From Singulisphaera sp. GP187 (GTDB lineage: Bacteria > Planctomycetota > Phycisphaerae > Phycisphaerales > SM1A02), in NCBI GenBank assembly GCA_945868805.1, contig CAMBMO010000007.1, forward strand, positions 1-64,000: DNA of 64,000 nucleotides, read 5' to 3'. Below the pieces are notes generated by a model. It was given only the letters and a program-made list of their open reading frames with translations, was not told the DNA's origin and ran no database searches. Positions 1-64,000 of this stretch are shown here, piece by piece; within the stretch, counting starts at the first letter, position 1, and every line of letters starts with the position of its first letter. A program made the translations under genes and the position numbers.

Positions 1-222
1 GGGGAGAAGCGCCAATTCGATGTCGGAGTTCGCACGAGTACCGATGTGCTCGATGCGGCCGCGCGCCTCGCTGACGCGCAGAGTCGCGAAGTGGATGCGC
101 TTGCGGGATACGAGATCGCGCTGATCGATCTCGCATTCGCGACAGGTACCACGCTTGGAAGTTCGGGAGTTGTGCTGCCGGATTCGGTCGACCCCGCGTC
201 AGTGCGCGATGCATGGCCATGA
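1..222 (+). CDS. TolC-family outer membrane efflux protein, C-terminal end (5' partial)
   Basis: Reading frame 1 is open from the first base to TGA at 220-222, giving the last 73 residues of a protein whose start lies upstream. The fragment contains FDVGVRTSTDVLDAAARL, then a DAQSREVDALAGYEIALIDL helix and a short Gly-Thr tail. This is the end of the long periplasmic coiled coil of TolC-type outer membrane channels, where the VGxRTxxDVLDAxxxL motif is characteristic. Such channels couple to an inner-membrane RND or ABC pump through a membrane fusion protein. Those partners are not visible here and may precede the window. The pump pair at 16103-20610 lacks its own TolC gene, but a link is only inference. 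A 22-bp tandem array begins seven bases after the stop. Confidence 0.75.
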   Translation, partial: GEKRQFDVGVRTSTDVLDAAARLADAQSREVDALAGYEIALIDLAFATGTTLGSSGVVLPDSVDPASVRDAWP

Positions 223-228
223 GAGACG

Positions 229-426
229 ATCGCGATGGATGGGAAGCGGAATCGCGATGGACGGGAAGCGGAGTCGCGATGGATGGGAAGCGGAGTCGCG
301 ATGGATGGGAAGCGGAATCGCGATGGATGGGAAGCGGAATCGCGATGGATGGGAAGCGGAGTCGCGATGGATGGGAAGCGGAATCGCGATGGATGGGAAG
401 CGGAATCGCGATGGCCGCGAAAGGGA
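229..426. repeat. 22-bp tandem repeat array (8 copies plus degenerate ninth)
   Basis: The unit RTCGCGATGGATGGGAAGCGGA (22 bp) repeats head to tail from 229. Copies start at 229, 251, 273, 295, 317, 339, 361 and 383. The ninth, from 405, keeps only its first half before diverging. Copies differ only at the first base (A or G) and by one T-to-C change in copy 2. Each A-form unit begins with the palindrome ATCGCGAT. The unit length is not a multiple of three, so all frames stay open and several false ORFs cross it. There is no spacer variation, which excludes a CRISPR array. The near-identity suggests recent slippage expansion. Confidence 0.95.
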
Positions 427-546
427 CCTCCCGGCGCTCAAACATCCTCGGCGACCGACACGATCAGTCCAACTGTGCTTCGAGAGCAAACGTAGTCGGC
501 CGCCTGCGGAACTCGCGCGGGAGGTCCTTTCGACGGCACACACGGT
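421..546. repeat. Dispersed inverted-repeat-bounded element, copy A
   Basis: Left arm 424-433 (GGACCTCCCG) pairs perfectly with right arm 518-527 (CGGGAGGTCC). A G-U and two A-T pairs extend the stem to 421-530. Blocks shared with copy B at 20664-20760 are GCTCAAACAT just inside the left arm, AACTCGC just before the right arm, and a TTCGA-CGGC-CACACG block after it. The interior of about 84 nt is poorly conserved and 26 nt longer than in copy B. A T-run at 551-558 follows. It lies between the TolC-type gene and ssrA and could end transcription of either. No coding potential is convincing. Confidence 0.6.
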
Positions 547-561
547 TTCAGTTTTTTTGAA

Positions 562-632
562 CGCGAAGGCGCCCGTAAAACTGAATCGGAACTCAGGGCG
601 CGAAGGCGCCCGTAAAAATAGCGCCCGTAAAA
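562..632. repeat. Short direct repeats adjoining the ssrA 3' end
   Basis: The 12-mer GCGCCCGTAAAA occurs at 569-580, 606-617 and 621-632. The first two copies share a longer 19-bp unit (CGCGAAGGCGCCCGTAAAA at 562-580 and 599-617). On the minus strand, immediately downstream of the mature tmRNA 3' end, the copies read as T-runs followed by GC-rich sequence. They may contribute to 3' processing or termination, but no classic hairpin-plus-T-tract was found. Confidence 0.6.
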
Positions 633-633
633 A

Positions 634-982
634 TGGAGCCGAGGGGAGTCGAACCCCTGTGCCGATCCAGATGAAAAGCCGCATCTACGCGTGTAGCCGT
701 CCATTCAATCTCGGTCTGCGCTCCGTTGGACGGCGTCGTGCAGCAGACCTTGGCACGCAATTTTCTCGTTCCTCTGCGGCGTGCCAGCCCTTTGGAACCA
801 GCCCGATTTGTGTCGGTCCCCCGCCTCATCGGGCGTCAAGCGGGGTGACCGCGCGACCAAATTAGGCCGCGAGTGCGTACTGCGTATTGGCAGACGTGTT
901 TTGCATCCTTTTTACGTGGCCTGGATGCTCCACGACGCGCTACGACAGACCATGGCTGGCCGGTCGAAGCCAATTCGGCCCC
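634..982 (-). ncRNA. ssrA: Transfer-messenger RNA (tmRNA)
   Basis: Read on the minus strand, the RNA starts GGGGCCGAATTGGCTTCGACC and ends in a tRNA-like domain with a T-arm (CAGGGGTTCGACTCCCCT) followed by CGGCTCCA. The 5' GGGGCCG pairs along its whole length with 3' CGGCTCC, including one G-U, to form the acceptor stem. The A at 634 is the discriminator and CCA is not encoded. An internal reading frame ends NTSANTQYALAA then TAA at 862-864. YALAA is the usual protease-recognition end of the SsrA tag. The RNA rescues stalled ribosomes and marks the nascent chain for degradation. At 349 nt its length is normal for a one-piece tmRNA. The exact resume codon was not assigned. Confidence 0.93.
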
Positions 983-1065
983 GAGTTGTCAAAGAGCACC
1001 CCGTCACAGGACGGCACAGCATTCTACGGTGCTTCTGGGTGATTGGCGACTTATACTCTCCAGTT

Positions 1066-2202
1066 GTGCGTCGCTTTGGGAAAAAAATCCAGTTGATTGG
1101 CGGATTGATCCTCCTCACGATCTCAATTGCGTGCGATCGGACAGCCATTTCCCAAATTTCAGTGGAGCAAGGTTTATCTCAGCAAGATTCATCACCGAAG
1201 GACTCACCACCAGTGACTACTAAAACCGTCGCAACGCATGGGCGCACATATTCCAAGTCTGCATTCGATGTCACTCCGCTCTCAAGGGCCGCGGTCGCCG
1301 AGCTTGCGACGAAACTCGATCCAGAGACATTTAGAGTGACGCAGAATTCGGGGACGGAACCTGCTTTCTGCGGCAATCTGGTCGACAACAAGAAAGACGG
1401 CGTCTACTGCTGTGTGGTTTGCGGATTGCCTCTCTTCGCAAGCTCTCACAAGTTCAATTCGGGCACAGGCTGGCCGAGTTTCTTCGCCTCGGTCGACCCG
1501 CAACATGTTTCGCGGCGCGAAGATCGCGCGCACGGCATGATCCGAATCGAGATCAACTGCGCCCGTTGCAATTCGCATCTTGGGCACGTCTTCGAAGATG
1601 GTCCCGCACCAACTGGACTTCGGTACTGTCTCAACAGTGCATCACTTGTTTTCCGTGAAAAGGGATCGACCATGCCGAAAGAGAGCCAGCCTGTTTCAAC
1701 CCAAGTGGCGTACTTCGCGGGCGGTTGTTTTTGGGGCGTGGAGCACATCTTTCAAGAGGCTCCTGGGGTCATCACTGCGGAAAGCGGTTACATGCAAGGC
1801 AAGACGGAGAATCCGACATACGCACAAGTCTGTGCGCACGACACTGATCACGCTGAAGCGGTCAAGGTTGTATTCGACCCTGCCGCGATCTCATTTGAAC
1901 AACTGCTCGACGGATTTTTTCGCATGCACGATCCAACGCAAGTGAACCGTCAGGGCCCGGACAGCGGAACGCAGTATCGGAGTGGTGTGTACTGCTCGTC
2001 GCCCGAACAACTCGCGCAGGCGAAGGCGTTCGTTGCAAAATTGACGGCTGGGAAGAAGTTTGCGCAACCGATCGCAACGCAAATCGAGCTCGCGAAGAAG
2101 TTTTATCCCGCAGAGGAGTATCACCAGGACTATGTCGATAGGACGGGACAGACCTGTCATGTCGGGAATCCGTGGCCTGAAGTCCTAGGCGTGGCGAAGT
2201 AA
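1066..2202 (+). CDS. msrBA: MsrB-MsrA fusion, exported peptide-methionine sulfoxide reductase
   Basis: The 378-residue protein repairs oxidised methionine; MsrB reduces R- and MsrA reduces S-sulfoxides. The N-terminal domain has both zinc-binding CxxC pairs (CVVC and CARC) and the MsrB active site RYCLNS with Cys188. The C-terminal domain has the MsrA motif GCFWG with Cys221. I chose GTG at 1066 because it yields a basic n-region (VRRFGKK) and a hydrophobic stretch ending SIAC, a weak lipobox or signal peptide, so the enzyme probably acts in the periplasm or envelope. A longer frame upstream runs into ssrA and is not credible. ATG at 1672, just before the MsrA domain, could allow separate translation. 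The stop overlaps the next start (TAATG). Confidence 0.9.
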   Translation: MRRFGKKIQLIGGLILLTISIACDRTAISQISVEQGLSQQDSSPKDSPPVTTKTVATHGRTYSKSAFDVTPLSRAAVAELATKLDPETFRVTQNSGTEPAFCGNLVDNKKDGVYCCVVCGLPLFASSHKFNSGTGWPSFFASVDPQHVSRREDRAHGMIRIEINCARCNSHLGHVFEDGPAPTGLRYCLNSASLVFREKGSTMPKESQPVSTQVAYFAGGCFWGVEHIFQEAPGVITAESGYMQGKTENPTYAQVCAHDTDHAEAVKVVFDPAAISFEQLLDGFFRMHDPTQVNRQGPDSGTQYRSGVYCSSPEQLAQAKAFVAKLTAGKKFAQPIATQIELAKKFYPAEEYHQDYVDRTGQTCHVGNPWPEVLGVAK

Positions 2203-4298
2203 TGTTTCCATCGTTAATTGATGGAGTGGCTGTACTCGTCTTGGCGCAGGCGGCGACATCGCCATCAGCTGTGCCTGAGAAGAGTGCCGAGTTTCTTCGG
2301 GCTCTCAAAGCGATTCCCACCCCGGCGAAATTGCGTGAATGGCACGATCTGCTGGGAAGCGAGCCCCATGTCGCGGGAACGGACGGCGATGCGCGCGAGA
2401 TCCGCAGAATCGAGTTGGCTTTTTCCCAGATGGGACTCGAAGTTGAGACCCACGATTTTTGGCCGCTGCTCGCACGTCCTATCGCGGCGAGGGTCGAGAT
2501 CGTTGAGGACGCGAATTCGAATCACGCTCGCGGCTCGATCGGCGACCCGAGCAGCTCGTCGCGACGGGGCGTTCTTCCTGTCATCGAAAAGAATCTCGCA
2601 GAAGATCCGGCCGCCGCACATCCAGATCTCACATGGGGTTGGAACGCATATAGCGCGTCGGGCGATGTCACCGCCGAAGTCGTCTATGCAAACTATGGAA
2701 CGCGCGAGGACTTCACGCGGCTGAAGGATCTCGGTATCGACCTGAAAGGCAAGATCGTCATCGCGCGCTACGGCGGAAACTTTCGTGGATACAAGGCGAA
2801 GTTCGCAGAGGAAGCTGGTGCGGTTGGATTGATCATCTACATCGATCCTGGTGACAGCGGTTACACCAAGGGCGATGTCTACCCAACCGGAACTTGGGCC
2901 AATGACTCGTGCATCCAACGTGGATCGATCATCAGTCTTCCCTATCCGGGCGATCCACTGACGCCGGGAGTGCCCGCGACGAAAGATGCGACTCGACTTG
3001 ACCCCGATTCGATCGACTTGCCGAAGATCCCCGTGCAACCAATTGGATATGGCGCTGCGGGGAAGATCCTCGCTTCGATGTCTGGCAGGGAGGTGCCCGA
3101 TGCGGCATGGCGCGGAGGATTGCAGATGCCATACCGCCTCGAGGGTGGATCCGCGCTCAAAGTGCGGATGAAAGTCGAACAGAAGCGAGAAGTTCGTCGC
3201 ACTGCGAATGTCATCGCACGACTGAAGGGCACCGCCAACGACGGGTCGGTCGTCATCGTCGGTTGTCATCACGATGCGTGGGGATTCGGTGCGGCCGATC
3301 CACTCGCGGGCACGATCGTGCTGATGGAAACTGCGCGTGCATTCTCGGAGTGCGCCGCGAAGGGGATGCGCCCAAGGAGCGACATGTTGTTCTGCGCTTG
3401 GGGCGCGGAGGAGTTTGGGATCATCGGATCGGTGGAGTGGGTCGAGGCACACGAGTCCGAACTCGCCAATGCAATCGTGTACATCAATCTCGACATGGCA
3501 TCGATGGGACCGAATCTCGGACTTTCATCTTCCGCATCGATTCAGCGTGCCGTTGCGCAAGCGTGTGGGATCGACGCGTCAAAGGTCGGTGCTGTCGGCG
3601 GAGGGAGCGACCACGTTGGATTTCTGTTTTGGTCGGGTGTCCCATCCGTGACAATTGGAGCGAGTGGCGCGCCTGGAACCAGCTATCACTCGAACTACGA
3701 CACGGTTGCGTGGTATCGAAAGACGGTGGGGGAGGATTACGCAAGCGCGATGCTCGTGACCGATGCGACGCTCGCGACGGTCGTGGAATTCTCACAGAGT
3801 GTTGTGCCACCGGTATCTGCTGTGTCGCTTGTTGCGTCGATTCGAAAGAACTGCGCCGACATGAAGGCGGCCGATGCAGCACGCCCATCGCCATTGGTCG
3901 ATGCGCGCAGGGCCGCGATCGATCAAGTCGACGGATGCTTCGCCAGCTTGGAAGATTCCGCCAAAGCATTTGATCTCTCTCTGCTCTCTGCTCGGTCGAA
4001 CTCAAGATCAGCCGGCGGGCTAGTCGAAGTAGCGACACAAAAAATGGCGGCTCGCTCACGGTCGCTCGATCGAGCGTTTTTGGATCGTGATGGCGTTCCA
4101 GGACGCCCATGGTTCCGCAACCTCGCAATCGCATCCGATAAGGACAGTGGATACCGCGGGATGGCACTCCCGTCCCTTGCCGATGCGGACGATGCCACGG
4201 CGGTCGTAGCGGCCGCAGAACGCCTCTGCGCGTGTGCAACGCGACTGAGGGCGATCCTTCTGGAGGAGACCGTTTCCGCACCAGATCCTGCCAAATAA
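2202..4298 (+). CDS. M28-family metallopeptidase (glutamate carboxypeptidase II-like)
   Basis: The 698-residue protein has a short hydrophobic N-terminus, a PA-type insert (about residues 130-260) and an M28 zinc-peptidase domain. The co-catalytic zinc ligands of this family are visible: His356 in CHHDAWGFG, Asp366 in AADP, Glu404 in AEEFG (Glu403 is the general base), Asp431 in NLDM and His496 in YHSNYD. The domain order matches glutamate carboxypeptidase II and transferrin-receptor-like peptidases, which release C-terminal residues from peptides. The substrate cannot be told from sequence. Export is likely, but the signal sequence is weak. It overlaps the end of msrBA by one base and is probably co-transcribed. 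Confidence 0.88.
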   Translation: MFPSLIDGVAVLVLAQAATSPSAVPEKSAEFLRALKAIPTPAKLREWHDLLGSEPHVAGTDGDAREIRRIELAFSQMGLEVETHDFWPLLARPIAARVEIVEDANSNHARGSIGDPSSSSRRGVLPVIEKNLAEDPAAAHPDLTWGWNAYSASGDVTAEVVYANYGTREDFTRLKDLGIDLKGKIVIARYGGNFRGYKAKFAEEAGAVGLIIYIDPGDSGYTKGDVYPTGTWANDSCIQRGSIISLPYPGDPLTPGVPATKDATRLDPDSIDLPKIPVQPIGYGAAGKILASMSGREVPDAAWRGGLQMPYRLEGGSALKVRMKVEQKREVRRTANVIARLKGTANDGSVVIVGCHHDAWGFGAADPLAGTIVLMETARAFSECAAKGMRPRSDMLFCAWGAEEFGIIGSVEWVEAHESELANAIVYINLDMASMGPNLGLSSSASIQRAVAQACGIDASKVGAVGGGSDHVGFLFWSGVPSVTIGASGAPGTSYHSNYDTVAWYRKTVGEDYASAMLVTDATLATVVEFSQSVVPPVSAVSLVASIRKNCADMKAADAARPSPLVDARRAAIDQVDGCFASLEDSAKAFDLSLLSARSNSRSAGGLVEVATQKMAARSRSLDRAFLDRDGVPGRPWFRNLAIASDKDSGYRGMALPSLADADDATAVVAAAERLCACATRLRAILLEETVSAPDPAK

Positions 4299-4311
4299 GT
4301 GGCGATTGGAT

Positions 4312-4339
4312 TTGGCAATTTGGCCTTCAACGCTATAGT
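4312..4339 (+). promoter_or_regulatory. Candidate sigma70-type promoter
   Basis: TTGGCA at 4312-4317 and TATAGT at 4334-4339 are separated by 16 bp, upstream of the sugar dehydrogenase gene whose ATG is at 4412. The leader carries a small hairpin (CACCCC at 4351-4356 with GGGGTG at 4364-4369). This is a consensus match only. Confidence 0.45.
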
Positions 4340-4411
4340 TTGTCTGGAATCACCCCTCTTTCGGGGGTGCTATCGTTCATTCGGACCAGTTTCAGCTCAG
4401 AAAGAGAACCC

Positions 4412-5791
4412 ATGCGCCTAAAGCTCGCCATCGTTGTAGGACTATCTGCTCTCGTCGCCTCGACCGCATCTGCGGGGGTGACCGCGATCAAGCCAAAGCT
4501 TGTCATCGGTACGGGGTTGACCTATCCAACAACGATTGCAAGCGCGCCTGGCGATACGACGCGACTGTTCATTTGCCAGAAGCGTGGAGTGATCTCGATC
4601 ATTGACATCTCTGGAGCAACGCCGACGCTTCTTGCAACTCCGTTTCTCGACATCGACTCGCTCGTGACTGGTGGTGCAAGTACTGGCGACGAACAAGGAT
4701 TGCTCGGGCTTACTTTCGACCCGGACTACACGGTCAATGGTCAGTTCTATGTTTATTACACGACCGCGTCGACGAATTTGGTCGCGCGCTATTTGAGATC
4801 AACCACCAATCCAAATGTTGCGCAGACGACTGGCGTGACACTCATGAGTTGGGCCGATCCCTATACGAATCACAATGGCGGATGCATCAACTTCAAACCT
4901 GGTACGCGAGATCTGTACATCGGCACTGGTGACGGCGGAAGCGGAAACGACCCAGCTGGTAACTCGCAGAACCTGCTGAGCAAGTTGGGCAAGATGCACC
5001 GGATCACCCCGACGGTCGGCGGAGCGACCCCGTACCACACGATTCCAGCGGATAATCCATACGTTGGAGGTGCGTCGACGGTGGACGACAGTGTCTGGGC
5101 GTACGGCCTGCGAAACCCATGGCGATGGTGCTTTGACAGTGCCAATGGCGACATGTACATCGCGGATGTCGGACAGAATGCGGTCGAGGAAGTGGATTAC
5201 GCGCCGTCGAATGTTGCTGGCGGGCGAAACTATGGTTGGCGCTGCACCGAAGGATCATCCTGCACCGGACTCACCGGCTGCACATGCAACGGCGCGACGC
5301 TGACTGCGCCTGTACGCACGTACACGCACAATGCGGCGGGCGGATACTCGATTACCGGTGGCAATGTCTATCGCGGCTGCGCGATGCCTGCGATGCATGG
5401 AATCTATTTCTATGTCGACTATTCCACCAACAATTCATGGTCGTTCAAAATGGTCGGCGGAGTCGTGACAGAATTCGTCACGCGCAATGCAGAACTTGCG
5501 ACATCAACGACTGGCGTCGCTGTCAACCAAATCGCTTCTTTCGGAGAAGATGGCAATGGCGAGATCTACATGGCAGATCACGGCGGTCAGATTTACAAGA
5601 TCGTTCCAGCCGCTGGCGAAGTCGTCTGCAATCCACCGAATCCATCCGACCTCAACGGCGACGGAGCTGTCGATGGTGCCGATCTCACCCAACTCCTCGG
5701 TTGTTGGGGAGGGACCTGTGGCGACATCAACCAAGATGGTTACACAGATGGTGCAGACATGACGACATTGCTCGGCGCGTGGGGCACTTGA
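4412..5791 (+). CDS. Secreted PQQ-type glucose/sorbosone dehydrogenase with dockerin-like C-terminus
   Basis: The 459-residue protein starts MRLKLAIVVGLSALVASTASA, a clear signal peptide. The body is a six-bladed propeller of the glucose/sorbosone dehydrogenase family, shown by EQGLLGLTFDPDY, a long NHNGG...LYIGTGDGG stretch, YGLRNPWRW, IADVGQNAVEEVDY and YSITGGNVYRG. These soluble enzymes oxidise sugars with PQQ; the actual substrate is unknown. The last 50 or so residues hold two calcium-loop repeats (DLNGDGAVDGADL and DINQDGYTDGADM, each followed by LLGxWG), the Phycisphaerae dockerin-like anchoring tail. ATG at 4412 is chosen for the signal peptide and the AAAGAGAA stretch upstream. It appears to be a single-gene transcript. 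Confidence 0.88.
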   Translation: MRLKLAIVVGLSALVASTASAGVTAIKPKLVIGTGLTYPTTIASAPGDTTRLFICQKRGVISIIDISGATPTLLATPFLDIDSLVTGGASTGDEQGLLGLTFDPDYTVNGQFYVYYTTASTNLVARYLRSTTNPNVAQTTGVTLMSWADPYTNHNGGCINFKPGTRDLYIGTGDGGSGNDPAGNSQNLLSKLGKMHRITPTVGGATPYHTIPADNPYVGGASTVDDSVWAYGLRNPWRWCFDSANGDMYIADVGQNAVEEVDYAPSNVAGGRNYGWRCTEGSSCTGLTGCTCNGATLTAPVRTYTHNAAGGYSITGGNVYRGCAMPAMHGIYFYVDYSTNNSWSFKMVGGVVTEFVTRNAELATSTTGVAVNQIASFGEDGNGEIYMADHGGQIYKIVPAAGEVVCNPPNPSDLNGDGAVDGADLTQLLGCWGGTCGDINQDGYTDGADMTTLLGAWGT

Positions 5792-5839
5792 TCAGTTTCC
5801 CGACGCCTGTCGAATGAACCGGGGTCTCTCGTTTTCTCG

Positions 5840-6574
5840 CTAGATTTTCGCGTGCGCGTGTGACTTTGCGCGGATTCGAAGATTGATCATCTCAATCACC
5901 AGCGAAAATCCCATCGTGAAATAGATCGCGCCCTTTGGAAACTTGACGTGAACCGACTCAAGCATAAGTGCCGCGCCAATGAGGACGAGGAAGGAGAGCG
6001 CGAGAGTCTTCAGTGTCGGGTGGCGCTCGATCAATCGCGAGACTGATCCGGCGAAGATTGCCATGACGGCGACGGCGAGAACGATCGCGGCGATCATGAT
6101 CGTGAGATTGTTTGCCATGCCGATGGCAGTGATCACGGAATCGATAGAAAAGATGATGTCCATCATGCAGATCTGCGCCAAAATGAGTGACATCGTTGCT
6201 CGCTTCTTTGATGATTTCAAGGCATCGTTTGGCGATTCAACTTGATGATGCATCTCGAGCACAGCCTTGGCCATCAGGACCATTCCGCCGATGCCGAGGA
6301 CGAGATCGCGGACGCTTGGTTCGAATGCGTGACCGAGGATCGAAGTTGTGAAGAGGGGTGTCGTTAGCTTTGCGAGCCAATCGATGCAAAGCAAGAGCAG
6401 AATGCGAATTCCCATCGCGAGGCCGAGCCCCCAATGGCGAGCGGTCTTACGTTGTTCCTCCGGAAGTCGACCTGAGAGGATTGCGATGTAAACGACATTG
6501 TCGATTCCAAGAACGATCTCAAGCGCACTCAATGTCACGAAGGCGATCAGATTGTCAAAGGTCAGGAGTTCCAT
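5840..6574 (-). CDS. TerC-family integral membrane protein
   Basis: The 244-residue protein has the TerC fold of about seven membrane helices. The two conserved acidic motifs are present: LEIVLGIDNVVYIAI near the N-terminus and DIIFSIDSVITAIGM in the middle. TerC proteins are linked to tellurite resistance and metal (Mn2+) export to protein-loading machinery. ATG at 6574 is chosen over an in-frame TTG at 6598 because homologues begin just before the first helix (MELLTFDNL). The divergent DUF1573 gene starts only 16 bp away, so promoter elements must lie within the coding ends. Confidence 0.88.
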   Translation of the reverse strand: MELLTFDNLIAFVTLSALEIVLGIDNVVYIAILSGRLPEEQRKTARHWGLGLAMGIRILLLLCIDWLAKLTTPLFTTSILGHAFEPSVRDLVLGIGGMVLMAKAVLEMHHQVESPNDALKSSKKRATMSLILAQICMMDIIFSIDSVITAIGMANNLTIMIAAIVLAVAVMAIFAGSVSRLIERHPTLKTLALSFLVLIGAALMLESVHVKFPKGAIYFTMGFSLVIEMINLRIRAKSHAHAKI

Positions 6575-6590
6575 TTCGGTGGGGTACGAT

Positions 6591-7697
6591 ATGGACAAGA
6601 TGAATTCCTCGCGAGTGTCGATTTCCGTTGTTTGGGTGCTTGTCGTTGTCGCAGCGTTTCACGGCACATTGAGCGAGCAAACGGCAACGGGTCAGACGGT
6701 CGAACAGACGTCACCGCCGGCTCCAGTGTCGATCGATCCTCCCATCGTCGACTTCGGGAAAGTTCCTCCCGGCTCGAAGCTTCCTGCGAAATTCGCGATT
6801 CGAAATCTCGGCTCGAAACCCATCACCATAAAATCGGTCATTCCGAGTTGCAAGTGCACTGGCGTCAATGCACTCGCGGGATCGGTGATCGCGCCGGGCG
6901 CATCGGTCGAGCTGCTTGCGACGCTCGAAGTTCCTGGAACTCCTGGCGAAAAGGAGGCAAAGGTTTTTCTGACCTTTGAGGGGTTTGGAGCCCCCAGGAT
7001 GGCCGTTATCAAGGCCGATGCGAGTCTGCCGATTCGGGCGAGCCCCGCGTACATCGATTCGCTCAAGTCCGTCGTCGAAGGGACGATCCAAGTGACGAGC
7101 GAAGACGGCAAGCCATTTTCCATTCTCAGTGCCGGGGGCGCCACGCCGATGTTCGTTGGATTCGATCTAGCGAAAGACGCGCCGAGCGCGCAGTACACAC
7201 TTCGTTGGAGGGTGCCAAACACGCCTTGCGAGTTGATGCCACTTTGGTGGATCGTCGAGACCGACCGTGCGAATTGTCCACTCGTCGCAATGCGGATCCG
7301 AAACGAATGCACTGGGTCAGCAGCCGACCCGACGAAGACAGCTCGATACTGGTTTTTCCCAGAGGCACTCGGAGTCGCAGGTCGACTTTGCGCGGGGGAG
7401 TCCACGGTCGTGCCAATCGTCATCGAGCACTACAACCCCAGGGGCAAGGGAGCGATCGTCCGACCGGACTGGGCCGAGGTCAAGGCAGTTCGATCGCTTT
7501 CGCCTCAGCTCACTGCGACGCTCGATGGAATTCGGCCAGGAGGCAAGGACGATCTGGCGGTGCTGATTCGAGTCTCCCCGACCGCTGGAGTGAATGGGGT
7601 TATCTACGGGATGGTCGAGATCGAAACGGCGACGGGCAAGGGAGTCTGCGCAATCTCGATGCAAGCGTGCGAGAAACAGGTGGAATCGAAGCCGTGA
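6591..7697 (+). CDS. Exported DUF1573-domain protein
   Basis: The 368-residue protein begins MDKMNSSRVSISVVWVLVVVAAFHG, a signal peptide or N-terminal anchor; ATG at 6600 is an alternative start. Residues of about 45-150 form a DUF1573 domain, an Ig-like fold with the hallmark FGKVPPGSKL...FAIRNLGSKPITI...PSCKCT. These domains are common in Planctomycetota and Bacteroidetes envelope proteins and have no enzymatic role known to me. The remainder continues as a second beta-rich segment without a recognised motif. The stop overlaps the GTG of the next gene by four bases, so translational coupling to the phosphoesterase is likely. Confidence 0.8.
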   Translation: MDKMNSSRVSISVVWVLVVVAAFHGTLSEQTATGQTVEQTSPPAPVSIDPPIVDFGKVPPGSKLPAKFAIRNLGSKPITIKSVIPSCKCTGVNALAGSVIAPGASVELLATLEVPGTPGEKEAKVFLTFEGFGAPRMAVIKADASLPIRASPAYIDSLKSVVEGTIQVTSEDGKPFSILSAGGATPMFVGFDLAKDAPSAQYTLRWRVPNTPCELMPLWWIVETDRANCPLVAMRIRNECTGSAADPTKTARYWFFPEALGVAGRLCAGESTVVPIVIEHYNPRGKGAIVRPDWAEVKAVRSLSPQLTATLDGIRPGGKDDLAVLIRVSPTAGVNGVIYGMVEIETATGKGVCAISMQACEKQVESKP

Positions 7698-8575
7698 CGG
7701 TCCTTCCAGAACTCAACTTTCTTGATGCTGATGCGATGATCGAGGTCTTCGAGCAGGCTGCCGATTTGATGCATTCTTCACTCCTGCGTCGCGGGTCGAC
7801 CGTCCATCTTCCTGGACGGGGCAGATTGCTCGCAACCGGCGATGTGCACGATTATCCAGGACACCTCGAAGCGATCATTCGGATTTCCGAGTTGGAATCA
7901 TCCGCGGATCACCATGTCATGCTTCACGAACTGATTCACGGCGAGAATCTTGTTGACGGAATGGATGTTTCCTATCGCAATCTCGCGATCGTCGCCGAAC
8001 TCGTCAAGCGATTTCCGCTCCAAGTTCATCCACTGCTTGCCAACCACGAGCTGGCGCAGTGTCATGGAATGAGTGTCAGCAAAGGTGGTGGCGACCAGGT
8101 GGCGATGTTCGACGATGGGCTTGACTATGTCTTTGGTGACCGCGCTGAAGAAGTCGCAACCGCGATACGAGAGTTCATACTCGCTATGCCACTCGTGCTC
8201 CGCACGGAGAATGGACTCTGGTGCTCCCATTCCATTCCAGGAAGAGAGGACTTTGATCAGAGCGCGTTCGATCGCAACCTGACGACCGATGATTACAGAC
8301 CGCCATCCGGAACAGCTTGGTGCACTGTCTGGGGTCGCCTTCAGGATCCAGAGCATGTGCGAAAACTTCTTTCGCGTCTTCGTGCGAAGTTGTTCGTCGT
8401 CGGCCACTGCTACGCCGAGATGGGGATCGAGAGCCCGGTCGAAGGCCTCCTCGTGATCAACAGCGACCACGGACGTGGCGTGGTTGTTCCGGTCAATCTC
8501 GAGTGCGCATTGCCATCGACTGAATCTCTCATCCACAGCGCCATTCCGCTCGTGCTCTATCGAGCCTTGTACTGA
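7694..8575 (+). CDS. Calcineurin-like metallophosphoesterase
   Basis: The 293-residue protein starts with GTG overlapping the previous stop (GTGA). It carries the dinuclear-metal signature of the superfamily: GDVHD (Asp50, His52), an NHE element in LLANHEL (117-119), a histidine in CSHSIPG near 180 and VGH in FVVGHC near 235. The usual GDxxD element is replaced by IHGENLVDG at about 81-89, an unusual arrangement, so activity is likely but not certain. It is cytoplasmic, with no signal peptide. It lies between a DUF1573 protein and tsaB. The substrate is unknown; protein phosphatase or nucleotide hydrolase are both possible. Confidence 0.78.
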   Translation: MTVLPELNFLDADAMIEVFEQAADLMHSSLLRRGSTVHLPGRGRLLATGDVHDYPGHLEAIIRISELESSADHHVMLHELIHGENLVDGMDVSYRNLAIVAELVKRFPLQVHPLLANHELAQCHGMSVSKGGGDQVAMFDDGLDYVFGDRAEEVATAIREFILAMPLVLRTENGLWCSHSIPGREDFDQSAFDRNLTTDDYRPPSGTAWCTVWGRLQDPEHVRKLLSRLRAKLFVVGHCYAEMGIESPVEGLLVINSDHGRGVVVPVNLECALPSTESLIHSAIPLVLYRALY

Positions 8576-8586
8576 GGATTGCCCCG

Positions 8587-9315
8587 ATGATGCACGAAGT
8601 CGTGACGAGCGGGATTCTCGCGATCGAATCGAGTCAAAAGGCGATCTCGGTCGCAGTGCGGGATCAGTTCGGCGTGATTGTGCAACGAATCGCGCCCGGG
8701 GATCATCGAGAGAAGGATTTGCTCCTTCCGGCGATCATTTCGCTTTGCGCAGATGCGGCGATCACCCGCCAAGATTTGCGTGCGGTCGCGGTCTCGACGG
8801 GCCCAGGTGGCTTCACTGGACTCCGCGTCGCGATCGCAACTTCGAAGGGGATTTGCGAGGCGCTCTCGATTCCGGCAATCGATGTTCCGTCGGCACTCGT
8901 CGCGGCGATGGGAGCGCGATCAAGTTGGTGGCCACGCGACCGAGAAGCAATTGTCGCCCTCGCTTCGAAAGGCGAAGAGAGTTGGATCACCCACGTCTGC
9001 GCGGACGAGTTAGGGAATCTCTCGGTTCGTTGCGCGAGTTCGATGACGGCAAGCGAGTTCGAACCAAGAGAGGATTGCGTGTTGCTCGCCGACGAGTATT
9101 TGCCGGTGGCACTCCTCAATGGGGCCATCGAAGCGAAGATGACGATCCTGCCCCCGGTCTTTCGGGCGAGCGACCTGCTCGTCGTGGCTGAGCATCGGTT
9201 TGCCAGTGGCGATGTGACTGACGCAGTTGCCCTCGCGGTTCGCTATCCGCGCGAACCAGAAGCGGTCACGCTTTGGCGACGTCGATACCCCGACGGGTTT
9301 TCTCCAAAAAACTAG
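8587..9315 (+). CDS. tsaB: tRNA threonylcarbamoyladenosine biosynthesis protein TsaB
   Basis: The 242-residue protein matches TsaB, the dimerisation partner of TsaD in making t6A at position 37 of ANN-decoding tRNAs. The ASKHA-fold N-terminus reads ILAIESSQKAISVAV, followed by the diagnostic STGPGGFTGLRVAIATSKGICEAL segment at about 75-100. The C-terminal half is divergent, as usual for TsaB. The start is ATG 8587 or ATG 8590. It lies 11 bp after the phosphoesterase and is presumably in the same operon. TsaD, TsaE and TsaC are not in this window. Confidence 0.9.
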   Translation: MMHEVVTSGILAIESSQKAISVAVRDQFGVIVQRIAPGDHREKDLLLPAIISLCADAAITRQDLRAVAVSTGPGGFTGLRVAIATSKGICEALSIPAIDVPSALVAAMGARSSWWPRDREAIVALASKGEESWITHVCADELGNLSVRCASSMTASEFEPREDCVLLADEYLPVALLNGAIEAKMTILPPVFRASDLLVVAEHRFASGDVTDAVALAVRYPREPEAVTLWRRRYPDGFSPKN

Positions 9316-9319
9316 TCGA

Positions 9320-9360
9320 ATCGGTGATTGGGGGTGAATGAGGTCGCCCAATTGACCGAT
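9320..9360 (+). terminator. Hairpin between tsaB and the receiver/GAF gene
   Basis: ATCGGT-G-ATTGGG at 9320-9332 is complementary to CCCAATTGACCGAT at 9347-9360, apart from a small internal mismatch, giving about 12 paired bases around a 14-nt loop. There is no T-run after it, so it may be an attenuator, an mRNA-stabilising structure or a Rho-linked pause rather than an intrinsic terminator. Confidence 0.4.
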
Positions 9361-9382
9361 CACTTCGTGAAGGAACCACTCC

Positions 9383-10555
9383 ATGAAGCGGACGAGAAGT
9401 CAATCCATGAGTCGAACGAGCGCCGGAGCCACGAGTCGACGATCGAGTCGAGATCCGAGTTCCGCGTGCGAGCTTCGTCGAGCGCTCGAACGGGCCAATA
9501 TCCTGTTGGTCGGAAAGGTTGAGTGGCCACCGATCGCGCCATCGGCCGACGACTGCACAGATGCACTTCGGAGCGCGCGCGTCGAGCGCGTCAGTTGCGC
9601 CCGAGATGCGGTGAGGTGGGTGCGCGGACACTCACTCGACTTCGTCGTGATCGATCATGCAGGCCTTGGCTTTCGAGCGAAGCTCGTCGTTCGCGTTCTT
9701 CGTCACTCGTTTCCGTCAGCGCGAATCGTGAGCTTTGGAGTCCTTCCGTCAGCGACGATTGTTGCGGATCTCTTTCGCGAAGGGATTACTGACTGGATTG
9801 AACCGCACGAATGGCAAAGAGATAGTTCGATCTCGACGCGTCTCGCGTTTGACATTGAGCGAGCGATGATCGACCGAATTCGCGACGAGCGGTTCTCTGT
9901 GCTCGAAGGCGCCTGTCGTCGACTCACCCATGAACGAAAGGTGCTTGAGGAAAAACTTGGAGGTGCCTGTGCGAATCTCGCGGATGCCGAAGAAAGCGCT
10001 CGTGACCGCGAAGGGATCGCAGCGATGCAGGCGGAGTGCCGAACCCTGCTCTCGCAGGAGAGCGAAGTCGAATCGATCGTCGAGCTCAGCACTCAGTACC
10101 TGATCGCGCGGGTTGGCCCGACCAATGCGGCGATTTTCCTGATGGATCAGGGGGAGTATCGGCTCGCCGGATATGTCCGCGACGACCTTTCACGGCGCGC
10201 CGCTGGTGGGTTGGTCGATCACATTGCGAGTACCTGGTGCGCGCGAATCGCGGCGCATCCAACTGTGGTGCGATTCGGTCCGAGCGACCCGCCCTCTGCA
10301 CGGTTCGCCGAATTTGCGGGAGTGCTTCCTGGGCGATCGATCTTCGCGTTCGCATCGCCAAATCTAGATCCGATCAACGGCGCCGCGGTGATCGTGCTCT
10401 TTCGAGATGGTCAGAGGCCATTCAGTATCGAATTCGAAAAAGTTGCTCGCGCTGTCGGTCCGGCGTTTGCAAGCGGTCTTGCGCGGGTGCGCCGTGTGCT
10501 TATGCGTGCCCAGCCGCAGTGGCCGAAGAGCTCGCCCGATTCGCCGTCAGAGTGA
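9383..10555 (+). CDS. Receiver-like / coiled-coil / GAF sensory protein
   Basis: The 390-residue protein has a basic Ser/Arg-rich start. A response-regulator-like domain follows (about 37-150) with the pattern ILLVGK...DFVVIDHAG...ARIVSFGV. An aspartate sits at the phosphoacceptor position, but the acidic pair after strand 1 and the conserved lysine are absent, so normal phosphotransfer is doubtful. Next come a charged coiled coil (about 165-215) and a GAF domain (about 225-375). There is no output domain, so it may act by protein interaction or as a ligand sensor. The last 56 bases overlap the 3' end of psd on the other strand. Confidence 0.7.
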   Translation: MKRTRSQSMSRTSAGATSRRSSRDPSSACELRRALERANILLVGKVEWPPIAPSADDCTDALRSARVERVSCARDAVRWVRGHSLDFVVIDHAGLGFRAKLVVRVLRHSFPSARIVSFGVLPSATIVADLFREGITDWIEPHEWQRDSSISTRLAFDIERAMIDRIRDERFSVLEGACRRLTHERKVLEEKLGGACANLADAEESARDREGIAAMQAECRTLLSQESEVESIVELSTQYLIARVGPTNAAIFLMDQGEYRLAGYVRDDLSRRAAGGLVDHIASTWCARIAAHPTVVRFGPSDPPSARFAEFAGVLPGRSIFAFASPNLDPINGAAVIVLFRDGQRPFSIEFEKVARAVGPAFASGLARVRRVLMRAQPQWPKSSPDSPSE

Positions 10556-11222
10556 TGTCCTTCGATTTCATCGAGACGAGAATCGTGACTCCTCCCGTGA
10601 CACGATCGCCTTTCGCGACCCGCACAACATCGGTCAGTCGCGTCGGAACGATGAGCTCGGTCGTCGATCCAAACTTGATCATTCCAAAGCGTTCCCCGCG
10701 CGCGAACGAATCCCCGGCCGAAAGTGGACAGACGATTCGTCGGGCGATCGCTCCGGAAACCTGTCGGACACCGAGGCGCTCACCTTCCGAATTTCTGAGG
10801 AGAATGAGGTTGGACTCGTTGACCTGCGCGCTCTCCGGCGATCGCGCGTCGAGATAACGACCTGGTGTGTGGAGTGTCGAAATCACGGTTGCTTCGCACG
10901 GCATACGATTGATGTGCACATCAAGCACGCTGAGGAAAATGCGAACGATGGTCGCTGGGCTGTCGGTGGCGGGATGATGATCAATCGTGAAGACCGCGGA
11001 GACAACTCCATCTGCCGGGCTGACAAGATCGAGCGAACTTTCCGTCGCGGGTTTTCGAAGCAGGGGATCGCGAAAGAATGCGGCGATGACGAACCATACA
11101 AATCCGACTGTTGCAATCACCCAGATCGGCGGAATTGATCCACGTCCTGCGATCAAAACAATCGCGATAGCAATAGCCGTCGCGAGGCCCCACTCTCGAA
11201 GTCCGTAACGGGAGAGAATCAC
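10500..11222 (-). CDS. psd: Phosphatidylserine decarboxylase proenzyme
   Basis: The 240-residue enzyme decarboxylates phosphatidylserine to phosphatidylethanolamine at the inner membrane. It is the short (archaeal/PSD-B) type. Two N-terminal membrane helices (about 10-28 and 31-50) are followed by SPADGVV, LDVHINRMP and the self-cleavage site FGSTTEL, where Gly185-Ser186 is cut to generate the pyruvoyl group. The C-terminus is Ala/Ser-rich. The ATG overlaps the stop of the upstream HTH-like gene by four bases, so the two are coupled. The 3' end overlaps the convergent GAF gene by 56 bp. Confidence 0.92.
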   Translation of the reverse strand: MILSRYGLREWGLATAIAIAIVLIAGRGSIPPIWVIATVGFVWFVIAAFFRDPLLRKPATESSLDLVSPADGVVSAVFTIDHHPATDSPATIVRIFLSVLDVHINRMPCEATVISTLHTPGRYLDARSPESAQVNESNLILLRNSEGERLGVRQVSGAIARRIVCPLSAGDSFARGERFGMIKFGSTTELIVPTRLTDVVRVAKGDRVTGGVTILVSMKSKDITLTANRASSSATAAGHA

Positions 11223-12553
11223 TCGATTGCGCGTCCGACGAAGAAGCCGATGCCGCCAGCAATGATTGTTGCGATCGCCAAACCGCCACCCCAGACCATC
11301 ACATCCTGAGCGATCATTCCAGAGAGAATGCTTCCACCACCCATTCGGCTTCCCATCACAACGAGCGCAGCGAGGACGATCGCGGCGAGCGATCCAGCCA
11401 TCAGTCCAAGCCCCATGCCACTTCCCGCTGAGTCGACCCGTTCAGCATGCATTGCGACAACGCCGCTACCGCTCGAAGCAGCCGCAACGGGGCTCCCACC
11501 CGAATCTTGGTCGAATCCATCCCCATCGGATGGTTCGGCGAAGAGACCAGTACCGCCAGAAAGTGACGCACCAGTGCCAAAAGTTTCGTCGCCTCCGTCA
11601 TCGAGAAGTGCCGCGCCAACGGTTGATTGATCCGAATCGGTCGAGTCATCCATCATTCCGCTACCCGAACCGACTGTCTCAAGAGAGAGTCCGCCCGAGC
11701 CACCCATTCCTGCGAGATCTAGGAAGTCTTCGGATTCCGCGACGGGCTTGCGAGCGGGAGGAGGCGCCATCGAACCGCTTGCATCGGAAGCCATCGCCGT
11801 TGCAGAGTCCCCTCGGCTGTCATCGAGCAAGTCGATGCCACCACTCGGATTCGAACCAACGGGCTTGGCATTCTTGGAATCCTGCCCATCATCGAGACCC
11901 AAGTCGAGATCCAAGTCGAGACCCGAGTCGAGATCCAAGTCGAGACCCAAGTCGAGGCCCGAGTCGAGGCCCAAGTCGAGATCCAAGTCGAGATCCGGAT
12001 CCCTCCCTGCATTCGCACCTGACTTCGAAGGGAGTGGCGCGATTGCGCTGGAATCCGCCGAGTCAAGGAGGTCGAGTGGCTCGACGACCGGCGCCCTTGG
12101 CGGAGTCGCGCTGTTGGATTTCGGTGGTGCAGGTGCATTTGGAATCGCGGCTGCCGATGCGCCAGAATCGCTCAGCATCAGCCCTTCGTCGAGATCGAGA
12201 TCAAGTTCTTCCGATTCCTTGGCACCTAGAGCTTCCGTTACATCATCGTCAAACTTCAAGTCGTCAATGAATGCTTCACCCGAAGACTTGCCCGAAAACT
12301 TGCCCGGAAAACTGTCGGGAGTCGCGGGAAAGGACGATCCAGAACGACCCGAATCGAGACCGTCGTCAGCAGGAATATCGAGGTCGATGACATCGTCGAC
12401 GACCAATTGATCGATCACGGTTCGTTTGAAATGCACCTGGTCGTGCATTCTGAATTCTTCAAGTTGTCCATGCTGAACCATGCTGGTGAGGTCGGATTGG
12501 GACTTTCCGAGCTTCGCCGCCGCTTCGTCGATCGTGTAAAAGAGCTTGGCCAT
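11219..12553 (-). CDS. HTH-headed acidic-repeat membrane protein
   Basis: The 444-residue protein has three parts. Residues 1-55 (KLFYTIDEAAAKLGKSQSDL...VHFKRTVID) look like a MerR/excisionase-type winged helix as found in helix-turn-helix_17 proteins. The long middle is acidic and low-complexity, including about 40 residues of alternating Asp-Leu/Gly-Leu. The C-terminus has two or three membrane helices (about 375-395 and 415-440). Such HTH-plus-anchor proteins occur in planctomycetes without assigned function. Whether it binds DNA from the membrane, or the HTH fold serves another role, is open. It is co-transcribed with psd through a 4-nt overlap and divergent from mutY with a 37-bp gap. 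Confidence 0.75.
   Translation of the reverse strand: MAKLFYTIDEAAAKLGKSQSDLTSMVQHGQLEEFRMHDQVHFKRTVIDQLVVDDVIDLDIPADDGLDSGRSGSSFPATPDSFPGKFSGKSSGEAFIDDLKFDDDVTEALGAKESEELDLDLDEGLMLSDSGASAAAIPNAPAPPKSNSATPPRAPVVEPLDLLDSADSSAIAPLPSKSGANAGRDPDLDLDLDLGLDSGLDLGLDLDLDSGLDLDLDLGLDDGQDSKNAKPVGSNPSGGIDLLDDSRGDSATAMASDASGSMAPPPARKPVAESEDFLDLAGMGGSGGLSLETVGSGSGMMDDSTDSDQSTVGAALLDDGGDETFGTGASLSGGTGLFAEPSDGDGFDQDSGGSPVAAASSGSGVVAMHAERVDSAGSGMGLGLMAGSLAAIVLAALVVMGSRMGGGSILSGMIAQDVMVWGGGLAIATIIAGGIGFFVGRAIE
11898..11999. repeat. 12-bp coding repeat array (Asp-Leu tracts)
   Basis: Within the HTH-headed gene the plus strand shows about eight head-to-tail variants of a 12-mer around AAGTCGAGATCC or CGAGTCGAGGCC. 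On the coding strand these give Asp-Leu-Asp-Leu and Gly-Leu-Asp-Ser/Leu units. The 12-bp period keeps the frame, so copy number could change without breaking the gene. Confidence 0.85.
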
Positions 12554-12590
12554 GGTGTGGAGGGGAGAGAATACCTACGCTACGGTTCCA

Positions 12591-13724
12591 ATGTTGGTTG
12601 CGCAAGGCATTGCTCGGCGAAACGAGGTCAAGCGAAACCTCGCTCCACGCGTTGAAAAGTGGTTCCGCTCGGCCGCACGCGACCTTCCATGGCGCCGAAG
12701 GCGGTCCCCGTACGGCACCCTCGTCAGCGAGGCGATGCTGCAGCAGACCCAGGTCGATCGGGTTGTGCCAGCTTGGAGGCGCTTTGTGGGGCTTTTCCCA
12801 TCGCTCAAGGCTCTCGCAAGCGCGCCAGAAGATCTGGTTTTAGAAGCCTGGCGGGGGCTTGGCTATTACCGGCGAGCTCGAAATCTGCACGCGACCGCGA
12901 AGGAAATCGTGCAGTCGCACTCGGGGATAATTCCTCGAGAGCGTGAGGCGCTCGAGGGGTTGCCGGGGATAGGGCCGTATTCCGCAGGTGCGATTGCGTC
13001 GATCGGATTCGGAGCTCGTGAAGCGATTGTGGATGCAAATGTCGCAAGAGTTCTCATGCGAGTTCACGGACGAAGTGTCGTACCGACCTCTCCGCGCGGT
13101 CGAGCCTGGCTCTGGGAGCGAGCCCGTGAGTATGTCGATGGGGCAGTTGCGCCATCCGACGCGAACGAGGGATTGATGGAACTGGGAGCGATCGTCTGTT
13201 CGCCGACATCACCCAAGTGCGGCGAATGTCCACTACGTCGATCATGCGACTCGAATCGAAGAGGCACGCAGGATCGCATCCCCCGTCCGCGAACAACTGC
13301 CAATCGATCAGTGCTCCATGTTCAGGTCATTCTTGCTCTGGTGAATGGTCGACGAGCATTGGTCCGTCGCGACACAACTGGGTTGTGGGCTGGACTCATG
13401 TTTCCACCGACGATCGAGTCTCCGCGAGCACTCTCCCGGTTCGTGATCGCCGAAAGGCTTGGCGTGTCCGTGGATGCACTAAAGGTGAACCGTTCGTTCT
13501 CGTTTTTGACAACGCATCGCTCGGTGCGCTTTCGCACATGGAATTTGGACGATTCCACAGCTCGCAAACTGAAGGATTCGAATGCTCTTCCTTGGACATG
13601 GCACACGCCACAATCCGTCGAACGGCTCTCGATCACAAGTGCGATGCGGCGTCTCTTGGAGGAAGCATTCGTGCCGGCTTCACAAGCCAAATCTGGCAAG
13701 CGAGTAAGATCGAGTAGACGATGA
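12591..13724 (+). CDS. mutY: A/G-specific adenine DNA glycosylase
   Basis: The 377-residue enzyme removes adenine mispaired with 8-oxoguanine. The HhH-GPD domain has the catalytic Glu47 in SEAMLQQTQ, the helix-hairpin-helix LEGLPGIGPYSAGAI and Asp148 in IVDANVARV. The [4Fe-4S] loop uses Cys203, Cys210, Cys213 and Cys219 (C-x6-C-x2-C-x5-C). The C-terminal MutT-like domain (about 243-365) that recognises 8-oxoG is present. ATG at 12591 is preferred to an upstream ATG at 12552, which overlaps the divergent gene's start codon. The stop overlaps the next gene (ATGA). Confidence 0.92.
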   Translation: MLVAQGIARRNEVKRNLAPRVEKWFRSAARDLPWRRRRSPYGTLVSEAMLQQTQVDRVVPAWRRFVGLFPSLKALASAPEDLVLEAWRGLGYYRRARNLHATAKEIVQSHSGIIPREREALEGLPGIGPYSAGAIASIGFGAREAIVDANVARVLMRVHGRSVVPTSPRGRAWLWERAREYVDGAVAPSDANEGLMELGAIVCSPTSPKCGECPLRRSCDSNRRGTQDRIPRPRTTANRSVLHVQVILALVNGRRALVRRDTTGLWAGLMFPPTIESPRALSRFVIAERLGVSVDALKVNRSFSFLTTHRSVRFRTWNLDDSTARKLKDSNALPWTWHTPQSVERLSITSAMRRLLEEAFVPASQAKSGKRVRSSRR

Positions 13725-14254
13725 TGCGCACCTCGAAAAATTCGGTCGCGTTGGCGGTGTGCGTTGGAGCTCACCTCGTCGTCGCGTCATGTGCGATCAT
13801 GCTGGGTTGTCAGCCGAAGGAGAATCCAGTGCTCTCCAATGAGCGTTTCCCGGGCGAGAAGTACCCACCGAATATGTTGCTGACCGAGCAGCAGTCAGCT
13901 GAAGTCGTCTCGGCACTTCGTGCAACAGCCGCTGGTGCGAACGTGGAGCCGTTGACATCGGCTCCGGACTCCGTGCGGTGGTCGGATGTCCCCGCGGCCG
14001 CCGAAGAGGCGGTTAGTTCAGCCGAGATGGGTGTCGCAACTTCGACGCTCGTCGCAGAGACGTGGACCTTTGATCTTCGCACGCAGAGTGGCGAACCTGC
14101 AAAGCTGGTTGTTGTGCGTCGTCCGCCTCCGGCGATGTATCTGGCGACCGCTACGGTCGGATCGTTCGGCGAGCGATTCACAGAAGCAGAACGGGTGGTC
14201 CGCGAGTTCAGAATGGCCATGCGACGATTCGGCTCTCTCAAGCGACCGTCGTAG
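13721..14254 (+). CDS. Putative lipoprotein of unknown function
   Basis: The 177-residue protein starts with a hydrophobic signal containing two possible lipobox cysteines, VASC24 and MLGC30. The mature part is soluble, rich in Ala, Val and Glu, with no motif I recognise. The middle (about 80-130) may form a small beta domain ending in a basic helix (VVREFRMAMRRFG). It is coupled to mutY by a 4-nt overlap. Its last 17 bases overlap the convergent gatA. No function is proposed. Confidence 0.65.
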   Translation: MMRTSKNSVALAVCVGAHLVVASCAIMLGCQPKENPVLSNERFPGEKYPPNMLLTEQQSAEVVSALRATAAGANVEPLTSAPDSVRWSDVPAAAEEAVSSAEMGVATSTLVAETWTFDLRTQSGEPAKLVVVRRPPPAMYLATATVGSFGERFTEAERVVREFRMAMRRFGSLKRPS

Positions 14255-15701
14255 GCGTTGCCCGACCGCCGATGGCACGCTCGAGAGCGCGCGCAATTTT
14301 CAGGAGCTTCGGTTCCTCGAATGCCTGCGCCTGAAGTTGAACCCCAACTGGAAGCCGTCGGTCCGTCGTCTCGTCAAACCCGGCTGGCAGCGAAACTCCG
14401 CAGATGCCCGCGATGTTGGTGTTGACCGTATAGACATCACACATGTACATCGCAAGGGGATCGGTCATTCCTCCGATTGGAAATGCGGCGGTCGGTGCGG
14501 TCGGCCCGAGGATGACATCGCACTTTGAAAATGCAGCGTCGAACTCCCGCTTGATGAGACCGCGAATCTGGAGCGCACGGCGGTAGTAGGCGTCGTAGTA
14601 GCCGGCGCTGAGGACGTATGTGCCGAGCACGATTCTGCGCTGCACTTCCTTGCCGAATCCTTCGGCGCGGCTCTGCGCGTAGAGATCGAAAAGATCGGCG
14701 GCATCCTTGGATTTCGTCCGGTGTCCATATCGAATCCCGTCGAATCGGGCGAGATTGCTTGATGCTTCCGCAGGAGCGATGACGTAGTAGGTCGAGATGC
14801 CAACGTCGGTGAGTGGGAGGTCGATGTCGACGATCGTCGCGCCGAGCGCGCGGAACGCGTCGACGGCACGTGCGACCGCTTGATCAACCGCAGGCGAGTT
14901 GCCAGTGCGATACTGAGCTGGAAGTCCGACGCGAAACACTCGCGGAGTTTCTTCAAGAGTTGTCACGACATCCTCGACGGGTCGGGGAGCACATGTCGAG
15001 TCATGCGGATCATCTCCAGCCATGCATTGATAGAGCAGAGCGGCATCACGCACACTGTGGGTGATCGGTCCAATCTGATCGAGACTGCTCCCGAAGGCGA
15101 CAAGACCGTATCGCGAGACTCGTCCGTAGGTCGGCTTGAGTCCGACCACACCGCAGAGCGATGCAGGTTGGCGAATCGATCCACCAGTGTCGGATCCGAG
15201 CGCGCCTGCGCAAAGGTTGGCGGCGACCGCGCTCGCACTCCCGCCGGAACTTCCGCCTGGAACTCGCGACTCGTCCCAAGGATTTTTGACGGCACCCCAC
15301 GCGCAATTTTCGCAAGAGGATCCCATCGCGAACTCGTCGAGATTCGTCTTGCCGAGGAGCACTGCGTCCGCCGCGAGAAGTCGCTCGATCACGGTCGCAT
15401 CGAAGGGGGAGCGATAGTTTTCAAGTATTCGCGAGGAGCAGGTCGTGCGTCCCAATCGTGTGACGATGTTGTCCTTTATCGCGATCGGCACGCCGGCGAG
15501 CGGCCCGACTGGCTTCCCTGCCGCAATCTTCGCGTCGACAATTTCAGCCGCGGCGCGCGCCTCGTCGACGAAGACTTCGTGGTAGGCGTTGAGCGAAGCG
15601 TCTCGCTTCTCGATGCGTTGGATATAGCCATCGACCGCCACGCGCGACGTCGTCTTGCGGGCGCGAATCTCGTCACGAAGTTCGACAAGATCCGCGATCA
15701 C
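14238..15701 (-). CDS. gatA: Asp-tRNA(Asn)/Glu-tRNA(Gln) amidotransferase subunit A
   Basis: The 487-residue amidase-signature protein is the glutaminase subunit of GatCAB, releasing ammonia that is channelled to GatB to amidate mischarged tRNA. The Ser-cisSer-Lys triad is visible: Lys76 in VPIAIKDN, Ser151 in PGGSSGGSAS and nucleophile Ser175 in DTGGSIRQPAS. Length is normal for GatA. It follows gatC with a 4-nt overlap. gatB lies separately at 61286. The 3' end overlaps the convergent lipoprotein gene by 17 bp. Confidence 0.95.
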   Translation of the reverse strand: MIADLVELRDEIRARKTTSRVAVDGYIQRIEKRDASLNAYHEVFVDEARAAAEIVDAKIAAGKPVGPLAGVPIAIKDNIVTRLGRTTCSSRILENYRSPFDATVIERLLAADAVLLGKTNLDEFAMGSSCENCAWGAVKNPWDESRVPGGSSGGSASAVAANLCAGALGSDTGGSIRQPASLCGVVGLKPTYGRVSRYGLVAFGSSLDQIGPITHSVRDAALLYQCMAGDDPHDSTCAPRPVEDVVTTLEETPRVFRVGLPAQYRTGNSPAVDQAVARAVDAFRALGATIVDIDLPLTDVGISTYYVIAPAEASSNLARFDGIRYGHRTKSKDAADLFDLYAQSRAEGFGKEVQRRIVLGTYVLSAGYYDAYYRRALQIRGLIKREFDAAFSKCDVILGPTAPTAAFPIGGMTDPLAMYMCDVYTVNTNIAGICGVSLPAGFDETTDRRLPVGVQLQAQAFEEPKLLKIARALERAIGGRATPTTVA

Positions 15702-16021
15702 GACGACTCTCCTCCGAGGACTTTCGGAACAGCAAGAAAATCGCCTTCGACGGAAGGTGCGTTGCGCAGAAGTTCGGCAATCGCCATGCCTGGAACGGCG
15801 ACATCGTCGCCAAGTCGATTCACGAGTGTCAGCGGATGTGCCATCGGTTCGAGGCCGTTCGTGTTGACCTGCTGCAACTGCGAGATATGCCCGAGAATCG
15901 CAATCAACTCATGCTGAAGGGGTTCGAGTTGCGACTCGGGAATGGCGAGTCGAGCAAGTTTTGCGACATGTCGGACTGCGGCAAGGTCGAGCGCTGGTGC
16001 GGTTTGGGAATCGTCGCTCAT
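15698..16021 (-). CDS. gatC: Asp-tRNA(Asn)/Glu-tRNA(Gln) amidotransferase subunit C
   Basis: This 107-residue protein matches GatC, the small subunit that wraps and stabilises GatA-GatB. The N-terminal helix pattern VRHVAKLARLAIPESQLEPLQ and the C-terminal APSVEGDFLAVPKVL are typical. Its stop overlaps the gatA start by four bases. It is divergent from the efflux operon, with an 81-bp gap that must hold both promoters. Confidence 0.92.
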   Translation of the reverse strand: MSDDSQTAPALDLAAVRHVAKLARLAIPESQLEPLQHELIAILGHISQLQQVNTNGLEPMAHPLTLVNRLGDDVAVPGMAIAELLRNAPSVEGDFLAVPKVLGGESS

Positions 16022-16102
16022 GCGAAAGCGAGTCTACTCACCGATGCCGATTGCTTTCGCGATGGCGCGACCGTGCGGAAGCGCATACCGTTGTTCCTCG
16101 AT

Positions 16103-17410
16103 ATGGAGCCTCGCCGATTAAGCACTCGAACGCGAATCGTCCGCGCGGTCATTTCGACATCAATGCTGCTGGGCGCGGTTGCGATCTTCGTCGCACTTGC
16201 GCTGACGCGCCCTCTGCCGGGGGTGAGCGATGGGGCAGCGAAAGCCCAGAAGGTCGCTGTCTTTCGACCGGTACTCGTCGATCTTCCAAGGCAGTGGATC
16301 GGGTACGGCACCGTGCGTGCGCTTGAATCCGCAGATGTTCCTGCGCGTGTTGGAGCGACGGTGGTCGAGATCGCTCGTGATGCCAAGGCGGGAACGGTCA
16401 TAGCGAAGAATCAATTCCTCGTACAACTCGATGATCAGGATTTTCGACGCGCACTCGATAGCGCGAATCAGCAGATTGCGGCGATCGACGCACAGCTCAT
16501 GACGCTCGTGGTCGAAGAGGACGGACTCGCCAAGCGACTCGCGCTCGCGGTCGAGGACACGGCGATCGTTCGTGAAGACGAAAAACGTACGCGCAATGCG
16601 CTCGAAGCAGGAGCGGCAAGCCAGCGCGAGGTCGATCGCGCACGCCAGCTTTCGATCGTCGCAGACCGTTTAGAACTTGTCTTGCAGGAAGCACTCAATC
16701 AAATGGTGCCAAAGCGTGCCGCGTTGCAAGCGCAAGGCGAAATCCAAAGGTCGCTCCAAAACAACGCGCAAGCGAGCGTCGATCGGTGCAGGATTGTCAG
16801 CCCCATCGACGGAGTCCTTCAAAGGGTCGATCTCGAAGTCGGCGAGAGCGTCGCGCCGGGGCAGGTCGTTGCACGTGTCGTCGATCCACTTCAGGTGGAG
16901 ATTCCCATTCACCTGCCATCGTCGGCACGAGGTTCGATTCGAGTGGGTGACCAAGTGGAGTACGAGATCGTCGGACAAGTGCCTCGACGAGGCACATCGG
17001 CCATCGCGCGGATCGAACCAGAGGACGATCCGATCGAGCGTACGACGACGGTCTATGTCGAACTATCGCAATCTGCCGAGGACATATCGCGACTCGCCCC
17101 CGGCGAGTTTGTGGAGGCGATCGTGCAGTCGCGAGACGCCACGAAGCGCACCGCCGTTCCGCGGAGATCGGCTCGCGCCGAGCGGGTGATGGAACTTCTG
17201 GACGGGAGATTGCTTCCACGCAGCATCTCGGTTTCGCACTCGTTTCACGGGCTTGTCGCAGGGTCGGGAGTCGATGATGTCGAGTGGCTGATCTTGAGAG
17301 ATCCACTCGCCGAAGGAATGACGATCGCCCTGGACGGCGGTCGCTCGGCCGAATCGGGGACGATTGTCGAGGCGGTTGAAACACCTGTGGCGAAGACCGT
17401 GCAACCATGA
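16103..17410 (+). CDS. RND efflux membrane fusion protein (HlyD/AcrA type)
   Basis: The 435-residue protein has one N-terminal membrane segment (about 12-35), then a barrel-sandwich start (GYGTVRALESADVPARVGATVVEI), a long coiled coil with alternating Gln/Ala/Glu (about 115-225) and the returning lipoyl half (VSPIDGVLQRVDLEVGESVAPGQVVARV). This is the periplasmic adaptor linking an RND pump to an outer membrane channel. ATG at 16103 gives the expected short cytoplasmic start; an in-frame extension upstream only mirrors gatC. The stop overlaps the pump start (ATGA). No TolC gene follows. Confidence 0.9.
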   Translation: MEPRRLSTRTRIVRAVISTSMLLGAVAIFVALALTRPLPGVSDGAAKAQKVAVFRPVLVDLPRQWIGYGTVRALESADVPARVGATVVEIARDAKAGTVIAKNQFLVQLDDQDFRRALDSANQQIAAIDAQLMTLVVEEDGLAKRLALAVEDTAIVREDEKRTRNALEAGAASQREVDRARQLSIVADRLELVLQEALNQMVPKRAALQAQGEIQRSLQNNAQASVDRCRIVSPIDGVLQRVDLEVGESVAPGQVVARVVDPLQVEIPIHLPSSARGSIRVGDQVEYEIVGQVPRRGTSAIARIEPEDDPIERTTTVYVELSQSAEDISRLAPGEFVEAIVQSRDATKRTAVPRRSARAERVMELLDGRLLPRSISVSHSFHGLVAGSGVDDVEWLILRDPLAEGMTIALDGGRSAESGTIVEAVETPVAKTVQP

Positions 17411-20400
17411 TCGGTCTCGTTCGGTTCTTCATTCGCACGAAGGTGCCTGGGAAACTCCTGACGATTGCGATCATTGTCGCGGGCATCATCTCTGCGCTGA
17501 CAATTCGGCGCGAGTTCTTTCCCGACATCGAGACCGATGCAGTGCGAATCGTGCTGATGTATCCCGGAGCCACGCCACAGGAGATCGAAGACTCGCTCGC
17601 GCGACGAGTCGAGGATGTTGCGATCGAAATCGACGGCGTCGACCGGATCGAAACTACGATTTCAGAAGGTGGTGGCGGCATCATCGTGAAGTTCGACGAC
17701 GGGTCGGACATGCGCAAGAAGATCGATGACCTTCGCGACCGAGTTGAAGCACTCACGGATCTTCCTGCGGAGTCCGAGCGCATTCATGTCGTCGAACTTG
17801 AAGCGACGATTCCGGTCATTCAAGTCACAGTGTCGGGTGATGGGAACAGTCAGATCTTGAAGGATGCCATTCGACAAGTGGCGGACGATCTGCGGACATT
17901 CTCTGGCATGGGGCAGGTCGTCATCAGCGGAACGCGCGACGAGGAGCTTCGCATTGAAGTAAATCACGGCGATCTGCTTCGGCACGGAATTCCAATCACG
18001 CGCGTCGCCGACGCTGTTTCTGCCTGGATGCGGGATATTCCAGGAGGAACTGTTCGAAGTGTCGACGGCGAGACGAAAGTTCGCACACTCGGCGTGGATC
18101 ATCGGGCGGATCAGATCCGCTCAATTGTCATCAAAGCATTTCCCGATGGAGGACTGATCCGAGTCGGCGACATCGCAGTGGTCGAGGAGGGATTCGTCGA
18201 CGATCTGGTCGTGCGCACCTTCAACGGCCGTCCAGCGGCGAATTGCACCGTCTTTCGCATGACTGGCCAGGACGCAATCGATATCGCGATGTTCACTCGT
18301 GGATATGTCGCAGCGCGACGGGGCGAGCCACTCGAGCCATCGACGCTCGAGCGGTTTGTCGGTGGTGCGCGAGTTGAAGGGTGGACGCTCGGCAATTCGC
18401 GTGGGCCGATGGCGGTGGCGATTCAGAAACACAATGACTTGGCGATGCTCATCGAGGGTCGGCTTGACTTGCTCATCAGCAACGCGATCCAAGGTGGGTT
18501 GCTGGTCTTTGTGGCCCTTCTGCTGGGTGTGCACTGGCGAGCCGCGTGTTTTGTGACGCTCGGAATCGTCGTCGCGGTCTTCGGCACGATCTGGGCGATG
18601 GATGCATCTGGGATCTCGCTCAACATGCTGACGATGTTTGCACTGCTGTTGTCGATCGGCATCCAAGCGGACGACGCAATCGTTTTCTCTGAGAGTGTCG
18701 AGTGCGAGACAGCCGATCCGAGCGTCGGCGTAGAGGACGGCGTCGTGCGTGGTGTCCAGAAAATCGTCTGGCCGGTCGTGGCGAGCGCCGCGACGACGAT
18801 CGTTGCGTTTCTTCCGTTAGGGCTTGTGAAGGGAAGTGTTGGTGATCTGCTGGGAAATCTTCCAATCGTCGTAACGCTCGCGCTGACGATCAGTCTGTTT
18901 GAGGCAACCTTGCTGATGCCAGGGCATATGGCTGGCGCAATCACGAGAGAACGGACGGGTCGTCGCGGAATCATCGATCGATTGATGGGGCCCGTCGATC
19001 GTTGGCGCGAACGTCTCTTGTGGCCAACCATCGAACGCTGTTACCGCCGAGCGGTGCTCTGGTGTGTCGATCGACGCTACATGACAGTCGCTGCGGGTTT
19101 TTCTGCATTCATTCTCTCGGTCGGGATGATCGTGGGCGGGCGACTTCCATTCACCTTCCTTCCTTCGGATGACAGCGAGACATTTGTTGTCGACATCCGC
19201 CTGCCGCTCGGGTCGAGTCTTGACGCGACGAGGGCACTCGGCGCCAAGGTCGAAGAAGTCGCACGTGGACAGGCGGAGACCCAGGCAGTCACTTCGCTCT
19301 ACGGCGTGAGTGTGAATCTCGACACCGCCCTGGCGGATCGATCCTCGAGCAACCTCGCGCAGATATTTGTGGAACTCGCGCCTGTCGAGACCCGTGACCG
19401 CAGGTCGAGCGAGGTCATCGATTCGATCGTCAAGGTCGCGCAGTTGCTCGACGGAGCAGAGTCGATCCGCGTTCGCGAATTTACGGGAGGTCCAACGGGA
19501 TCCGACATCACGTACGAACTTTCTGGGTCAGATCTCGTGCAGTTGCGCGCGGCGGCGGAGTCAATCAAGACGATGTTGGCGGGAGTGCAAGGAGTCATGA
19601 ATGTCTCGGACGATGATTTTGATGCGGCGCCCGAAGTGCAGGTCGTCGTGCATCCGGCCGCAGCCGCACTGGGATTTACGCCAACAGATGTCGCACGGCA
19701 AGTGCGTGGTGCGCTCTTCGGTTTGGACGCGCACGTCTTTAGCGCGAACCGAGAGGAAGTGGATGTTCGAGTGAGGCTCGACGACAAGTCACGCGCAAAC
19801 TCGGATGTTGCGGATCGGATGTGGGTCGTCTCGCCCACGGGTGCGACGGTTCCGCTCGGCGAAATTGCCCAGATTCATGAACGCGCCTCCTCGAGCATGA
19901 TTCGCAGACTCGATCGCGAGCGAACCATTACCGTCACGGCTGATACAGAGGAGTCAACCCGTCCGGAATCCGTCGTCGAAAAGGTCACTCCGGCGGTCGA
20001 GGAGCTGATGCAAGCCAATCCGGACGTGCACATCCGAGTCGGCGGTCGACAGCAGGATTTGAACGACGCGTTCGCAACGCTACCGCTGGCGATGGTTGCG
20101 GCACTGCTGATGATCTACGGGATTCTGGCGTGGCTCTTCGACAGTATGACACAGCCACTCGCGGTGATGGTGTCGATCCCATTCGGGGTCATCGGGATGG
20201 TCGTCGGGCACATGATCATGGGTTACGACCTGACATTCCTGAGCCTGATCGGATTGATCGCACTCGCAGGAGTCGTTGTGAACAACGCGCTTGTGTTGGT
20301 GGAATTTATCAACATGGAAGTCGATGCGGGTAGACCGTTGCGCGAGGCGCTCGCGATCGCTGGGCAGAAGCGAATTCGCGCGATATTGCTGACGAGCATT

Positions 20401-20610
20401 ACGGGAGTCTTGGGATTGGCGCCACTCGTGCTCGCACAATCGTTCCAAGCGAGGTTTCTCGTGCCGATGGCATTGACGTTGAGCGCGGGACTCGTCAGTG
20501 CGACGGTACTCACGCTGATTCTGTTGCCCTCGTTCATTCACATTATTGAGGACACGAAGCGAATGGTTGGGCGTGTGTGGAATGGACCACCCGATATTGG
20601 AGCGGTGTGA
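17407..20610 (+). CDS. RND-family efflux transporter permease
   Basis: The 1067-residue inner-membrane protein has the two-fold repeated RND layout: TM1 at about 15-35, a large periplasmic loop, TM2-6 from about 355 to 510, then the second half with TM7 near 560 and TM8-12 at about 890-1050. The proton-relay acidic pair of TM4 is present (Asp422-Asp423 in IQADDAIVFSE). FFPDIETDAV and YPGATPQEIEDS near the N-terminus are typical of hydrophobe/amphiphile exporters. The substrate is not predictable; multidrug or lipid-like compounds are most likely. It is coupled to the adaptor by a 4-nt overlap and followed by repeat element copy B. Confidence 0.92.
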   Translation: MIGLVRFFIRTKVPGKLLTIAIIVAGIISALTIRREFFPDIETDAVRIVLMYPGATPQEIEDSLARRVEDVAIEIDGVDRIETTISEGGGGIIVKFDDGSDMRKKIDDLRDRVEALTDLPAESERIHVVELEATIPVIQVTVSGDGNSQILKDAIRQVADDLRTFSGMGQVVISGTRDEELRIEVNHGDLLRHGIPITRVADAVSAWMRDIPGGTVRSVDGETKVRTLGVDHRADQIRSIVIKAFPDGGLIRVGDIAVVEEGFVDDLVVRTFNGRPAANCTVFRMTGQDAIDIAMFTRGYVAARRGEPLEPSTLERFVGGARVEGWTLGNSRGPMAVAIQKHNDLAMLIEGRLDLLISNAIQGGLLVFVALLLGVHWRAACFVTLGIVVAVFGTIWAMDASGISLNMLTMFALLLSIGIQADDAIVFSESVECETADPSVGVEDGVVRGVQKIVWPVVASAATTIVAFLPLGLVKGSVGDLLGNLPIVVTLALTISLFEATLLMPGHMAGAITRERTGRRGIIDRLMGPVDRWRERLLWPTIERCYRRAVLWCVDRRYMTVAAGFSAFILSVGMIVGGRLPFTFLPSDDSETFVVDIRLPLGSSLDATRALGAKVEEVARGQAETQAVTSLYGVSVNLDTALADRSSSNLAQIFVELAPVETRDRRSSEVIDSIVKVAQLLDGAESIRVREFTGGPTGSDITYELSGSDLVQLRAAAESIKTMLAGVQGVMNVSDDDFDAAPEVQVVVHPAAAALGFTPTDVARQVRGALFGLDAHVFSANREEVDVRVRLDDKSRANSDVADRMWVVSPTGATVPLGEIAQIHERASSSMIRRLDRERTITVTADTEESTRPESVVEKVTPAVEELMQANPDVHIRVGGRQQDLNDAFATLPLAMVAALLMIYGILAWLFDSMTQPLAVMVSIPFGVIGMVVGHMIMGYDLTFLSLIGLIALAGVVVNNALVLVEFINMEVDAGRPLREALAIAGQKRIRAILLTSITGVLGLAPLVLAQSFQARFLVPMALTLSAGLVSATVLTLILLPSFIHIIEDTKRMVGRVWNGPPDIGAV

Positions 20611-20663
20611 TCGGGCCGGCGGATCCGTGTCGTCATGACGGAACCGACGAGAGAGCCGTGAAA

Positions 20664-20760
20664 AGTCCTCCCAGGGCTCAAACATGCTGCGCTTCGCCTA
20701 CGCGGACTCCGGCTCGGCTTGCAAACTCGCTTGGGAGGAGTGTTCGAACGGCCCACACGA
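20664..20760. repeat. Dispersed inverted-repeat-bounded element, copy B
   Basis: TCCTCCCA at 20666-20673 pairs with TGGGAGGA at 20732-20739. Just inside the left arm lies GGGCTCAAACAT, just before the right arm CAAACTCGC, and after it TTCGAACGGCCCACACG. All three blocks recur in copy A at 421-546. The interior (about 58 nt) is GC-rich with its own short complementarities. It sits between the RND pump and the ROK gene. It has no poly-T tail and no likely ORF. Confidence 0.6.
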
Positions 20761-20807
20761 TCGTCGTGTGCAGTTCCGTAGCGTGGATGAGTTAGCCTTC
20801 CACATCT

Positions 20808-21797
20808 ATGGCGAAGAAACGAAAGCGAAGTGGGTTGGTGATCGGGATGGATCTCGGCGGGACGAACATGACGGTGGGCGTGGTTGATTCAAGCCACAAG
20901 GTGCTCGCATCGGTCAAACGAAAGACGAAGGCTGCGCTTGGGTGCGATGCAGTGATCGAGCGAATCGTCGGAACCATTGAACGAGCGTGCACAATGGCGG
21001 GAGTGGAACTATCCAAGATTGACGGCGTCGGAATTGGTGCGCCGAGCGCGATCGATTTCGAAGAAGGGGTCGTCATCAATGCGGGGAATCTCGGTTGGAA
21101 GCATGTTCCACTGCGGGAAATTCTTGAGAAACGCCTCGATGTTCCGGTGGTCGTCGAGAATGATGTGAACGCGGCTGTGTGGGGTGAGGTGAAGCTCGGC
21201 GCGGCCAAGTCCGCGAGCGATGTGCTGGCGGTGTGGGTCGGCACGGGAATCGGGGGCGGTTTGGTGCTCGGTGGCGAGATCTACCGTGGCTCGTTCCACA
21301 CTGCAGGCGAAATCGGCCAGATGATTCTGAATCCGCGCGGCGGCGTCGGGCGCAGAACACTTGAGGAGCATTGCAGTCGTCTCTCGATGGTGCGCGCGAT
21401 GGAGACGATCGTCGGCTTTTACCCGCAGAGCAAGATTCGCGACGCATTCGCCGTGCGCGGCGAGGACGGCATGACCAATATGATTGGCAGTTCGGCGATT
21501 GCCGAGTGCTACGAGGGTTGCGACGAATTGGTCGTACGAGTCATCGACGATTCGGCGGAGTTGCTCGGGATCGCCATCGCCAATGCCGTAACGCTCTTGT
21601 CGGTTCGCACCATCGTGCTCGGTGGCGGCGTGGTGGACGCACTGGGCAAGCGATATGTAGAGCGCGTTCGCGAATCATTCGAGTGGCATGTTTTCCCGAG
21701 CACACTGCGCAAGTGCCATCTTGTCGTGAGTGAACTCGGTTCAGCTGCCGGCGTACTCGGTGCCGCGCTGCTGGCGCAAGAGCGGGGGAAGCGGTAG
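20808..21797 (+). CDS. ROK-family sugar kinase (glucokinase-like)
   Basis: The 329-residue protein has the ASKHA phosphate-1 loop GMDLGGTNMTVGVVD, a GIGAPSAID segment, the catalytic-region VVVENDVNAAVWGE and GTGIGGGLVLGGEIYRG. These place it in the ROK family, which mostly phosphorylates glucose or N-acetyl sugars. The ROK zinc motif CxCGxxGCxE is missing: the corresponding stretch reads NPRGGVGRRTLEEHC with a single cysteine. This is seen in some bacterial glucokinases and makes a repressor role unlikely, as does the absence of an HTH domain. Confidence 0.85.
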   Translation: MAKKRKRSGLVIGMDLGGTNMTVGVVDSSHKVLASVKRKTKAALGCDAVIERIVGTIERACTMAGVELSKIDGVGIGAPSAIDFEEGVVINAGNLGWKHVPLREILEKRLDVPVVVENDVNAAVWGEVKLGAAKSASDVLAVWVGTGIGGGLVLGGEIYRGSFHTAGEIGQMILNPRGGVGRRTLEEHCSRLSMVRAMETIVGFYPQSKIRDAFAVRGEDGMTNMIGSSAIAECYEGCDELVVRVIDDSAELLGIAIANAVTLLSVRTIVLGGGVVDALGKRYVERVRESFEWHVFPSTLRKCHLVVSELGSAAGVLGAALLAQERGKR

Positions 21798-21828
21798 CGA
21801 TTCGGGGGCTGCGCAAGTGTTGGTGTGT

Positions 21829-21901
21829 TGCGTGACCCCGTGTTACGGGCAAAGACCGCCTATTTTCGGTCGAGTTTTGCCCGTAACAAGGGGGTGATGC
21901 A
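21829..21901. terminator. Long imperfect inverted repeat between convergent genes
   Basis: The left arm (21829-21853) and right arm (21876-21901) share GTTACGGGCAAA / TTTGCCCGTAAC perfectly. Outside this, TGCGTGACCCC matches GGGGGTGATGCA with two or three mismatches. Inside, GACCG at 21854-21858 pairs with CGGTC at 21867-21871. The result is a long nested hairpin between the ends of the ROK kinase and guanine deaminase genes. A bidirectional terminator is the simplest reading, though it lacks a strong T-run. A relic of mobile-element ends is the alternative. Confidence 0.5.
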
Positions 21902-22034
21902 AGAACACAGGCAATCGACCTGCCTGAACTAACCACACTCCTAAGCGACACCGGTCGTGCACTGGACGGCGATTTTTCGATTGACAGTGCTCTTCTGATT
22001 CCGCGATGCGACGCCAATGGGTCACTCGATCAAA

Positions 22035-23471
22035 TCACCCCTTGGATGTCTTCAGCTTTCGACCGCGAACATATGTGCCGCTGACGACCGACTCGCGCGC
22101 CAACATGATCACCGCGAACAGCTGCGCATCGCGCGCCAACTTGGTCACTGGATTTTTGTACATGTGCTTCAGCGTCATTGCGTAGGTATTGCACTTCGAT
22201 GGATCCATCACCACAAAGTCAGCTTCCTTGCCAACATCGAAGTTTCCAAACCGATCCTCTTGGTCAAGCGCACGGGCGCCGGCAAGCGTGCCGGTGAACA
22301 ACAGCTCGGCAGGGTGGAGCGAAATCGATTGGTCATCACTTGGATAGGAATCCATGCCCACGGGTATCCCCTCAGAAATGTGCGCCTTGAAACAAGCATT
22401 CAATATCTGCGGAACAAAAAACTCGTCGCCCCCGCCATAGTCACTACCGATGGCAATGTTGACACCGGCAGCAACGGTGCGCCGCCACGGCATTGTTCCA
22501 GATCCAAGAAAGAGCTGAGAAACAGGACAATGCGCGATGGAACTTCCGGATTCAGCAAGCCGAGCAAGTTCTTTGTCGGTGCAGTGCGCGCAGTGGGCGA
22601 AGACACTTCGCTTGCCGAGGAAACTCTTTCCTCCGACTTGAGAGCCAGGCAGAAACTTCCCGTCATAGGTGTCGAGGTACGCGGCAACCTTGTAGACAGC
22701 TTTGGTGCTATCAATCTCGCCAGTCTTCGGCCGCGCATTTTCGTTGAGATGCGATGTGAAGTACACGCCACGATCTCGATATTCGTGATACAGATCGCCC
22801 AAGGCCGCCAATGTCTTTGGAGTGACCGAAAGACTAAATCGCGGGACGATCGCGACAAACTGCAGTGCCACTTTGCGAGCTTCAGGAGTGAGCGGGTGCC
22901 ATTTCTCAATCTCGGCTCGAACTAATCGGACCGCTTCTTCTTCAGTTGTTCTTTGCTTCGACCACTCAGGCGCGATCGTCTCAACGCCACGGCCGCACAC
23001 GATGCGTAACCCACGCTCTCTCGCTGTTTCGAATAGAAAATCCTGTGCGTGGGGAAAAGCGGATCCAAAGATCAGCCCCATCGTGGTTCCCGAGTTGATC
23101 ATGCGGTCGCACCACTCATTCGCTGCGGTACGCGCGTATTCCGGATCCGCCAGCAGTCCTTCGGAGGGAAAGACACAGTTGTTCAGCCACTCAAGAAGCT
23201 GACCGCCGCCATACGCACCGGCGCAAAACACCTGTGGGAAATGCATGTGAGTATCAACGAAGCCCGGCAATATGTAGCAACCATGATGATCAATGACTTG
23301 GGAGCCATCCAGTCCCGCGGGTCGATCAGCCCAGTTGCCGCAGTACACAATGCGACCGCTCCTATCAATGGCGAGGGCACCATTTGGAAACCACGCGAGG
23401 GCTTCTGCCGCGGCGGTGACCATTGGTGCGCCAGCGATGTGAAAGATGTGCCCCTTGTGAATCGTGATCAT
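22035..23471 (-). CDS. guaD: Guanine deaminase (amidohydrolase superfamily)
   Basis: The 478-residue enzyme would deaminate guanine to xanthine. Zinc-site motifs of the amidohydrolase fold are in order: DTHMHFPQ (about 74-81), TSHLNEN in the middle, AHCAHCTDKE and IGSDYGGG. The GFVDTHMHFPQ start is diagnostic of guanine deaminases over other members. The C-terminal LFTGTLAGARALDQEDRFGNFDVGKEADFVVMDPSKC closes the barrel. Codon choice looks less biased to C/G third positions than in neighbours, by eye only. It stands alone between the long inverted repeat and the NIF3 gene. Confidence 0.87.
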   Translation of the reverse strand: MITIHKGHIFHIAGAPMVTAAAEALAWFPNGALAIDRSGRIVYCGNWADRPAGLDGSQVIDHHGCYILPGFVDTHMHFPQVFCAGAYGGGQLLEWLNNCVFPSEGLLADPEYARTAANEWCDRMINSGTTMGLIFGSAFPHAQDFLFETARERGLRIVCGRGVETIAPEWSKQRTTEEEAVRLVRAEIEKWHPLTPEARKVALQFVAIVPRFSLSVTPKTLAALGDLYHEYRDRGVYFTSHLNENARPKTGEIDSTKAVYKVAAYLDTYDGKFLPGSQVGGKSFLGKRSVFAHCAHCTDKELARLAESGSSIAHCPVSQLFLGSGTMPWRRTVAAGVNIAIGSDYGGGDEFFVPQILNACFKAHISEGIPVGMDSYPSDDQSISLHPAELLFTGTLAGARALDQEDRFGNFDVGKEADFVVMDPSKCNTYAMTLKHMYKNPVTKLARDAQLFAVIMLARESVVSGTYVRGRKLKTSKG

Positions 23472-23524
23472 TGAGATTCTCCATTGCCCTGAGTATCAAT
23501 GCTGCCGGTGGTTGCGAGGTGGAC

Positions 23525-24661
23525 TTACAAATCCACGAGCGGATGCCGATCGCGCTTGGCGAGCGTGAACGCCATGCCGGGAACCAGTGGTGCGATCCGT
23601 TCTGCGAGTCGAGGTAAGTATCCACGCTCGCTGTTGGTGTGACCCGACAGCAAGAGTGTGCATCCTCGTCGCACTGCGGCGAGTTGTTCGTGGTGCTTCG
23701 CTTCGCCAGTGAAGAAGAGCGTGGCTCCTGCGTCGGCGGCGGATTCGAAGAGCGACATCCCGGATCCTGCGCAGATCCCGATCGTCTCGTGCTGTTTGGT
23801 TATCGTCTCCGAGGCTTCCGCACATTCAACGCGCTTGATCCCAAGATGCTTTCGAAGTCTTCGCGCGATTTCGGCGGTCGTTGCGGGTTCCGAGAGTCGA
23901 ACCAACCGGCCCTGTCCCTCGCGTGCGCTCGGTTGCGCCGCGAGGGCGTGCACTTCAATCGCGGGAGTCTCGTATGGGTGCGCCGCACGTAGTGCAGCGA
24001 GTGCCGTGGGGAGTGCCTTCGGTCCGCAGATCATTTCAATTCGCTGCTCCGCGACTCGTTCGAGCTTGCCCTTGCGACCGGCGCGCGGGCGCGATGCGGG
24101 TCCACCATAAAAAGTTCCGTCGACTTGAAACGACTGCGAGCACTGCGCGTAGTCGCCAATGCGTCCAGCTCCAGCGATCGACATCGCCCCCCGAATTCGG
24201 TCGACCACTTCAGCTGGTGCGAATGTGACGATCTTAAACGCCTCGCGCAGCGAAGCCGAGGATGCCGCATCGAGCGGTCGTCGCTCTCCGTCGCCGACGC
24301 CATCTGCGAGCCAATCATTGACTCCTCCAGCAACGGCGTCGAGTGCGGTGTGTGGCGAAAGCACTGCAATTCCAGCGCGAGCCGCACGAAACAACCCGCC
24401 CGTCGCGGCGTCCTGCTTGACGAGTTTTCGAATCGGATCGAAGAGTGGCGGGTGATAGGCGATGATCGCCTGAACACGCAGTTCGCACGCTTCCGAGACG
24501 ACTTCGTCCGTCATATCGATTGTCAACAGGACGCGTTCACAAGGTGATTGAGCGTCTCCCAACAGCAACCCGACATTGTCCCAACTCGCCGCCAATGCCG
24601 GCGGAGCGACCTGTGCAAGTGCCTTCGCAAGATCGCCGATTTGTCGTGTTCGCCTCGCCAT
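23525..24661 (-). CDS. NIF3-family dinuclear-metal protein (YqfO type)
   Basis: The 378-residue protein belongs to the Nif3/YbgI family. The N-terminal half has SWDNVGLLLGD and the metal-binding AYHPPLF. The C-terminal half has FFTGEAKHHEQLAA and LLSGHTNSERGYLP. The insert between them (about 185-255, ending in HPYETPAIEVHAL) is the PII-like domain found in the long YqfO subtype. Homologues form hexameric toroids; database names such as GTP cyclohydrolase 1 type 2 are not well supported. It starts 80 bp from the divergent phoH gene. Confidence 0.87.
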   Translation of the reverse strand: MARRTRQIGDLAKALAQVAPPALAASWDNVGLLLGDAQSPCERVLLTIDMTDEVVSEACELRVQAIIAYHPPLFDPIRKLVKQDAATGGLFRAARAGIAVLSPHTALDAVAGGVNDWLADGVGDGERRPLDAASSASLREAFKIVTFAPAEVVDRIRGAMSIAGAGRIGDYAQCSQSFQVDGTFYGGPASRPRAGRKGKLERVAEQRIEMICGPKALPTALAALRAAHPYETPAIEVHALAAQPSAREGQGRLVRLSEPATTAEIARRLRKHLGIKRVECAEASETITKQHETIGICAGSGMSLFESAADAGATLFFTGEAKHHEQLAAVRRGCTLLLSGHTNSERGYLPRLAERIAPLVPGMAFTLAKRDRHPLVDL

Positions 24662-24703
24662 CGATGTTCACGCTACCTATTCTTGCAAAATCTCGACTTT
24701 CAC

Positions 24704-24731
24704 TTCACATGGTGAAATCGAATCGTAGAAT
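24704..24731 (+). promoter_or_regulatory. Candidate promoter of the PIN-PhoH gene, near-leaderless
   Basis: TTCACA (24704-24709) and TAGAAT (24726-24731), each five of six to consensus, are 16 bp apart. Transcription would start around 24738, leaving a leader of only about four bases before ATG 24742 and no room for a Shine-Dalgarno site. Confidence 0.5.
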
Positions 24732-24741
24732 CTGTCTATCC

Positions 24742-26196
24742 ATGACGACTCGCCCCACCCCGGCAGCGGGCTCCTGTACATCGACGGCGAAGGCGCCCAC
24801 GAGTGCGGAGCAGGTCAGAAAGCACTTTGTACTCGATACGAATGTGCTCCTCCACAACCCCCAGTCGATCTTCAAGTTCGAAGAACACGAAGTGGTGATA
24901 CCGCTTACGGTGCTGGAAGAACTCGACACATTCAAGAAAAACAATGATGAGAAGGGGCGCAATGCTCGGCAGGTGATCCGTGCGCTCGATCGGCTTCGCA
25001 GTATCGGGCATCTCTTTGAGGGTGTCGTCTGGAACGAGCAGGGAGGATCGATTCGCGTGATGCGCTTCAAGGCAGCTGGATCGTACGACCTCGACTTAAG
25101 CATTGTCGACAATCGAATCATCGGCGTCGCGCACGCGTTGCATGCCGCTGGACTTCGTGCAATCTTTGTCTCCAAAGATATTAATGCGCGCGTGAAGTGT
25201 GATGCAATCGGCGTTGCTGCCGAAGACTTCGAAGCAGACCGTGTCGACGCAGACTGGCTGAACACTGGATTCATCACCAGCCGTGTCCCGAGAGAATTGA
25301 TCGACGACCTCTACACCGAGCGGCAATTGCCGATCGCCCGCATCGAGGCGGTGCCTGGAGCAATTCCAATCCACGCAGATGACGACAGTGGCGAGAAACC
25401 GACGCTGCTGCCGAATCACTTCATCTCGCTCGTCGACGAAACCGATCCGTCCCACACGGGATTGGCGCGAAGACTTTCCGACACAGCGCACATCATTCCC
25501 ATCACTGGACCGCGCAAGCCGATCTATGGAGTGATCGCGCGCAATGTGCAGCAAACCATGGCACTCGATTTGTTGCTCGACGACGAGATCAAGCTCGTCA
25601 CGCTGATCGGCCCCGCAGGGACGGGTAAGACCCTCCTCGCCATCGCCGCGGGCATGCACAAGGTCTTCAAAGAGGAGCGATTCGACAAATTGCTGGTGGC
25701 GCGTCCAATCATGCCACTCGGCCGGGACATCGGCTATCTGCCTGGAGACAAGGACGAGAAGTTGGCGATGTGGATGCAACCGATTTTCGACAATGTGGCG
25801 TACTTGCTTTCGACTCGCGGTGGTCACGGCGGATCGGAGCCAGATAGCAAGACGACCGAACAGCGCATCGACCAATTGATCGCATCACGAAAGTTGGTGC
25901 TCGAGCCAATCACCTACATCCGAGGTCGAAGCATTCCACACCAGTTCATCATCGTGGATGAGGCGCAAAACCTCTCGCCACACGAGGTCAAGACGATTGT
26001 CTCGCGCGTGGGTGATGGAACGAAGATCGTTCTCTGCGGCGATGTTGGTCAGATCGACAATCCATATCTCGATGCGGCGAGTAATGGTCTTTCGCACCTG
26101 ATCGAACGTATGAAGGGTCACCGACTCGCGGGTCACGTCACGCTATCGAAGACGGAGCGCAGTGAACTGGCGAGTCTCGCGGCGGAAATGCTTTAG
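24742..26196 (+). CDS. PIN-domain / PhoH-like ATPase fusion
   Basis: The 484-residue protein joins an N-terminal PIN nuclease domain (FVLDTNVLLHNPQ, then VIPLTVLEELD and a late acidic VSKDINARVK) to a PhoH ATPase. The ATPase has Walker A GPAGTGKTLLA, VARPIMPLGRDIGYLPGD and Walker B FIIVDEAQNLSPHE. Proteins of this PhoH2/YlaK architecture act as RNA helicase-nucleases. ATG at 24742 follows the candidate promoter closely; ATG at 24709 is an in-frame alternative but falls inside the promoter. The 3' end overlaps the convergent FUSC gene by 59 bp. Confidence 0.88.
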   Translation: MTTRPTPAAGSCTSTAKAPTSAEQVRKHFVLDTNVLLHNPQSIFKFEEHEVVIPLTVLEELDTFKKNNDEKGRNARQVIRALDRLRSIGHLFEGVVWNEQGGSIRVMRFKAAGSYDLDLSIVDNRIIGVAHALHAAGLRAIFVSKDINARVKCDAIGVAAEDFEADRVDADWLNTGFITSRVPRELIDDLYTERQLPIARIEAVPGAIPIHADDDSGEKPTLLPNHFISLVDETDPSHTGLARRLSDTAHIIPITGPRKPIYGVIARNVQQTMALDLLLDDEIKLVTLIGPAGTGKTLLAIAAGMHKVFKEERFDKLLVARPIMPLGRDIGYLPGDKDEKLAMWMQPIFDNVAYLLSTRGGHGGSEPDSKTTEQRIDQLIASRKLVLEPITYIRGRSIPHQFIIVDEAQNLSPHEVKTIVSRVGDGTKIVLCGDVGQIDNPYLDAASNGLSHLIERMKGHRLAGHVTLSKTERSELASLAAEML

Positions 26197-28504
26197 CAGG
26201 TCGATCGGCTGCGATTCGATCGAGCACATTCGACAATTCAAGCAGTCGCGACGCGGCGACTCTGTACATGCCGATTTGACCGAGGACGAACTCCGAAGAT
26301 TCCGCGCTCATGACACGAATCCGGGGACGTGCACGAATCGCGGGGACGAGTTGTTCGAGAGCTTGGGACTGGGTGTCCAACTGTCGAGTCGCCGTCGCGA
26401 ACGGCGCGTAATTGCCACTTTCGAGGGCATTGCTCCCGACGAGGCAGGTCGTGGCGATCGAATTCGCGCAATCTTGGAGTTCGGCGAGATCGATAAACAG
26501 AGTCTCGGGATCCAGTTTCGCCATGACTCGATTGAGCGCGAGCGCGGTGTTGGTGTAGACGATCAATGTTAAATGGTCCGCAATCTCCTCAATGCGCTCG
26601 TTCGTAATCGCTGGCTCGCTTGCGCGGGGTTCACTTTGCAGTGACTGACTCAAGTTGCGACTTCGCAAAATGAGAGACAACATCTTGTAGCGGAGTTGGG
26701 TGAGATCGCCTTGCGTACCAGAATTGGACGGAAATCCCAGCGTCGCAACTTTGCTCGCGCGCTCGAGAGTGAGCGCGAAAATGCGCGTCAGCTCGTTGCG
26801 GGCGAAGTCGGGTCGAAACCAATTAAAGATCGCGAGCGTCACAAGCGTTCCAAGCATGACCCCGATTATTCGCCCAGAGGGCGCCGCAAGGTCGATCGTT
26901 GGTTGAAATGTCGTTCCGAGGCCGATCGCAAGGCAGAAAACCGCTTGGACGCCCGCATATGAGATGTGCGGGCCACCCGTCATGATCCAAATCAGTGGTG
27001 CACTACAACCGATCCAAACGAGCAGAAGCCCGGGAGAACTGTCGACTGTCGGGATCAGAAAGAGGATGGCAAATATGGACATCGCCCAGCCGACAAGTGT
27101 CCCAACGAGGCGCAGTTTCGCACGAGCTCGCGTCCCTTCACTCGATCCACCAGTTGCTGCAACCACCATCAAGGGGGTGACCATCATCGTGCCCAGACTC
27201 GGGAAATGCGTCGTCGCCACAAAGAGCAGTCCGATGAGACATGCGGTCGCGAGTTTGATCGAGAACCAGAAGCTGCGGGTTGCGTCATCTTTCAATCCTG
27301 GTGCGAGGAGGGGCGTCGAGATCATCCGCAAGACATCTGCGCGATTCACGTGCGCGTCCTCGGTCCGCTCGCCGAGCGCGGTTGAGTAGGTTGCATGAAA
27401 CGCCCGGCAGAGCGAAATCGTGGACATAAAACCTTGAGAAACCAATGGCGAAAGTCCGGTTCCTTCACGAATGCCCAACCGTAGGATCTCTGCCTCGTGG
27501 GCGCGCGCGAACGCTTCGATCGCAGCTCTCAGCGACTCGAAATCGACTGGTGCTGTCTCGAGCGAAGCGATGAATTCAGCGTCACGTTGCTTCGATGTCG
27601 CGGCCCATATCCGTAGTTGAGTCAGAATGGAAGCCAAGGACTCCATCAGCCGAATCGTTGGCTCGATCAAGGCGGCGTTCACCGATGTGCCGTCCAATTG
27701 TTTGGAGAGCGCGATCGTGTTGCTCGTGATCGACCCGACAGCACCGATGAGCGTGACGCGATCGATCAGCGAGGCGAGGTGATGTCTGGCACTCTGGTCG
27801 GTGAATGCGGCATCGCCGAGGAGTACGAACATTTTCTGCGCAACGGCTGGGTCGAGCGACTTCGGCGGAAGCGCAGTGCGTGGTCGGTCGATGTTGCGCA
27901 ATCGATCGATGATCCACTGCGTGCGTTGCAGTTCGGCGTCGACCGCGACGATGTATTTGCTTCGAAAATCTCGAATGGGTCGCACGGGATAGATAAGCGT
28001 GAGCGCGATCCACGAAGCGATGACGCCGAGGGCGACGATCCAGAATCGTTCGAACGACACCTGAGCGATCTGGTCGAAGCCCGTGGGTGACTCCAACGCC
28101 ACAATCAGAATCGACAGCGCGAAGACCCAACCCACATAGGGCCTTTCACTACGGGCAATCACTAATCCTGCAAGGGTGATGGCGGCAAAGAATGACGCGA
28201 GGTAGAACCAGTACTGCTGATAAAAGACCGCAGTAATGATGTACGCAAATGCCACGCCGGCAAGTGTTCCAAAGACTCTTTGAATCATTTTGTGCACCGA
28301 TGAATCGACACTCGGCGCACAGACGATCATGATCGTCACGATGCACCAGTAGCCCTGATTGAGATGAAAGATCTGAATCACGAGCATCGCGAGGGTCGTC
28401 GCAAAGAGCACGCGGATCGTCGCGTGCCACCTCTCTGTGCTCGGCGCAAATTCCTTGCGCAGAAACGCGGTCAAGCGAGATTCTTGTGCCGCGAGCCAGT
28501 TCAT
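26138..28504 (-). CDS. FUSC-family membrane protein (aromatic/efflux type)
   Basis: The 788-residue protein has two sets of membrane helices separated by cytoplasmic domains, the layout of YccS/FUSC and aromatic-acid efflux proteins. Set one (about 30-180) includes FATTLAMLVIQIFHLNQGYWCIVTI, YWFYLASFFAAITLAGLVI and VGWVFALSILIVALE. Set two (about 400-560) includes SFWFSIKLATACLIGLLF and LLVWIGCSAPLIWIMTGG. Transport by such proteins is established for a few members only. ATG at 28504 is chosen because it overlaps the pabB stop by four bases; a longer frame upstream just reads through pabB. Confidence 0.82.
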   Translation of the reverse strand: MNWLAAQESRLTAFLRKEFAPSTERWHATIRVLFATTLAMLVIQIFHLNQGYWCIVTIMIVCAPSVDSSVHKMIQRVFGTLAGVAFAYIITAVFYQQYWFYLASFFAAITLAGLVIARSERPYVGWVFALSILIVALESPTGFDQIAQVSFERFWIVALGVIASWIALTLIYPVRPIRDFRSKYIVAVDAELQRTQWIIDRLRNIDRPRTALPPKSLDPAVAQKMFVLLGDAAFTDQSARHHLASLIDRVTLIGAVGSITSNTIALSKQLDGTSVNAALIEPTIRLMESLASILTQLRIWAATSKQRDAEFIASLETAPVDFESLRAAIEAFARAHEAEILRLGIREGTGLSPLVSQGFMSTISLCRAFHATYSTALGERTEDAHVNRADVLRMISTPLLAPGLKDDATRSFWFSIKLATACLIGLLFVATTHFPSLGTMMVTPLMVVAATGGSSEGTRARAKLRLVGTLVGWAMSIFAILFLIPTVDSSPGLLLVWIGCSAPLIWIMTGGPHISYAGVQAVFCLAIGLGTTFQPTIDLAAPSGRIIGVMLGTLVTLAIFNWFRPDFARNELTRIFALTLERASKVATLGFPSNSGTQGDLTQLRYKMLSLILRSRNLSQSLQSEPRASEPAITNERIEEIADHLTLIVYTNTALALNRVMAKLDPETLFIDLAELQDCANSIATTCLVGSNALESGNYAPFATATRQLDTQSQALEQLVPAIRARPRIRVMSAESSEFVLGQIGMYRVAASRLLELSNVLDRIAADRPAKAFPPRDSPVHCAPSSIA

Positions 28505-29907
28505 GCCCGTGGAGCGACCGTAGTTGGTGAGCTGCAATCGGCCGCGAGTGCGACACGGAGAATTCGCGTCTTTGCAATGCACTCAAGGTTTTCTGTGGCT
28601 GGATCGCTCTCTGCGACGATTCCGCAGCCCGCGTGATAATCGATCGTCCACGATTCTGGATCTGCAGGGCAATGAACGTTCCCCGCAATCTGTGCGGTCC
28701 TCGTGAGTTGCGCAGTCCGGATTGCAACGCTGAAGAGTGCCGAGCCGCAACTGCTCGCGAGTCCGATCGCACCGCAGTAAGGACCGCGGTCGACCGATTC
28801 GAGCTCGTCGATGATTTGCATTGCCCGAACTTTTGGCGCACCCGTGACTGATCCTGGTGGAAAGCACGCCGCGAAGAGGTCGGCGAAGTCGTATTGTTGT
28901 GCAAGTGTTCCCGATACTTCTGCAACGGTTTGCAAGACCGTCGGGTGGTTCTCGAGCGTCCGGGCTTTGTCGACGCGAACGGATCCGATCTCACACACTC
29001 GGCCAATGTCGTTTCGCATGAGGTCGACGATCATGTGAAGTTCTGCAGTGTCTTTCTCGCTCGCCATCAATTCATGCGCATCCGCCGGGTCTGGACGTGT
29101 TCCCTTCATCGGTCGAGTCGTCACTCGTCGCGTTCCACCATCGAGATCGAGAAAGAGCTCGGGGCTGAAGGAGAGAAGCGAGCGACTTTCGTCGAGTTCG
29201 AGATACGCGCCGTATCTCGAGGCTGTCGTAGTGAGCGCGTCCAGCGCGAAGTGGCGGGCGCATCCACGGATCGTCGCCCGGAAGGGTTGCGTGATATTCG
29301 CCTGGAAGATGTCTCCTGCGTGGACATACTCGACCGCTCGAGCGACCATCCGTTCAAAGTTTCCTTCAACATCGATCGGGCGAAGGTGATCGCCATCGAT
29401 CGCCCACCACCCACGACGAGCGCCTTGTTTGGGATGAACGAGAGAAGCGACCTCGGCAGCATCGGGATCGCCAACTTCAAACCATCGTCGATGTTTATGC
29501 GAGTAGACAAGCGCACGCGGCACATGGCAGAGGACTGCGTCGGGCCAGTCGCTCGATGGTCGCTTCAGGGTGATTCCGCGTGGCTCGAACATCGCCCCAC
29601 ATTCATAGCCAATAAATCCGATCCACCCGCCGGCGAATGGCAAGCGAACGCGACCGCCGTCAATGAATGCTGGCGCGCGCGCAGGCGCAAGATCTCGAAT
29701 GAATTGCATCAAGTCCTTGGGCTTGCCGACTCGTGCGTCGATTCGCGTGGTATCGGTCCGAGGTGAGAGAATTGTCCAGCGATCGAATGCGTCCGAGTCG
29801 CCTCCCGAGACGAGGGCGAGCATCGGCACATCGACATGCCAGGCCATCATCGCTTGCCGGGGCGTGATATTCCAGTTCAATTCACGAAGGAATCCACTTC
29901 CGATCAT
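28501..29907 (-). CDS. pabB: Aminodeoxychorismate synthase component I
   Basis: The 468-residue chorismate-binding enzyme converts chorismate to 4-amino-4-deoxychorismate for folate. Family motifs include GGWIGFIGYECGAMFEP, the loop GDIFQANITQPF, LLSFSPELFL, TRPMKGTRPD, HMIVDLMRNDIGRVC, PPGSVTGAPKVRAM and GCGIVAESDPATE. The GDIFQANITQ and RPMKGTRP pattern favours PabB over TrpE. The glutaminase partner (PabA/TrpG) is not in this window. The next gene, the FUSC membrane protein, starts within its stop codon. Confidence 0.88.
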   Translation of the reverse strand: MIGSGFLRELNWNITPRQAMMAWHVDVPMLALVSGGDSDAFDRWTILSPRTDTTRIDARVGKPKDLMQFIRDLAPARAPAFIDGGRVRLPFAGGWIGFIGYECGAMFEPRGITLKRPSSDWPDAVLCHVPRALVYSHKHRRWFEVGDPDAAEVASLVHPKQGARRGWWAIDGDHLRPIDVEGNFERMVARAVEYVHAGDIFQANITQPFRATIRGCARHFALDALTTTASRYGAYLELDESRSLLSFSPELFLDLDGGTRRVTTRPMKGTRPDPADAHELMASEKDTAELHMIVDLMRNDIGRVCEIGSVRVDKARTLENHPTVLQTVAEVSGTLAQQYDFADLFAACFPPGSVTGAPKVRAMQIIDELESVDRGPYCGAIGLASSCGSALFSVAIRTAQLTRTAQIAGNVHCPADPESWTIDYHAGCGIVAESDPATENLECIAKTRILRVALAADCSSPTTVAPRA

Positions 29908-29984
29908 TCGATCATCCTAACCATTCACATGCTCGATTCGATCGCGTGCACCGTGTAGGATCAAGGTCTTTCCTCGGAGCCAAC

Positions 29985-32687
29985 ATGCCAAGCGCAACTG
30001 CCAAGCGACCATCACCCTCACGCACCAAGATCAAGAAAAAGACGCCGAAGCCCAAGCGCGTCAAGATGGTCTATTTCTTTGGACAAGAACGTACCGAAGG
30101 ACGCGCGGAACAAAAGTTGCTTCTGGGTGGCAAGGGAGCGAATCTTGCGGACATGACATCAATTGGTTTGCCAGTGCCGCCAGGCTTTACGATCACGACA
30201 GAAGCGTGCGCGATGTACAGCGAGGGTCGCAATCGACTTCCCCATGGATTGATGGACGAAGTCTCGAAAAACATTCGACTTCTTGAGCGCGAACTCGGCA
30301 AGAAGCTTGGAAGTTTCAAGAACCCGCTTCTGGTTTCGGTCCGTTCTGGCGCCGCGGTCTCGATGCCCGGGATGATGGACACAATTCTCAATCTCGGACT
30401 CAATGACGAGGTCGTGGCGGGACTCGCGTCAGCGACGGGCAATGCGCGATTCGCCTTCGACGCCTACCGACGGCTCATCAACATGTTTGGTGACGTCGTC
30501 ATGGGGGTCGACCATCACCGCTTCGAGCATGCGTTTTCTGAGATCAAGGCGAGATACAACACAACTGAAGACACGGCAGTGCCAACCGCGGGTTTGCAGG
30601 AACTTTGCGATGTCTATAAGACGATCTATAAGGACAGCGTCGGCAAGCCCTTCCCCCAGGATCCGATAAAGCAACTCGAAGCCGCTATTGGTGCGGTCTT
30701 TCAGAGTTGGAACGGCGCGCGTGCGATCGCCTATCGGCAGATCAACGGAATTAAGGCACTCGCCGGGACCGCGGTGAATGTGCAGGCGATGGTGTACGGA
30801 AACATGGGCGACGATTCGGGTACGGGTGTCGCGTTCACGCGCGATCCAGCGACTGGCAAGAACATTTTCTACGGCGAGTTTCTCATCAACGCTCAGGGCG
30901 AAGATGTTGTCGCCGGTATTCGCACGCCGCTTCCGATCAGCGATATGGAGAAGTGGGATTCGAAAGTGTGGAAGCAACTCTTGCAAATTCGTAAGAAGCT
31001 CGAACGTCACTACCGTGACATGCAGGACATCGAATTCACCATTGAACGAGGACGGTTGTTCATGCTGCAGACTCGAAACGGCAAGCGCAATGGAGTTGCC
31101 GCCGTTCGGACCGCGGTGGAAATGGTTCGCGAGGGACTGATCAACGAGCGCATGGCTCTCAAGCGAATTCCCGCCGGAGATCTGGTGCAGTTGCTCTTGC
31201 CTTACTACCGACCGGAGGACAAACGCGGCGTCGAGATTCTCACGAAGGGGATCGCAGCGAGTCCTGGCGCGGCATCCGGGAAATTGGCGTTCACTGCGGC
31301 TGAAGCTGTCGAGCGCACCAACGCTGGCGAAACTGTCTTGTTGATTCGGCGCGAAACTTCGCCTGAAGATGTCGCGGGAATGCACAAGGCTGCGGGAATT
31401 CTCACTTCGACGGGCGGCAAGACCAGCCATGCTGCCGTGGTGGCAGTGGGATGGGGGAAGTGCTGCGTCGTTGGCGCGGGAGAACTTTCAATCAATGTCG
31501 AGGCGGGCACCTTGACAGTCAAGGGTCGCACATTCGGTCGTGGAGACATACTTTCGATCGACGGCGCGACCGGCGAAGTCATGCCTGGGAGTGTTGCGCG
31601 AACGATTCCCGAGGCAATTTCGGGCGATTTCGCACAGGTCATGAAGTGGGCGACGAAGTACGCGACTATGGGCGTTCGAGCCAACGCAGATTCGCCGGCG
31701 GATGCCAAGCGTGCACGCGAATACGGCGCGATTGGAATCGGACTCTGCCGGACCGAGCACATGTTCTTCGAACCGGATCGCATCAAGGCAGTTCGACAGA
31801 TGATTCTGTCGAGTGAAGTCTCTCAGCGCGAAGCGGCGCTCGCGAAGCTCTTGCCCTATCAGCGTGGCGATTTCATTGGCATCTTCACTGCGATGGACGG
31901 GCTGCCAGTCACAGTTCGACTCTTGGATCCACCACTGCATGAATTCGTTCCGCACGACGAACCTGCCCAGCAGGAACTCGCCAACGAGGCGGGTGTCCCT
32001 CTCGTGGATGTTCAGCACCGAGTGACACAACTGCATGAAGCGAATCCAATGCTCGGCCATCGTGGATGCCGGCTCGCGGTGACCTATCCCGAGATTCTCG
32101 TCATGCAAGTTCGTGCGATTGTCGAAGCGGCGATCGATTGTCGTCACCGCCGAATCGATGCTCGCCCCGAGATCATGATTCCCCTCGTCGGTACCAAGAA
32201 GGAACTGGCGTTGCTCCGCACGCTCACCGAGCAAACTCGAGACCTGGTCTTCAAGGAACGTGGCGCAAAGAGATTTGACATTCCAATTGGAACGATGATC
32301 GAGATTCCGCGTGCGGCTGTCGTCGCCAACGAGATCGCGGAAGTTGCCGAGTTCTTTTCCTTCGGCACGAACGACCTCACGCAGATGACATTTGGATTCA
32401 GCCGCGACGACATCAATTCATTTGTGCCGGCGTATCTCGAGAAGGGGCTTCTCGAAGCCGACCCATTCCAGTCGATTGATGTCGATGGCGTCGGGGCGCT
32501 TGTGGCGATGGCGTGCCAGAAGGGGCGTGCAGTCAAGCCGAGATTGAAGCTTGGAGTGTGCGGTGAACATGGTGGCGATCCTGCGTCGATCCGCTTCTTT
32601 CAGACGTGCGGTCTTGATTATGTTTCATGTTCGCCGTTCCGCGTGCCGGTGGCACGGCTTGCCGCAGCTCAGGCGGCGATGAAATGA
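29985..32687 (+). CDS. ppdK: Pyruvate, phosphate dikinase
   Basis: The 900-residue enzyme interconverts pyruvate, ATP and phosphate with PEP, AMP and pyrophosphate. The N-terminal ATP-grasp part begins VYFFGQ and has LLGGKGANLADM. The central phosphohistidine domain has GGKTSHAAVVA with His482. The C-terminal PEP-binding barrel has IGLCRTEHMFF, FGTNDLTQMTFGFSRDD and the catalytic Cys in GVCGEHGGDP. A Lys-rich extension (KIKKKTPKPKRVK) precedes the domain; initiation nearer residue 27 cannot be excluded. It is coupled to the CBM9-like lipoprotein by a 4-nt overlap. Confidence 0.95.
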   Translation: MPSATAKRPSPSRTKIKKKTPKPKRVKMVYFFGQERTEGRAEQKLLLGGKGANLADMTSIGLPVPPGFTITTEACAMYSEGRNRLPHGLMDEVSKNIRLLERELGKKLGSFKNPLLVSVRSGAAVSMPGMMDTILNLGLNDEVVAGLASATGNARFAFDAYRRLINMFGDVVMGVDHHRFEHAFSEIKARYNTTEDTAVPTAGLQELCDVYKTIYKDSVGKPFPQDPIKQLEAAIGAVFQSWNGARAIAYRQINGIKALAGTAVNVQAMVYGNMGDDSGTGVAFTRDPATGKNIFYGEFLINAQGEDVVAGIRTPLPISDMEKWDSKVWKQLLQIRKKLERHYRDMQDIEFTIERGRLFMLQTRNGKRNGVAAVRTAVEMVREGLINERMALKRIPAGDLVQLLLPYYRPEDKRGVEILTKGIAASPGAASGKLAFTAAEAVERTNAGETVLLIRRETSPEDVAGMHKAAGILTSTGGKTSHAAVVAVGWGKCCVVGAGELSINVEAGTLTVKGRTFGRGDILSIDGATGEVMPGSVARTIPEAISGDFAQVMKWATKYATMGVRANADSPADAKRAREYGAIGIGLCRTEHMFFEPDRIKAVRQMILSSEVSQREAALAKLLPYQRGDFIGIFTAMDGLPVTVRLLDPPLHEFVPHDEPAQQELANEAGVPLVDVQHRVTQLHEANPMLGHRGCRLAVTYPEILVMQVRAIVEAAIDCRHRRIDARPEIMIPLVGTKKELALLRTLTEQTRDLVFKERGAKRFDIPIGTMIEIPRAAVVANEIAEVAEFFSFGTNDLTQMTFGFSRDDINSFVPAYLEKGLLEADPFQSIDVDGVGALVAMACQKGRAVKPRLKLGVCGEHGGDPASIRFFQTCGLDYVSCSPFRVPVARLAAAQAAMK

Positions 32688-33610
32688 TTCGATTGGCCAC
32701 GATCAATCTGATCGCGTTGATTTCACTCATCGCTGCGGGGTGTCAGTCGATCGGGAGCGTCCACATGTGTTCGATGACCGAGTTGCCTCGCGCGCCGACA
32801 CCGTATCGGCCGCAGGAGCCGGCATTGTCGACTGCGCCGCTGTATTCACAGCGGCAGTACGACGCGCCGTACTACGCGATTGCGCCGACTCTTGATGGAA
32901 GGGGCGATGATGTGGCGTGGAGTTGCGCGCAGTGGACGGAAGACTTCACGGACATCGAAGGATCTACTCGCACGACGCCTCGCCAGCGCACGCGCGTCAA
33001 GATGCTCTGGAACAAGGAGGCACTGTTTGTACTCGCCGAACTTTCCGAGACAGACCTTTGGGCGACGCTGAAGACCCACGACGAGATCGTCTTTCAGGAC
33101 AATGATTTTGAGATCTTTGTCGATCCAGATGGCGATACGCGCGAGTACTACGAAATCGAAGTAAATGCACTTGGGACGATCTTTGATCTCTATTTGCCAG
33201 AGACGTATCGCGCGGGCACGAAGGCCAATCATGAGTGGAACGCAATGGGAATGCGCCTCGCGATCGCACTCGACGGAACGCTAAACGATTCGTCGGATGT
33301 CGATAAGAGTTGGTCTGTCGAGATGGAGCTCCCGTGGTCGATCTTCGCGCCCATTCCACACTCGGACGGGAGTGCAACATTCCAGTCGATCGCGTGCCCG
33401 CCGAATGTGGGGGACCAGTGGCGCATCAACTTCTCGCGCGTGCAATGGACGCTCACGAAAAGTGGGAAATCCTACGCCAAAGTTGCGGGAAAACCAGAAG
33501 ATAACTGGGTCTGGACCCCGCAGTGGATTATCGACATGCATGTTCCGCAGTGGTGGGGTCGGGTGACATTTGTCGATGGGCTGACGCCAGTGGCAAAGGT
33601 CGCCCGCTAG
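32684..33610 (+). CDS. Lipoprotein with CBM9-like carbohydrate-binding domain
   Basis: The 308-residue protein has a clear lipoprotein signal (MIRLATINLIALISLIAAGC; lipobox IAAGC). After a Pro-rich linker the domain runs from about 65 to 300: TLDGRGDDVAWSCAQWT, VKMLWNKEALFVLAELSETDLWA, DNDFEIFVDPDGDTREYYEIEVNALGTIFDL and WSVEMELPWSIF. This is the CBM9/DOMON-like beta-sandwich found in Planctomycetota and Bacteroidetes, thought to bind sugars at the cell surface. Its start lies inside the ppdK stop, so it is translated from the same transcript. The functional link to ppdK is unclear. Confidence 0.82.
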   Translation: MIRLATINLIALISLIAAGCQSIGSVHMCSMTELPRAPTPYRPQEPALSTAPLYSQRQYDAPYYAIAPTLDGRGDDVAWSCAQWTEDFTDIEGSTRTTPRQRTRVKMLWNKEALFVLAELSETDLWATLKTHDEIVFQDNDFEIFVDPDGDTREYYEIEVNALGTIFDLYLPETYRAGTKANHEWNAMGMRLAIALDGTLNDSSDVDKSWSVEMELPWSIFAPIPHSDGSATFQSIACPPNVGDQWRINFSRVQWTLTKSGKSYAKVAGKPEDNWVWTPQWIIDMHVPQWWGRVTFVDGLTPVAKVAR

Positions 33611-33646
33611 CATTACTCGGAAGCGGTGCCCGGAAGAAATGCTCAA

Positions 33647-34975
33647 ATGAACAAAGCAGGCCCTCAAGATCCCGTCCGCCATCAGAGCGCGATCATGGAA
33701 ATGCTCGGTATCTCCGGTTCGGGAGGGAGTCTTTACTCCCAAGTCATTCAGCGCATGCTCGCCGCCGCAGAGGTTGTCGGAATTCCCAACGACATCCAGA
33801 TGATTCTCGCGCGACCGAAGAACGAGATCGTCGTCAACTTCCCCGTCCTGATGGATGACGGCGACTATCGGATGTACACGGGATACCGAATTCAACACAA
33901 CGATGCGCTCGGTCCGTTCAAGGGAGGCATGCGATTCGCGCCACTGATGTCGCGAGACGATCTTGGTGGGTTGGCGATGTTGATGATGATCAAGTGCGCG
34001 CTTCTTCGACTGCCATTCGGTGGCGCTGCAGGTGGAGTCGTCTGTGATCCGCATGTCCTCTCACGGGATGAACTCATGCGAGTCGTCCGACGCTTCGCCG
34101 CGTCGATCGCACATCACATCGGACCGGACTACGACATCCCGGGTCCCGATGTCGGTGCGGATAGTCAGGTGATGGCATGGTTCGCAGATACCGCGGCGCA
34201 GATGACTCCAGATCGGATGCGACAGGGCATGCGTCCAATCGTGACGGGGAAACCTGTCGAGATCGGCGGCGCGTCCGGTCGAGACATCGCGATGAGTACT
34301 GGATTCATCCACATGCTGCGCGACATTCTGCCGGATTTCAACATGAAACTGAGTGGGCTTCGTTTTTCCGTCTGCGGATTTGGTCTTATGGGAGGGCAGA
34401 TCGCGCGAGCCTTGACCGCGGAGGGAGCGAAACTGGTCGGCGTCCTCGATCGCCAAGGCGGCATCGTCTCAAGCTCATCAATGGAGCCCGAAGCTGTCTC
34501 GGAGCGGATGAAAACCGACGGAGTCTTGAGCGGAGTTTCAGGCACGAGAGCGGTCAATGAGGAAGCGTTCTTTCGCGAGCCAGTGGATCTACTCATCCTC
34601 GCCGCGGGCGAACAGATCATGAGTCGTCAACGCGCCGAGTGGGTCGCGGCACCGGTGGTCGCGGAAGTCGCTCATGCGCCGTGGACCGCGGATAGCGACG
34701 ACATTCTCTTCCAACGGGGCGTCGATGTCATGCCATCCGTTCTGTGCAATGCTGGAGCCGTCGTCGGATCGTTCCTCGAGTGGACGCAGAATCGCACATA
34801 CATCCCGTGGTCATCGATCGAATTCGACCGGCAGATCGAACAGACGATGGTGCTCGCGACTCGCAGAGTGAAGTTGGCGCGATTGCGATTCGAGTGCGAC
34901 TGGCGCACCGCGGCATACGGAGCGGCAGTCGAGCATCTCGGCCGTGTCTACGAGTTGCGCGGCGTTTTTCCCTGA
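33647..34975 (+). CDS. Glu/Leu/Phe/Val dehydrogenase homologue lacking the catalytic lysine
   Basis: The 442-residue protein aligns by eye with hexameric glutamate dehydrogenases: NDALGPFKGGMRF (substrate-binding Lys kept), PGPDVGADSQVMAWFAD (catalytic Asp kept), TGKPVEIGGASGRDIAMSTG and a Rossmann domain (FSVCGFGLMGGQIARAL). At the catalytic lysine, families read PFGGAKGG but here it is PFGGAAGG (Ala128, GCA at 34028-34030). Normal oxidative deamination is therefore doubtful; it may be a regulatory or structural paralogue. ATG at 33647 is preferred to GTG 33626 because GGAAG lies about ten bases upstream. No frame disruption is seen. Confidence 0.82.
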   Translation: MNKAGPQDPVRHQSAIMEMLGISGSGGSLYSQVIQRMLAAAEVVGIPNDIQMILARPKNEIVVNFPVLMDDGDYRMYTGYRIQHNDALGPFKGGMRFAPLMSRDDLGGLAMLMMIKCALLRLPFGGAAGGVVCDPHVLSRDELMRVVRRFAASIAHHIGPDYDIPGPDVGADSQVMAWFADTAAQMTPDRMRQGMRPIVTGKPVEIGGASGRDIAMSTGFIHMLRDILPDFNMKLSGLRFSVCGFGLMGGQIARALTAEGAKLVGVLDRQGGIVSSSSMEPEAVSERMKTDGVLSGVSGTRAVNEEAFFREPVDLLILAAGEQIMSRQRAEWVAAPVVAEVAHAPWTADSDDILFQRGVDVMPSVLCNAGAVVGSFLEWTQNRTYIPWSSIEFDRQIEQTMVLATRRVKLARLRFECDWRTAAYGAAVEHLGRVYELRGVFP

Positions 34976-35007
34976 CCAATCCACTCTCGCATCGTGGAGG
35001 TTCATCC

Positions 35008-35424
35008 ATGCCATCCATTTTCTCCCGGATCATTCGACGCGAGATTCCATGTCACGAGATCTACCGTGACGATCGCGTGATCGCGTTTCTCGATATCGCT
35101 CCGGTCTCGAAGGGGCACGCGATAGTGGTTCCAACCGAAGAGTGCGATTTTCTGCATCAGCTGAGTGACGAGAGCGCGGCCGCAGTCGGACGGGTGCTCC
35201 CTCGCGTCGCCCGTGCAATTCTCGCAGCGACAGGTGCGACCTCGTACAACATCCTCCAGAACAACGGGAAGCCGGCGCATCAGGCAGTTCCACATGTCCA
35301 CTTCCATGTCATTCCAAAGCACGCCGATGGGTCCGGACTCGGCATTCAATGGAATGCAGGCCAACTCTCGTCCCACGAGGGAGCGACGCTCGCGTCGATG
35401 ATTCGAGAGCAAGTCGGAAGATGA
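35008..35424 (+). CDS. HIT-family nucleotide-binding hydrolase
   Basis: This 138-residue histidine-triad protein resembles HinT. It has SIFSRIIRREIPCHEIYRDD at the N-terminus, YNILQNNGKPAHQAVPH and the triad HVHFHVIP. HinT enzymes hydrolyse AMP-lysine and other adenosine phosphoramidates. ATG at 35008 follows GGAGG at 34996-35000. The stop overlaps birA by four bases. Confidence 0.92.
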   Translation: MPSIFSRIIRREIPCHEIYRDDRVIAFLDIAPVSKGHAIVVPTEECDFLHQLSDESAAAVGRVLPRVARAILAATGATSYNILQNNGKPAHQAVPHVHFHVIPKHADGSGLGIQWNAGQLSSHEGATLASMIREQVGR

Positions 35425-36212
35425 GTACTGCGCGAAGCCCGAGCCTCTGGTCGGTTTCGCAGTGGTCGACGGTGCTCCAGTCGACGATACTCCGCTGTAC
35501 GAATTGGAAGTCAGTCACAGTCTTACAAGAAACGGATTCGACGCAGGACTTCGCGCGCACGCTCGGTCCGGGTGAGATTGTTATCGCTGCGAGACAGATT
35601 GCGGGGAGGGGGCGACTTGGTCGTTCATGGCTCGATACCGGGGATGCAGGCCTTGCCATCAGCATGAATGTCGCGACGGGTTCGTCGGAGCTCCTCGCCC
35701 TCTCGTCGGCAGTCGCCACCGCGGAGGCGATCGAGGATGTCTGTCGTGCATCGTCTGGTCACGCGCCGATCACACAGCTGAAGTGGCCCAACGATGTGAT
35801 GATCGCGAAACGAAAAGTCGGTGGAATCTTGATCGAGCGACACGATCGCGTTACGACCATCGGAATCGGCATCAACTGTTCCCAGCGGGGTTTTCCTGCG
35901 CAACTTGCGGAGCGGGCGACGAGTCTCACGCTTCAAGGATTCGAAGTCGATCGAATCGAGGTCGCTCGAGCATTGCTGATGCGCTTCGACTACTGGCTCG
36001 GTGCGACCGATGAGGCGATCGAAAGCGCGTTCGTCGTACGCGATGCGCTTGTGGGAACTTGCGCATCGTTTCGAACGCCTGACGGCATGATCGAAGGAAT
36101 GGTGCTTCGGATCGACCCCGCGCGAGGATTGGTGGTGCGAACGAGTCGTGGCGATCAGTGGCTCTCCGCCGCGACCACGAGCGTCTTTGTTCCAGAAGAT
36201 CGCACGGAGTAG
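35421..36212 (+). CDS. birA: Biotin--[acetyl-CoA-carboxylase] ligase
   Basis: The 263-residue protein is a monofunctional BirA without the N-terminal HTH repressor domain. It has the adenylate-binding loop GRGRLGRSW, the LKWPNDVMI segment and KVGGILIE, followed by a small C-terminal beta domain. It attaches biotin to the carboxyl carrier protein. The N-terminus has about 25 extra residues before the catalytic core. It is coupled to the HIT gene by ATGA. Confidence 0.92.
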   Translation: MSTARSPSLWSVSQWSTVLQSTILRCTNWKSVTVLQETDSTQDFARTLGPGEIVIAARQIAGRGRLGRSWLDTGDAGLAISMNVATGSSELLALSSAVATAEAIEDVCRASSGHAPITQLKWPNDVMIAKRKVGGILIERHDRVTTIGIGINCSQRGFPAQLAERATSLTLQGFEVDRIEVARALLMRFDYWLGATDEAIESAFVVRDALVGTCASFRTPDGMIEGMVLRIDPARGLVVRTSRGDQWLSAATTSVFVPEDRTE

Positions 36213-36271
36213 CTGTGATTCGGCATGATTGGCGATGTTTCGGCGCGGCGATCGTCGCAGATCCGACTGCG

Positions 36272-36299
36272 TTGGATTCAGCTCGATCGAGCGTATTCT
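36272..36299 (+). promoter_or_regulatory. Candidate promoter, near-leaderless
   Basis: TTGGAT (36272-36277) and TATTCT (36294-36299) are 16 bp apart. The -10 element ends seven bases before ATG 36307, so the start codon would be at or next to the transcription start. Confidence 0.45.
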
Positions 36300-36306
36300 G
36301 CAACCG

Positions 36307-37158
36307 ATGCGTCGCCACACGATCCGAGCCAAGTGCCTTGTTGCCTGCGCTGTCGCATGGTCGATTGGAAGCGCCGCCGTTGGCCAGTCTCGACTGCCTG
36401 GAGAGCTCGATCGATCGACGCGGGAAGTCGATACATCGTCGAATCATCCGGTGGAGCCCAAGGTCGCGGATCGAGGCGATCTCACGATGCCAGGGCGAAG
36501 CATGCCCTACGAACTTGCTCTGCCACAGGGATTCGATCGAGTCTTCGCGGTGCCCGGGAAGGCGGGCATGTTTTATCGCGGCAACGGTGGGCTCTACATC
36601 GTATTTGAGGAGGGCGAGTACGCGCGCGGTCAGAAGGGAAAGGAGTACGCGATGGTGCCGGCGGGTGCGTGCTACTACATCGGGAAGCCAGACTGGTCGA
36701 CAATCGTGAGACGAAGTGATCTTGCGGCGGGAAGTATTCAGTCGCAGCAGGAGATTCGAGATGAAAGTCAGGCGAAGGCGAACGCGACGACGATTGATCG
36801 ACAGCGCAACGACGAAGTTCAACCCCTGAGTGCGGCAGACGAATCTCACCGCGATCGAATCGTTCGGTCTCCTACGGGATCGGAACCTCCACTCGTCGTC
36901 GGCAACGAGGCCGGATTCGGCGCAGGGACGGCTCGAGGCGACCTCGCGACTGACACGATCGAGGTTCCCAAGCCAGCCGAATTCGAATCGAAGTCTCCCG
37001 ATGTTGCTGCTTGGGCGGGAACACTTCCGCAGGGAGTCGACCGATCGTTCCTCGTTGGCGATGGTTCAGAAGCGCGTCCGAGATTTACCGTCGATTTCTT
37101 CTATCGCCAAGAGAGGCTCTCTCGGCTCTTCCAGCGCGCGAAGAACTCAGTTCAGTAG
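36307..37158 (+). CDS. Secreted protein of unknown function with an internal motif repeat
   Basis: The 283-residue protein starts MRRHTIRAKCLVACAVAWSI, a signal peptide ending near GSAAVGQ. The mature part has a motif LPQGFDRVFAV (about 76-86) followed by a short tyrosine/glycine-rich module (FYRGNGGLYIVFEEGEYARG). After a polar linker, a second LPQGVDRSFLVG lies near the C-terminus, followed by FTVDFFYRQERL. I recognise no family. The two LPQG modules may be an ancient duplication. It precedes another unknown exported gene by six bases. Confidence 0.65.
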   Translation: MRRHTIRAKCLVACAVAWSIGSAAVGQSRLPGELDRSTREVDTSSNHPVEPKVADRGDLTMPGRSMPYELALPQGFDRVFAVPGKAGMFYRGNGGLYIVFEEGEYARGQKGKEYAMVPAGACYYIGKPDWSTIVRRSDLAAGSIQSQQEIRDESQAKANATTIDRQRNDEVQPLSAADESHRDRIVRSPTGSEPPLVVGNEAGFGAGTARGDLATDTIEVPKPAEFESKSPDVAAWAGTLPQGVDRSFLVGDGSEARPRFTVDFFYRQERLSRLFQRAKNSVQ

Positions 37159-37164
37159 CGACGG

Positions 37165-38961
37165 ATGCCGTTCGTTGAGATCATTTTCGCCTCGGTCGTG
37201 CATTTCGCGTTGTATTTAGCGCATGCGCCAATGCAATCTCCGGTTCGAATTCCGATATCCGTCGACGCAGATGTCTTCGCGCGATTGCCTGGCGCGCAGG
37301 AATTCGCGGCGACCAACGATGCTCCGATCGCGGTGCGCGGTTGCGTGCTCTTATTGCCGATCGCTCGGCGCAGTCCCGAGGTTCCGTGGCCGTTGTCGCT
37401 CGACCTTCGACTTGGAGATGGTCGTCGCGTGACAGGTCGGATCGCGAAAGTGGAGGTGCGTTCACAAGGAATGACTGGGTGGACATCGCCGCTTCGAGTG
37501 ACGGCGACGACACAGGCCGAGGGAGATGATGACATCGTCTTGCTGGCGCAGCTACCCATCGATGGAGACGATGACTTCATGCTTGGAGATCAGCGGATTA
37601 CGCCGATGTGGATGGATGGGCTCACGACTTCAGTCACGGGCGGTCGCTCGGAACAGTCGCTCCGACCTGAGGAGAATCCAGATCCGACTGCTCCCAGCGA
37701 GTACTTCCGCACCGTGTTGCAGGCGTACCGCATGGGTACTGCTCCGTCGACACCCGAAGGCGACGAGCTCGATTCGCTCTTCGCACGGGCGAGCGCGGGA
37801 CTTTGGTCGGGCGCAATCGCTCGCTTAGAGGAGAATGATCGAGCGACATCCAACCGAGTTCTTGGAGACCTCGTAGGTCGCGCGCATGGAGTGATCGGGA
37901 CCTCCGCCGTCACGATGGCGGCGTGGAAGACCGATGAAGACGATCTCGATGCGTTGCTTCGCGCCTTGCTCGCTCCTGGGACCGATGGAATTGTGATCGT
38001 CGAGAGTGCGAAGTTGTGGCTCGAAAATCGTTCGCCACTTCTATGCTGGGTTGAGCGGGATGAGGGTGATGGGGTCGTGATCGGGGTTGCGAATCCGCGG
38101 GCAGAGCCTCACTCCTTGAGATTTCGATGGCCTGATCAACGGGATCCAAGTCTGCTGACGGAGATCGGTCCCGAGTCATTTCAGACTTACCTCGTTCCGA
38201 GGACTCGGCAACCCGAACCGGACACCGTGGCGATTGACGATTCACTCTCGATCGCCATGCATGAACAGGGATTGACATCCCTACTTCCTCCCGCGAATCT
38301 TTCGAATCCGAGCCAAGCTCGTACGGCGATCGAGGCGCAGGCACGTGCGCAACCGATCTTGACCTTGGAACATGGAACCAATGTTCTCGCGATTCCGGTC
38401 GGCTCGGGGCGAGTGCCGATTCGACCTCCTGGGCTGGGATTTGGAACATTTCTTCCAATTGCCAATTTGCACGAGATGCGAGCCGGATCGCTGAAGTCGC
38501 CCCCCGAAGCATGGTCGACGAGTGCGGGGATTCGTCGTCGTCCATCGGGATGGGAAGTTCTCGTGCAATGTCGATTTCCAGTTGGCGCGAATCCAATCAC
38601 CGACCAAATCGCACTCGTCGTGGAGGGCGGCTCATCGCATTTCATCAAGGTCTCTCGTGATGGCACTGTCGAAACAGACGATCCCTCGACCAAGGGATCC
38701 GCTAGCGTGCATCGATCGAGCGACCGATGGCGCGTTCGCTTTCCATTACCCGAAAGATGGGTCTCCGGATCCGATGGACGTGTGGGTCACTTGGGGTTGT
38801 CGATTTCGCGAGTCGTCAATGGATCAGGATCTGATGCTCCTCCGGAATTCGCGCGTCGACAATTCGCTGGATTGGCGCCACTGGGAATCGCAGCGGATGC
38901 GAAGGGAATCCCTCTTGAATTATCGAGCTGGGACCTCGAGAGCGTTACACTCGCACCATGA
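37165..38961 (+). CDS. Large exported protein of unknown function
   Basis: The 598-residue protein begins with a hydrophobic segment (FVEIIFASVVHFALYLAHA) that could be a signal peptide, though the basic n-region is missing. The rest is soluble and beta-rich. Possible domains are an early beta module (about 25-130), a helical middle (about 165-285, acidic) and a C-terminal module (about 440-590, with RRPSGWEVLVQCRFP and GRVGHLGLSISRVVNG) reminiscent of carbohydrate-binding sandwiches, but without a firm match. It lies between another unknown secreted gene and parA, overlapping parA by four bases. Confidence 0.6.
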   Translation: MPFVEIIFASVVHFALYLAHAPMQSPVRIPISVDADVFARLPGAQEFAATNDAPIAVRGCVLLLPIARRSPEVPWPLSLDLRLGDGRRVTGRIAKVEVRSQGMTGWTSPLRVTATTQAEGDDDIVLLAQLPIDGDDDFMLGDQRITPMWMDGLTTSVTGGRSEQSLRPEENPDPTAPSEYFRTVLQAYRMGTAPSTPEGDELDSLFARASAGLWSGAIARLEENDRATSNRVLGDLVGRAHGVIGTSAVTMAAWKTDEDDLDALLRALLAPGTDGIVIVESAKLWLENRSPLLCWVERDEGDGVVIGVANPRAEPHSLRFRWPDQRDPSLLTEIGPESFQTYLVPRTRQPEPDTVAIDDSLSIAMHEQGLTSLLPPANLSNPSQARTAIEAQARAQPILTLEHGTNVLAIPVGSGRVPIRPPGLGFGTFLPIANLHEMRAGSLKSPPEAWSTSAGIRRRPSGWEVLVQCRFPVGANPITDQIALVVEGGSSHFIKVSRDGTVETDDPSTKGSASVHRSSDRWRVRFPLPERWVSGSDGRVGHLGLSISRVVNGSGSDAPPEFARRQFAGLAPLGIAADAKGIPLELSSWDLESVTLAP

Positions 38962-39911
38962 AGAGAGAAAACGCCACTGGGCCATCGAAGAATCCGGGTG
39001 ATTCGCCTCGATCGGTGGTGCAGGTTGATGAACTCCCGGCTCCTTCGACCACTGGAATGGAACATACCCGAGTTATCGCGTTGCTGAATCAGAAGGGTGG
39101 TGTTGGAAAGACCACATCGACGGCGAATCTCGGAGCGGCATTCGCTCTGGCTGGATTGAGAACGCTTGTTGTTGATCTCGACCCACAGTCGAATCTTTCA
39201 CTTCACTTCGGGCACGAGCCAGCCGCCGATCAACCGACGGTGCGCGATCTATTCATGAACCCGGACCTTGCTTCAAGCGAGATGATTCGTGTTGCGAGAG
39301 AGAATCTTTGGTTTATCCCAAGCGATACTGAACTCGCGCTCGTCGAGGGCGAGCTTGCGCTGCAACCGAATATGCAGCACATCCTCGCGGAGCGATTGGC
39401 GCCGGTCATGTCATCGTTCGATGTTGTGTTGCTCGACTGTCCGCCGAGCCTTGGTGTGTTGACGGTGAATGCGCTCACCATCGCCGATGAAGTCATCGTG
39501 CCGACTCAGGCGCAGTACCTGGCGCTTCGTGGTCTTGAGAAACTGCTCGAAACCGTATTGCTCGTGCAACGTGCGCTCAATCCGCGCTTGACTGTGGCGG
39601 GAGTGCTCCTGTGCATGCACGAATCCCAATCGAGTCACGGGAAGGCGGTCGTTGAGGAGATGGACAGCTACTTCGCGAAGTATCGCGGGAGCGAACTCCC
39701 ATGGCAGAATGCCGAGGTCCTGCGACCCGCAGTGCGACGGAACATCAAGTTGGCGGAAGCGCCCAGCTTTGGCCAGACGATTTTCGACTATGCGCCGACT
39801 TGCGCGGGAGCAGCGGATTATCGAGCGCTCGCAGAAGCAATTCGTCGGCGGTGGAAGCCACTCGAATCGCGAGAGTCAGAGCACACATCGGCAGGAATTG
39901 CCACATCGTGA
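38958..39911 (+). CDS. ParA/Soj-type ATPase
   Basis: The 317-residue protein has a deviant Walker A (LNQKGGVGKTT), a switch region DLDPQSNLSLHFG, LLDCPPSLGVLTVNAL and VPTQAQYLALRGLEKLL, all typical of chromosomal Soj/ParA ATPases. About 37 residues of polar sequence precede the domain. No parB gene and no parS-like 16-mer were noticed nearby, so its partner is encoded elsewhere, or it positions another cargo. It overlaps both the gene before and the gene after by four bases. Confidence 0.87.
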   Translation: MKRENATGPSKNPGDSPRSVVQVDELPAPSTTGMEHTRVIALLNQKGGVGKTTSTANLGAAFALAGLRTLVVDLDPQSNLSLHFGHEPAADQPTVRDLFMNPDLASSEMIRVARENLWFIPSDTELALVEGELALQPNMQHILAERLAPVMSSFDVVLLDCPPSLGVLTVNALTIADEVIVPTQAQYLALRGLEKLLETVLLVQRALNPRLTVAGVLLCMHESQSSHGKAVVEEMDSYFAKYRGSELPWQNAEVLRPAVRRNIKLAEAPSFGQTIFDYAPTCAGAADYRALAEAIRRRWKPLESRESEHTSAGIATS

Positions 39912-41071
39912 TCGAGTCGAATGGTCGGTTTGGAGGCGGGATGGGCTCTCGCGAAAGTGTTCGTTTGCGACCCACGCTCGGCGCGGGAGGAATCAAATGC
40001 TGGAGAATTCTGGCGGTGATCGCGTTCGCGATTGCCCTCGTCGCAACCCACTGGCCTCGACTGGTCTTCGGTCCAGAAGCGCCGAGCGATAAGTTGCTCC
40101 ACGCGTTGACATTCGGAGTGCTGACATTCCTGCTTTGGCGGACTCGATGGATTCGGAGCGGTCTGATCGTCGGGATCGCGATGATTGCGTACTCAGCCTT
40201 TGACGAAGCGACGCAAATGCTGCCGTGGGTCCATCGACACACATCGATCGACGATTGGATCGCGGATCTCGTCGGAGTCGTGTGCGCGACACTGCTCATC
40301 GTTCGCCCATCTCGACCCAAGTCGGCGGTTGCACGGATGCGCTGTGATCTCGACGACGCCGCCGATCGCGAAATGTTTGGGCGTCCCTTTACATGGGCGG
40401 CGCTTGCAGTAGCAGCAGCACTCGGAGTGCTCGTTGGAGTGCCCGCAACCGTTGCGATCAGCACGACGTTGCTTCTTGATCAGCGACCGTGGCACACCGC
40501 GTTTCTTGGGGGTATGTTTTTCTGCGCAGTCGGTATCGCGTGGTCATGGAGATCTGCCATTCGCGCCGCCGTCGGGCGCCTGACGCGCGCGCATGCGTGC
40601 TTCGGCTGTGGCGCGACGATTGAGAGTGGCGGTGGTGATTCCGAAGGGTCGTGCGCTTCCTGCGCAACGAAGTGGCGATTCGCTCAGTGGGTTCGTCCCG
40701 CAGTGGTCGACGATCGTGGCACCGAAGTTTGCAGGCGTGCGTCGATCGTGGGAGCGCTTCGCGGGGGCACGATCGCACTTGTGACTCTGGGCGGAGTGGG
40801 AGTCCTCGTCGTCCTCATGTCGCGCTACCGTGCCAGTACCGGCGACCTTCGATTGCCGACACCCGACATGCGCGACCTGTTTTCATATGCATTCGCCGTG
40901 GCCGCAGTCGCGATCGTCGTTCGTTCGATCCTCGCGGCAAACTTCCGAGTACGGGAACTGGAAGGTGTCCAGTGCGTCGCGTGCGCTCACGACCTCCGAG
41001 GGATCGCAACGACTCGAAGTGTCGGGATCTGCCCCGAGTGCGGACGAGAGTTCGCGCGCGTTGGCTCTTGA
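39908..41071 (+). CDS. VanZ-like membrane protein with zinc-ribbon motifs
   Basis: The 387-residue protein (GTG start overlapping the parA stop) has a VanZ-like N-terminal half: a TM at about 35-52, SDKLLHALTFGVLTFLLW, AYSAFDEATQMLPWVHRHTSIDDWIADLVGVV. Further TM pairs follow at about 160-215. Between later helices are two CxxC-type sites: CFGCGATIESG...CASC near 235 and CVACAHDL...CPECG near the C-terminus. These look like zinc ribbons. ATG at 39941, with GGAGG five bases upstream, is a good alternative start. Confidence 0.7.
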   Translation: MIESNGRFGGGMGSRESVRLRPTLGAGGIKCWRILAVIAFAIALVATHWPRLVFGPEAPSDKLLHALTFGVLTFLLWRTRWIRSGLIVGIAMIAYSAFDEATQMLPWVHRHTSIDDWIADLVGVVCATLLIVRPSRPKSAVARMRCDLDDAADREMFGRPFTWAALAVAAALGVLVGVPATVAISTTLLLDQRPWHTAFLGGMFFCAVGIAWSWRSAIRAAVGRLTRAHACFGCGATIESGGGDSEGSCASCATKWRFAQWVRPAVVDDRGTEVCRRASIVGALRGGTIALVTLGGVGVLVVLMSRYRASTGDLRLPTPDMRDLFSYAFAVAAVAIVVRSILAANFRVRELEGVQCVACAHDLRGIATTRSVGICPECGREFARVGS

Positions 41072-41101
41072 GAGTTGTGGATCGCGACCCGCGACTGTGA
41101 C

Positions 41102-41118
41102 AGACCCCGAAAGGGGCA
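41102..41118. terminator. Short GNRA hairpin between convergent genes
   Basis: CCCC at 41105-41108 and GGGG at 41113-41116 enclose a GAAA tetraloop between the ends of the VanZ-like gene and the minus-strand lipoprotein gene. The stem is only four pairs and no T-run follows, so terminator function is uncertain. Confidence 0.3.
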
Positions 41119-41124
41119 GGAGCG

Positions 41125-41643
41125 TCAGTGATTGGGGGGCGGGGCGAAACCTTCGGGCATGACCGCTGGGGAATTTGGGCTACTCGCAGCACTCGGTTCG
41201 CGCGCGTTCGCCGGGGCAGGCGTATTGCCCGGCGCGAGCGCCGAGGCGAGCTGCAAACGCAGGATCGCAGGACTCATCATCGGATCGATCTGATTGAGCG
41301 CAACCTCGACTCTCGCGGTCCTCGAATCCTTTGCGAAGTTCAAGACGGTGGTCTTGCCACGGGCTTGCCGAGAGACCAAGGACCAACCCGAGTCGATGAA
41401 CATTGCCTGAGTGGAATCGACATTCCGCGTCGTATCCGAGACATCGCCGCGGTAGATCACTTCGACGGATGTCAGCGTTGCGCCATCGTGTTGGATATCT
41501 CGTGTCACCAGTGGCTCGAAGCCGACGACATTCGGGACATCGCTCTCGAGAATCATGGGTGGCGTACCGCCACACCCGACTTGGCAGATCGCCGAGAGGA
41601 CAATCAAAAGGTGCATCGCGATGATTGGTGTTGAAGGTCGCAT
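41125..41643 (-). CDS. Putative lipoprotein of unknown function
   Basis: The 172-residue protein has a signal ending CQVGC24GG, a lipobox-like site. The mature part (VVGFEPLVTRDIQHDGATLTSVEVIYRG ... LNFAKDSRTARVEVALNQ) suggests a small mixed alpha-beta domain, followed by an Ala/Pro-rich tail. I do not recognise a family. It is divergent from murJ with a 45-bp gap. Confidence 0.65.
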   Translation of the reverse strand: MRPSTPIIAMHLLIVLSAICQVGCGGTPPMILESDVPNVVGFEPLVTRDIQHDGATLTSVEVIYRGDVSDTTRNVDSTQAMFIDSGWSLVSRQARGKTTVLNFAKDSRTARVEVALNQIDPMMSPAILRLQLASALAPGNTPAPANAREPSAASSPNSPAVMPEGFAPPPNH

Positions 41644-41688
41644 TTAGCCGATGGGAGAAATCTACCCGCTTCCCGCGGACGATATCCC

Positions 41689-43275
41689 ATGGCTCGAAGC
41701 TTTGAGTTCCACGCGCGCACCGTATCGTTCTTGACATTTCTCAGTCGAATCACCGGGTTGGCGCGGGACGCCGCGATGAGCCGTGTCTTCGGTGTCGGGG
41801 TCGTGACAGACGCATTCTCCTTCGCGTTCATGGTTCCGAACCTCTTTCGGAGGCTCTTCGGCGAGGGTGCATTGACATCAAGCTTCCTACCCGTCTACGC
41901 GCAGATCCAGGAACGCGATCCAGAGATTGCCAAGGCGCTTGCACGAATGGTTCTCTCGCGAGTTGCAGTCTTCCTCGGTGCAGTCTGTCTTCTGGGCGAG
42001 TTCATCCTCTGGTTAGTTTGGCCGACTGGGGGGGAGGATTCGGCGATCCTCTCAGCTCGTCTCGTTGCCATCCTGCTTCCGTATATGCCGATGATCTGCC
42101 TTGTCGCGCTCATCGGCGCAATCCTTCAAGTTCATCATCGATTCGGACCAACCGCCGCGGCACCGATCATCTTGAACGTCATGATTGTTCTGGCCAGTGT
42201 TGGGCTCGCGCCATCGGTGATGCGCAAGGCAGGATTTCAGGAAATCGATCCGTATGTTCACATTATGGTGGTCGGGGCGAGCGTGGTCGTCGCTGGTGTT
42301 CTGCAGTGGATGTGGAGCGCGTGGTCGCTGCGAGGATTGGATATTCGCGGTGGCGTGATCTGCGCCGAATCGCGTCGTCGATTGAAGCAGGTCATCTATC
42401 AGGCGGTTCCCATGGCGATTGGCTTGGGAGTTCTTCAAGTCAACACATTTGTCGACGGGTTGATCGCTAGCTACCCGACGCTTGTGGGGCCAACGATTTT
42501 CGGCATCGCGTATCCCTTGCAGGAAGGGTCGATGGCGTCCCTTTCGTTTGCGCAGCGGTTGTACGAGTTTCCCCTTGGGGTCTTCGGCATTTCGATCGCG
42601 ACAGCGATCTTTCCGCAACTCTCGCGCGAGGCAAAGGATCCTGTCGCTTTTTGCGCATCGATCTCACGCGCACTCCGATTGGCGGTGTTCATCGGTCTTC
42701 CCGCAAGTGTCGGATTGATGATGCTTCGAGTTCCGCTGACAGCGACCGTCTTTCAAGGCGAATCGTTTTCGGCCGACGACACCGCGCGTGTGGCGTCGAT
42801 CTTGCTCGCCTTCGCCCCTGCGATCTGGGCGTACAGCGCGAATCAACTTCTCACTCGCGCTTTCTACGCGCGTGGCGAGTCGATGACCCCAGTCATCGTC
42901 GCCGTCAGTATGGTCGCGCTCAATTTCGCTCTCAACGTCACGCTGATTTGGACGCCACTCAATACCGCGGGGCTTGCCCTGTCGACAGCGTTTTGCTCAA
43001 TCGTTCAGATGTTCATTCTGCAGCGATTGCTCGCGCGCAGAGTCGGTCCGCTTCTGACTGGCGAAGTCCTCGGTGGATGGTGGCGGACGGCAGTCGTGTC
43101 GGTCGTGATGGGATCGACGATCGCGCTTGCGATGTACTTCACGCCATCAAGTTCGAGTTGGATCGGCACGGCTTGCTCTCTCCTCGCGTTTGTTGCGCTC
43201 GGTGGTGGAGTCGTCTTCGCAATGTCGATGGCACTCCGAATGCCCGAACTGCGATGGGTACTCGGCCGACGCTGA
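41689..43275 (+). CDS. murJ: Lipid II flippase MurJ
   Basis: The 528-residue protein is a MATE-like membrane protein with about 14 helices. The N-terminus carries the MurJ/MviN signature FLSRITGLARDAAMSRVFGVGVVTDAF and PNLFRRLFGEGALTSSFLPVY. It flips lipid II across the inner membrane for peptidoglycan synthesis. Its presence fits the now accepted view that planctomycetes make peptidoglycan. It appears to be a single-gene transcript. Confidence 0.93.
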   Translation: MARSFEFHARTVSFLTFLSRITGLARDAAMSRVFGVGVVTDAFSFAFMVPNLFRRLFGEGALTSSFLPVYAQIQERDPEIAKALARMVLSRVAVFLGAVCLLGEFILWLVWPTGGEDSAILSARLVAILLPYMPMICLVALIGAILQVHHRFGPTAAAPIILNVMIVLASVGLAPSVMRKAGFQEIDPYVHIMVVGASVVVAGVLQWMWSAWSLRGLDIRGGVICAESRRRLKQVIYQAVPMAIGLGVLQVNTFVDGLIASYPTLVGPTIFGIAYPLQEGSMASLSFAQRLYEFPLGVFGISIATAIFPQLSREAKDPVAFCASISRALRLAVFIGLPASVGLMMLRVPLTATVFQGESFSADDTARVASILLAFAPAIWAYSANQLLTRAFYARGESMTPVIVAVSMVALNFALNVTLIWTPLNTAGLALSTAFCSIVQMFILQRLLARRVGPLLTGEVLGGWWRTAVVSVVMGSTIALAMYFTPSSSSWIGTACSLLAFVALGGGVVFAMSMALRMPELRWVLGRR

Positions 43276-43294
43276 TTCGGTCGGAGGCTCTCGC

Positions 43295-44830
43295 TTAACC
43301 GCCCGACGAAGCAGGCCGCGGTTGGAGCGTGATCGGATCGCGCATCGGCAATTGGATCGGCGCTCCGAACTGAGCCTCGAACTGCTTCATCGTCGCGCGA
43401 CCAGCCAAGTCGCCCTTTGCAATGTCAGCCCAGTTCCCGACGACGAGAATCGTCATCTGAGAGGGGACGAGGTACTTCTGCGCCACAGCCTGGATCTGCT
43501 CGGCGGTGACCGCACGGATCTTGTCTCGGTAGTTCTCCCAATATCCCGCTGGTCGGTTGGTCCACTCGTCGCTGACGAAAACGCCGAGCATTCTCGGCTT
43601 GGAAGCAAAGGTCGAAGGAAATGTCTCAACGAACGAGTTCTTCGAGACTTCAAGCTCTTCGGGCTTCACGAGCGTGTTTCGCATTCGATCGAACTCTTCG
43701 AAGATGAGCTTCGCCGCCAACGCGACCGTCGGGCTCTTGCTTTCGAATGCAGACCGAAAGACTCCTGGATAAAACGGACCAGCTCCAAAGCCGGACCCCG
43801 CGCTATAGGCCAGTCCTTCGTCGCTTCGAACGCGTTGCATGATGCGACTCGAGAATCCGCCACCACCGAGAATCTCGTTCATCAGCGTATAGGCGTAGAA
43901 GTCGGGATTCTCTCGTTGGATCGAACGAAGTCCAATCGTGACTTTCCCTTGTGGAATGTCTTTCTCGACGAAGTACACGCCAGGTTTCATCTGGTGTGTC
44001 GGCGGAGTCGGGGATGAGTTCTTCGGACCCGTCGCCCAGCCTGCGAGCGCCTTTTCGAGCGTCGCTGGCATCGTCTTCGGGTCGAAATCTCCAGAGACCG
44101 AAATGATCATGTTTCCTGGATGAAAAATCTGCCCTGACATGTTCTTCATGTCGCTTTGGGTGATTGCTTCGATGCTTGCGCCGGTCGGTTGTCGCGACTC
44201 GAAGTGGTCTTCGCCGTAGACGAGATATCCCCACTCGCGACCACTGATCGATCCAGCATCATCGTTGCGTTGCTTGAGTGATTCGAGCGCGTCACCCTTG
44301 GCGATCTTGAACTTCGCCTCATCGAATGCGGGATTCTTCAGAATGTCGATCAGGATCGCCAGGCTCTCGTCGAAATTTGTCTTCAAGCAATCGACCGAGG
44401 CGGTGCTGATCCACTCGCTTCCTCGGACTGCGAGGTTGGTCGCCATGAACTCAAGTCGTTCATCGACTTGGTCGGCGCTCATCGTGGCTGTTCCGCCTCG
44501 TCGCATCATCGATGTCGTCATTCCTGCGAGTCCAGCCAGATTCGCTGGGTCGAGGTTGTTGCCGCCCATACAGCTGATCGACAAGTTGATCAATGGGAAT
44601 TCGTGGGTGGGAAGCATGTAGACAGTCGTTCCATCGGAAAGTGTCGTCCGGTAGTCGCTCGCACTTGGAGCCACGAACTTCAGGGGCGGAAAGGTGATTG
44701 TCTCTGGGCGTGGCGGAATTGTTCCGTTGCTCGGTCCGGCATTGGTTCCGGCGTTTGTCGTAAATCCAAGCGTGGTCGCAAGGATCGCGGTTGTCGAAAT
44801 GAAGAACAAGGTCGTTTTGATCGAATTCAC
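43295..44830 (-). CDS. M16-family peptidase-like protein, non-catalytic subunit
   Basis: The 511-residue protein has a signal peptide and a two-lobed M16 fold. Where the catalytic subunit has HxxEH, this one reads GLAGMTTSMM, so zinc binding is lost. The C-terminal lobe keeps the Arg/Tyr substrate-positioning segment (GGGGFSSRIMQRVRSDEGLAYSAGS), as in the alpha-type partner of bacterial heterodimers. It presumably pairs with the catalytic gene just upstream. The GTG start at 44830 overlaps that gene's stop and has an ideal AGGAGGTG ribosome-binding site. Confidence 0.88.
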   Translation of the reverse strand: MNSIKTTLFFISTTAILATTLGFTTNAGTNAGPSNGTIPPRPETITFPPLKFVAPSASDYRTTLSDGTTVYMLPTHEFPLINLSISCMGGNNLDPANLAGLAGMTTSMMRRGGTATMSADQVDERLEFMATNLAVRGSEWISTASVDCLKTNFDESLAILIDILKNPAFDEAKFKIAKGDALESLKQRNDDAGSISGREWGYLVYGEDHFESRQPTGASIEAITQSDMKNMSGQIFHPGNMIISVSGDFDPKTMPATLEKALAGWATGPKNSSPTPPTHQMKPGVYFVEKDIPQGKVTIGLRSIQRENPDFYAYTLMNEILGGGGFSSRIMQRVRSDEGLAYSAGSGFGAGPFYPGVFRSAFESKSPTVALAAKLIFEEFDRMRNTLVKPEELEVSKNSFVETFPSTFASKPRMLGVFVSDEWTNRPAGYWENYRDKIRAVTAEQIQAVAQKYLVPSQMTILVVGNWADIAKGDLAGRATMKQFEAQFGAPIQLPMRDPITLQPRPASSGG

Positions 44831-46731
44831 TTGGCACCTCCTGTTGATTCAAGTTGGGTAATTCTCTCTTGCATTTTCTTCATCATGAAGTCCACCATCG
44901 GTTTCGCCTGAGGTGGAATCTGAGCGGCTCCTGCCATCATCTGGTTGATATTCGCCTTCAGAAGTTCGGCATCCTTCTCTTGCATCAACTGCGCGACCAT
45001 CTGTCGTGCACGTGCCTGCATTGGCGCCGGCAACTTGGCGATATCTGGATCATCGGCGACTCCGCTTGACGCGCCACCCTTGCGAAGAAACGTCGCCACC
45101 GACCTGTTTGAAGAGTCGAAGTACTTGCGCGCGACTCGTTGAATGTCCTGTGCGGTCACCGCTTGAAGCTTCTTTGGACTTTCGTTGATTTCCTCCCAGC
45201 CGCCGAGCGCCTCGGAGTAGGCGATGCCGATCATCAGTCGGAAATTCGCTTGGAGATTTCGATAGGAGTCCGCAGCGACCTGGTTCTTCACCTTCTGCAA
45301 TTCATTATCGGTGACGAGTTCGTCCTGAAGCTTCTGAAGCTGGGTGTACCAACCCTCTTCGAGCTGCGCGGGCGTTCCATCGCCCTTGGTCTCAGCGCTG
45401 AACGCGAAGTATCCCGCGTAGTGGCGACTGTCCTGCTGAGCCGATGTGCCGCTGGCGATCTGACTTCCTTCGACCATCGACTTGTACAGGCGCCCGGTGC
45501 GTCCATTGAGGATCTGCGACATCATGTCGAGCGCGTACGAATCCGCATGCCGGAAAGGCACCGTGTGATACCGAACCTCGACTTGAGGCTGGCAGTCCGC
45601 TTGTGCATTCATGCGTTGCTCCGCCATTTGCTTCGCTTCGAGCGTGATGACGGATGGCGGAGTGACGGTGCCTGGCTGCAGACGGGAGAAATAGGACTCG
45701 ATCTGTGGCTTGATCTCAGCTGGATTAAAATCTCCGACGATGATTCCGACCAAATTGTTTGGTCGGTAGTAAATATTCCAATACTTCTGCGCCTCATCCA
45801 TCGTGTACGAATTCAGATCGCTCGTCCAGCCGATGACGGGCCATGAGTATCCGCTCGACATCCAGAACATCGCGTCAAACTGCTCTTGGAAGGCGCCAGT
45901 GGGAGTGCTCTCGGTGCGCAATCTGCGTTCTTCGTGGACGACATCACGTTCGCTATAGAACTCTCGAAAGACGCTGTCGTTCAGTCGATCGCTCTCCATC
46001 CAACACCAGAGTTCGAACTTGTTGCTCGGCACAGTGATGAAGTAAAAGGTCAGGTCGTTCGAAGTGAACGCATTCATCCTGCTCCCACCACCCTTGGTAT
46101 AGACCTGGTCGAATTCGTCCTTGATGATCGAACCGATTTGCTTCTGGGACGCTTCAAGGGCGGCGATTTTGGCGTCGATGGCGCTTGCATTCGTTGCTCC
46201 CTCGGTGGTCTTACGATCGATCTTTCCGAGTTCACTCTTGAGTGCCGAGAGCGCGGTCGTGTTCACGCGACCTTGCTGGCTATCCATTGAGGTCTTGAGG
46301 TCTGCTCGCATTTTGGCGAGTTCAGGAGTGTCGTTGACGGGATTCCATGGGTCGTTGATTTCTCCCAGGAAGTACCGCTCGTATTGGATCGTCCACACGT
46401 ATCGATTCATCGCGTCGCGCAGAGCTTTCTGTGCATCTCGGAATTGCGCATCCTTCTTTGGGTCGGCGGTTCCGATCGAGTTTGTTCCTTTGAACATCAT
46501 GTGCTCAAAGAAGTGCGAGATCCCAGTGATTCCCGGGCGCTCATTGACACTCCCGACCTTTGCCAGCCATCCAGCCGCGATGATGTTTGGTTCATCCGTG
46601 CGTGGAATCAACAGAAATTTCATACCGTTTTCAAGGGTGAAGATCTCTGGGTTGAGTTGCTGTGCCTGCGCAGAAACAACTGTGGTGGCGGCGAGGGTGA
46701 TGGCAAGAATCGATGCGAACGTTGTCTTCAT
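44827..46731 (-). CDS. M16-family zinc metallopeptidase, catalytic subunit
   Basis: The 634-residue protein starts MKTTFASILAITLAATTVVSAQAQ, a classical signal peptide. The catalytic HxxEH is His73-Phe-Phe-Glu76-His77 in ISHFFEHMMFKGT, and the distal zinc ligand lies in VVHEERRLRTES. An unusual helical insertion (about 90-205) rich in Lys, Asp and Ala separates these. An in-frame ATG at 46743 exists, but its MEKQ codons contain GGAG, which serves as the ribosome-binding site for ATG 46731, so I take the latter. It overlaps the non-catalytic partner by four bases. Confidence 0.9.
   Translation of the reverse strand: MKTTFASILAITLAATTVVSAQAQQLNPEIFTLENGMKFLLIPRTDEPNIIAAGWLAKVGSVNERPGITGISHFFEHMMFKGTNSIGTADPKKDAQFRDAQKALRDAMNRYVWTIQYERYFLGEINDPWNPVNDTPELAKMRADLKTSMDSQQGRVNTTALSALKSELGKIDRKTTEGATNASAIDAKIAALEASQKQIGSIIKDEFDQVYTKGGGSRMNAFTSNDLTFYFITVPSNKFELWCWMESDRLNDSVFREFYSERDVVHEERRLRTESTPTGAFQEQFDAMFWMSSGYSWPVIGWTSDLNSYTMDEAQKYWNIYYRPNNLVGIIVGDFNPAEIKPQIESYFSRLQPGTVTPPSVITLEAKQMAEQRMNAQADCQPQVEVRYHTVPFRHADSYALDMMSQILNGRTGRLYKSMVEGSQIASGTSAQQDSRHYAGYFAFSAETKGDGTPAQLEEGWYTQLQKLQDELVTDNELQKVKNQVAADSYRNLQANFRLMIGIAYSEALGGWEEINESPKKLQAVTAQDIQRVARKYFDSSNRSVATFLRKGGASSGVADDPDIAKLPAPMQARARQMVAQLMQEKDAELLKANINQMMAGAAQIPPQAKPMVDFMMKKMQERITQLESTGGAK
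44835..44842 (-). promoter_or_regulatory. Strong ribosome-binding site for the second M16 gene
   Basis: The minus strand reads AGGAGGTG ending four bases before GTG 44830, inside the end of the upstream gene. It decides the GTG start and suggests efficient re-initiation or independent loading for balanced subunit amounts. Confidence 0.7.
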
Positions 46732-46816
46732 CTGTTTCTCCATTTTGGGAAGGATATTTGTAGTCGAATTCTAAAGAAAGTGCCTCCAGGCAGAGTTTTC
46801 GGGCTATGTTCTGAAC

Positions 46817-48649
46817 GTGAGATTCGACCCATCGATTTCCACGGCAATCGCCGTTGGCTGTCTCTCCCTTCCCGCATTCGGGCAGGTGAGAGTGATGAAT
46901 TACAACTGCGCCCACTTCGGTGGTGATGCGGGTGCCATCCAATCAGTCATCGTGGCCGCTCATTCCGATAACAAGACCGGGTGGGCGAAACCAGTCGATA
47001 TCTTGCTCTTTCAAGAGGTCACTTCTGCAACCGTCGGGACACTGCAAACCGCGGTCAACTCGGCCGCCCCTGTCGGCACGACCTATGCGCGAGCAACATT
47101 CACCACGTCTTCCGGTGAGGACGCCTCCGCCGGTGCTCAGTGTGCGTTTTATCGTGTGCAGACCGTTTCCGAGACGGCGAGCGCCCATGTGGACATCTTC
47201 ACTGGCGCGGGTCGCAACGCCGATCGCTGGCGCTTCAAGCTGAATGGATACTCGTCAAGCGCGGCTTCTCTTTACGTTTACAGCGCGCATCTGAAAGCCT
47301 CGCTCGGTTTCGAGGACGATCGCGAAACTGGAGCATTGGCGATCCGCCTGAACGCCAATTCGATCGGGGCAGGAGTTCGCGCGATCTATGTCGGCGACTT
47401 CAACATCTATGTCAACACCGAAAGTGCCTACCTCGCCTTTCTCGCGGCGGGAAACGGTCGCGGCAACGATGCACTCGGTACTGGCTCGTGGTCGGGTTCG
47501 TCCAATGCGTGGAAGCACACGCAGAGTCCACGGCTTGCGTCGGGAGCTCTTGTTGGAGGCGGTATGGATGATCGATTCGATTTCCATCTCATGACCGACC
47601 AGTTGTCCGACGGCGAAGGTTTGAGCGTGATCGCGTCGACCTATCGATCACTCGGAAACGATGGGAATCACTACAACATCGCGATCAATACAGGCGCGAA
47701 CACCTATTACCCGTTGGAACGATCGCGATCGAATGCGCTCGCGAGTGCACTGTTCAACGCGTCAGATCACATCCCCGTGCTCGTCGACTATCAAGTTCCA
47801 GCGGTGATGGCAGCGACGATTGGGGCGATTGCACCCCGTGTGATTCAAGGCGCGAATCTCACGGCGACCGTCGCTGTGCAGAATGTGGTAGTGGTCGCCA
47901 CCAACATTGGATCCGACGAACTGGATTACACCGTCTCAGGAGTCGCCGGACTGATTGGTGGTGCTTCCTCGGGCATCGCGCCTCTCGCACCTGCGGTGGC
48001 AAATGCGGTGTTTTCGGTCAACACCGGGACGATTGGAGTGCTCGAGGTCGAGGCGCAGGTAACGAGTTCATCGGAGGCCGTTCAAAACGGCGCGATCGTA
48101 TTGCCAACTTCGTGTGTCGTCCTCTCACGTGCGAAGCCTTCGTGGCAGTCGACCTCACTCGTGACGAGCATCACGGTGCCACTTTCGATTGCGACCGGTA
48201 GCTCTCCAGTGAACTTCGATGTGCCGCTTCACAACTATGGCTGGCAGTCGTTGCAATCGAAACTCGATGCGGACTTCATCTCGTTCCCTGCTGGTTCCGC
48301 GCTCTCGCGGGTGGGGGGATTGCCGATGTCTGTCGCCGGAACCCCGGGGCTTCTGCATCTGCGCCTCAATCCAGTTGGATTGCCAATCGGGCTCACAACC
48401 ATCAATGCAACCCTCTTGACGAGTGATGAAGACATCCCAGGCGAAGGAGATGGATCTTTGAGCCTCTCGATCGCGGTGACGGTCGGCGATCAATCACAAC
48501 CGGGCGACATCAACGGCGATGGTGTCGTAGACGCAACCGATCTTGCCATTCTGCTTGCGCAGTGGGGCGGTCCTGGGAGTGCGGATATTGATCACTCTGG
48601 GGTAGTCGACGGCAATGACTTGGCTACTCTCTTGGGGAACTGGGGTTAA
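46817..48649 (+). CDS. Secreted endonuclease/exonuclease/phosphatase-fold protein with dockerin-like tail
   Basis: The 610-residue protein (GTG start) has a signal peptide ending LSLPAFGQ. The EEP domain (about 25-330) shows VMNYNCAHFGG, ILLFQEVTS, VYSAHLKASLG, IYVGDFNIY, DDRFDFHLM and SDHIPVLVDY, the conserved Asn, Glu, His, Asp and terminal Asp-His of DNase I-like nucleases and phosphodiesterases. A beta-rich middle follows, then two dockerin-like repeats (DINGDGVVDATDLAILLAQWG and DIDHSGVVDGNDLATLLGNWG). An extracellular nuclease is most plausible. It is first in a run of three dockerin-tailed genes. Confidence 0.85.
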   Translation: MRFDPSISTAIAVGCLSLPAFGQVRVMNYNCAHFGGDAGAIQSVIVAAHSDNKTGWAKPVDILLFQEVTSATVGTLQTAVNSAAPVGTTYARATFTTSSGEDASAGAQCAFYRVQTVSETASAHVDIFTGAGRNADRWRFKLNGYSSSAASLYVYSAHLKASLGFEDDRETGALAIRLNANSIGAGVRAIYVGDFNIYVNTESAYLAFLAAGNGRGNDALGTGSWSGSSNAWKHTQSPRLASGALVGGGMDDRFDFHLMTDQLSDGEGLSVIASTYRSLGNDGNHYNIAINTGANTYYPLERSRSNALASALFNASDHIPVLVDYQVPAVMAATIGAIAPRVIQGANLTATVAVQNVVVVATNIGSDELDYTVSGVAGLIGGASSGIAPLAPAVANAVFSVNTGTIGVLEVEAQVTSSSEAVQNGAIVLPTSCVVLSRAKPSWQSTSLVTSITVPLSIATGSSPVNFDVPLHNYGWQSLQSKLDADFISFPAGSALSRVGGLPMSVAGTPGLLHLRLNPVGLPIGLTTINATLLTSDEDIPGEGDGSLSLSIAVTVGDQSQPGDINGDGVVDATDLAILLAQWGGPGSADIDHSGVVDGNDLATLLGNWG

Positions 48650-48675
48650 CTATTGAGGATTGAGTTAGTCTTTGA

Positions 48676-51000
48676 ATGATGAAGCGAGAAATGAATAACA
48701 CCATGAAGATCTACGCTTTTCCTGAGCTTTGGACGAAGGCTTGCGCAGTGGCGCTCGCGTCGACAATTGTGACGGGCGCTTGCGCAGTCGATTTGGCAGT
48801 TCTCAGCGTCGAATTGACCCAAGGCGAGCAGTTCGGCACGACGACGCTCGTCGGTGGACGACCGACGATGGTGCGAGTCAAAGTCCGGATCACAGGTCAA
48901 ACGACAGCCCAGCCGAATGTTGACGCAGTCCTTCGCATGTATGTCGGCGGAGTGCAAGTTTCGGGATCACCGATCTTTTCACACAATGGACCGATCACCG
49001 CGCCGATCGCTCCCAACTCGATCAATGTGAACGACACGCTCAATTTCAAAATCGTCGCTCCTGTCAGCGCGGATGTTGACTTCCAAGTCGTGGTCGATCC
49101 GCTCAATCGAGTGATCGAATCCGACGAATCCAACAATAGCTTTGCGATCAATAACAAGGTTTTCGCCTGTCGCAAGGTGCTTGATGTCGCATATGTATCG
49201 ATCAATTACGCCCCCGGTGGCGGGCAACCGGTTGCCGCGACGATCGAGCCAGGAGTCGGCGATGCATTCATGCGTGGCATCTATGCGATGGCCGAAATGA
49301 ACTATCACCGATCTCCACTCGGACCGTACACATTTTCGTCGGATATCAATTCGCAGAGCAGCGCATTGCTCGCGGCGCTCCAGACCATTCGACTGACGCA
49401 GATTCCCGCTGCTGGATACGCACGACCCGAGTTTGTTTACGGCTGGCTGTTGGGGAATCCCTTCAGTGGCAATGGTCAGGCGATCGGGATCCCTGGCGAT
49501 GTGGCGTTCGGCAACTCAGAGGCGTCTCGATTTCAACGCACATTTGGACACGAGATTGGCCACTGCTGGGGGAGGAGTCACACCAGTTCCACAATCGGAT
49601 TCATTGGATTCGATGTCGAACACCACCTTGTCAGCCCGCTCTCTCTCGCACAGACGCACGCGACGACTCAGAGCGATGTGATGGTCGCGGGGCTCTTGAC
49701 CAATCAAGCTTGGGTCGACACTGGCACCTACAACGACTGTCTCTCGGACACGCGCTCGCAGTGCAGTGCGTTCGCGCCTCCTGGTGGTGGCGAAGATCCA
49801 GCCTCCGATGCGCAGCGAGTCCTCCAGTTGAGCGGCGCATACCAACACGAAGTCGGTCGCATCGACTTCTTCCCAGTCAATCAGATCGACCTCGCCGCAC
49901 CGACCGCCGATGATCGAAACGGAGATCTGCTTGTGCAATCATTCGGCGCTGAAGGTGATTTGCTGTCAAGTCTCCGGTGGCGATCGGGAACAACTCGAGA
50001 GTCCTGTGCATTGTGCACGAAAGGCAAGCCAGAGCTTCACGAAAGTACTCCAGTTTCGGTTCTCATTCCCGCGAGTGTGCGAGGCATCGCCCCCGCCCGG
50101 ATCGAAATGCGTGAAATGAAGAGCGGACGATTGTTGGCGACTCGAACGCGCACTCCGTCGAGTCCGATCATTGCGAGTCTTGGAAGCAGAATCGTCGACG
50201 GAGCGGGTGTCGCCCATCACATGATCGATTCCGACGCGCAAGAAGTCGCTCCATTTGTCGAAATCTTCTGGGGAGCGAGCGATCAGGACGATGACTCGTT
50301 GTCCGCGGACGTTTTATACAGCCGCGACGGCGGAGCGTCGTGGTCTGCGATCACTGTGAACGAGACGAGATCGTCGATCAAGCTTTCCCTCTCCGACATC
50401 CCGGTCGCGCCGAGCGGGCTGGGAATCGTCAAGCTTCGCGTGACCGACGGACTGAATGTGGTCGACGCAGAAATGCCGGCGGCATTGGGAGTTTTCGTTG
50501 GTAAGAATGCGGACGAGGGAGCGGTCGCGGGAAGCGCGGATTGGTCGACGTTCTGGGGGAGCAATAATCCAGACATTCATCTGATTTCTCCAAACACCAC
50601 TGGTTCCTATCCAGACGGCGCTTCAATCCTCCTGCATGGATCGGGATGGGATCTCGAAGATCAGTACTTGCCAGAGAGTGGCTTCACGTGGACCTCGTCA
50701 CTCGCCGGACCGATCGGGACTGGCCGTCAGATTTTCACATCGGCACTCAACCCGGGCACGCACACGATCACCCTGCGCGGTACGGACTTGGATGGGTCGT
50801 TTCTCGAGAAGTCCGTCTGGGTGATTGTGACTGAGCGACAGACGTTCACATCGGACATCAACGGTGATGGCAGGGTGAGCGCGATCGATCTCGCAGCGAT
50901 TCTGAGCAACTGGGGTGGAAGTGGCGGGGGCGATCTCAACTTTGATGGCGTCGTTGACGGCACCGATCTCACGGCACTCTTTTCGGGGTGGACTGGATGA
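48676..51000 (+). CDS. Secreted metzincin-like metalloprotease with CARDB-like and dockerin-like domains
   Basis: The 774-residue protein has a signal region ending near TGACA. ATG 48676 is used here, with 48691 and 48703 as alternatives. A CARDB-like beta domain (about 55-160; VVDPLNRVIESDESNN) precedes the peptidase domain, whose zinc site is HEIGHCWGRSH (His292, Glu293, His296, His302), the extended metzincin signature. Beta domains follow (about 420-720), then two dockerin-like loops (DINGDGRVSAIDLAAILSNWG and DLNFDGVVDGTDLTALFSGWTG). It would be an extracellular protease. It overlaps the next gene by four bases. Confidence 0.85.
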   Translation: MMKREMNNTMKIYAFPELWTKACAVALASTIVTGACAVDLAVLSVELTQGEQFGTTTLVGGRPTMVRVKVRITGQTTAQPNVDAVLRMYVGGVQVSGSPIFSHNGPITAPIAPNSINVNDTLNFKIVAPVSADVDFQVVVDPLNRVIESDESNNSFAINNKVFACRKVLDVAYVSINYAPGGGQPVAATIEPGVGDAFMRGIYAMAEMNYHRSPLGPYTFSSDINSQSSALLAALQTIRLTQIPAAGYARPEFVYGWLLGNPFSGNGQAIGIPGDVAFGNSEASRFQRTFGHEIGHCWGRSHTSSTIGFIGFDVEHHLVSPLSLAQTHATTQSDVMVAGLLTNQAWVDTGTYNDCLSDTRSQCSAFAPPGGGEDPASDAQRVLQLSGAYQHEVGRIDFFPVNQIDLAAPTADDRNGDLLVQSFGAEGDLLSSLRWRSGTTRESCALCTKGKPELHESTPVSVLIPASVRGIAPARIEMREMKSGRLLATRTRTPSSPIIASLGSRIVDGAGVAHHMIDSDAQEVAPFVEIFWGASDQDDDSLSADVLYSRDGGASWSAITVNETRSSIKLSLSDIPVAPSGLGIVKLRVTDGLNVVDAEMPAALGVFVGKNADEGAVAGSADWSTFWGSNNPDIHLISPNTTGSYPDGASILLHGSGWDLEDQYLPESGFTWTSSLAGPIGTGRQIFTSALNPGTHTITLRGTDLDGSFLEKSVWVIVTERQTFTSDINGDGRVSAIDLAAILSNWGGSGGGDLNFDGVVDGTDLTALFSGWTG

Positions 51001-51866
51001 CGAAGTTCGGCATAAGCCATGTCGCTGACGGGAAATCGCGGCTCCGTTGGATTTTCATCGCTTCACTCGCCGGCGGGTTGATCGGTGCGAACGCACTCGC
51101 GGTGACCGTGACCCTCGGTTCCGTGAAGGACGCGACGCTCATTTCTGACCAGTTGCCCGAGCTCGCGCTTGGCGCCGCGTACAGCATTTATTCGGGGCGT
51201 GTTGGGACTCAAGGCAATAGCACCCTGCGAAGAGGGTTGATGCAGTTCAATTTTTCTTCGATCCCCGCTGGATCGACCGTGACGAGTGTGCAACTGAAGC
51301 TCTATATGAGCGCTTCGCAAACCGGTACCCAGACAGTCAATCTCCAGAAGTCGCTCCTCTCGTGGGGCGAAGGCGCCTCGTTCGCATTCGGTGGCGGAGG
51401 TGCGCCGGCGCAGACCAATGACGCGACTTGGTGGAATCGGTTTTATCCAAGCCAGCCGTGGCCGACTCCTGGTGGTTCGTTCAGCACAACCGTCAGTGCC
51501 TCGAAAAGTATTGGCGGAGTTGGTTGGTACACATGGGGCTCGACGACTCAGTTGGTCGCTGATGTTCAATCATGGATCGACCAACCGCAGTCGAACTTTG
51601 GATGGGGCGTCCTCGGAAACGAAGTGACGTTGCAATCGGTGAAGCGATTCGATGCGAAGGAATCCGGCGCGAACAATCCGCAGTTGATCGTTATGTACTC
51701 GCCACCACCGGCGAATCCGGCGGATGTCAATAACGATGGCCGCGTCGATGGAATTGATCTCGCGATCGTTCTCAGCGCCTGGGGTACTTCGAACGGGCAG
51801 GCGGACATCAATGACGATCAGTTGGTCGACGGAGTCGACCTCGCGCTCGTGCTCGCTGCGTGGTAA
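50997..51866 (+). CDS. Secreted DNRLRE/CBM96-type domain protein with dockerin-like tail
   Basis: The 289-residue protein has a signal peptide (about 17-38, IFIASLAGGLIGANALA). Residues of about 40-235 match the DNRLRE (CBM96-like) sandwich: VKDATLISD, RRGLMQFNFSSIPAGSTVTSVQLKLYM, DATWWNRF, VADVQSWIDQP and FDAKESGANNPQLIVMY. Two dockerin-like repeats (DVNNDGRVDGIDLAIVLSAWG and DINDDQLVDGVDLALVLAAW) close it; the last ends without the usual glycine. It has no catalytic residues and is probably a carbohydrate-binding or structural surface protein. The start overlaps the protease stop. Confidence 0.82.
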   Translation: MTKFGISHVADGKSRLRWIFIASLAGGLIGANALAVTVTLGSVKDATLISDQLPELALGAAYSIYSGRVGTQGNSTLRRGLMQFNFSSIPAGSTVTSVQLKLYMSASQTGTQTVNLQKSLLSWGEGASFAFGGGGAPAQTNDATWWNRFYPSQPWPTPGGSFSTTVSASKSIGGVGWYTWGSTTQLVADVQSWIDQPQSNFGWGVLGNEVTLQSVKRFDAKESGANNPQLIVMYSPPPANPADVNNDGRVDGIDLAIVLSAWGTSNGQADINDDQLVDGVDLALVLAAW

Positions 51867-51875
51867 AACAACATC

Positions 51876-52670
51876 GTGGATGCATCATCGACGCTGATCG
51901 AAGCGATTGGACTCCGCAAGAGTTTCGGTTCGCTCGAAGCGGTTCGGGGAATCGACCTCGCAGTTGTTCGCGGGGAAGTGCTCGGATTTCTCGGTCCAAA
52001 CGGGGCAGGAAAATCGACAACCATGCGGATGCTGACAGGATTCTTGGATCCAGACGAGGGGACGATCAAGATCGCTGGGGTCGACCTCGCGACAGATCCT
52101 CTGGGCGCCAAGCGCAACTTTGGATACCTCCCAGAGGGTGCCCCCGCGTACTCGGAGATGCGTGTCGAGGACTTTCTCGCTTTTTCAGCCCGGGCGCGTG
52201 GATACCGAGGCGCGGAAGTGTCGCGTCGAGTCGACCGCGCTGTCGAACGCGTTCACTTGGAACCCTGTCGCGGTCAGCGAATCGAAACGCTTTCAAAGGG
52301 ATACAAGCGGCGGACCGGCATCGCGCAAGCGCTCTTGCACGATCCACCAGTGCTGATACTTGATGAACCGACGGACGGTCTCGATCCGAACCAGAAATTT
52401 GAAGTGCGCCAGCTCGTGCGCGATCTGGGTAGGGATCGTGCGATCATTCTCTCGACCCATATCCTCGAAGAGGTCGAGGCGGTTTGCACACGTGCGGTCA
52501 TCCTTCACCGAGGGAGGACTGTCTTTGATGGAACGCCGAAGGAACTCGATGCGAGAGTGCCGGCGCACATCGTCCACAACAGACTCGACCACATTTTCCG
52601 AACTCTGACAGCGGGCAAAGATTCATCGAAGGATCGCCACGCGACGAAACAGATCCGAGGGCGATCGTGA
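51876..52670 (+). CDS. ABC transporter ATP-binding protein (GldA-like)
   Basis: The 264-residue protein (GTG start) has Walker A GPNGAGKST, signature LSKGYKRR, Walker B LILDEPTDGLDP and a switch histidine in LSTHILEEV. It belongs to the ABC-2/GldA group. With the permease and GldG-like gene downstream it forms a three-gene unit, each coupled by 4-nt overlaps. GldAFG homologues occur in many non-gliding planctomycetes, so a role in gliding should not be assumed. It starts ten bases after the dockerin run. Confidence 0.88.
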   Translation: MDASSTLIEAIGLRKSFGSLEAVRGIDLAVVRGEVLGFLGPNGAGKSTTMRMLTGFLDPDEGTIKIAGVDLATDPLGAKRNFGYLPEGAPAYSEMRVEDFLAFSARARGYRGAEVSRRVDRAVERVHLEPCRGQRIETLSKGYKRRTGIAQALLHDPPVLILDEPTDGLDPNQKFEVRQLVRDLGRDRAIILSTHILEEVEAVCTRAVILHRGRTVFDGTPKELDARVPAHIVHNRLDHIFRTLTAGKDSSKDRHATKQIRGRS

Positions 52671-53434
52671 ACGAAGGTCCTCCCGCGACGCCGTCTGCGC
52701 TCTTGCGTACAGCGAGTGTCTTTCGACGAGAATTCTTCGCGTACTTTTCGACTCCGATCGCCGCCGTCTTTTTGGTGATGTTTGTCGCGATGGCGGCACT
52801 GCTGGCTTTCCAAGCGGGAGGGTTGTATGCGCGTGGTCAAGCGGATTTGCGCGCTTTTTTTCAGTGGCAACCATGGCTTGGGTTGTTCTTTATGCCCGCG
52901 CTCGGAATGCGACTGTGGAGTGATGAGAGGCGGAGCGGTTCGATCGAACTCCTCATGACACTTCCCCTCACGACGCGCGACATGGTGTTGGGGAAGTTTC
53001 TCGCCGCGTTGGCCTTCGCATGTGTCTCGCTTGCACTTACGACGCCCTTGTGGATCACGGTTTCATGGCTCGGGAACCCCGATCATGGAGTCATCTTCGC
53101 GGGGTATCTCGCATCGGCGCTCCTCTTCGCGACGATGCTGTCGGTGAGCACTTGCATCTCCGCTTGCACTCGAAATTCGGTTGTGGCATTTGTCCTTGGA
53201 GTCGCTGCATGCTTCGTATTGCTCCTGACGGGATTTCCGGTCGTCCTCGATTTCTTCTCGCAGTGGGCGCCAAAGACCGTGATCGAGGCTGTCGCCTCCA
53301 TGAGTGCGATTGTGCATTTCAACGCGCTGACTCGTGGCGTCTTTGATGCACGTGATTTGCTCTATCCGCTGTCGGTGATCATTGCGTTCTTGTGGATCAA
53401 CGCGATGGTGCTTGATTGGAGGGGATCTCGATGA
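52667..53434 (+). CDS. ABC-2 type permease (GldF-like)
   Basis: The 255-residue protein has six membrane helices: FFAYFSTPIAAVFLVMFVAMAA, LFFMPALGMRLWSDE, FLAALAFACVSLALTTPLW, GYLASALLFATML, FVLGVAACFVLLLTG and LYPLSVIIAFLWINAMVL. The RRSGSIELLMTLPL segment after TM2 is characteristic of ABC-2/GldF permeases. The GTG start overlaps the ATPase stop and its own stop overlaps the next start. Confidence 0.87.
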   Translation: MNEGPPATPSALLRTASVFRREFFAYFSTPIAAVFLVMFVAMAALLAFQAGGLYARGQADLRAFFQWQPWLGLFFMPALGMRLWSDERRSGSIELLMTLPLTTRDMVLGKFLAALAFACVSLALTTPLWITVSWLGNPDHGVIFAGYLASALLFATMLSVSTCISACTRNSVVAFVLGVAACFVLLLTGFPVVLDFFSQWAPKTVIEAVASMSAIVHFNALTRGVFDARDLLYPLSVIIAFLWINAMVLDWRGSR

Positions 53435-55299
53435 GTCGTCGTGCAAGACGATCGGGAAGCATTGGTGGGATCCTGTTGATCCTGATTGGACTGGTCGTAT
53501 TGAACGCAGCTGCGGCATTCGGTTTGATCGGATGGCGTATCGATTTCACGAAGGAAGGTCTTTACAGTTTCTCGCCTGGTACCCGTGCGATACTCAAGAC
53601 GCTCGACGAGCCAGTAAGGATCGATCTCTACGTTTCGCGCGAGTCGATTGCAGATATGCCAGAGCTCCGATCGCATGCGCAGCGCGTCGAGGAGTACCTC
53701 GAAGAACTCGTCGATCTCTCCGACGGGAAGCTCGAACTTCGCATCGTCAATCCGCAACCATTCAGCGAGAGCGAAGACGATGCGCGCGCTGCGGGACTGG
53801 TCGTCCAGCCAGTGAACAACAGTGGTGCGACGGCGATTCTGGGGTTGGTGGCCATTGGACCGACCGGGCGGACGAAGTCCATTTCCATCTTCTCGCCTGG
53901 TCGAGATTCGTTCATCGAGTACGAAGTCTCGAAGGCGATCGCGACCGTCGGACGATCGTCGAAGCCGAGAATTGGATTGCTCTCTTGCGTGCCACTCCAA
54001 CCGGCGACTGTGCTGGTGGATGGTTCGAGTGGTCAGCCCCGAAAAGCTCCATTTGTGATCGAACAGATGCGCGAACTCTTCGATCTCGTCGAGATTCCAG
54101 CGGATGCAGCGAAACTTCCTGACTCGATCGGCGCGCTCCTGCTCGTGCAACCTCGAAAGCTCTCCGAGTCGATGCTGCGATCAATCGACGCATGGGCGGT
54201 TGGTGGTCGACCGCTCGTCGTTCTGGCGGATCCATTCGCAGAAACGGATCAGCATCCAGATTCGCGTGTGATGGGTGCGAAGGTGCCAGCGACGGTCTAC
54301 GACTTTCCGTTGCTGAGCGCTTGGGGGCTCGACATCCCGCGCGAAATGACCGTTGGCGACTTGAACTACACCACGCTCATTCAGACTCCAGCTCCCGGCG
54401 GAACAATGCGAGAACTGAATTATCTCGCTTGGCTCAGTCTGAAAAGAGCAGCGCTCAATCAAGAGGACCCTGTGACTGGTGGCTTTGAGGCCATCAACCT
54501 TAAGAGTGTCGGGGAGATTCAACGCGCGAAAGATGTCGCCGCCGGTATCGCACCTCGAATTGAGCCACTCATCTTTTCGAGCAATCGATCGCAGCTCATC
54601 CAGACGTTGAAGCTCGGATACTTTGGCGATGCCGAACAGTTGCTACGCGATTGCAAGCCCGACGGCGTGATCCGCACACTCGCCGCGAAAATCACTGGCC
54701 CCATCGGAAGCGCGTTCGGTCCCACCATCGGGGAGGCAAACATTGTGATCATCGCCGATGCGGATCTCCTCGCCGATGAAACCTGGGTGAGGGACGATCG
54801 TCAGTCGGGAATGAAGCAGGCGTTCTCGGACAACGGTCCTCTCGTCATCGGATTGCTTGAGCGGATGGCGGGTGATCCAGCGGTCGCGACACTGCGATCG
54901 CGAGGAGGATTTCGAAGGCCATTTGAACGCGTTGAAGAAATTCGAAAGTCCGCGGAGGAGCGATACATCGCCCGCGAGAAGGACTTGCAATTGGAAGTTC
55001 GAAAGACCGAAATCAATATTGCTCAGCTTCGAACTCAGAGTGGAGGAGCGGAATCGGGATCGATGATCCTTTCGGCGCAACAACAGGCCGAACTCGCGGA
55101 ACTGCAGACGAAGGTCAACTCGTATCGCAAAGAACTTCGAGGCGTTCAGTATGGATTGCAACAAGATGTCAACTCACTTGGGCAACAATTGCTCGTGTTG
55201 AATGTGGTGATTTGGCCCATTCTTGTCGCGCTCGTCGCGGGTGTTTGGTGCTGGAGAGCGGCACGTCGGGTCGATCGATCTAAACCCGAAGAGAACTAG
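53431..55299 (+). CDS. GldG-like ABC-associated membrane protein
   Basis: The 622-residue protein has an N-terminal helix (about 12-35), a GldG/DUF-type extracytoplasmic domain (FTKEGLYSFSPGTRAILKTLDEPVRIDLYVSRE ... RVEEYLEELVDLSDGKLELRIVNP), a second alpha-beta domain (IGALLLVQPRKLSESMLRSIDAW; VVLADPF), a coiled coil (about 495-575) and a C-terminal helix (about 580-600). It is thought to be the substrate-facing partner of the GldA/F pair. Confidence 0.85.
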   Translation: MSRRARRSGSIGGILLILIGLVVLNAAAAFGLIGWRIDFTKEGLYSFSPGTRAILKTLDEPVRIDLYVSRESIADMPELRSHAQRVEEYLEELVDLSDGKLELRIVNPQPFSESEDDARAAGLVVQPVNNSGATAILGLVAIGPTGRTKSISIFSPGRDSFIEYEVSKAIATVGRSSKPRIGLLSCVPLQPATVLVDGSSGQPRKAPFVIEQMRELFDLVEIPADAAKLPDSIGALLLVQPRKLSESMLRSIDAWAVGGRPLVVLADPFAETDQHPDSRVMGAKVPATVYDFPLLSAWGLDIPREMTVGDLNYTTLIQTPAPGGTMRELNYLAWLSLKRAALNQEDPVTGGFEAINLKSVGEIQRAKDVAAGIAPRIEPLIFSSNRSQLIQTLKLGYFGDAEQLLRDCKPDGVIRTLAAKITGPIGSAFGPTIGEANIVIIADADLLADETWVRDDRQSGMKQAFSDNGPLVIGLLERMAGDPAVATLRSRGGFRRPFERVEEIRKSAEERYIAREKDLQLEVRKTEINIAQLRTQSGGAESGSMILSAQQQAELAELQTKVNSYRKELRGVQYGLQQDVNSLGQQLLVLNVVIWPILVALVAGVWCWRAARRVDRSKPEEN

Positions 55300-55397
55300 C
55301 GGGACGCTGGAGCCTCGACGGTTCTGCCTCCATTTATCTCGTGAATCATGTCCTCGTGGTCGAATCGCCGATGGCATCTGTACGGCACTTTCGCCGC

Positions 55398-55404
55398 AAG
55401 GAGG
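55398..55404 (+). promoter_or_regulatory. Strong ribosome-binding site of the small Cys-rich gene
   Basis: AAGGAGG at 55398-55404 ends five bases before ATG 55410. It is the best Shine-Dalgarno match in this region and decides that start over an in-frame ATG at 55341. Confidence 0.7.
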
Positions 55405-55409
55405 ATTCC

Positions 55410-55592
55410 ATGGGATCAGATAGCGGACAATCATCGTGCTCGACGAGCGGTGGCGGAAAGTGTTGCAGAGGGGGACTTTGTGCAATGCTCTTCAAGCTTG
55501 TGCTCATTGGACTACTCACGTGCATCGCGAGCAGCCTCTGGGAGATGAACAAGTCGGTCGTTGCGATTTCGACTGCCTTGGCAAAGCCCTGA
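55410..55592 (+). CDS. Small cysteine-rich membrane protein
   Basis: The 60-residue protein has a Ser/Gly/Cys-rich head with five cysteines (SSCSTSGGGKCCRGGLC), then one membrane helix (LFKLVLIGLLTCIASSLW) and a short tail. The excellent ribosome-binding site and clean layout argue it is real. The Cys cluster could bind metal or an iron-sulfur cluster, or be lipidated. It may be a membrane accessory of the preceding ABC genes, 110 bp upstream. No family is recognised. Confidence 0.6.
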   Translation: MGSDSGQSSCSTSGGGKCCRGGLCAMLFKLVLIGLLTCIASSLWEMNKSVVAISTALAKP

Positions 55593-55638
55593 CCCAGCAA
55601 TCTGAGCCAGCAAGGGAAATCATCGCTTCGCCGCGGAC

Positions 55639-57183
55639 TCAGTTCGTCGGCTTCGTGGGCATCTCGTGTGCCTCGGCACACCAGATGTTTCGCAATCGAA
55701 CGGGACCCTCTGCATCGCTCGGGTGCGCTTGAGCACCTCGACGTCTTCATGGACGAGTACTCCGTTCCATACGACGGTCATCCGCGCATTGGCAATTTTC
55801 CTTTGACCGTCCCACTTTGGCGCCGTGAACCAGATGTCGTATGTCTGCCAAGTGCCTACTCTGGTCGAAGCGTTGCTGCGGGGGGATTTCTGCTGATAGA
55901 TCGAGCCAGCCTCGTTGAATGTCGCGGGGCGCGGTGCGACTGGCCAATTAGCCGGTGTGCCGTCGAGTCGGACCCACTGCTGCAACGGAGTCGATCCAGT
56001 TCCATCGAACAACAACCAAACCTGGAGTGTCTACGGCGATCGCCCAGTGCAATCTTGAATATTGAATGGTCGCATCGAGAGCACTTCACCTTCGCGCCAA
56101 GGATCGAGATTGAGTCGGACTTGCCGACCATCGGGCGAACTGCCCGCGAGTGTCACTCGAACTGGATGCGCGTCAACCTTGGGTCCGCCGTACGCCTCGC
56201 GTAGTTCATATCGCCACGCTTCGAGGCCTTGCGAGTGCATGAAGACTGTCCCTTGGTAATGAGCGCCGACATACATCTGACCTCTGTGCGGACCATCGAT
56301 CGCGAGCACGGGCTCGCTGGGGGAATTGCCAATTTCTCCATGAGGAAACCAGACCACCGGAGGCTCTGCAATGTCCGTGCCACCGCGACGCTCTTGATGT
56401 CCATAGAACCCCTCCGCGTGGAGATGGTTCATTCGACTTGAGGGCAGCCACGATCCTTAGTTGTCGCAACCGAAAAGCTCGCCATGAAATCCCCGTCCCA
56501 TACCGTTGAGAGTTCGAAGTCCTTTCGCATCGCGACGAAGATCTGATCCATGGGTCTTGCATGACCAGAGCGAGCCAGGTCCGTCTGAGACTGGGAAATC
56601 ACCGAGCGATCTCGGCAGGTAATCCGTCAGTCCGCTGCGAAGGGGGACGGTTCCACTGCCAATCCATTTCGCTTGTCACATGCGTGGCGCTCTCGAACCA
56701 TCCGAGCGACGAGCCAGTCCATTCGTCTGCGAGATCGAGCCATGCATCGGATGTCCCTTGGAGATCGATCCCCTCGACGATCGCCACTTTGTGACTCGAG
56801 TCGAGCGTCGGCGAATCGACGAGAGATTTAGACGCGATCCGGTTGATGAGGAAGTCATCAGATCCTTCGCGAGGATGGGCCTGCGACGTTTCCTGAGAAA
56901 AGTTGAAAACCTTCCCGCGCCAGTCGACCGTCCCTCTCCAGACCAAGTCGATTGCGAAGGTCCGTGGATTGAACAAGGCGAACGCGCCGTTGTGGAGGTC
57001 GACGAGGACCATGTCGGGGCGATCCGCGAAATCTGTTCGTTTGACTGTCGCAGTCGGGAAACGACTTTCCGAGGAGATCAGCATCAACACTGCCAGACCG
57101 GCGATGCAACTCGCGCTCCAACGAGTCAATCGGCGATGAATTAGGGCACTCGGCACGATCGTCGGGATAGACCTCAAAATCAC
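55639..57183 (-). pseudogene. Decayed sorbosone-dehydrogenase-like / DUF1080 protein gene
   Basis: Four minus-strand pieces form one damaged gene. Piece 1 (57183-56640) keeps an N-terminal membrane segment and DMVLVDLHNGAFALFNPRT. At a run of five C near 56650 the frame shifts by one. The new frame carries GRGFHGELFGCDN, then TAA (56457-56459) where homologues have Gln, then GSWLPSSRMNHLHAEGFYGH and VVWFPHGEIGNSPSEPV, a sorbosone-dehydrogenase-type motif. TAG (56031-56033) precedes LLFDGTGSTPLQQWVRLDG and WNGVLVHEDVEV, a DUF1080 (sugar hydrolase/lectin-like) domain. A second shift near 55728 moves the end to GPVRLRNIWCAEAHE and TGA at 55639. One insertion, one deletion and two stops make it non-functional. 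Confidence 0.85.
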
Positions 57184-57210
57184 AACCGCCCCATAGATCT
57201 GGGGCGGTTG
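57183..57210 (-). terminator. Perfect hairpin downstream of tRNA-Cys
   Basis: CAACCGCCCC (57183-57192) and GGGGCGGTTG (57201-57210) form a perfect 10-bp stem around an 8-nt loop. On the minus strand it follows tRNA-Cys by 10 bases and is followed by TGATTTTGAG, a weak T-run. It overlaps the start of the pseudogene, isolating the tRNA transcript. Confidence 0.75.
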
Positions 57211-57220
57211 GTCGCTCGAA

Positions 57221-57294
57221 AGGCCGGGGTGGGATTCGAACCCACGAATAACGGATTTGCAATCCGTCCCCTTAGGCCACTTGGGTACTCGGCC
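57221..57294 (-). tRNA. tRNA-Cys (GCA anticodon)
   Basis: Read on the minus strand, 74 nt fold as a cloverleaf: acceptor GGCCGAG with CCCGGCC (one A-C mismatch at pair 6), D-arm CCC...GGG, anticodon arm CGGATTGCAAATCCG with GCA in the loop, and T-arm GTGGG-TTCGAAT-CCCAC. The discriminator is U, as expected for Cys. CCA is not encoded. A TTGACG hexamer lies upstream on the same strand (57329-57334), but no convincing -10 was seen. Confidence 0.92.
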
Positions 57295-57412
57295 ACGAAT
57301 GGGCTATGGTGGCTTGTAATTGGCTCGCCGTCAAATGCGAGATTTCGTTTCCGCGCGAGGGGGTTTCCCGTAAACTGCGATTGAGTCCATTCGAACCAAG
57401 GAGCGAGCACAG

Positions 57413-57709
57413 ATGAACCAAGCGATCGAAACTGCACCGGAAATCACGAAGGCACCTCAACCACTTCTCGCAGGACCGCTCGGTCCTTGGGCGGTTGTTG
57501 TCCACAACGACAACATCAACACCTTTAACTTTGTCATTCTCTGTCTCCAGCAGATTGCGCGCCTCGAGACGGGTATTGCAATCGCGAAGACGAACGAGAT
57601 TCACCACGACGGTGCATCGAGTGTCACTCACACGCACCGCGAACACGCCGAACTCATCCGCGACCGATTGAAGAGTCGCGGCCTCACGGTCACGATCGAA
57701 CCAGCCTAA
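57413..57709 (+). CDS. clpS: ATP-dependent Clp protease adaptor ClpS
   Basis: The 98-residue protein has the ClpS core: WAVVVHNDNINTFNFVILCLQQI, the substrate-pocket region, and HTHREHAELIRDRLKSRGLTVTIEPA. ClpS delivers N-degron substrates to ClpAP. The AAGGAG at 57398-57403 fits ATG 57413. The N-terminal extension (about 25 residues) is needed for ClpA modulation in E. coli. No clpA is adjacent. Confidence 0.92.
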   Translation: MNQAIETAPEITKAPQPLLAGPLGPWAVVVHNDNINTFNFVILCLQQIARLETGIAIAKTNEIHHDGASSVTHTHREHAELIRDRLKSRGLTVTIEPA

Positions 57710-57718
57710 TCGTTCGCC

Positions 57719-58960
57719 GTGATCGCCTTCAAGCGAACCGCAATCGCCCCCCTCGCACTGCTCGTTACGACAGCGATCGTTGGCGCGCAGACACCGCCTG
57801 AAACTCCCGATCAACCCGCGCCATCAGCGCCCATTGCGCCATCGATTGCGCTCCCTTCTGCCGATCCGATCGGGAGATCCGCCGTCGAACCACCCGCGGC
57901 CGCTCAGTCCGGTTTGACTATTTCTCCCGCGCAGGAGGCCGCGGAGATTCTCGCTTCGGGACGATTTCTTGCGCCGTTGATTCCAGAGGGAGGAATGCTC
58001 GCTCGTGCGCAAGGATCGCTGAGCCGCGACGAATTCCTCGGCGTCTGGACATTCGAACTCTCTGATCGCGTGAACGGCGCCGCAAACCGATCGCTCATCA
58101 TCCTTCCAGCCGAGTCGCTCGCGGACATGATCAAGCTGCATCAAGCGAAGATCAAGAACGGTGCGACCGCGCAACTCTTCGAGGTCAGTGGATTCGTTCT
58201 CGAGTGTCGTGGCGTGAATTATCTCTTGCCATCTTTCTCGACGCCGATCGAGCGAAGAACGGATCGTCCAGGCCAGTTGCAGTTGATTGCGCCCGGATCG
58301 AATGGCGCGACTGGTTCGAAGTCAGCGACTTCCACCGTGAAGCCCAGCACGCCGACCACGAATGAGACGAATCGGCAGGCAGTCGCTCAACAATTGCCGT
58401 CGCCTTCAACGCCGGCCACTCGGGTCGACCCTGAGACTTTCGCTCAGGATCTTGAACGCCGATTGAACGAACGAGTGGCGGTGATTCCATCAAGCAGCGA
58501 TCCGAGCGAAGGCGCGACTCCTGCAGCGCCTGGTGTCGATCAGCCATCACTCGTAGTCACGAACGCTGGCACGAATGCTGGCACCAGTACGGATTCCGAC
58601 GCGATGCCTGTGATCGAAGCGACCATCGAAAGCCAGGCGAGTTTTCAATCGCAGACAGCGACCGCAGGCACGATGGTCATGCCGGCCATGCGCATTCAAA
58701 GTCGTCGCGGCACGGTGACGCGCGATCCATTGACCGGTACTTGGAGATTCATCTTCGCATCGGGAGTATGCGACGATGGAGATGTCGCGCTCGAACTCCT
58801 TCCGTGCGCGATGCTCACACAGCTCATCGACGGCGCGCGATCGGGTTTCGCACGCGCGACGATCCTGCTGACCGGCGACATCACAGTTTTTGAAGGGCGC
58901 AATTATCTGAGACCGATTCGCTCACAGCCATTGACGGCGGGGAAGTGGATCGGACCCTGA
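57719..58960 (+). CDS. Exported protein of unknown function with two related domains
   Basis: The 413-residue protein (GTG start) has a signal peptide (about 5-23, ending VGAQ) and a long Pro/Ser/Thr-rich linker. Two stretches resemble each other. The first, near 100-165, has GSLSRDEFLGVWTFEL...LIILPAESLADMI...VSGFVLECRGVNYLLP. The second, near 325-405, has GTVTRDPLTGTWRFIF...LELLPCAMLTQLI...LTGDITVFEGRNYLRP. Each has a Trp-rich strand, an LLP helix and a final RNYL strand. This is an internal duplication seen by eye; no named family is recognised. It follows clpS by nine bases. Confidence 0.7.
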   Translation: MIAFKRTAIAPLALLVTTAIVGAQTPPETPDQPAPSAPIAPSIALPSADPIGRSAVEPPAAAQSGLTISPAQEAAEILASGRFLAPLIPEGGMLARAQGSLSRDEFLGVWTFELSDRVNGAANRSLIILPAESLADMIKLHQAKIKNGATAQLFEVSGFVLECRGVNYLLPSFSTPIERRTDRPGQLQLIAPGSNGATGSKSATSTVKPSTPTTNETNRQAVAQQLPSPSTPATRVDPETFAQDLERRLNERVAVIPSSSDPSEGATPAAPGVDQPSLVVTNAGTNAGTSTDSDAMPVIEATIESQASFQSQTATAGTMVMPAMRIQSRRGTVTRDPLTGTWRFIFASGVCDDGDVALELLPCAMLTQLIDGARSGFARATILLTGDITVFEGRNYLRPIRSQPLTAGKWIGP

Positions 58961-59019
58961 CCAATCGCCCAAGTCGCCCCCTTTCGAATGGGTGAGAGAC
59001 TGCTATCCTCTCTCGCCTT

Positions 59020-59502
59020 ATGGCAAAGAAAAACACTGCGTTTCCAACGGCCCTCGTCGAGACATCACTTGGCAACTTCGAGGTCGAATTATGGAATGAT
59101 GTCGCCCCGAAGCACGCCGAGAACTTTACGAAGTTGGCGAAGAAGGGTTTCTATAACGGTTTGAGCTTTCACCGCATCCTCGCCGGCTTCGTCATTCAGG
59201 GTGGATGTCCGACCGGAGACGGAACTGGTGGACCGGGATGGAATGTGAAGGCGGAGTTCAACGACCGTCGCCACGAACCTGGAGTGCTGTCGATGGCACG
59301 ATCGGGCGATCCCGACAGCGCGGGAAGTCAGTTCTTTGTCTGCCTCACGCGCGAGAATTGCAAGCATCTCGACGGCGAGTACACGGCGTTCGGCAAGGTC
59401 ACATCTGGAATGGAAACTGTGGACAAGATCGCAGCGCTCCAGTGCGATCGGCAGGGCAAGCCGAAGAACACGCCGAAGATGCTCAAGGTCACCGCGTCGT
59501 GA
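59020..59502 (+). CDS. Peptidyl-prolyl cis-trans isomerase (cyclophilin)
   Basis: The 160-residue protein is a cytoplasmic cyclophilin: ALVETSLGNFEVELW, FHRILAGFVIQGG, LSMARSGDPDSAGSQFFVCL and the HLDGEYTAFGKV segment are all present. The catalytic Arg is in FHRI. It catalyses proline isomerisation during folding. It starts shortly after a TATCCT -10-like hexamer (59004-59009) and overlaps the next gene by GTGA. Confidence 0.9.
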   Translation: MAKKNTAFPTALVETSLGNFEVELWNDVAPKHAENFTKLAKKGFYNGLSFHRILAGFVIQGGCPTGDGTGGPGWNVKAEFNDRRHEPGVLSMARSGDPDSAGSQFFVCLTRENCKHLDGEYTAFGKVTSGMETVDKIAALQCDRQGKPKNTPKMLKVTAS

Positions 59503-59912
59503 CGAGTGCCGACCCGCTCGGCCAAGGGCGTGGCGGGGAAATCGCAGGGATCGTTGCAGGAGACCGATTCGCAAAGCTTCGCGAGACGATGATCGCCTTT
59601 CGCGATGCACGTGAGTGGCGACAGTTTCACGATCCGAAGAATCTCGCTGAAGGACTGAGTTTGGAAGTGGCCGAGCTTCTCGAGATTTTTCTCTGGAAGA
59701 CCACAGAAGAGTCTCGGTTGATGGTTGCCGACCCTGCAACCATCGCGAAAGTGCGAGAAGAGGTCGCGGATTGTTTTCTTTACTGCGTCCTCGTCGCGGA
59801 CGCATTCGGCATTGATCTCATCGATGCGGGGCATGAGAAGATCGAGATCAACGGTCGCAAGTACCCAGCTGACAAGTCGCGCGGTCGGCGCGAAAAATAC
59901 GACGCGCTTTGA
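59499..59912 (+). CDS. MazG-like nucleotide pyrophosphohydrolase (RS21-C6 type)
   Basis: The 137-residue protein (GTG start) has the all-alpha NTP pyrophosphatase pattern: WRQFHDPKNLAEGLSLEVAELLEIFLW, then KVREEVADCFLYCVLVADAFGIDL with the ExxD magnesium site, and IEINGRKYPADKSRGRREKY. The W-x-x-x-HDPKNL start resembles dCTP pyrophosphatase/RS21-C6, which cleans non-canonical nucleotides. It is coupled to the cyclophilin gene by a 4-nt overlap. Confidence 0.87.
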   Translation: MTSADPLGQGRGGEIAGIVAGDRFAKLRETMIAFRDAREWRQFHDPKNLAEGLSLEVAELLEIFLWKTTEESRLMVADPATIAKVREEVADCFLYCVLVADAFGIDLIDAGHEKIEINGRKYPADKSRGRREKYDAL

Positions 59913-59945
59913 CCCATCGGGTGGCCGCGCGAAGCGGAGTTTCAA

Positions 59946-61199
59946 TCAGCGAATCGTCGGCGGAGGATCGCCCGCTTTCGCGAGTGGTTTGATTCGATCG
60001 TCGCGACGATCGAACCCAGGCATCCGAGCTGGCGCTTCGACGAGTCTCATCGCAAGAATTGCGGGAACCTTCTCCGGTCTCCCTTCGCTCACAATCGCAA
60101 TCGGGGTCGCGGCGATCGAATCGATTGTGCGTGCTCCCGAGACCGCATATCCAAATGCGCAGTACTGCCCATCCAGTCGCGCGGTTCCTTCGCGCCCGAG
60201 CGCGAAGAAGAATTGCGAACCCGCGGAGTGCGGTTCATCCGCCCGTGCCATTGAAATCACTCCATAGTCGTGGGCCAGCGCGCTTGGTTCGAGCGCGAGC
60301 GCGAATCCAGGTCCACCATTTCCAGTCAGCGTTGGGTCGCCTCCCTGAATGACGAATGGATGTCCATCGCGATCGGAGGGGACAACACGGTGAAATCCGC
60401 CTCGATCGTAAAACCCATCTCGGGCGAGCGTTCGAAAGTTCCACGCCGTACTTGGTGCTTCGTCCGGGGCGAGCGCGACCAGAATCTCTCCATGGTCAGT
60501 CCGAACGATCACGTCCATGTCGACATAGGTCCTAAATCCAGAATTGACGGGAGGATCACCAGCGATCCACGACTTTCGCGCCTCATCGATCGTCGTGTCA
60601 TCGGCATCGAGTGGGCGATCGCCCCATCCGACGATCCTGGTGTACGAAGTGACCTTGTCCGGTCGAAGTGCACGTGCAGTTCGAACGGGAGGCGGTTCGC
60701 GCAGTGGTTGAATTACGATCGGAGGTCCGACGGGCCGATCGTCCTGCATCAATTGAAGCCACGCGGACTGTTGCAGTGATGCCGTAGCTGTGATTGCTTC
60801 AACAAGATCGACGCGACCTTGAACCCCCTTGGCGATCCCTAGAACTTCGCCGGATCGATCGATGAGAAACAACGAAAGGGTCGCACTGGGATCGGCGCGG
60901 CGCACAATCACTTCGATCGGTCCGTGCTGGGATGAATACAGTTTTGACGGGCGGGCTGAAGCAGTCATAGTTGACGCAGACATACTTGGATCGGTTGGAG
61001 TCTCGCGAAAGCGACGGAGTCGTTCCGCAACTTCGGGAGCCATCGGCGTCGGCACTGGGCGCGTCGGATTCGTTTCGCGATCCGATTGATTTGGAGAACG
61101 GGAAGGATCGCTTTGAGACTGCGCTTCCATCGCGGCGAAGGTGCACAGGATCGCGCCCAGAATCGCAGGAGGGATCGCTCTGGGAATCGCGTTTCGCAT
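59946..61199 (-). CDS. Exported protein with C-terminal cyclophilin domain
   Basis: The 417-residue protein starts with a signal peptide (MRNAIPRAIPPAILGAILCTFAAMEAQ). After a Pro/Ser linker, a small domain (about 85-170) precedes the cyclophilin domain (about 228-395): IVRTDHGEILVALAPDEAPSTAWNF, FHRVVP, FVIQGGDPTLTGNGGPGF, SMARADEPHSAGSQFFFAL and LDGQYCAFGYAVSG. Active-site residues seem intact. It would assist folding in the periplasm, complementing the cytoplasmic paralogue 444 bp away on the other strand. Confidence 0.88.
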   Translation of the reverse strand: MRNAIPRAIPPAILGAILCTFAAMEAQSQSDPSRSPNQSDRETNPTRPVPTPMAPEVAERLRRFRETPTDPSMSASTMTASARPSKLYSSQHGPIEVIVRRADPSATLSLFLIDRSGEVLGIAKGVQGRVDLVEAITATASLQQSAWLQLMQDDRPVGPPIVIQPLREPPPVRTARALRPDKVTSYTRIVGWGDRPLDADDTTIDEARKSWIAGDPPVNSGFRTYVDMDVIVRTDHGEILVALAPDEAPSTAWNFRTLARDGFYDRGGFHRVVPSDRDGHPFVIQGGDPTLTGNGGPGFALALEPSALAHDYGVISMARADEPHSAGSQFFFALGREGTARLDGQYCAFGYAVSGARTIDSIAATPIAIVSEGRPEKVPAILAMRLVEAPARMPGFDRRDDRIKPLAKAGDPPPTIR

Positions 61200-61285
61200 C
61201 CTCTCACGCTATCACAAGTGTTCGTCATGCCCATGCCGATCGATCCCGCTCCAACGAATCGCGACCCACTCGTATGATTCGATCC

Positions 61286-62806
61286 ATGACCGCTTCGACG
61301 CGCTTGCAAATTGCACAGACACGATTGATCGTGGGGCTAGAAATCCACATTGAGCTTGCGACTCGGTCGAAGATGTTCACTCGAACGCCCAATCAGGCGC
61401 ATCCCGATTACTTCGAGGCAGCACCAAACACGCTGGTTGATCCCGTCGTGGCAGCTCTTCCGGGAACCCTTCCTGTCATAAATCGACGTGCAATCGAGAT
61501 GTCGATGATGGTTGGTCTGGCACTGAACTCCGAGGTCGCCGCGCGATCGAAATGGGATCGCAAGAACTACTTCTATCCAGATCTTCCAAAGGGATATCAG
61601 ATCAGTCAGTATGACCAACCCCTCTGCGTTGGCGGCTGGTTCGATCTGGCTCTGCCCTCGGGCGCGACGAAGCGAATCGGCATCGTGAGGGCGCATCTCG
61701 AAGAGGACACCGGAAAACTCGGGCATGAGCTTCCAGGGGGACTTCCATTTGACGGTTCGTTGGTGGATCTCAATCGCGCGGGTACGCCGCTGTTGGAGGT
61801 CGTCACTGAACCGGACTTCGCGACGGCCGAGGAAGTCGTGCTCTTCGCCCAGGAATTGCGCAATCTCTGCAGATTTCTCGGCGTCACCGAAGGGATCATG
61901 CAAAAGGGACACATGCGATTCGAGCCCAATGTGAATCTCGCCTTGACGCTCGTCGACGGTACGGAGGTTCGCACGCCAATCAGTGAGATCAAGAACCTGA
62001 ATTCGTTTCGCTCGGTTCGTGGCGCGATCGATTATGAAGTGGAACGCCAGGCCAAGGAGTGGATCGCCACTGGTCGTGAACAGGGGCGGGGAATGAAATC
62101 GACCCGTGGATGGGACGACGAAAAGATGGTGACGGTCCTTCAGCGCGAAAAGGAAGACGCGCACGACTACCGCTACTTTCCCGATCCGGATCTCGTTCCA
62201 GTGGAGGTTGATGCGGCCTGGCTCGCAGCGGTTCGATCGGAAATGCGGGAGCTTCCGTGGACCCGGCGAGATCGGTACATCGCAGCGGGGATCGGCGAGA
62301 AAGATCTTCGTCAATTGATGGATCTCCCGTCGCTGTGTGATTTCTTCGACGCGGCGGTCGATGCGGCTGGTGGCACATCTGCGTCGGCGGCGGTGGCGAA
62401 GATCGTGCTCAACGCTGGAGCTCGGCGGGCGAACGAGAGCGGAAAGTCCGTCGCCCAACTTGGAATCACACCAGGGCAGATCGCGGAACTCGTTGCGATG
62501 CGAGAGTCCGGATCGATCTCCGCGCAAGGTGCCGATCAATTGTTCGGTTTGGCGTGCGAGTCGTCAGATTCGGTCAGCGAGATTGCGACTCGCGCAGGAC
62601 TACTCGTCAGCAACGACCAAGGGCAGTTGGAGGCGTGGGTCGACGCGGCGATTGCGGCGAATGCGCAAGCTGCGGAAGATGTGCGCGCCGGGAAGTTGGC
62701 GGCAATCGGACGCATCGTCGGATCGGTCGTGAAAGCGGCGGGGGGATCGGTCGACGGAAAGGCGGCGCAAGCGATGATCATCAAGCGCCTCGGGGGAGGA
62801 CCATGA
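61286..62806 (+). CDS. gatB: Asp-tRNA(Asn)/Glu-tRNA(Gln) amidotransferase subunit B
   Basis: The 506-residue protein matches GatB: LIVGLEIHIELATRSKMF, a long YPDLPKGYQISQYDQPLC motif, IGIVRAHLEEDTGKLGH, VDLNRAGTPLLEVVTEPD, the KNLNSFRSV signature, HDYRYFPDPDLVPV and a C-terminal YqeY-like tail domain. The kinase-like core activates the mischarged aminoacyl-tRNA and adds ammonia from GatA. A TATGAT -10-like hexamer (61273-61278) lies seven bases before ATG 61286. An in-frame ATG at 61274 falls inside it and is less likely. gatCA are at 14238-16021. It overlaps the next gene by four bases. Confidence 0.94.
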   Translation: MTASTRLQIAQTRLIVGLEIHIELATRSKMFTRTPNQAHPDYFEAAPNTLVDPVVAALPGTLPVINRRAIEMSMMVGLALNSEVAARSKWDRKNYFYPDLPKGYQISQYDQPLCVGGWFDLALPSGATKRIGIVRAHLEEDTGKLGHELPGGLPFDGSLVDLNRAGTPLLEVVTEPDFATAEEVVLFAQELRNLCRFLGVTEGIMQKGHMRFEPNVNLALTLVDGTEVRTPISEIKNLNSFRSVRGAIDYEVERQAKEWIATGREQGRGMKSTRGWDDEKMVTVLQREKEDAHDYRYFPDPDLVPVEVDAAWLAAVRSEMRELPWTRRDRYIAAGIGEKDLRQLMDLPSLCDFFDAAVDAAGGTSASAAVAKIVLNAGARRANESGKSVAQLGITPGQIAELVAMRESGSISAQGADQLFGLACESSDSVSEIATRAGLLVSNDQGQLEAWVDAAIAANAQAAEDVRAGKLAAIGRIVGSVVKAAGGSVDGKAAQAMIIKRLGGGP

Positions 62807-63387
62807 TGTCAACGAACCCCGTCCCCGATTATTGGCGCAACCAAGGTATCGAACAAGTACTCATCGACGAAGAATCGATCGCCCGCCGTGTTCGCGAACT
62901 CGGCGCGCAACTTTCCATCGACTGCAGCGATGGCGAGGGAATCGTCCTGCTGGTCGTGCTCTCTGGTGCCGTGGTCTTCGCCGCCGATCTGATGCGCGCG
63001 ATCTCGGTACGTCTGGCGATTTCGATGGTTGGTGTTGCCTCGTACGGGTCGTCGGTCACAAGCAAAGGTGCAATTCTGACTTCAAACCTTCCCAAGAACC
63101 TCCAAGGCAAGCATGTCATCATCGTCGACGAAGTACTTGATTCAGGTGGAACGCTGAGATTGCTCCGCGAAGAGCTCGAAAAAGTCGGCGTCGCATCGCT
63201 CCGAGCGTGCGTCCTCCTTCGAAAGCAACGCGAGCAAGCACTCTCGACGAAGTGCGAGCTGATCGGCTTCGACATTCCAGATGTCTTTGTGGTCGGGTAT
63301 GGGCTGGACTTCAACGAGGAGTTTCGCAACATTCCATTTGTTGGCGTTCTCGGTCAGGACGGGATCCATGCGAGATCGGCGCGGTGA
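62803..63387 (+). CDS. hpt: Hypoxanthine phosphoribosyltransferase
   Basis: The 194-residue purine salvage enzyme has VVLSGAVVFAADLMRAI, the flexible loop with SYGSS, the PRPP loop VIIVDEVLDSGGTL and a C-terminal VVGYGLDFNEEFRNIPFVGVL. It converts hypoxanthine (and often guanine) to the nucleotide using PRPP. Two ATG codons at 62803 and 62806 follow a GGGGGAGG run; the first overlaps the gatB stop. The stop overlaps the next GTG. Confidence 0.9.
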   Translation: MMSTNPVPDYWRNQGIEQVLIDEESIARRVRELGAQLSIDCSDGEGIVLLVVLSGAVVFAADLMRAISVRLAISMVGVASYGSSVTSKGAILTSNLPKNLQGKHVIIVDEVLDSGGTLRLLREELEKVGVASLRACVLLRKQREQALSTKCELIGFDIPDVFVVGYGLDFNEEFRNIPFVGVLGQDGIHARSAR

Positions 63388-64000
63388 CGCCAGCGCTCGC
63401 GAGTTCCGCCGTTGAAAGTCGGGAACTCTCGGGGGTCATTCCAGATGACGAGACAATCCTGCTGATGATTCGTCCCAGTCCGTGGTTCATCGTCTCGACG
63501 AGCATGAGAGCCGTCCCCGCCGCTGCTGCTGCAGGAGCTGTCCTCGTAGTGGCGTCGCTCGATCCTTCGATTCCGTGGGATTTTCGCGGGGCGCTCTTCG
63601 CGTCCACCGCAATCGTTCTCGCACGGGCGGGATGGCAGTCGATCGACTGGTTCATGCGTCTGTACATCCTGACTGATCGTCGAATCGTCGTGCGTCGAGG
63701 AGTTGTCGCGGAGATTTTCGAGTGCACGCTTGGCGAAGTTGCTGGGATCGGTCAGCCTCGGCGGTGGGGCGAGCGACTTGGCGGGACGGGATCGTTGGCC
63801 ATCATTCGGGGACCTTCGCGCAAAAGTCGCCGTACGCGAGGTACAAAGCTGGCGCGGTCATCGAACGATGTGCAGATGCAGGCAAAGTCAGGCGAGATTC
63901 GACGAGCTCAACCTCGCGTGCGAGTGGATCACCCACTGGAATGGTCGGTGATCCGCGATGCTGAAGTTGTGCGTCGCGCAATCCTCGGGGCAGTTTCGCG
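63384..64000 (+). CDS. PH-domain membrane protein, 3' truncated by the window end
   Basis: From GTG at 63384, overlapping the hpt stop, the frame is open to the last base. There are two adjacent membrane helices (about 45-62 and 67-83), followed by YILTDRRIVVRRGVVAEIFECTLGEVAGI, the start of a bacterial PH (bPH2, YdbS-like) domain. The remainder is a divergent loop rich in Ser, Arg and Lys ending in VVRRAILGAV. The function of such proteins is unknown. Confidence 0.7.
   Translation, partial: MTPALASSAVESRELSGVIPDDETILLMIRPSPWFIVSTSMRAVPAAAAAGAVLVVASLDPSIPWDFRGALFASTAIVLARAGWQSIDWFMRLYILTDRRIVVRRGVVAEIFECTLGEVAGIGQPRRWGERLGGTGSLAIIRGPSRKSRRTRGTKLARSSNDVQMQAKSGEIRRAQPRVRVDHPLEWSVIRDAEVVRRAILGAVS

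Follow-up and report, generated by a model that had tools for sequence, protein, structure and literature searches.

The window, i.e. the whole analysed stretch of 64,000 nucleotides, carries three consecutive genes, P1, P2 and P3, and a more distant gene for a glucose/sorbosone dehydrogenase (GSDH) protein. As the earlier note had described, the four products end in a common pair of calcium loops. The tails form one module of about 50 amino acids with two calcium loops, which in each protein reaches the stop codon. The relevant features are:

4412..5791, plus strand: GSDH protein, exported, with C-terminal dockerin
5648..5788, plus strand: dockerin module at the end of the GSDH protein; two cysteines flank its inter-loop linker
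43295..46743, minus strand: two genes which we take to encode M16-like peptidases, divergent upstream neighbours
46817..48649, plus strand: P1, exported (signal peptide recognised by eye), with a phosphoesterase-type head of the EEP superfamily (Exo_endo_phos) and C-terminal dockerin
48506..48646, plus strand: dockerin module of P1, with two Ca loops and an NWG end
48676..51000, plus strand: P2, exported, with CARDB and metzincin-like parts and C-terminal dockerin
49549..49581, plus strand: zinc-binding motif of P2, HEIGHCWGRSH (HEXXHXXGXXH), whose residues do not vary among 22 aligned homologues
50854..50997, plus strand: dockerin module of P2, with a WTG end
50997..51866, plus strand: P3, exported, with a DNRLRE/CBM96 head and C-terminal dockerin, its ATG overlapping the P2 stop
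51723..51863, plus strand: dockerin module of P3, with an AAW end
51876..55299, plus strand: presumably an ABC ATPase, an ABC-2 permease and a GldG-like auxiliary protein, conserved downstream neighbours

In Pfam searches, the P1 head matched Exo_endo_phos with 24.5 bits, which is exactly the cut-off. The P3 head matched both CBM96 (34.0 bits, cut-off 26) and DNRLRE (64.8 bits, cut-off 34), and the head of the protein at 4412 matched GSDH with 105.2 bits. As for the tails, P1, P2 and P3 exceeded the Dockerin_1 cut-off of 22.9 bits (25.2, 30.6 and 24.7, respectively), and the GSDH protein stayed under it with 16.1 bits. The most likely start of P3 is the ATG at 50997, which forms an ATGA overlap with the P2 stop. 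Because of this overlap and the gap of 26 bases between P1 and P2, the three genes look co-transcribed.

The P2 head contains the metzincin signature HEXXHXXGXXH together with a downstream methionine, and residues H292, E293, H296, G299, H302 and the later M336 are invariant among the 22 aligned homologues. Reprolysin models matched P2 weakly and below the cut-off (E 0.16; 0.0012 for the best of 22 members), and its predicted structure had a mean pLDDT of 56.4, falling below 50 in the catalytic region. The motif and the weak profile matches suggest that P2 is a divergent metzincin-like protein. P2 has 26 related loci (41-79% identity) in a public collection of genomes, and the tail was retained in all 23 of those whose 3' end was covered. 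Isolate names in these records largely suggest lakes, Baikal and Erken among them, and some of the organism labels are implausible. One homologue with 41% identity comes from the isolate ZH-13MAY13-plancto13, a name of the same series as those in PMC6461901. Judging from the named relatives, the source organism is probably a freshwater lake bacterium.

We compared the neighbourhood in 13 regions from genomes of the same genus, chosen for the presence of P2 or its remnant (G002, G003, G007, G013 and G015 are outside this set). P1 and the nearer M16-like gene occurred in all 13 regions, P2 in 12 and P3 in 10. The order M16 followed by P1-P2-P3-ABC-ABC2-GldG-like was maintained as far as the stretches extended, with three exceptions: G018 had lost P2, G009 had lost P3, and P3 and the ABC genes were not found past P2 in G011. 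One further region, that of G006, stops at a contig edge. The P2 remnant in G018 is a short frame that keeps the signal peptide and the tail, the zinc motif being gone. No link between the downstream ABC genes and the tail emerged from this neighbourhood comparison.

The tail of P1 (53 residues) was modelled by AlphaFold2 with a pLDDT of 92.9. When this model was searched by Foldseek, the top match was the dockerin 2y3n_B (TM 0.86, rmsd 0.9), and all matches with a probability above 0.5 were dockerin-bearing entries; the best E-value was 0.0035 and none reached 0.001, as is expected for a model of 53 residues. In VIA-align, 2y3n_B was the sole entry with Z of at least 8 (Z 9.2). A profile built from 49 tails and compared with solved structures also placed dockerins first (best E 2.9e-8) and calmodulins lower (best E 3.7e-4). 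Two traits of Pfam family PF00404 were found, namely two loop-helix repeats (from the loop motif and predicted helices, with calcium binding predicted) and the dockerin fold (in the predicted model of the P1 tail). According to the model, the tail is a dockerin in which a helix comes after each of the two calcium loops. It shares with Dockerin_1 (PF00404) and cellulosomal dockerins the two DxNxDG loops, the helix after each, the near-twofold repeat and the predicted fold, but differs from cellulosomal dockerins in its short linker and Trp-Gly helix ends. The recognition residues of clostridial dockerins are Ser-Thr or Lys-Arg; in contrast, the tail has Gly-x and small residues at these positions and resides in a genome without a recognised cohesin.

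Conservation was followed in an alignment of 49 tails (without L083, the first tail of L061, L090, L074 and one tail each of the pairs in L082 and L087). The first and last residues of the loops are Asp in 49/49, 49/49, 49/49 and 48/49 tails. At position 10 of the loop, Gly or Ala stands in 46/49 tails in one repeat and 48/49 in the other. Two residues past the last loop Asp, Ala, Ser or Thr is found in 43/49 and 48/49 tails, and two residues ahead of the Trp, Ser, Ala or Gly in 49/49 and 48/49, the Trp itself being kept in 47/49 and 49/49. The first tail of L061 has Tyr at both Trp positions.

A further feature of part of the set is a pair of cysteines, one before loop 1 and one after the last Trp. 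Both were present in 22 of the 55 tails with two loops, neither in 33, and a single one in none (Fisher 8e-16, a statistic inflated by the shared ancestry of these 55 paralogous, non-independent tails). Since the two cysteines occur together and never singly in these 55 tails, this suggests a disulfide clasp joining the module ends in some of the tails. Other genomes contributed 62 distinct tails, which are from loci gathered for other purposes and include many orthologues; 7 of them had both cysteines, 53 neither and 2 a single one. Clasped tails finish with WGxCP or nearly so. In seven unclasped tails, that of the GSDH protein included, other cysteines are present, two or four in number and as a rule near the inter-loop linker; a further two unclasped tails have one cysteine each. 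The NCBIfam model NF041540 (dockerin_GC, 'GC-type dockerin domain-anchored protein') was matched over nearly its whole length by P1, P3 and the GSDH protein, with scores of 21.4, 21.2 and 14.5 that all lie under its 29-bit cut-off, and P2 was unmatched; the C-terminal cysteine is absent from the four tails of the window.

We then looked at the genome from which the window derives (2.50 Mb in 47 contigs, 95.8% complete), which the earlier note had proposed to search for all proteins with this tail. A profile of the four tails found 66 places at E<=0.1, so chance can be excluded as the source of the likeness of the tails, and the window together with the stretches around these places yielded 60 frames of at least 24 bits, 55 of them with both loops. 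With 60 tail-bearing frames across the genome, the tail can no longer be seen as a feature of the cluster. In 51 of the 55 two-loop proteins the module is C-terminal (at most 6 amino acids from the stop). In three it is N-terminal, directly after the signal peptide as judged by eye, and precedes domains resembling arylsulfotransferase, PETase/PAF-acetylhydrolase and FGE-sulfatase. The one remaining module is internal, in a frame interrupted by a contig end. A crude script detected a signal peptide in 49 of the 55 proteins versus 3 of 15 cytoplasmic controls, or in 36/55 versus 1/15 when a Met start within 60 residues was required. At least three of the six two-loop proteins without a signal peptide start at a contig edge.

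Outside the window, 56 frames reach 24 bits or more. The heads were scanned with Pfam in 52 of these (all but the short frames L060 at 1253, L077, L094 and L095) and in L048, L056 and L073, which score below 24 bits, giving 55 proteins. Peptidases were the commonest recognisable heads, with five M12B, one M14 and three S8. Besides the protein at 4412, two further GSDH heads were found, as well as five FG-GAP heads, of which one is M12B as well, two FGE-sulfatase heads, and a single head each of the di-haem oxidoreductase, plastocyanin-like, C-type lectin and YHYH kinds; beta-propeller and dehydrogenase heads are represented among the tail-bearing proteins. Weak multihaem matches and others were also seen, and many heads had no Pfam match. 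The carbohydrate-binding modules CBM_35/CBM_6 were found among the scanned heads, and in L048 a match to a rhamnogalacturonan-lyase beta-sheet domain overlaps with the fn3 repeats. At E<=0.01, none of the 59 scanned tail proteins had a head assignable to a glycoside-hydrolase family. The earlier suggestion of a surface set that digests DNA, protein and polysaccharide is not supported, and a digestion set specific to the cluster is rejected, with about 60 varied proteins bearing the tail. Nor does the set resemble a cellulosome, for which a multi-cohesin scaffoldin and dockerin-bearing glycoside hydrolases are expected: no cohesin was recognised in the genome, and the 59 proteins gave no glycoside-hydrolase match. 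Two scaffold candidates with divergent dockerins, L048 (2037 amino acids, fn3 repeats) and L073 (1329 amino acids, Cys-rich), showed no sign of a binding site. Of the 55 further proteins, 15 exceeded the Dockerin_1 cut-off, 20 scored under it, and 20 had no Dockerin_1 match at E<=0.01. In one of the 15, L065 at 4005, the best stretch is located ahead of the C-terminal tail.

The tail is widespread among related bacteria. It was present in 58 of 61 genomes (the source genome and 60 relatives), and the counts across 19 genomes of the genus ranged from at least 31 to at least 91 per genome. All 181 family genomes contained it, 180 of them with at least 19 matches and G027 with one. Within the genus, identity of the tail to the window, compared with that of the head, was 0.73 vs 0.62 for P1, 0.62 vs 0.66 for P2 and 0.64 vs 0.63 for P3, so that the tail seems to be conserved about as well as the head.

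As for the presumed partner, the earlier observation that no cohesin is present holds genome-wide within the sensitivity of the profiles used (Pfam and two clade profiles, no match). The Pfam cohesin profile gave no match in the source genome at its 95.8% completeness; at E<=0.1 it matched 8 of the 61 genomes, 4 of them above the cut-off, and as E. coli was also matched at this threshold, the weakest matches are unreliable. A profile built from six of these cohesins matched the genus genomes G008, G012, G013 and G016 (E 5e-14 to 5e-13) and nothing in the source genome at E<=1. After refinement, a cohesin profile found matches in 39 of 181 family genomes and 4 of 19 genus genomes, and none in the source genome or in 15 of the 19 genus genomes (70-97% complete). 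Matching cohesins, which the earlier note had named as evidence against its reading, were thus found in relatives but not in the source genome. In the four genus genomes the cohesin belongs to an adaptor with TSP3-like repeats, cohesin, an HYR-like region and divergent dockerins (the HYR and TSP3 domains were assigned by eye following PMC6461901). This adaptor was matched across its cohesin only in G008, G012, G013 and G016; in the source genome, the matches listed lie in the repeat part, at about query residues 116-175. In addition, G024 encodes a 219-amino-acid protein composed of a cohesin-like domain and the tail. With regard to tail counts, the four genus genomes with a cohesin lead the genus or tie for the lead (at least 91, 90, 87 and 78), versus one to two cohesin matches each; they are probably related to one another and among the larger genomes.

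A complex called the planctosome was proposed for Nemodlikiaceae (CL500-3) by Andrei et al. 2019 (PMC6461901), and its model comprises a lamin-tail anchor, cohesin-bearing parts and dockerin-bearing M12B and M14 peptidases. The source genome resembles what is given there in freshwater Phycisphaerae affiliation, small genome size and dockerin-bearing M12B and M14 peptidases, both of which it encodes, but the lamin-tail anchor and a recognisable cohesin were not found and many non-peptidase proteins are tagged. The lamin-tail domain PF00932 had no match in the source genome, and 5 of 14 control genomes did match. In the titles and abstract openings of the literature searched, we recognised no report of cohesin-less dockerin sets in this clade; further papers considered were PMC8542988, PMC11840708 and PMC11557425.

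Secretion systems offer another comparison. Exosortase is encoded in the source genome and was found in 40 of the 41 genomes searched. It also occurs in G045, G048 and G052, which have no tail match at E<=0.001, and as these three tail-less genomes have it too, exosortase and the tail are unlinked. The PEP-CTERM/exosortase system resembles the present case in its short common C-terminal module on many exported proteins and in the presence of exosortase, whereas the tail is a folded calcium module without a transmembrane stretch or arginine cluster and is sometimes N-terminal. Inspection of the 55 two-loop tails by eye revealed neither a transmembrane or hydrophobic stretch nor an arginine or basic cluster of the exosortase type. 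SprA (type IX) had no match in 21 genomes, and as the control genomes were likewise without a match, this negative carries no weight. Dockerins outside cellulosomes have reportedly been treated before, by Peer et al. in 2009.

The explanation that we favour, at about even chances, is that the tail is a general calcium-dependent docking tag whose receptor is something other than a recognisable cohesin. In favour of a shared docking role are the predicted dockerin fold, the roughly 60 copies in the genome, the symmetric conservation of the two repeats, and the spread of the tail to 181/181 family genomes versus 39/181 for cohesin. According to this model, the calcium-loaded module, once exported, would bind one common receptor at the outer envelope or in the matrix, and a receptor-binding face, deduced from conservation, may be present in both halves, formed by Gly/Ala at position 10, Ala/Ser/Thr and Ser/Ala/Gly. 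Docking would keep otherwise free secreted proteins at the cell. The receptor would not be a profile-recognisable cohesin, and the cohesin-HYR-dockerin adaptors of relatives would represent at most an accessory branch. Different tails could bind different partners. A divergent cohesin, or one encoded in the unrecovered part of the genome (roughly 4%), would alter the docking-tag reading. A broader and more tentative version assumes a family-wide, position-independent tag retaining the secretome through a non-cohesin receptor, an older system that the patchily distributed cohesin adaptors would have joined late; this is possible, though rather doubtful.

The discrepancy between abundant tails and missing cohesins could also mean that a true planctosome exists, with a cohesin that has diverged beyond the reach of the profiles or is located in the unrecovered part of the genome. 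This appears unlikely. The M12B and M14 dockerin peptidases are indeed present as in the model, four genomes of the same genus have a cohesin adaptor, G024 has its protein of cohesin-like domain and tail, and the cohesin-bearing genus genomes top the tail counts, though these are also large genomes. However, the source genome has neither a cohesin match (Pfam and two clade profiles) nor a lamin-tail domain, its listed matches to the genus adaptor concern the repeat part, and one to two cohesins face at least 78-91 tails per genus genome. The loss of the cohesin merely through assembly gaps can be ruled out, as 15 of 19 genus genomes without a match are too many for gaps alone.

The earlier note had considered the tail a sorting or anchoring signal. 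While anchoring remains plausible, C-terminal sorting is disfavoured, with three modules placed N-terminally and one internally, and in its strict form it is rejected. A secretion or sorting signal read at the C-terminus during outer-membrane passage would agree with 51 of 55 tails being C-terminal and with the high diversity of the heads; three modules following signal peptides, the internal one, the lack of a transmembrane stretch and a basic cluster by eye, and exosortase in the tail-less G045, G048 and G052 make it improbable. Quite improbable, too, is a partnerless tail that acts solely as a calcium-dependent cap for folding or stability. No receptor was found, the fold is compact, the module is ordinary enough, and the clasp cysteines would stabilise its ends, all of which would suit a cap; but a cap does not need one common sequence, identical residues are kept in both repeats across about 50 proteins with diverse heads, and dockerins that bind partners have this fold.

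Dockerins are usually taken, almost automatically, as a sign of cellulosome-like complexes. Here, about 60 of them occur in a 2.5-Mb genome, and they are found in 181/181 family genomes, largely without recognisable cohesins. The curated Dockerin_1 cut-off overlooks most of this class of tails: only 18 of the 59 scanned proteins, including three of the window's four, pass it, and 41 are missed. Dockerins themselves are known; what is notable is their cohesin-less, genome-wide use, which raises the sharp question of the identity of the receptor for dockerin tags. Because the dockerins of the family mostly occur without recognisable cohesins, the planctosome model probably does not hold throughout this clade.

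Directly after the three consecutive genes P1 (EEP-type phosphoesterase), P2 (metzincin-like) and P3 (DNRLRE/CBM96), whose products end in the dockerin tail, the window carries an ABC cassette, which we take to be GldA/F/G-like. Its ATPase gene was in place behind the tail genes in 11 of the 13 genus regions, and one of the two regions without it stops at a contig edge. P2 is represented in G018 (L152, contig C40) by a short open frame at its position between P1 and P3; this frame has lost the zinc motif but still starts with the signal peptide and has its dockerin tail intact. The shrinkage may be genuine or may stem from the assembly. The cassette and three further features noted in the window are:

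229-414, tandem repeat, unit 22 bp, 8.5 copies, 96% match
631-982, minus strand, tmRNA gene (Rfam, 122.9 bits)
11892-11997, tandem repeat, 12/36 bp, inside the minus-strand gene 11219-12553
51876-55299, ABC cassette

The 22-bp array lies on the downstream side of the tmRNA gene, which Rfam detected and which was absent from the ARAGORN output. The 12/36-bp repeat encodes an Asp-Leu-rich stretch.

Divergent dockerins were also found in two large proteins of this genome. In the 1329-aa L073 (C1:245500-250454), the dockerin follows the signal peptide and a long Cys-rich repeat array is present, whose repeats matched no Pfam family at E<=0.01. The 2037-aa L048 (C13:12000-22500) contains a series of fn3-like repeats and a divergent dockerin at the C-terminus that scores above the Pfam cut-off; L048 is a possible scaffold. 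Finally, G024 encodes a 219-aa exported protein (L043, C19:64219) combining a weak cohesin-like domain with a window-type dockerin tail, possibly a one-to-one linker.
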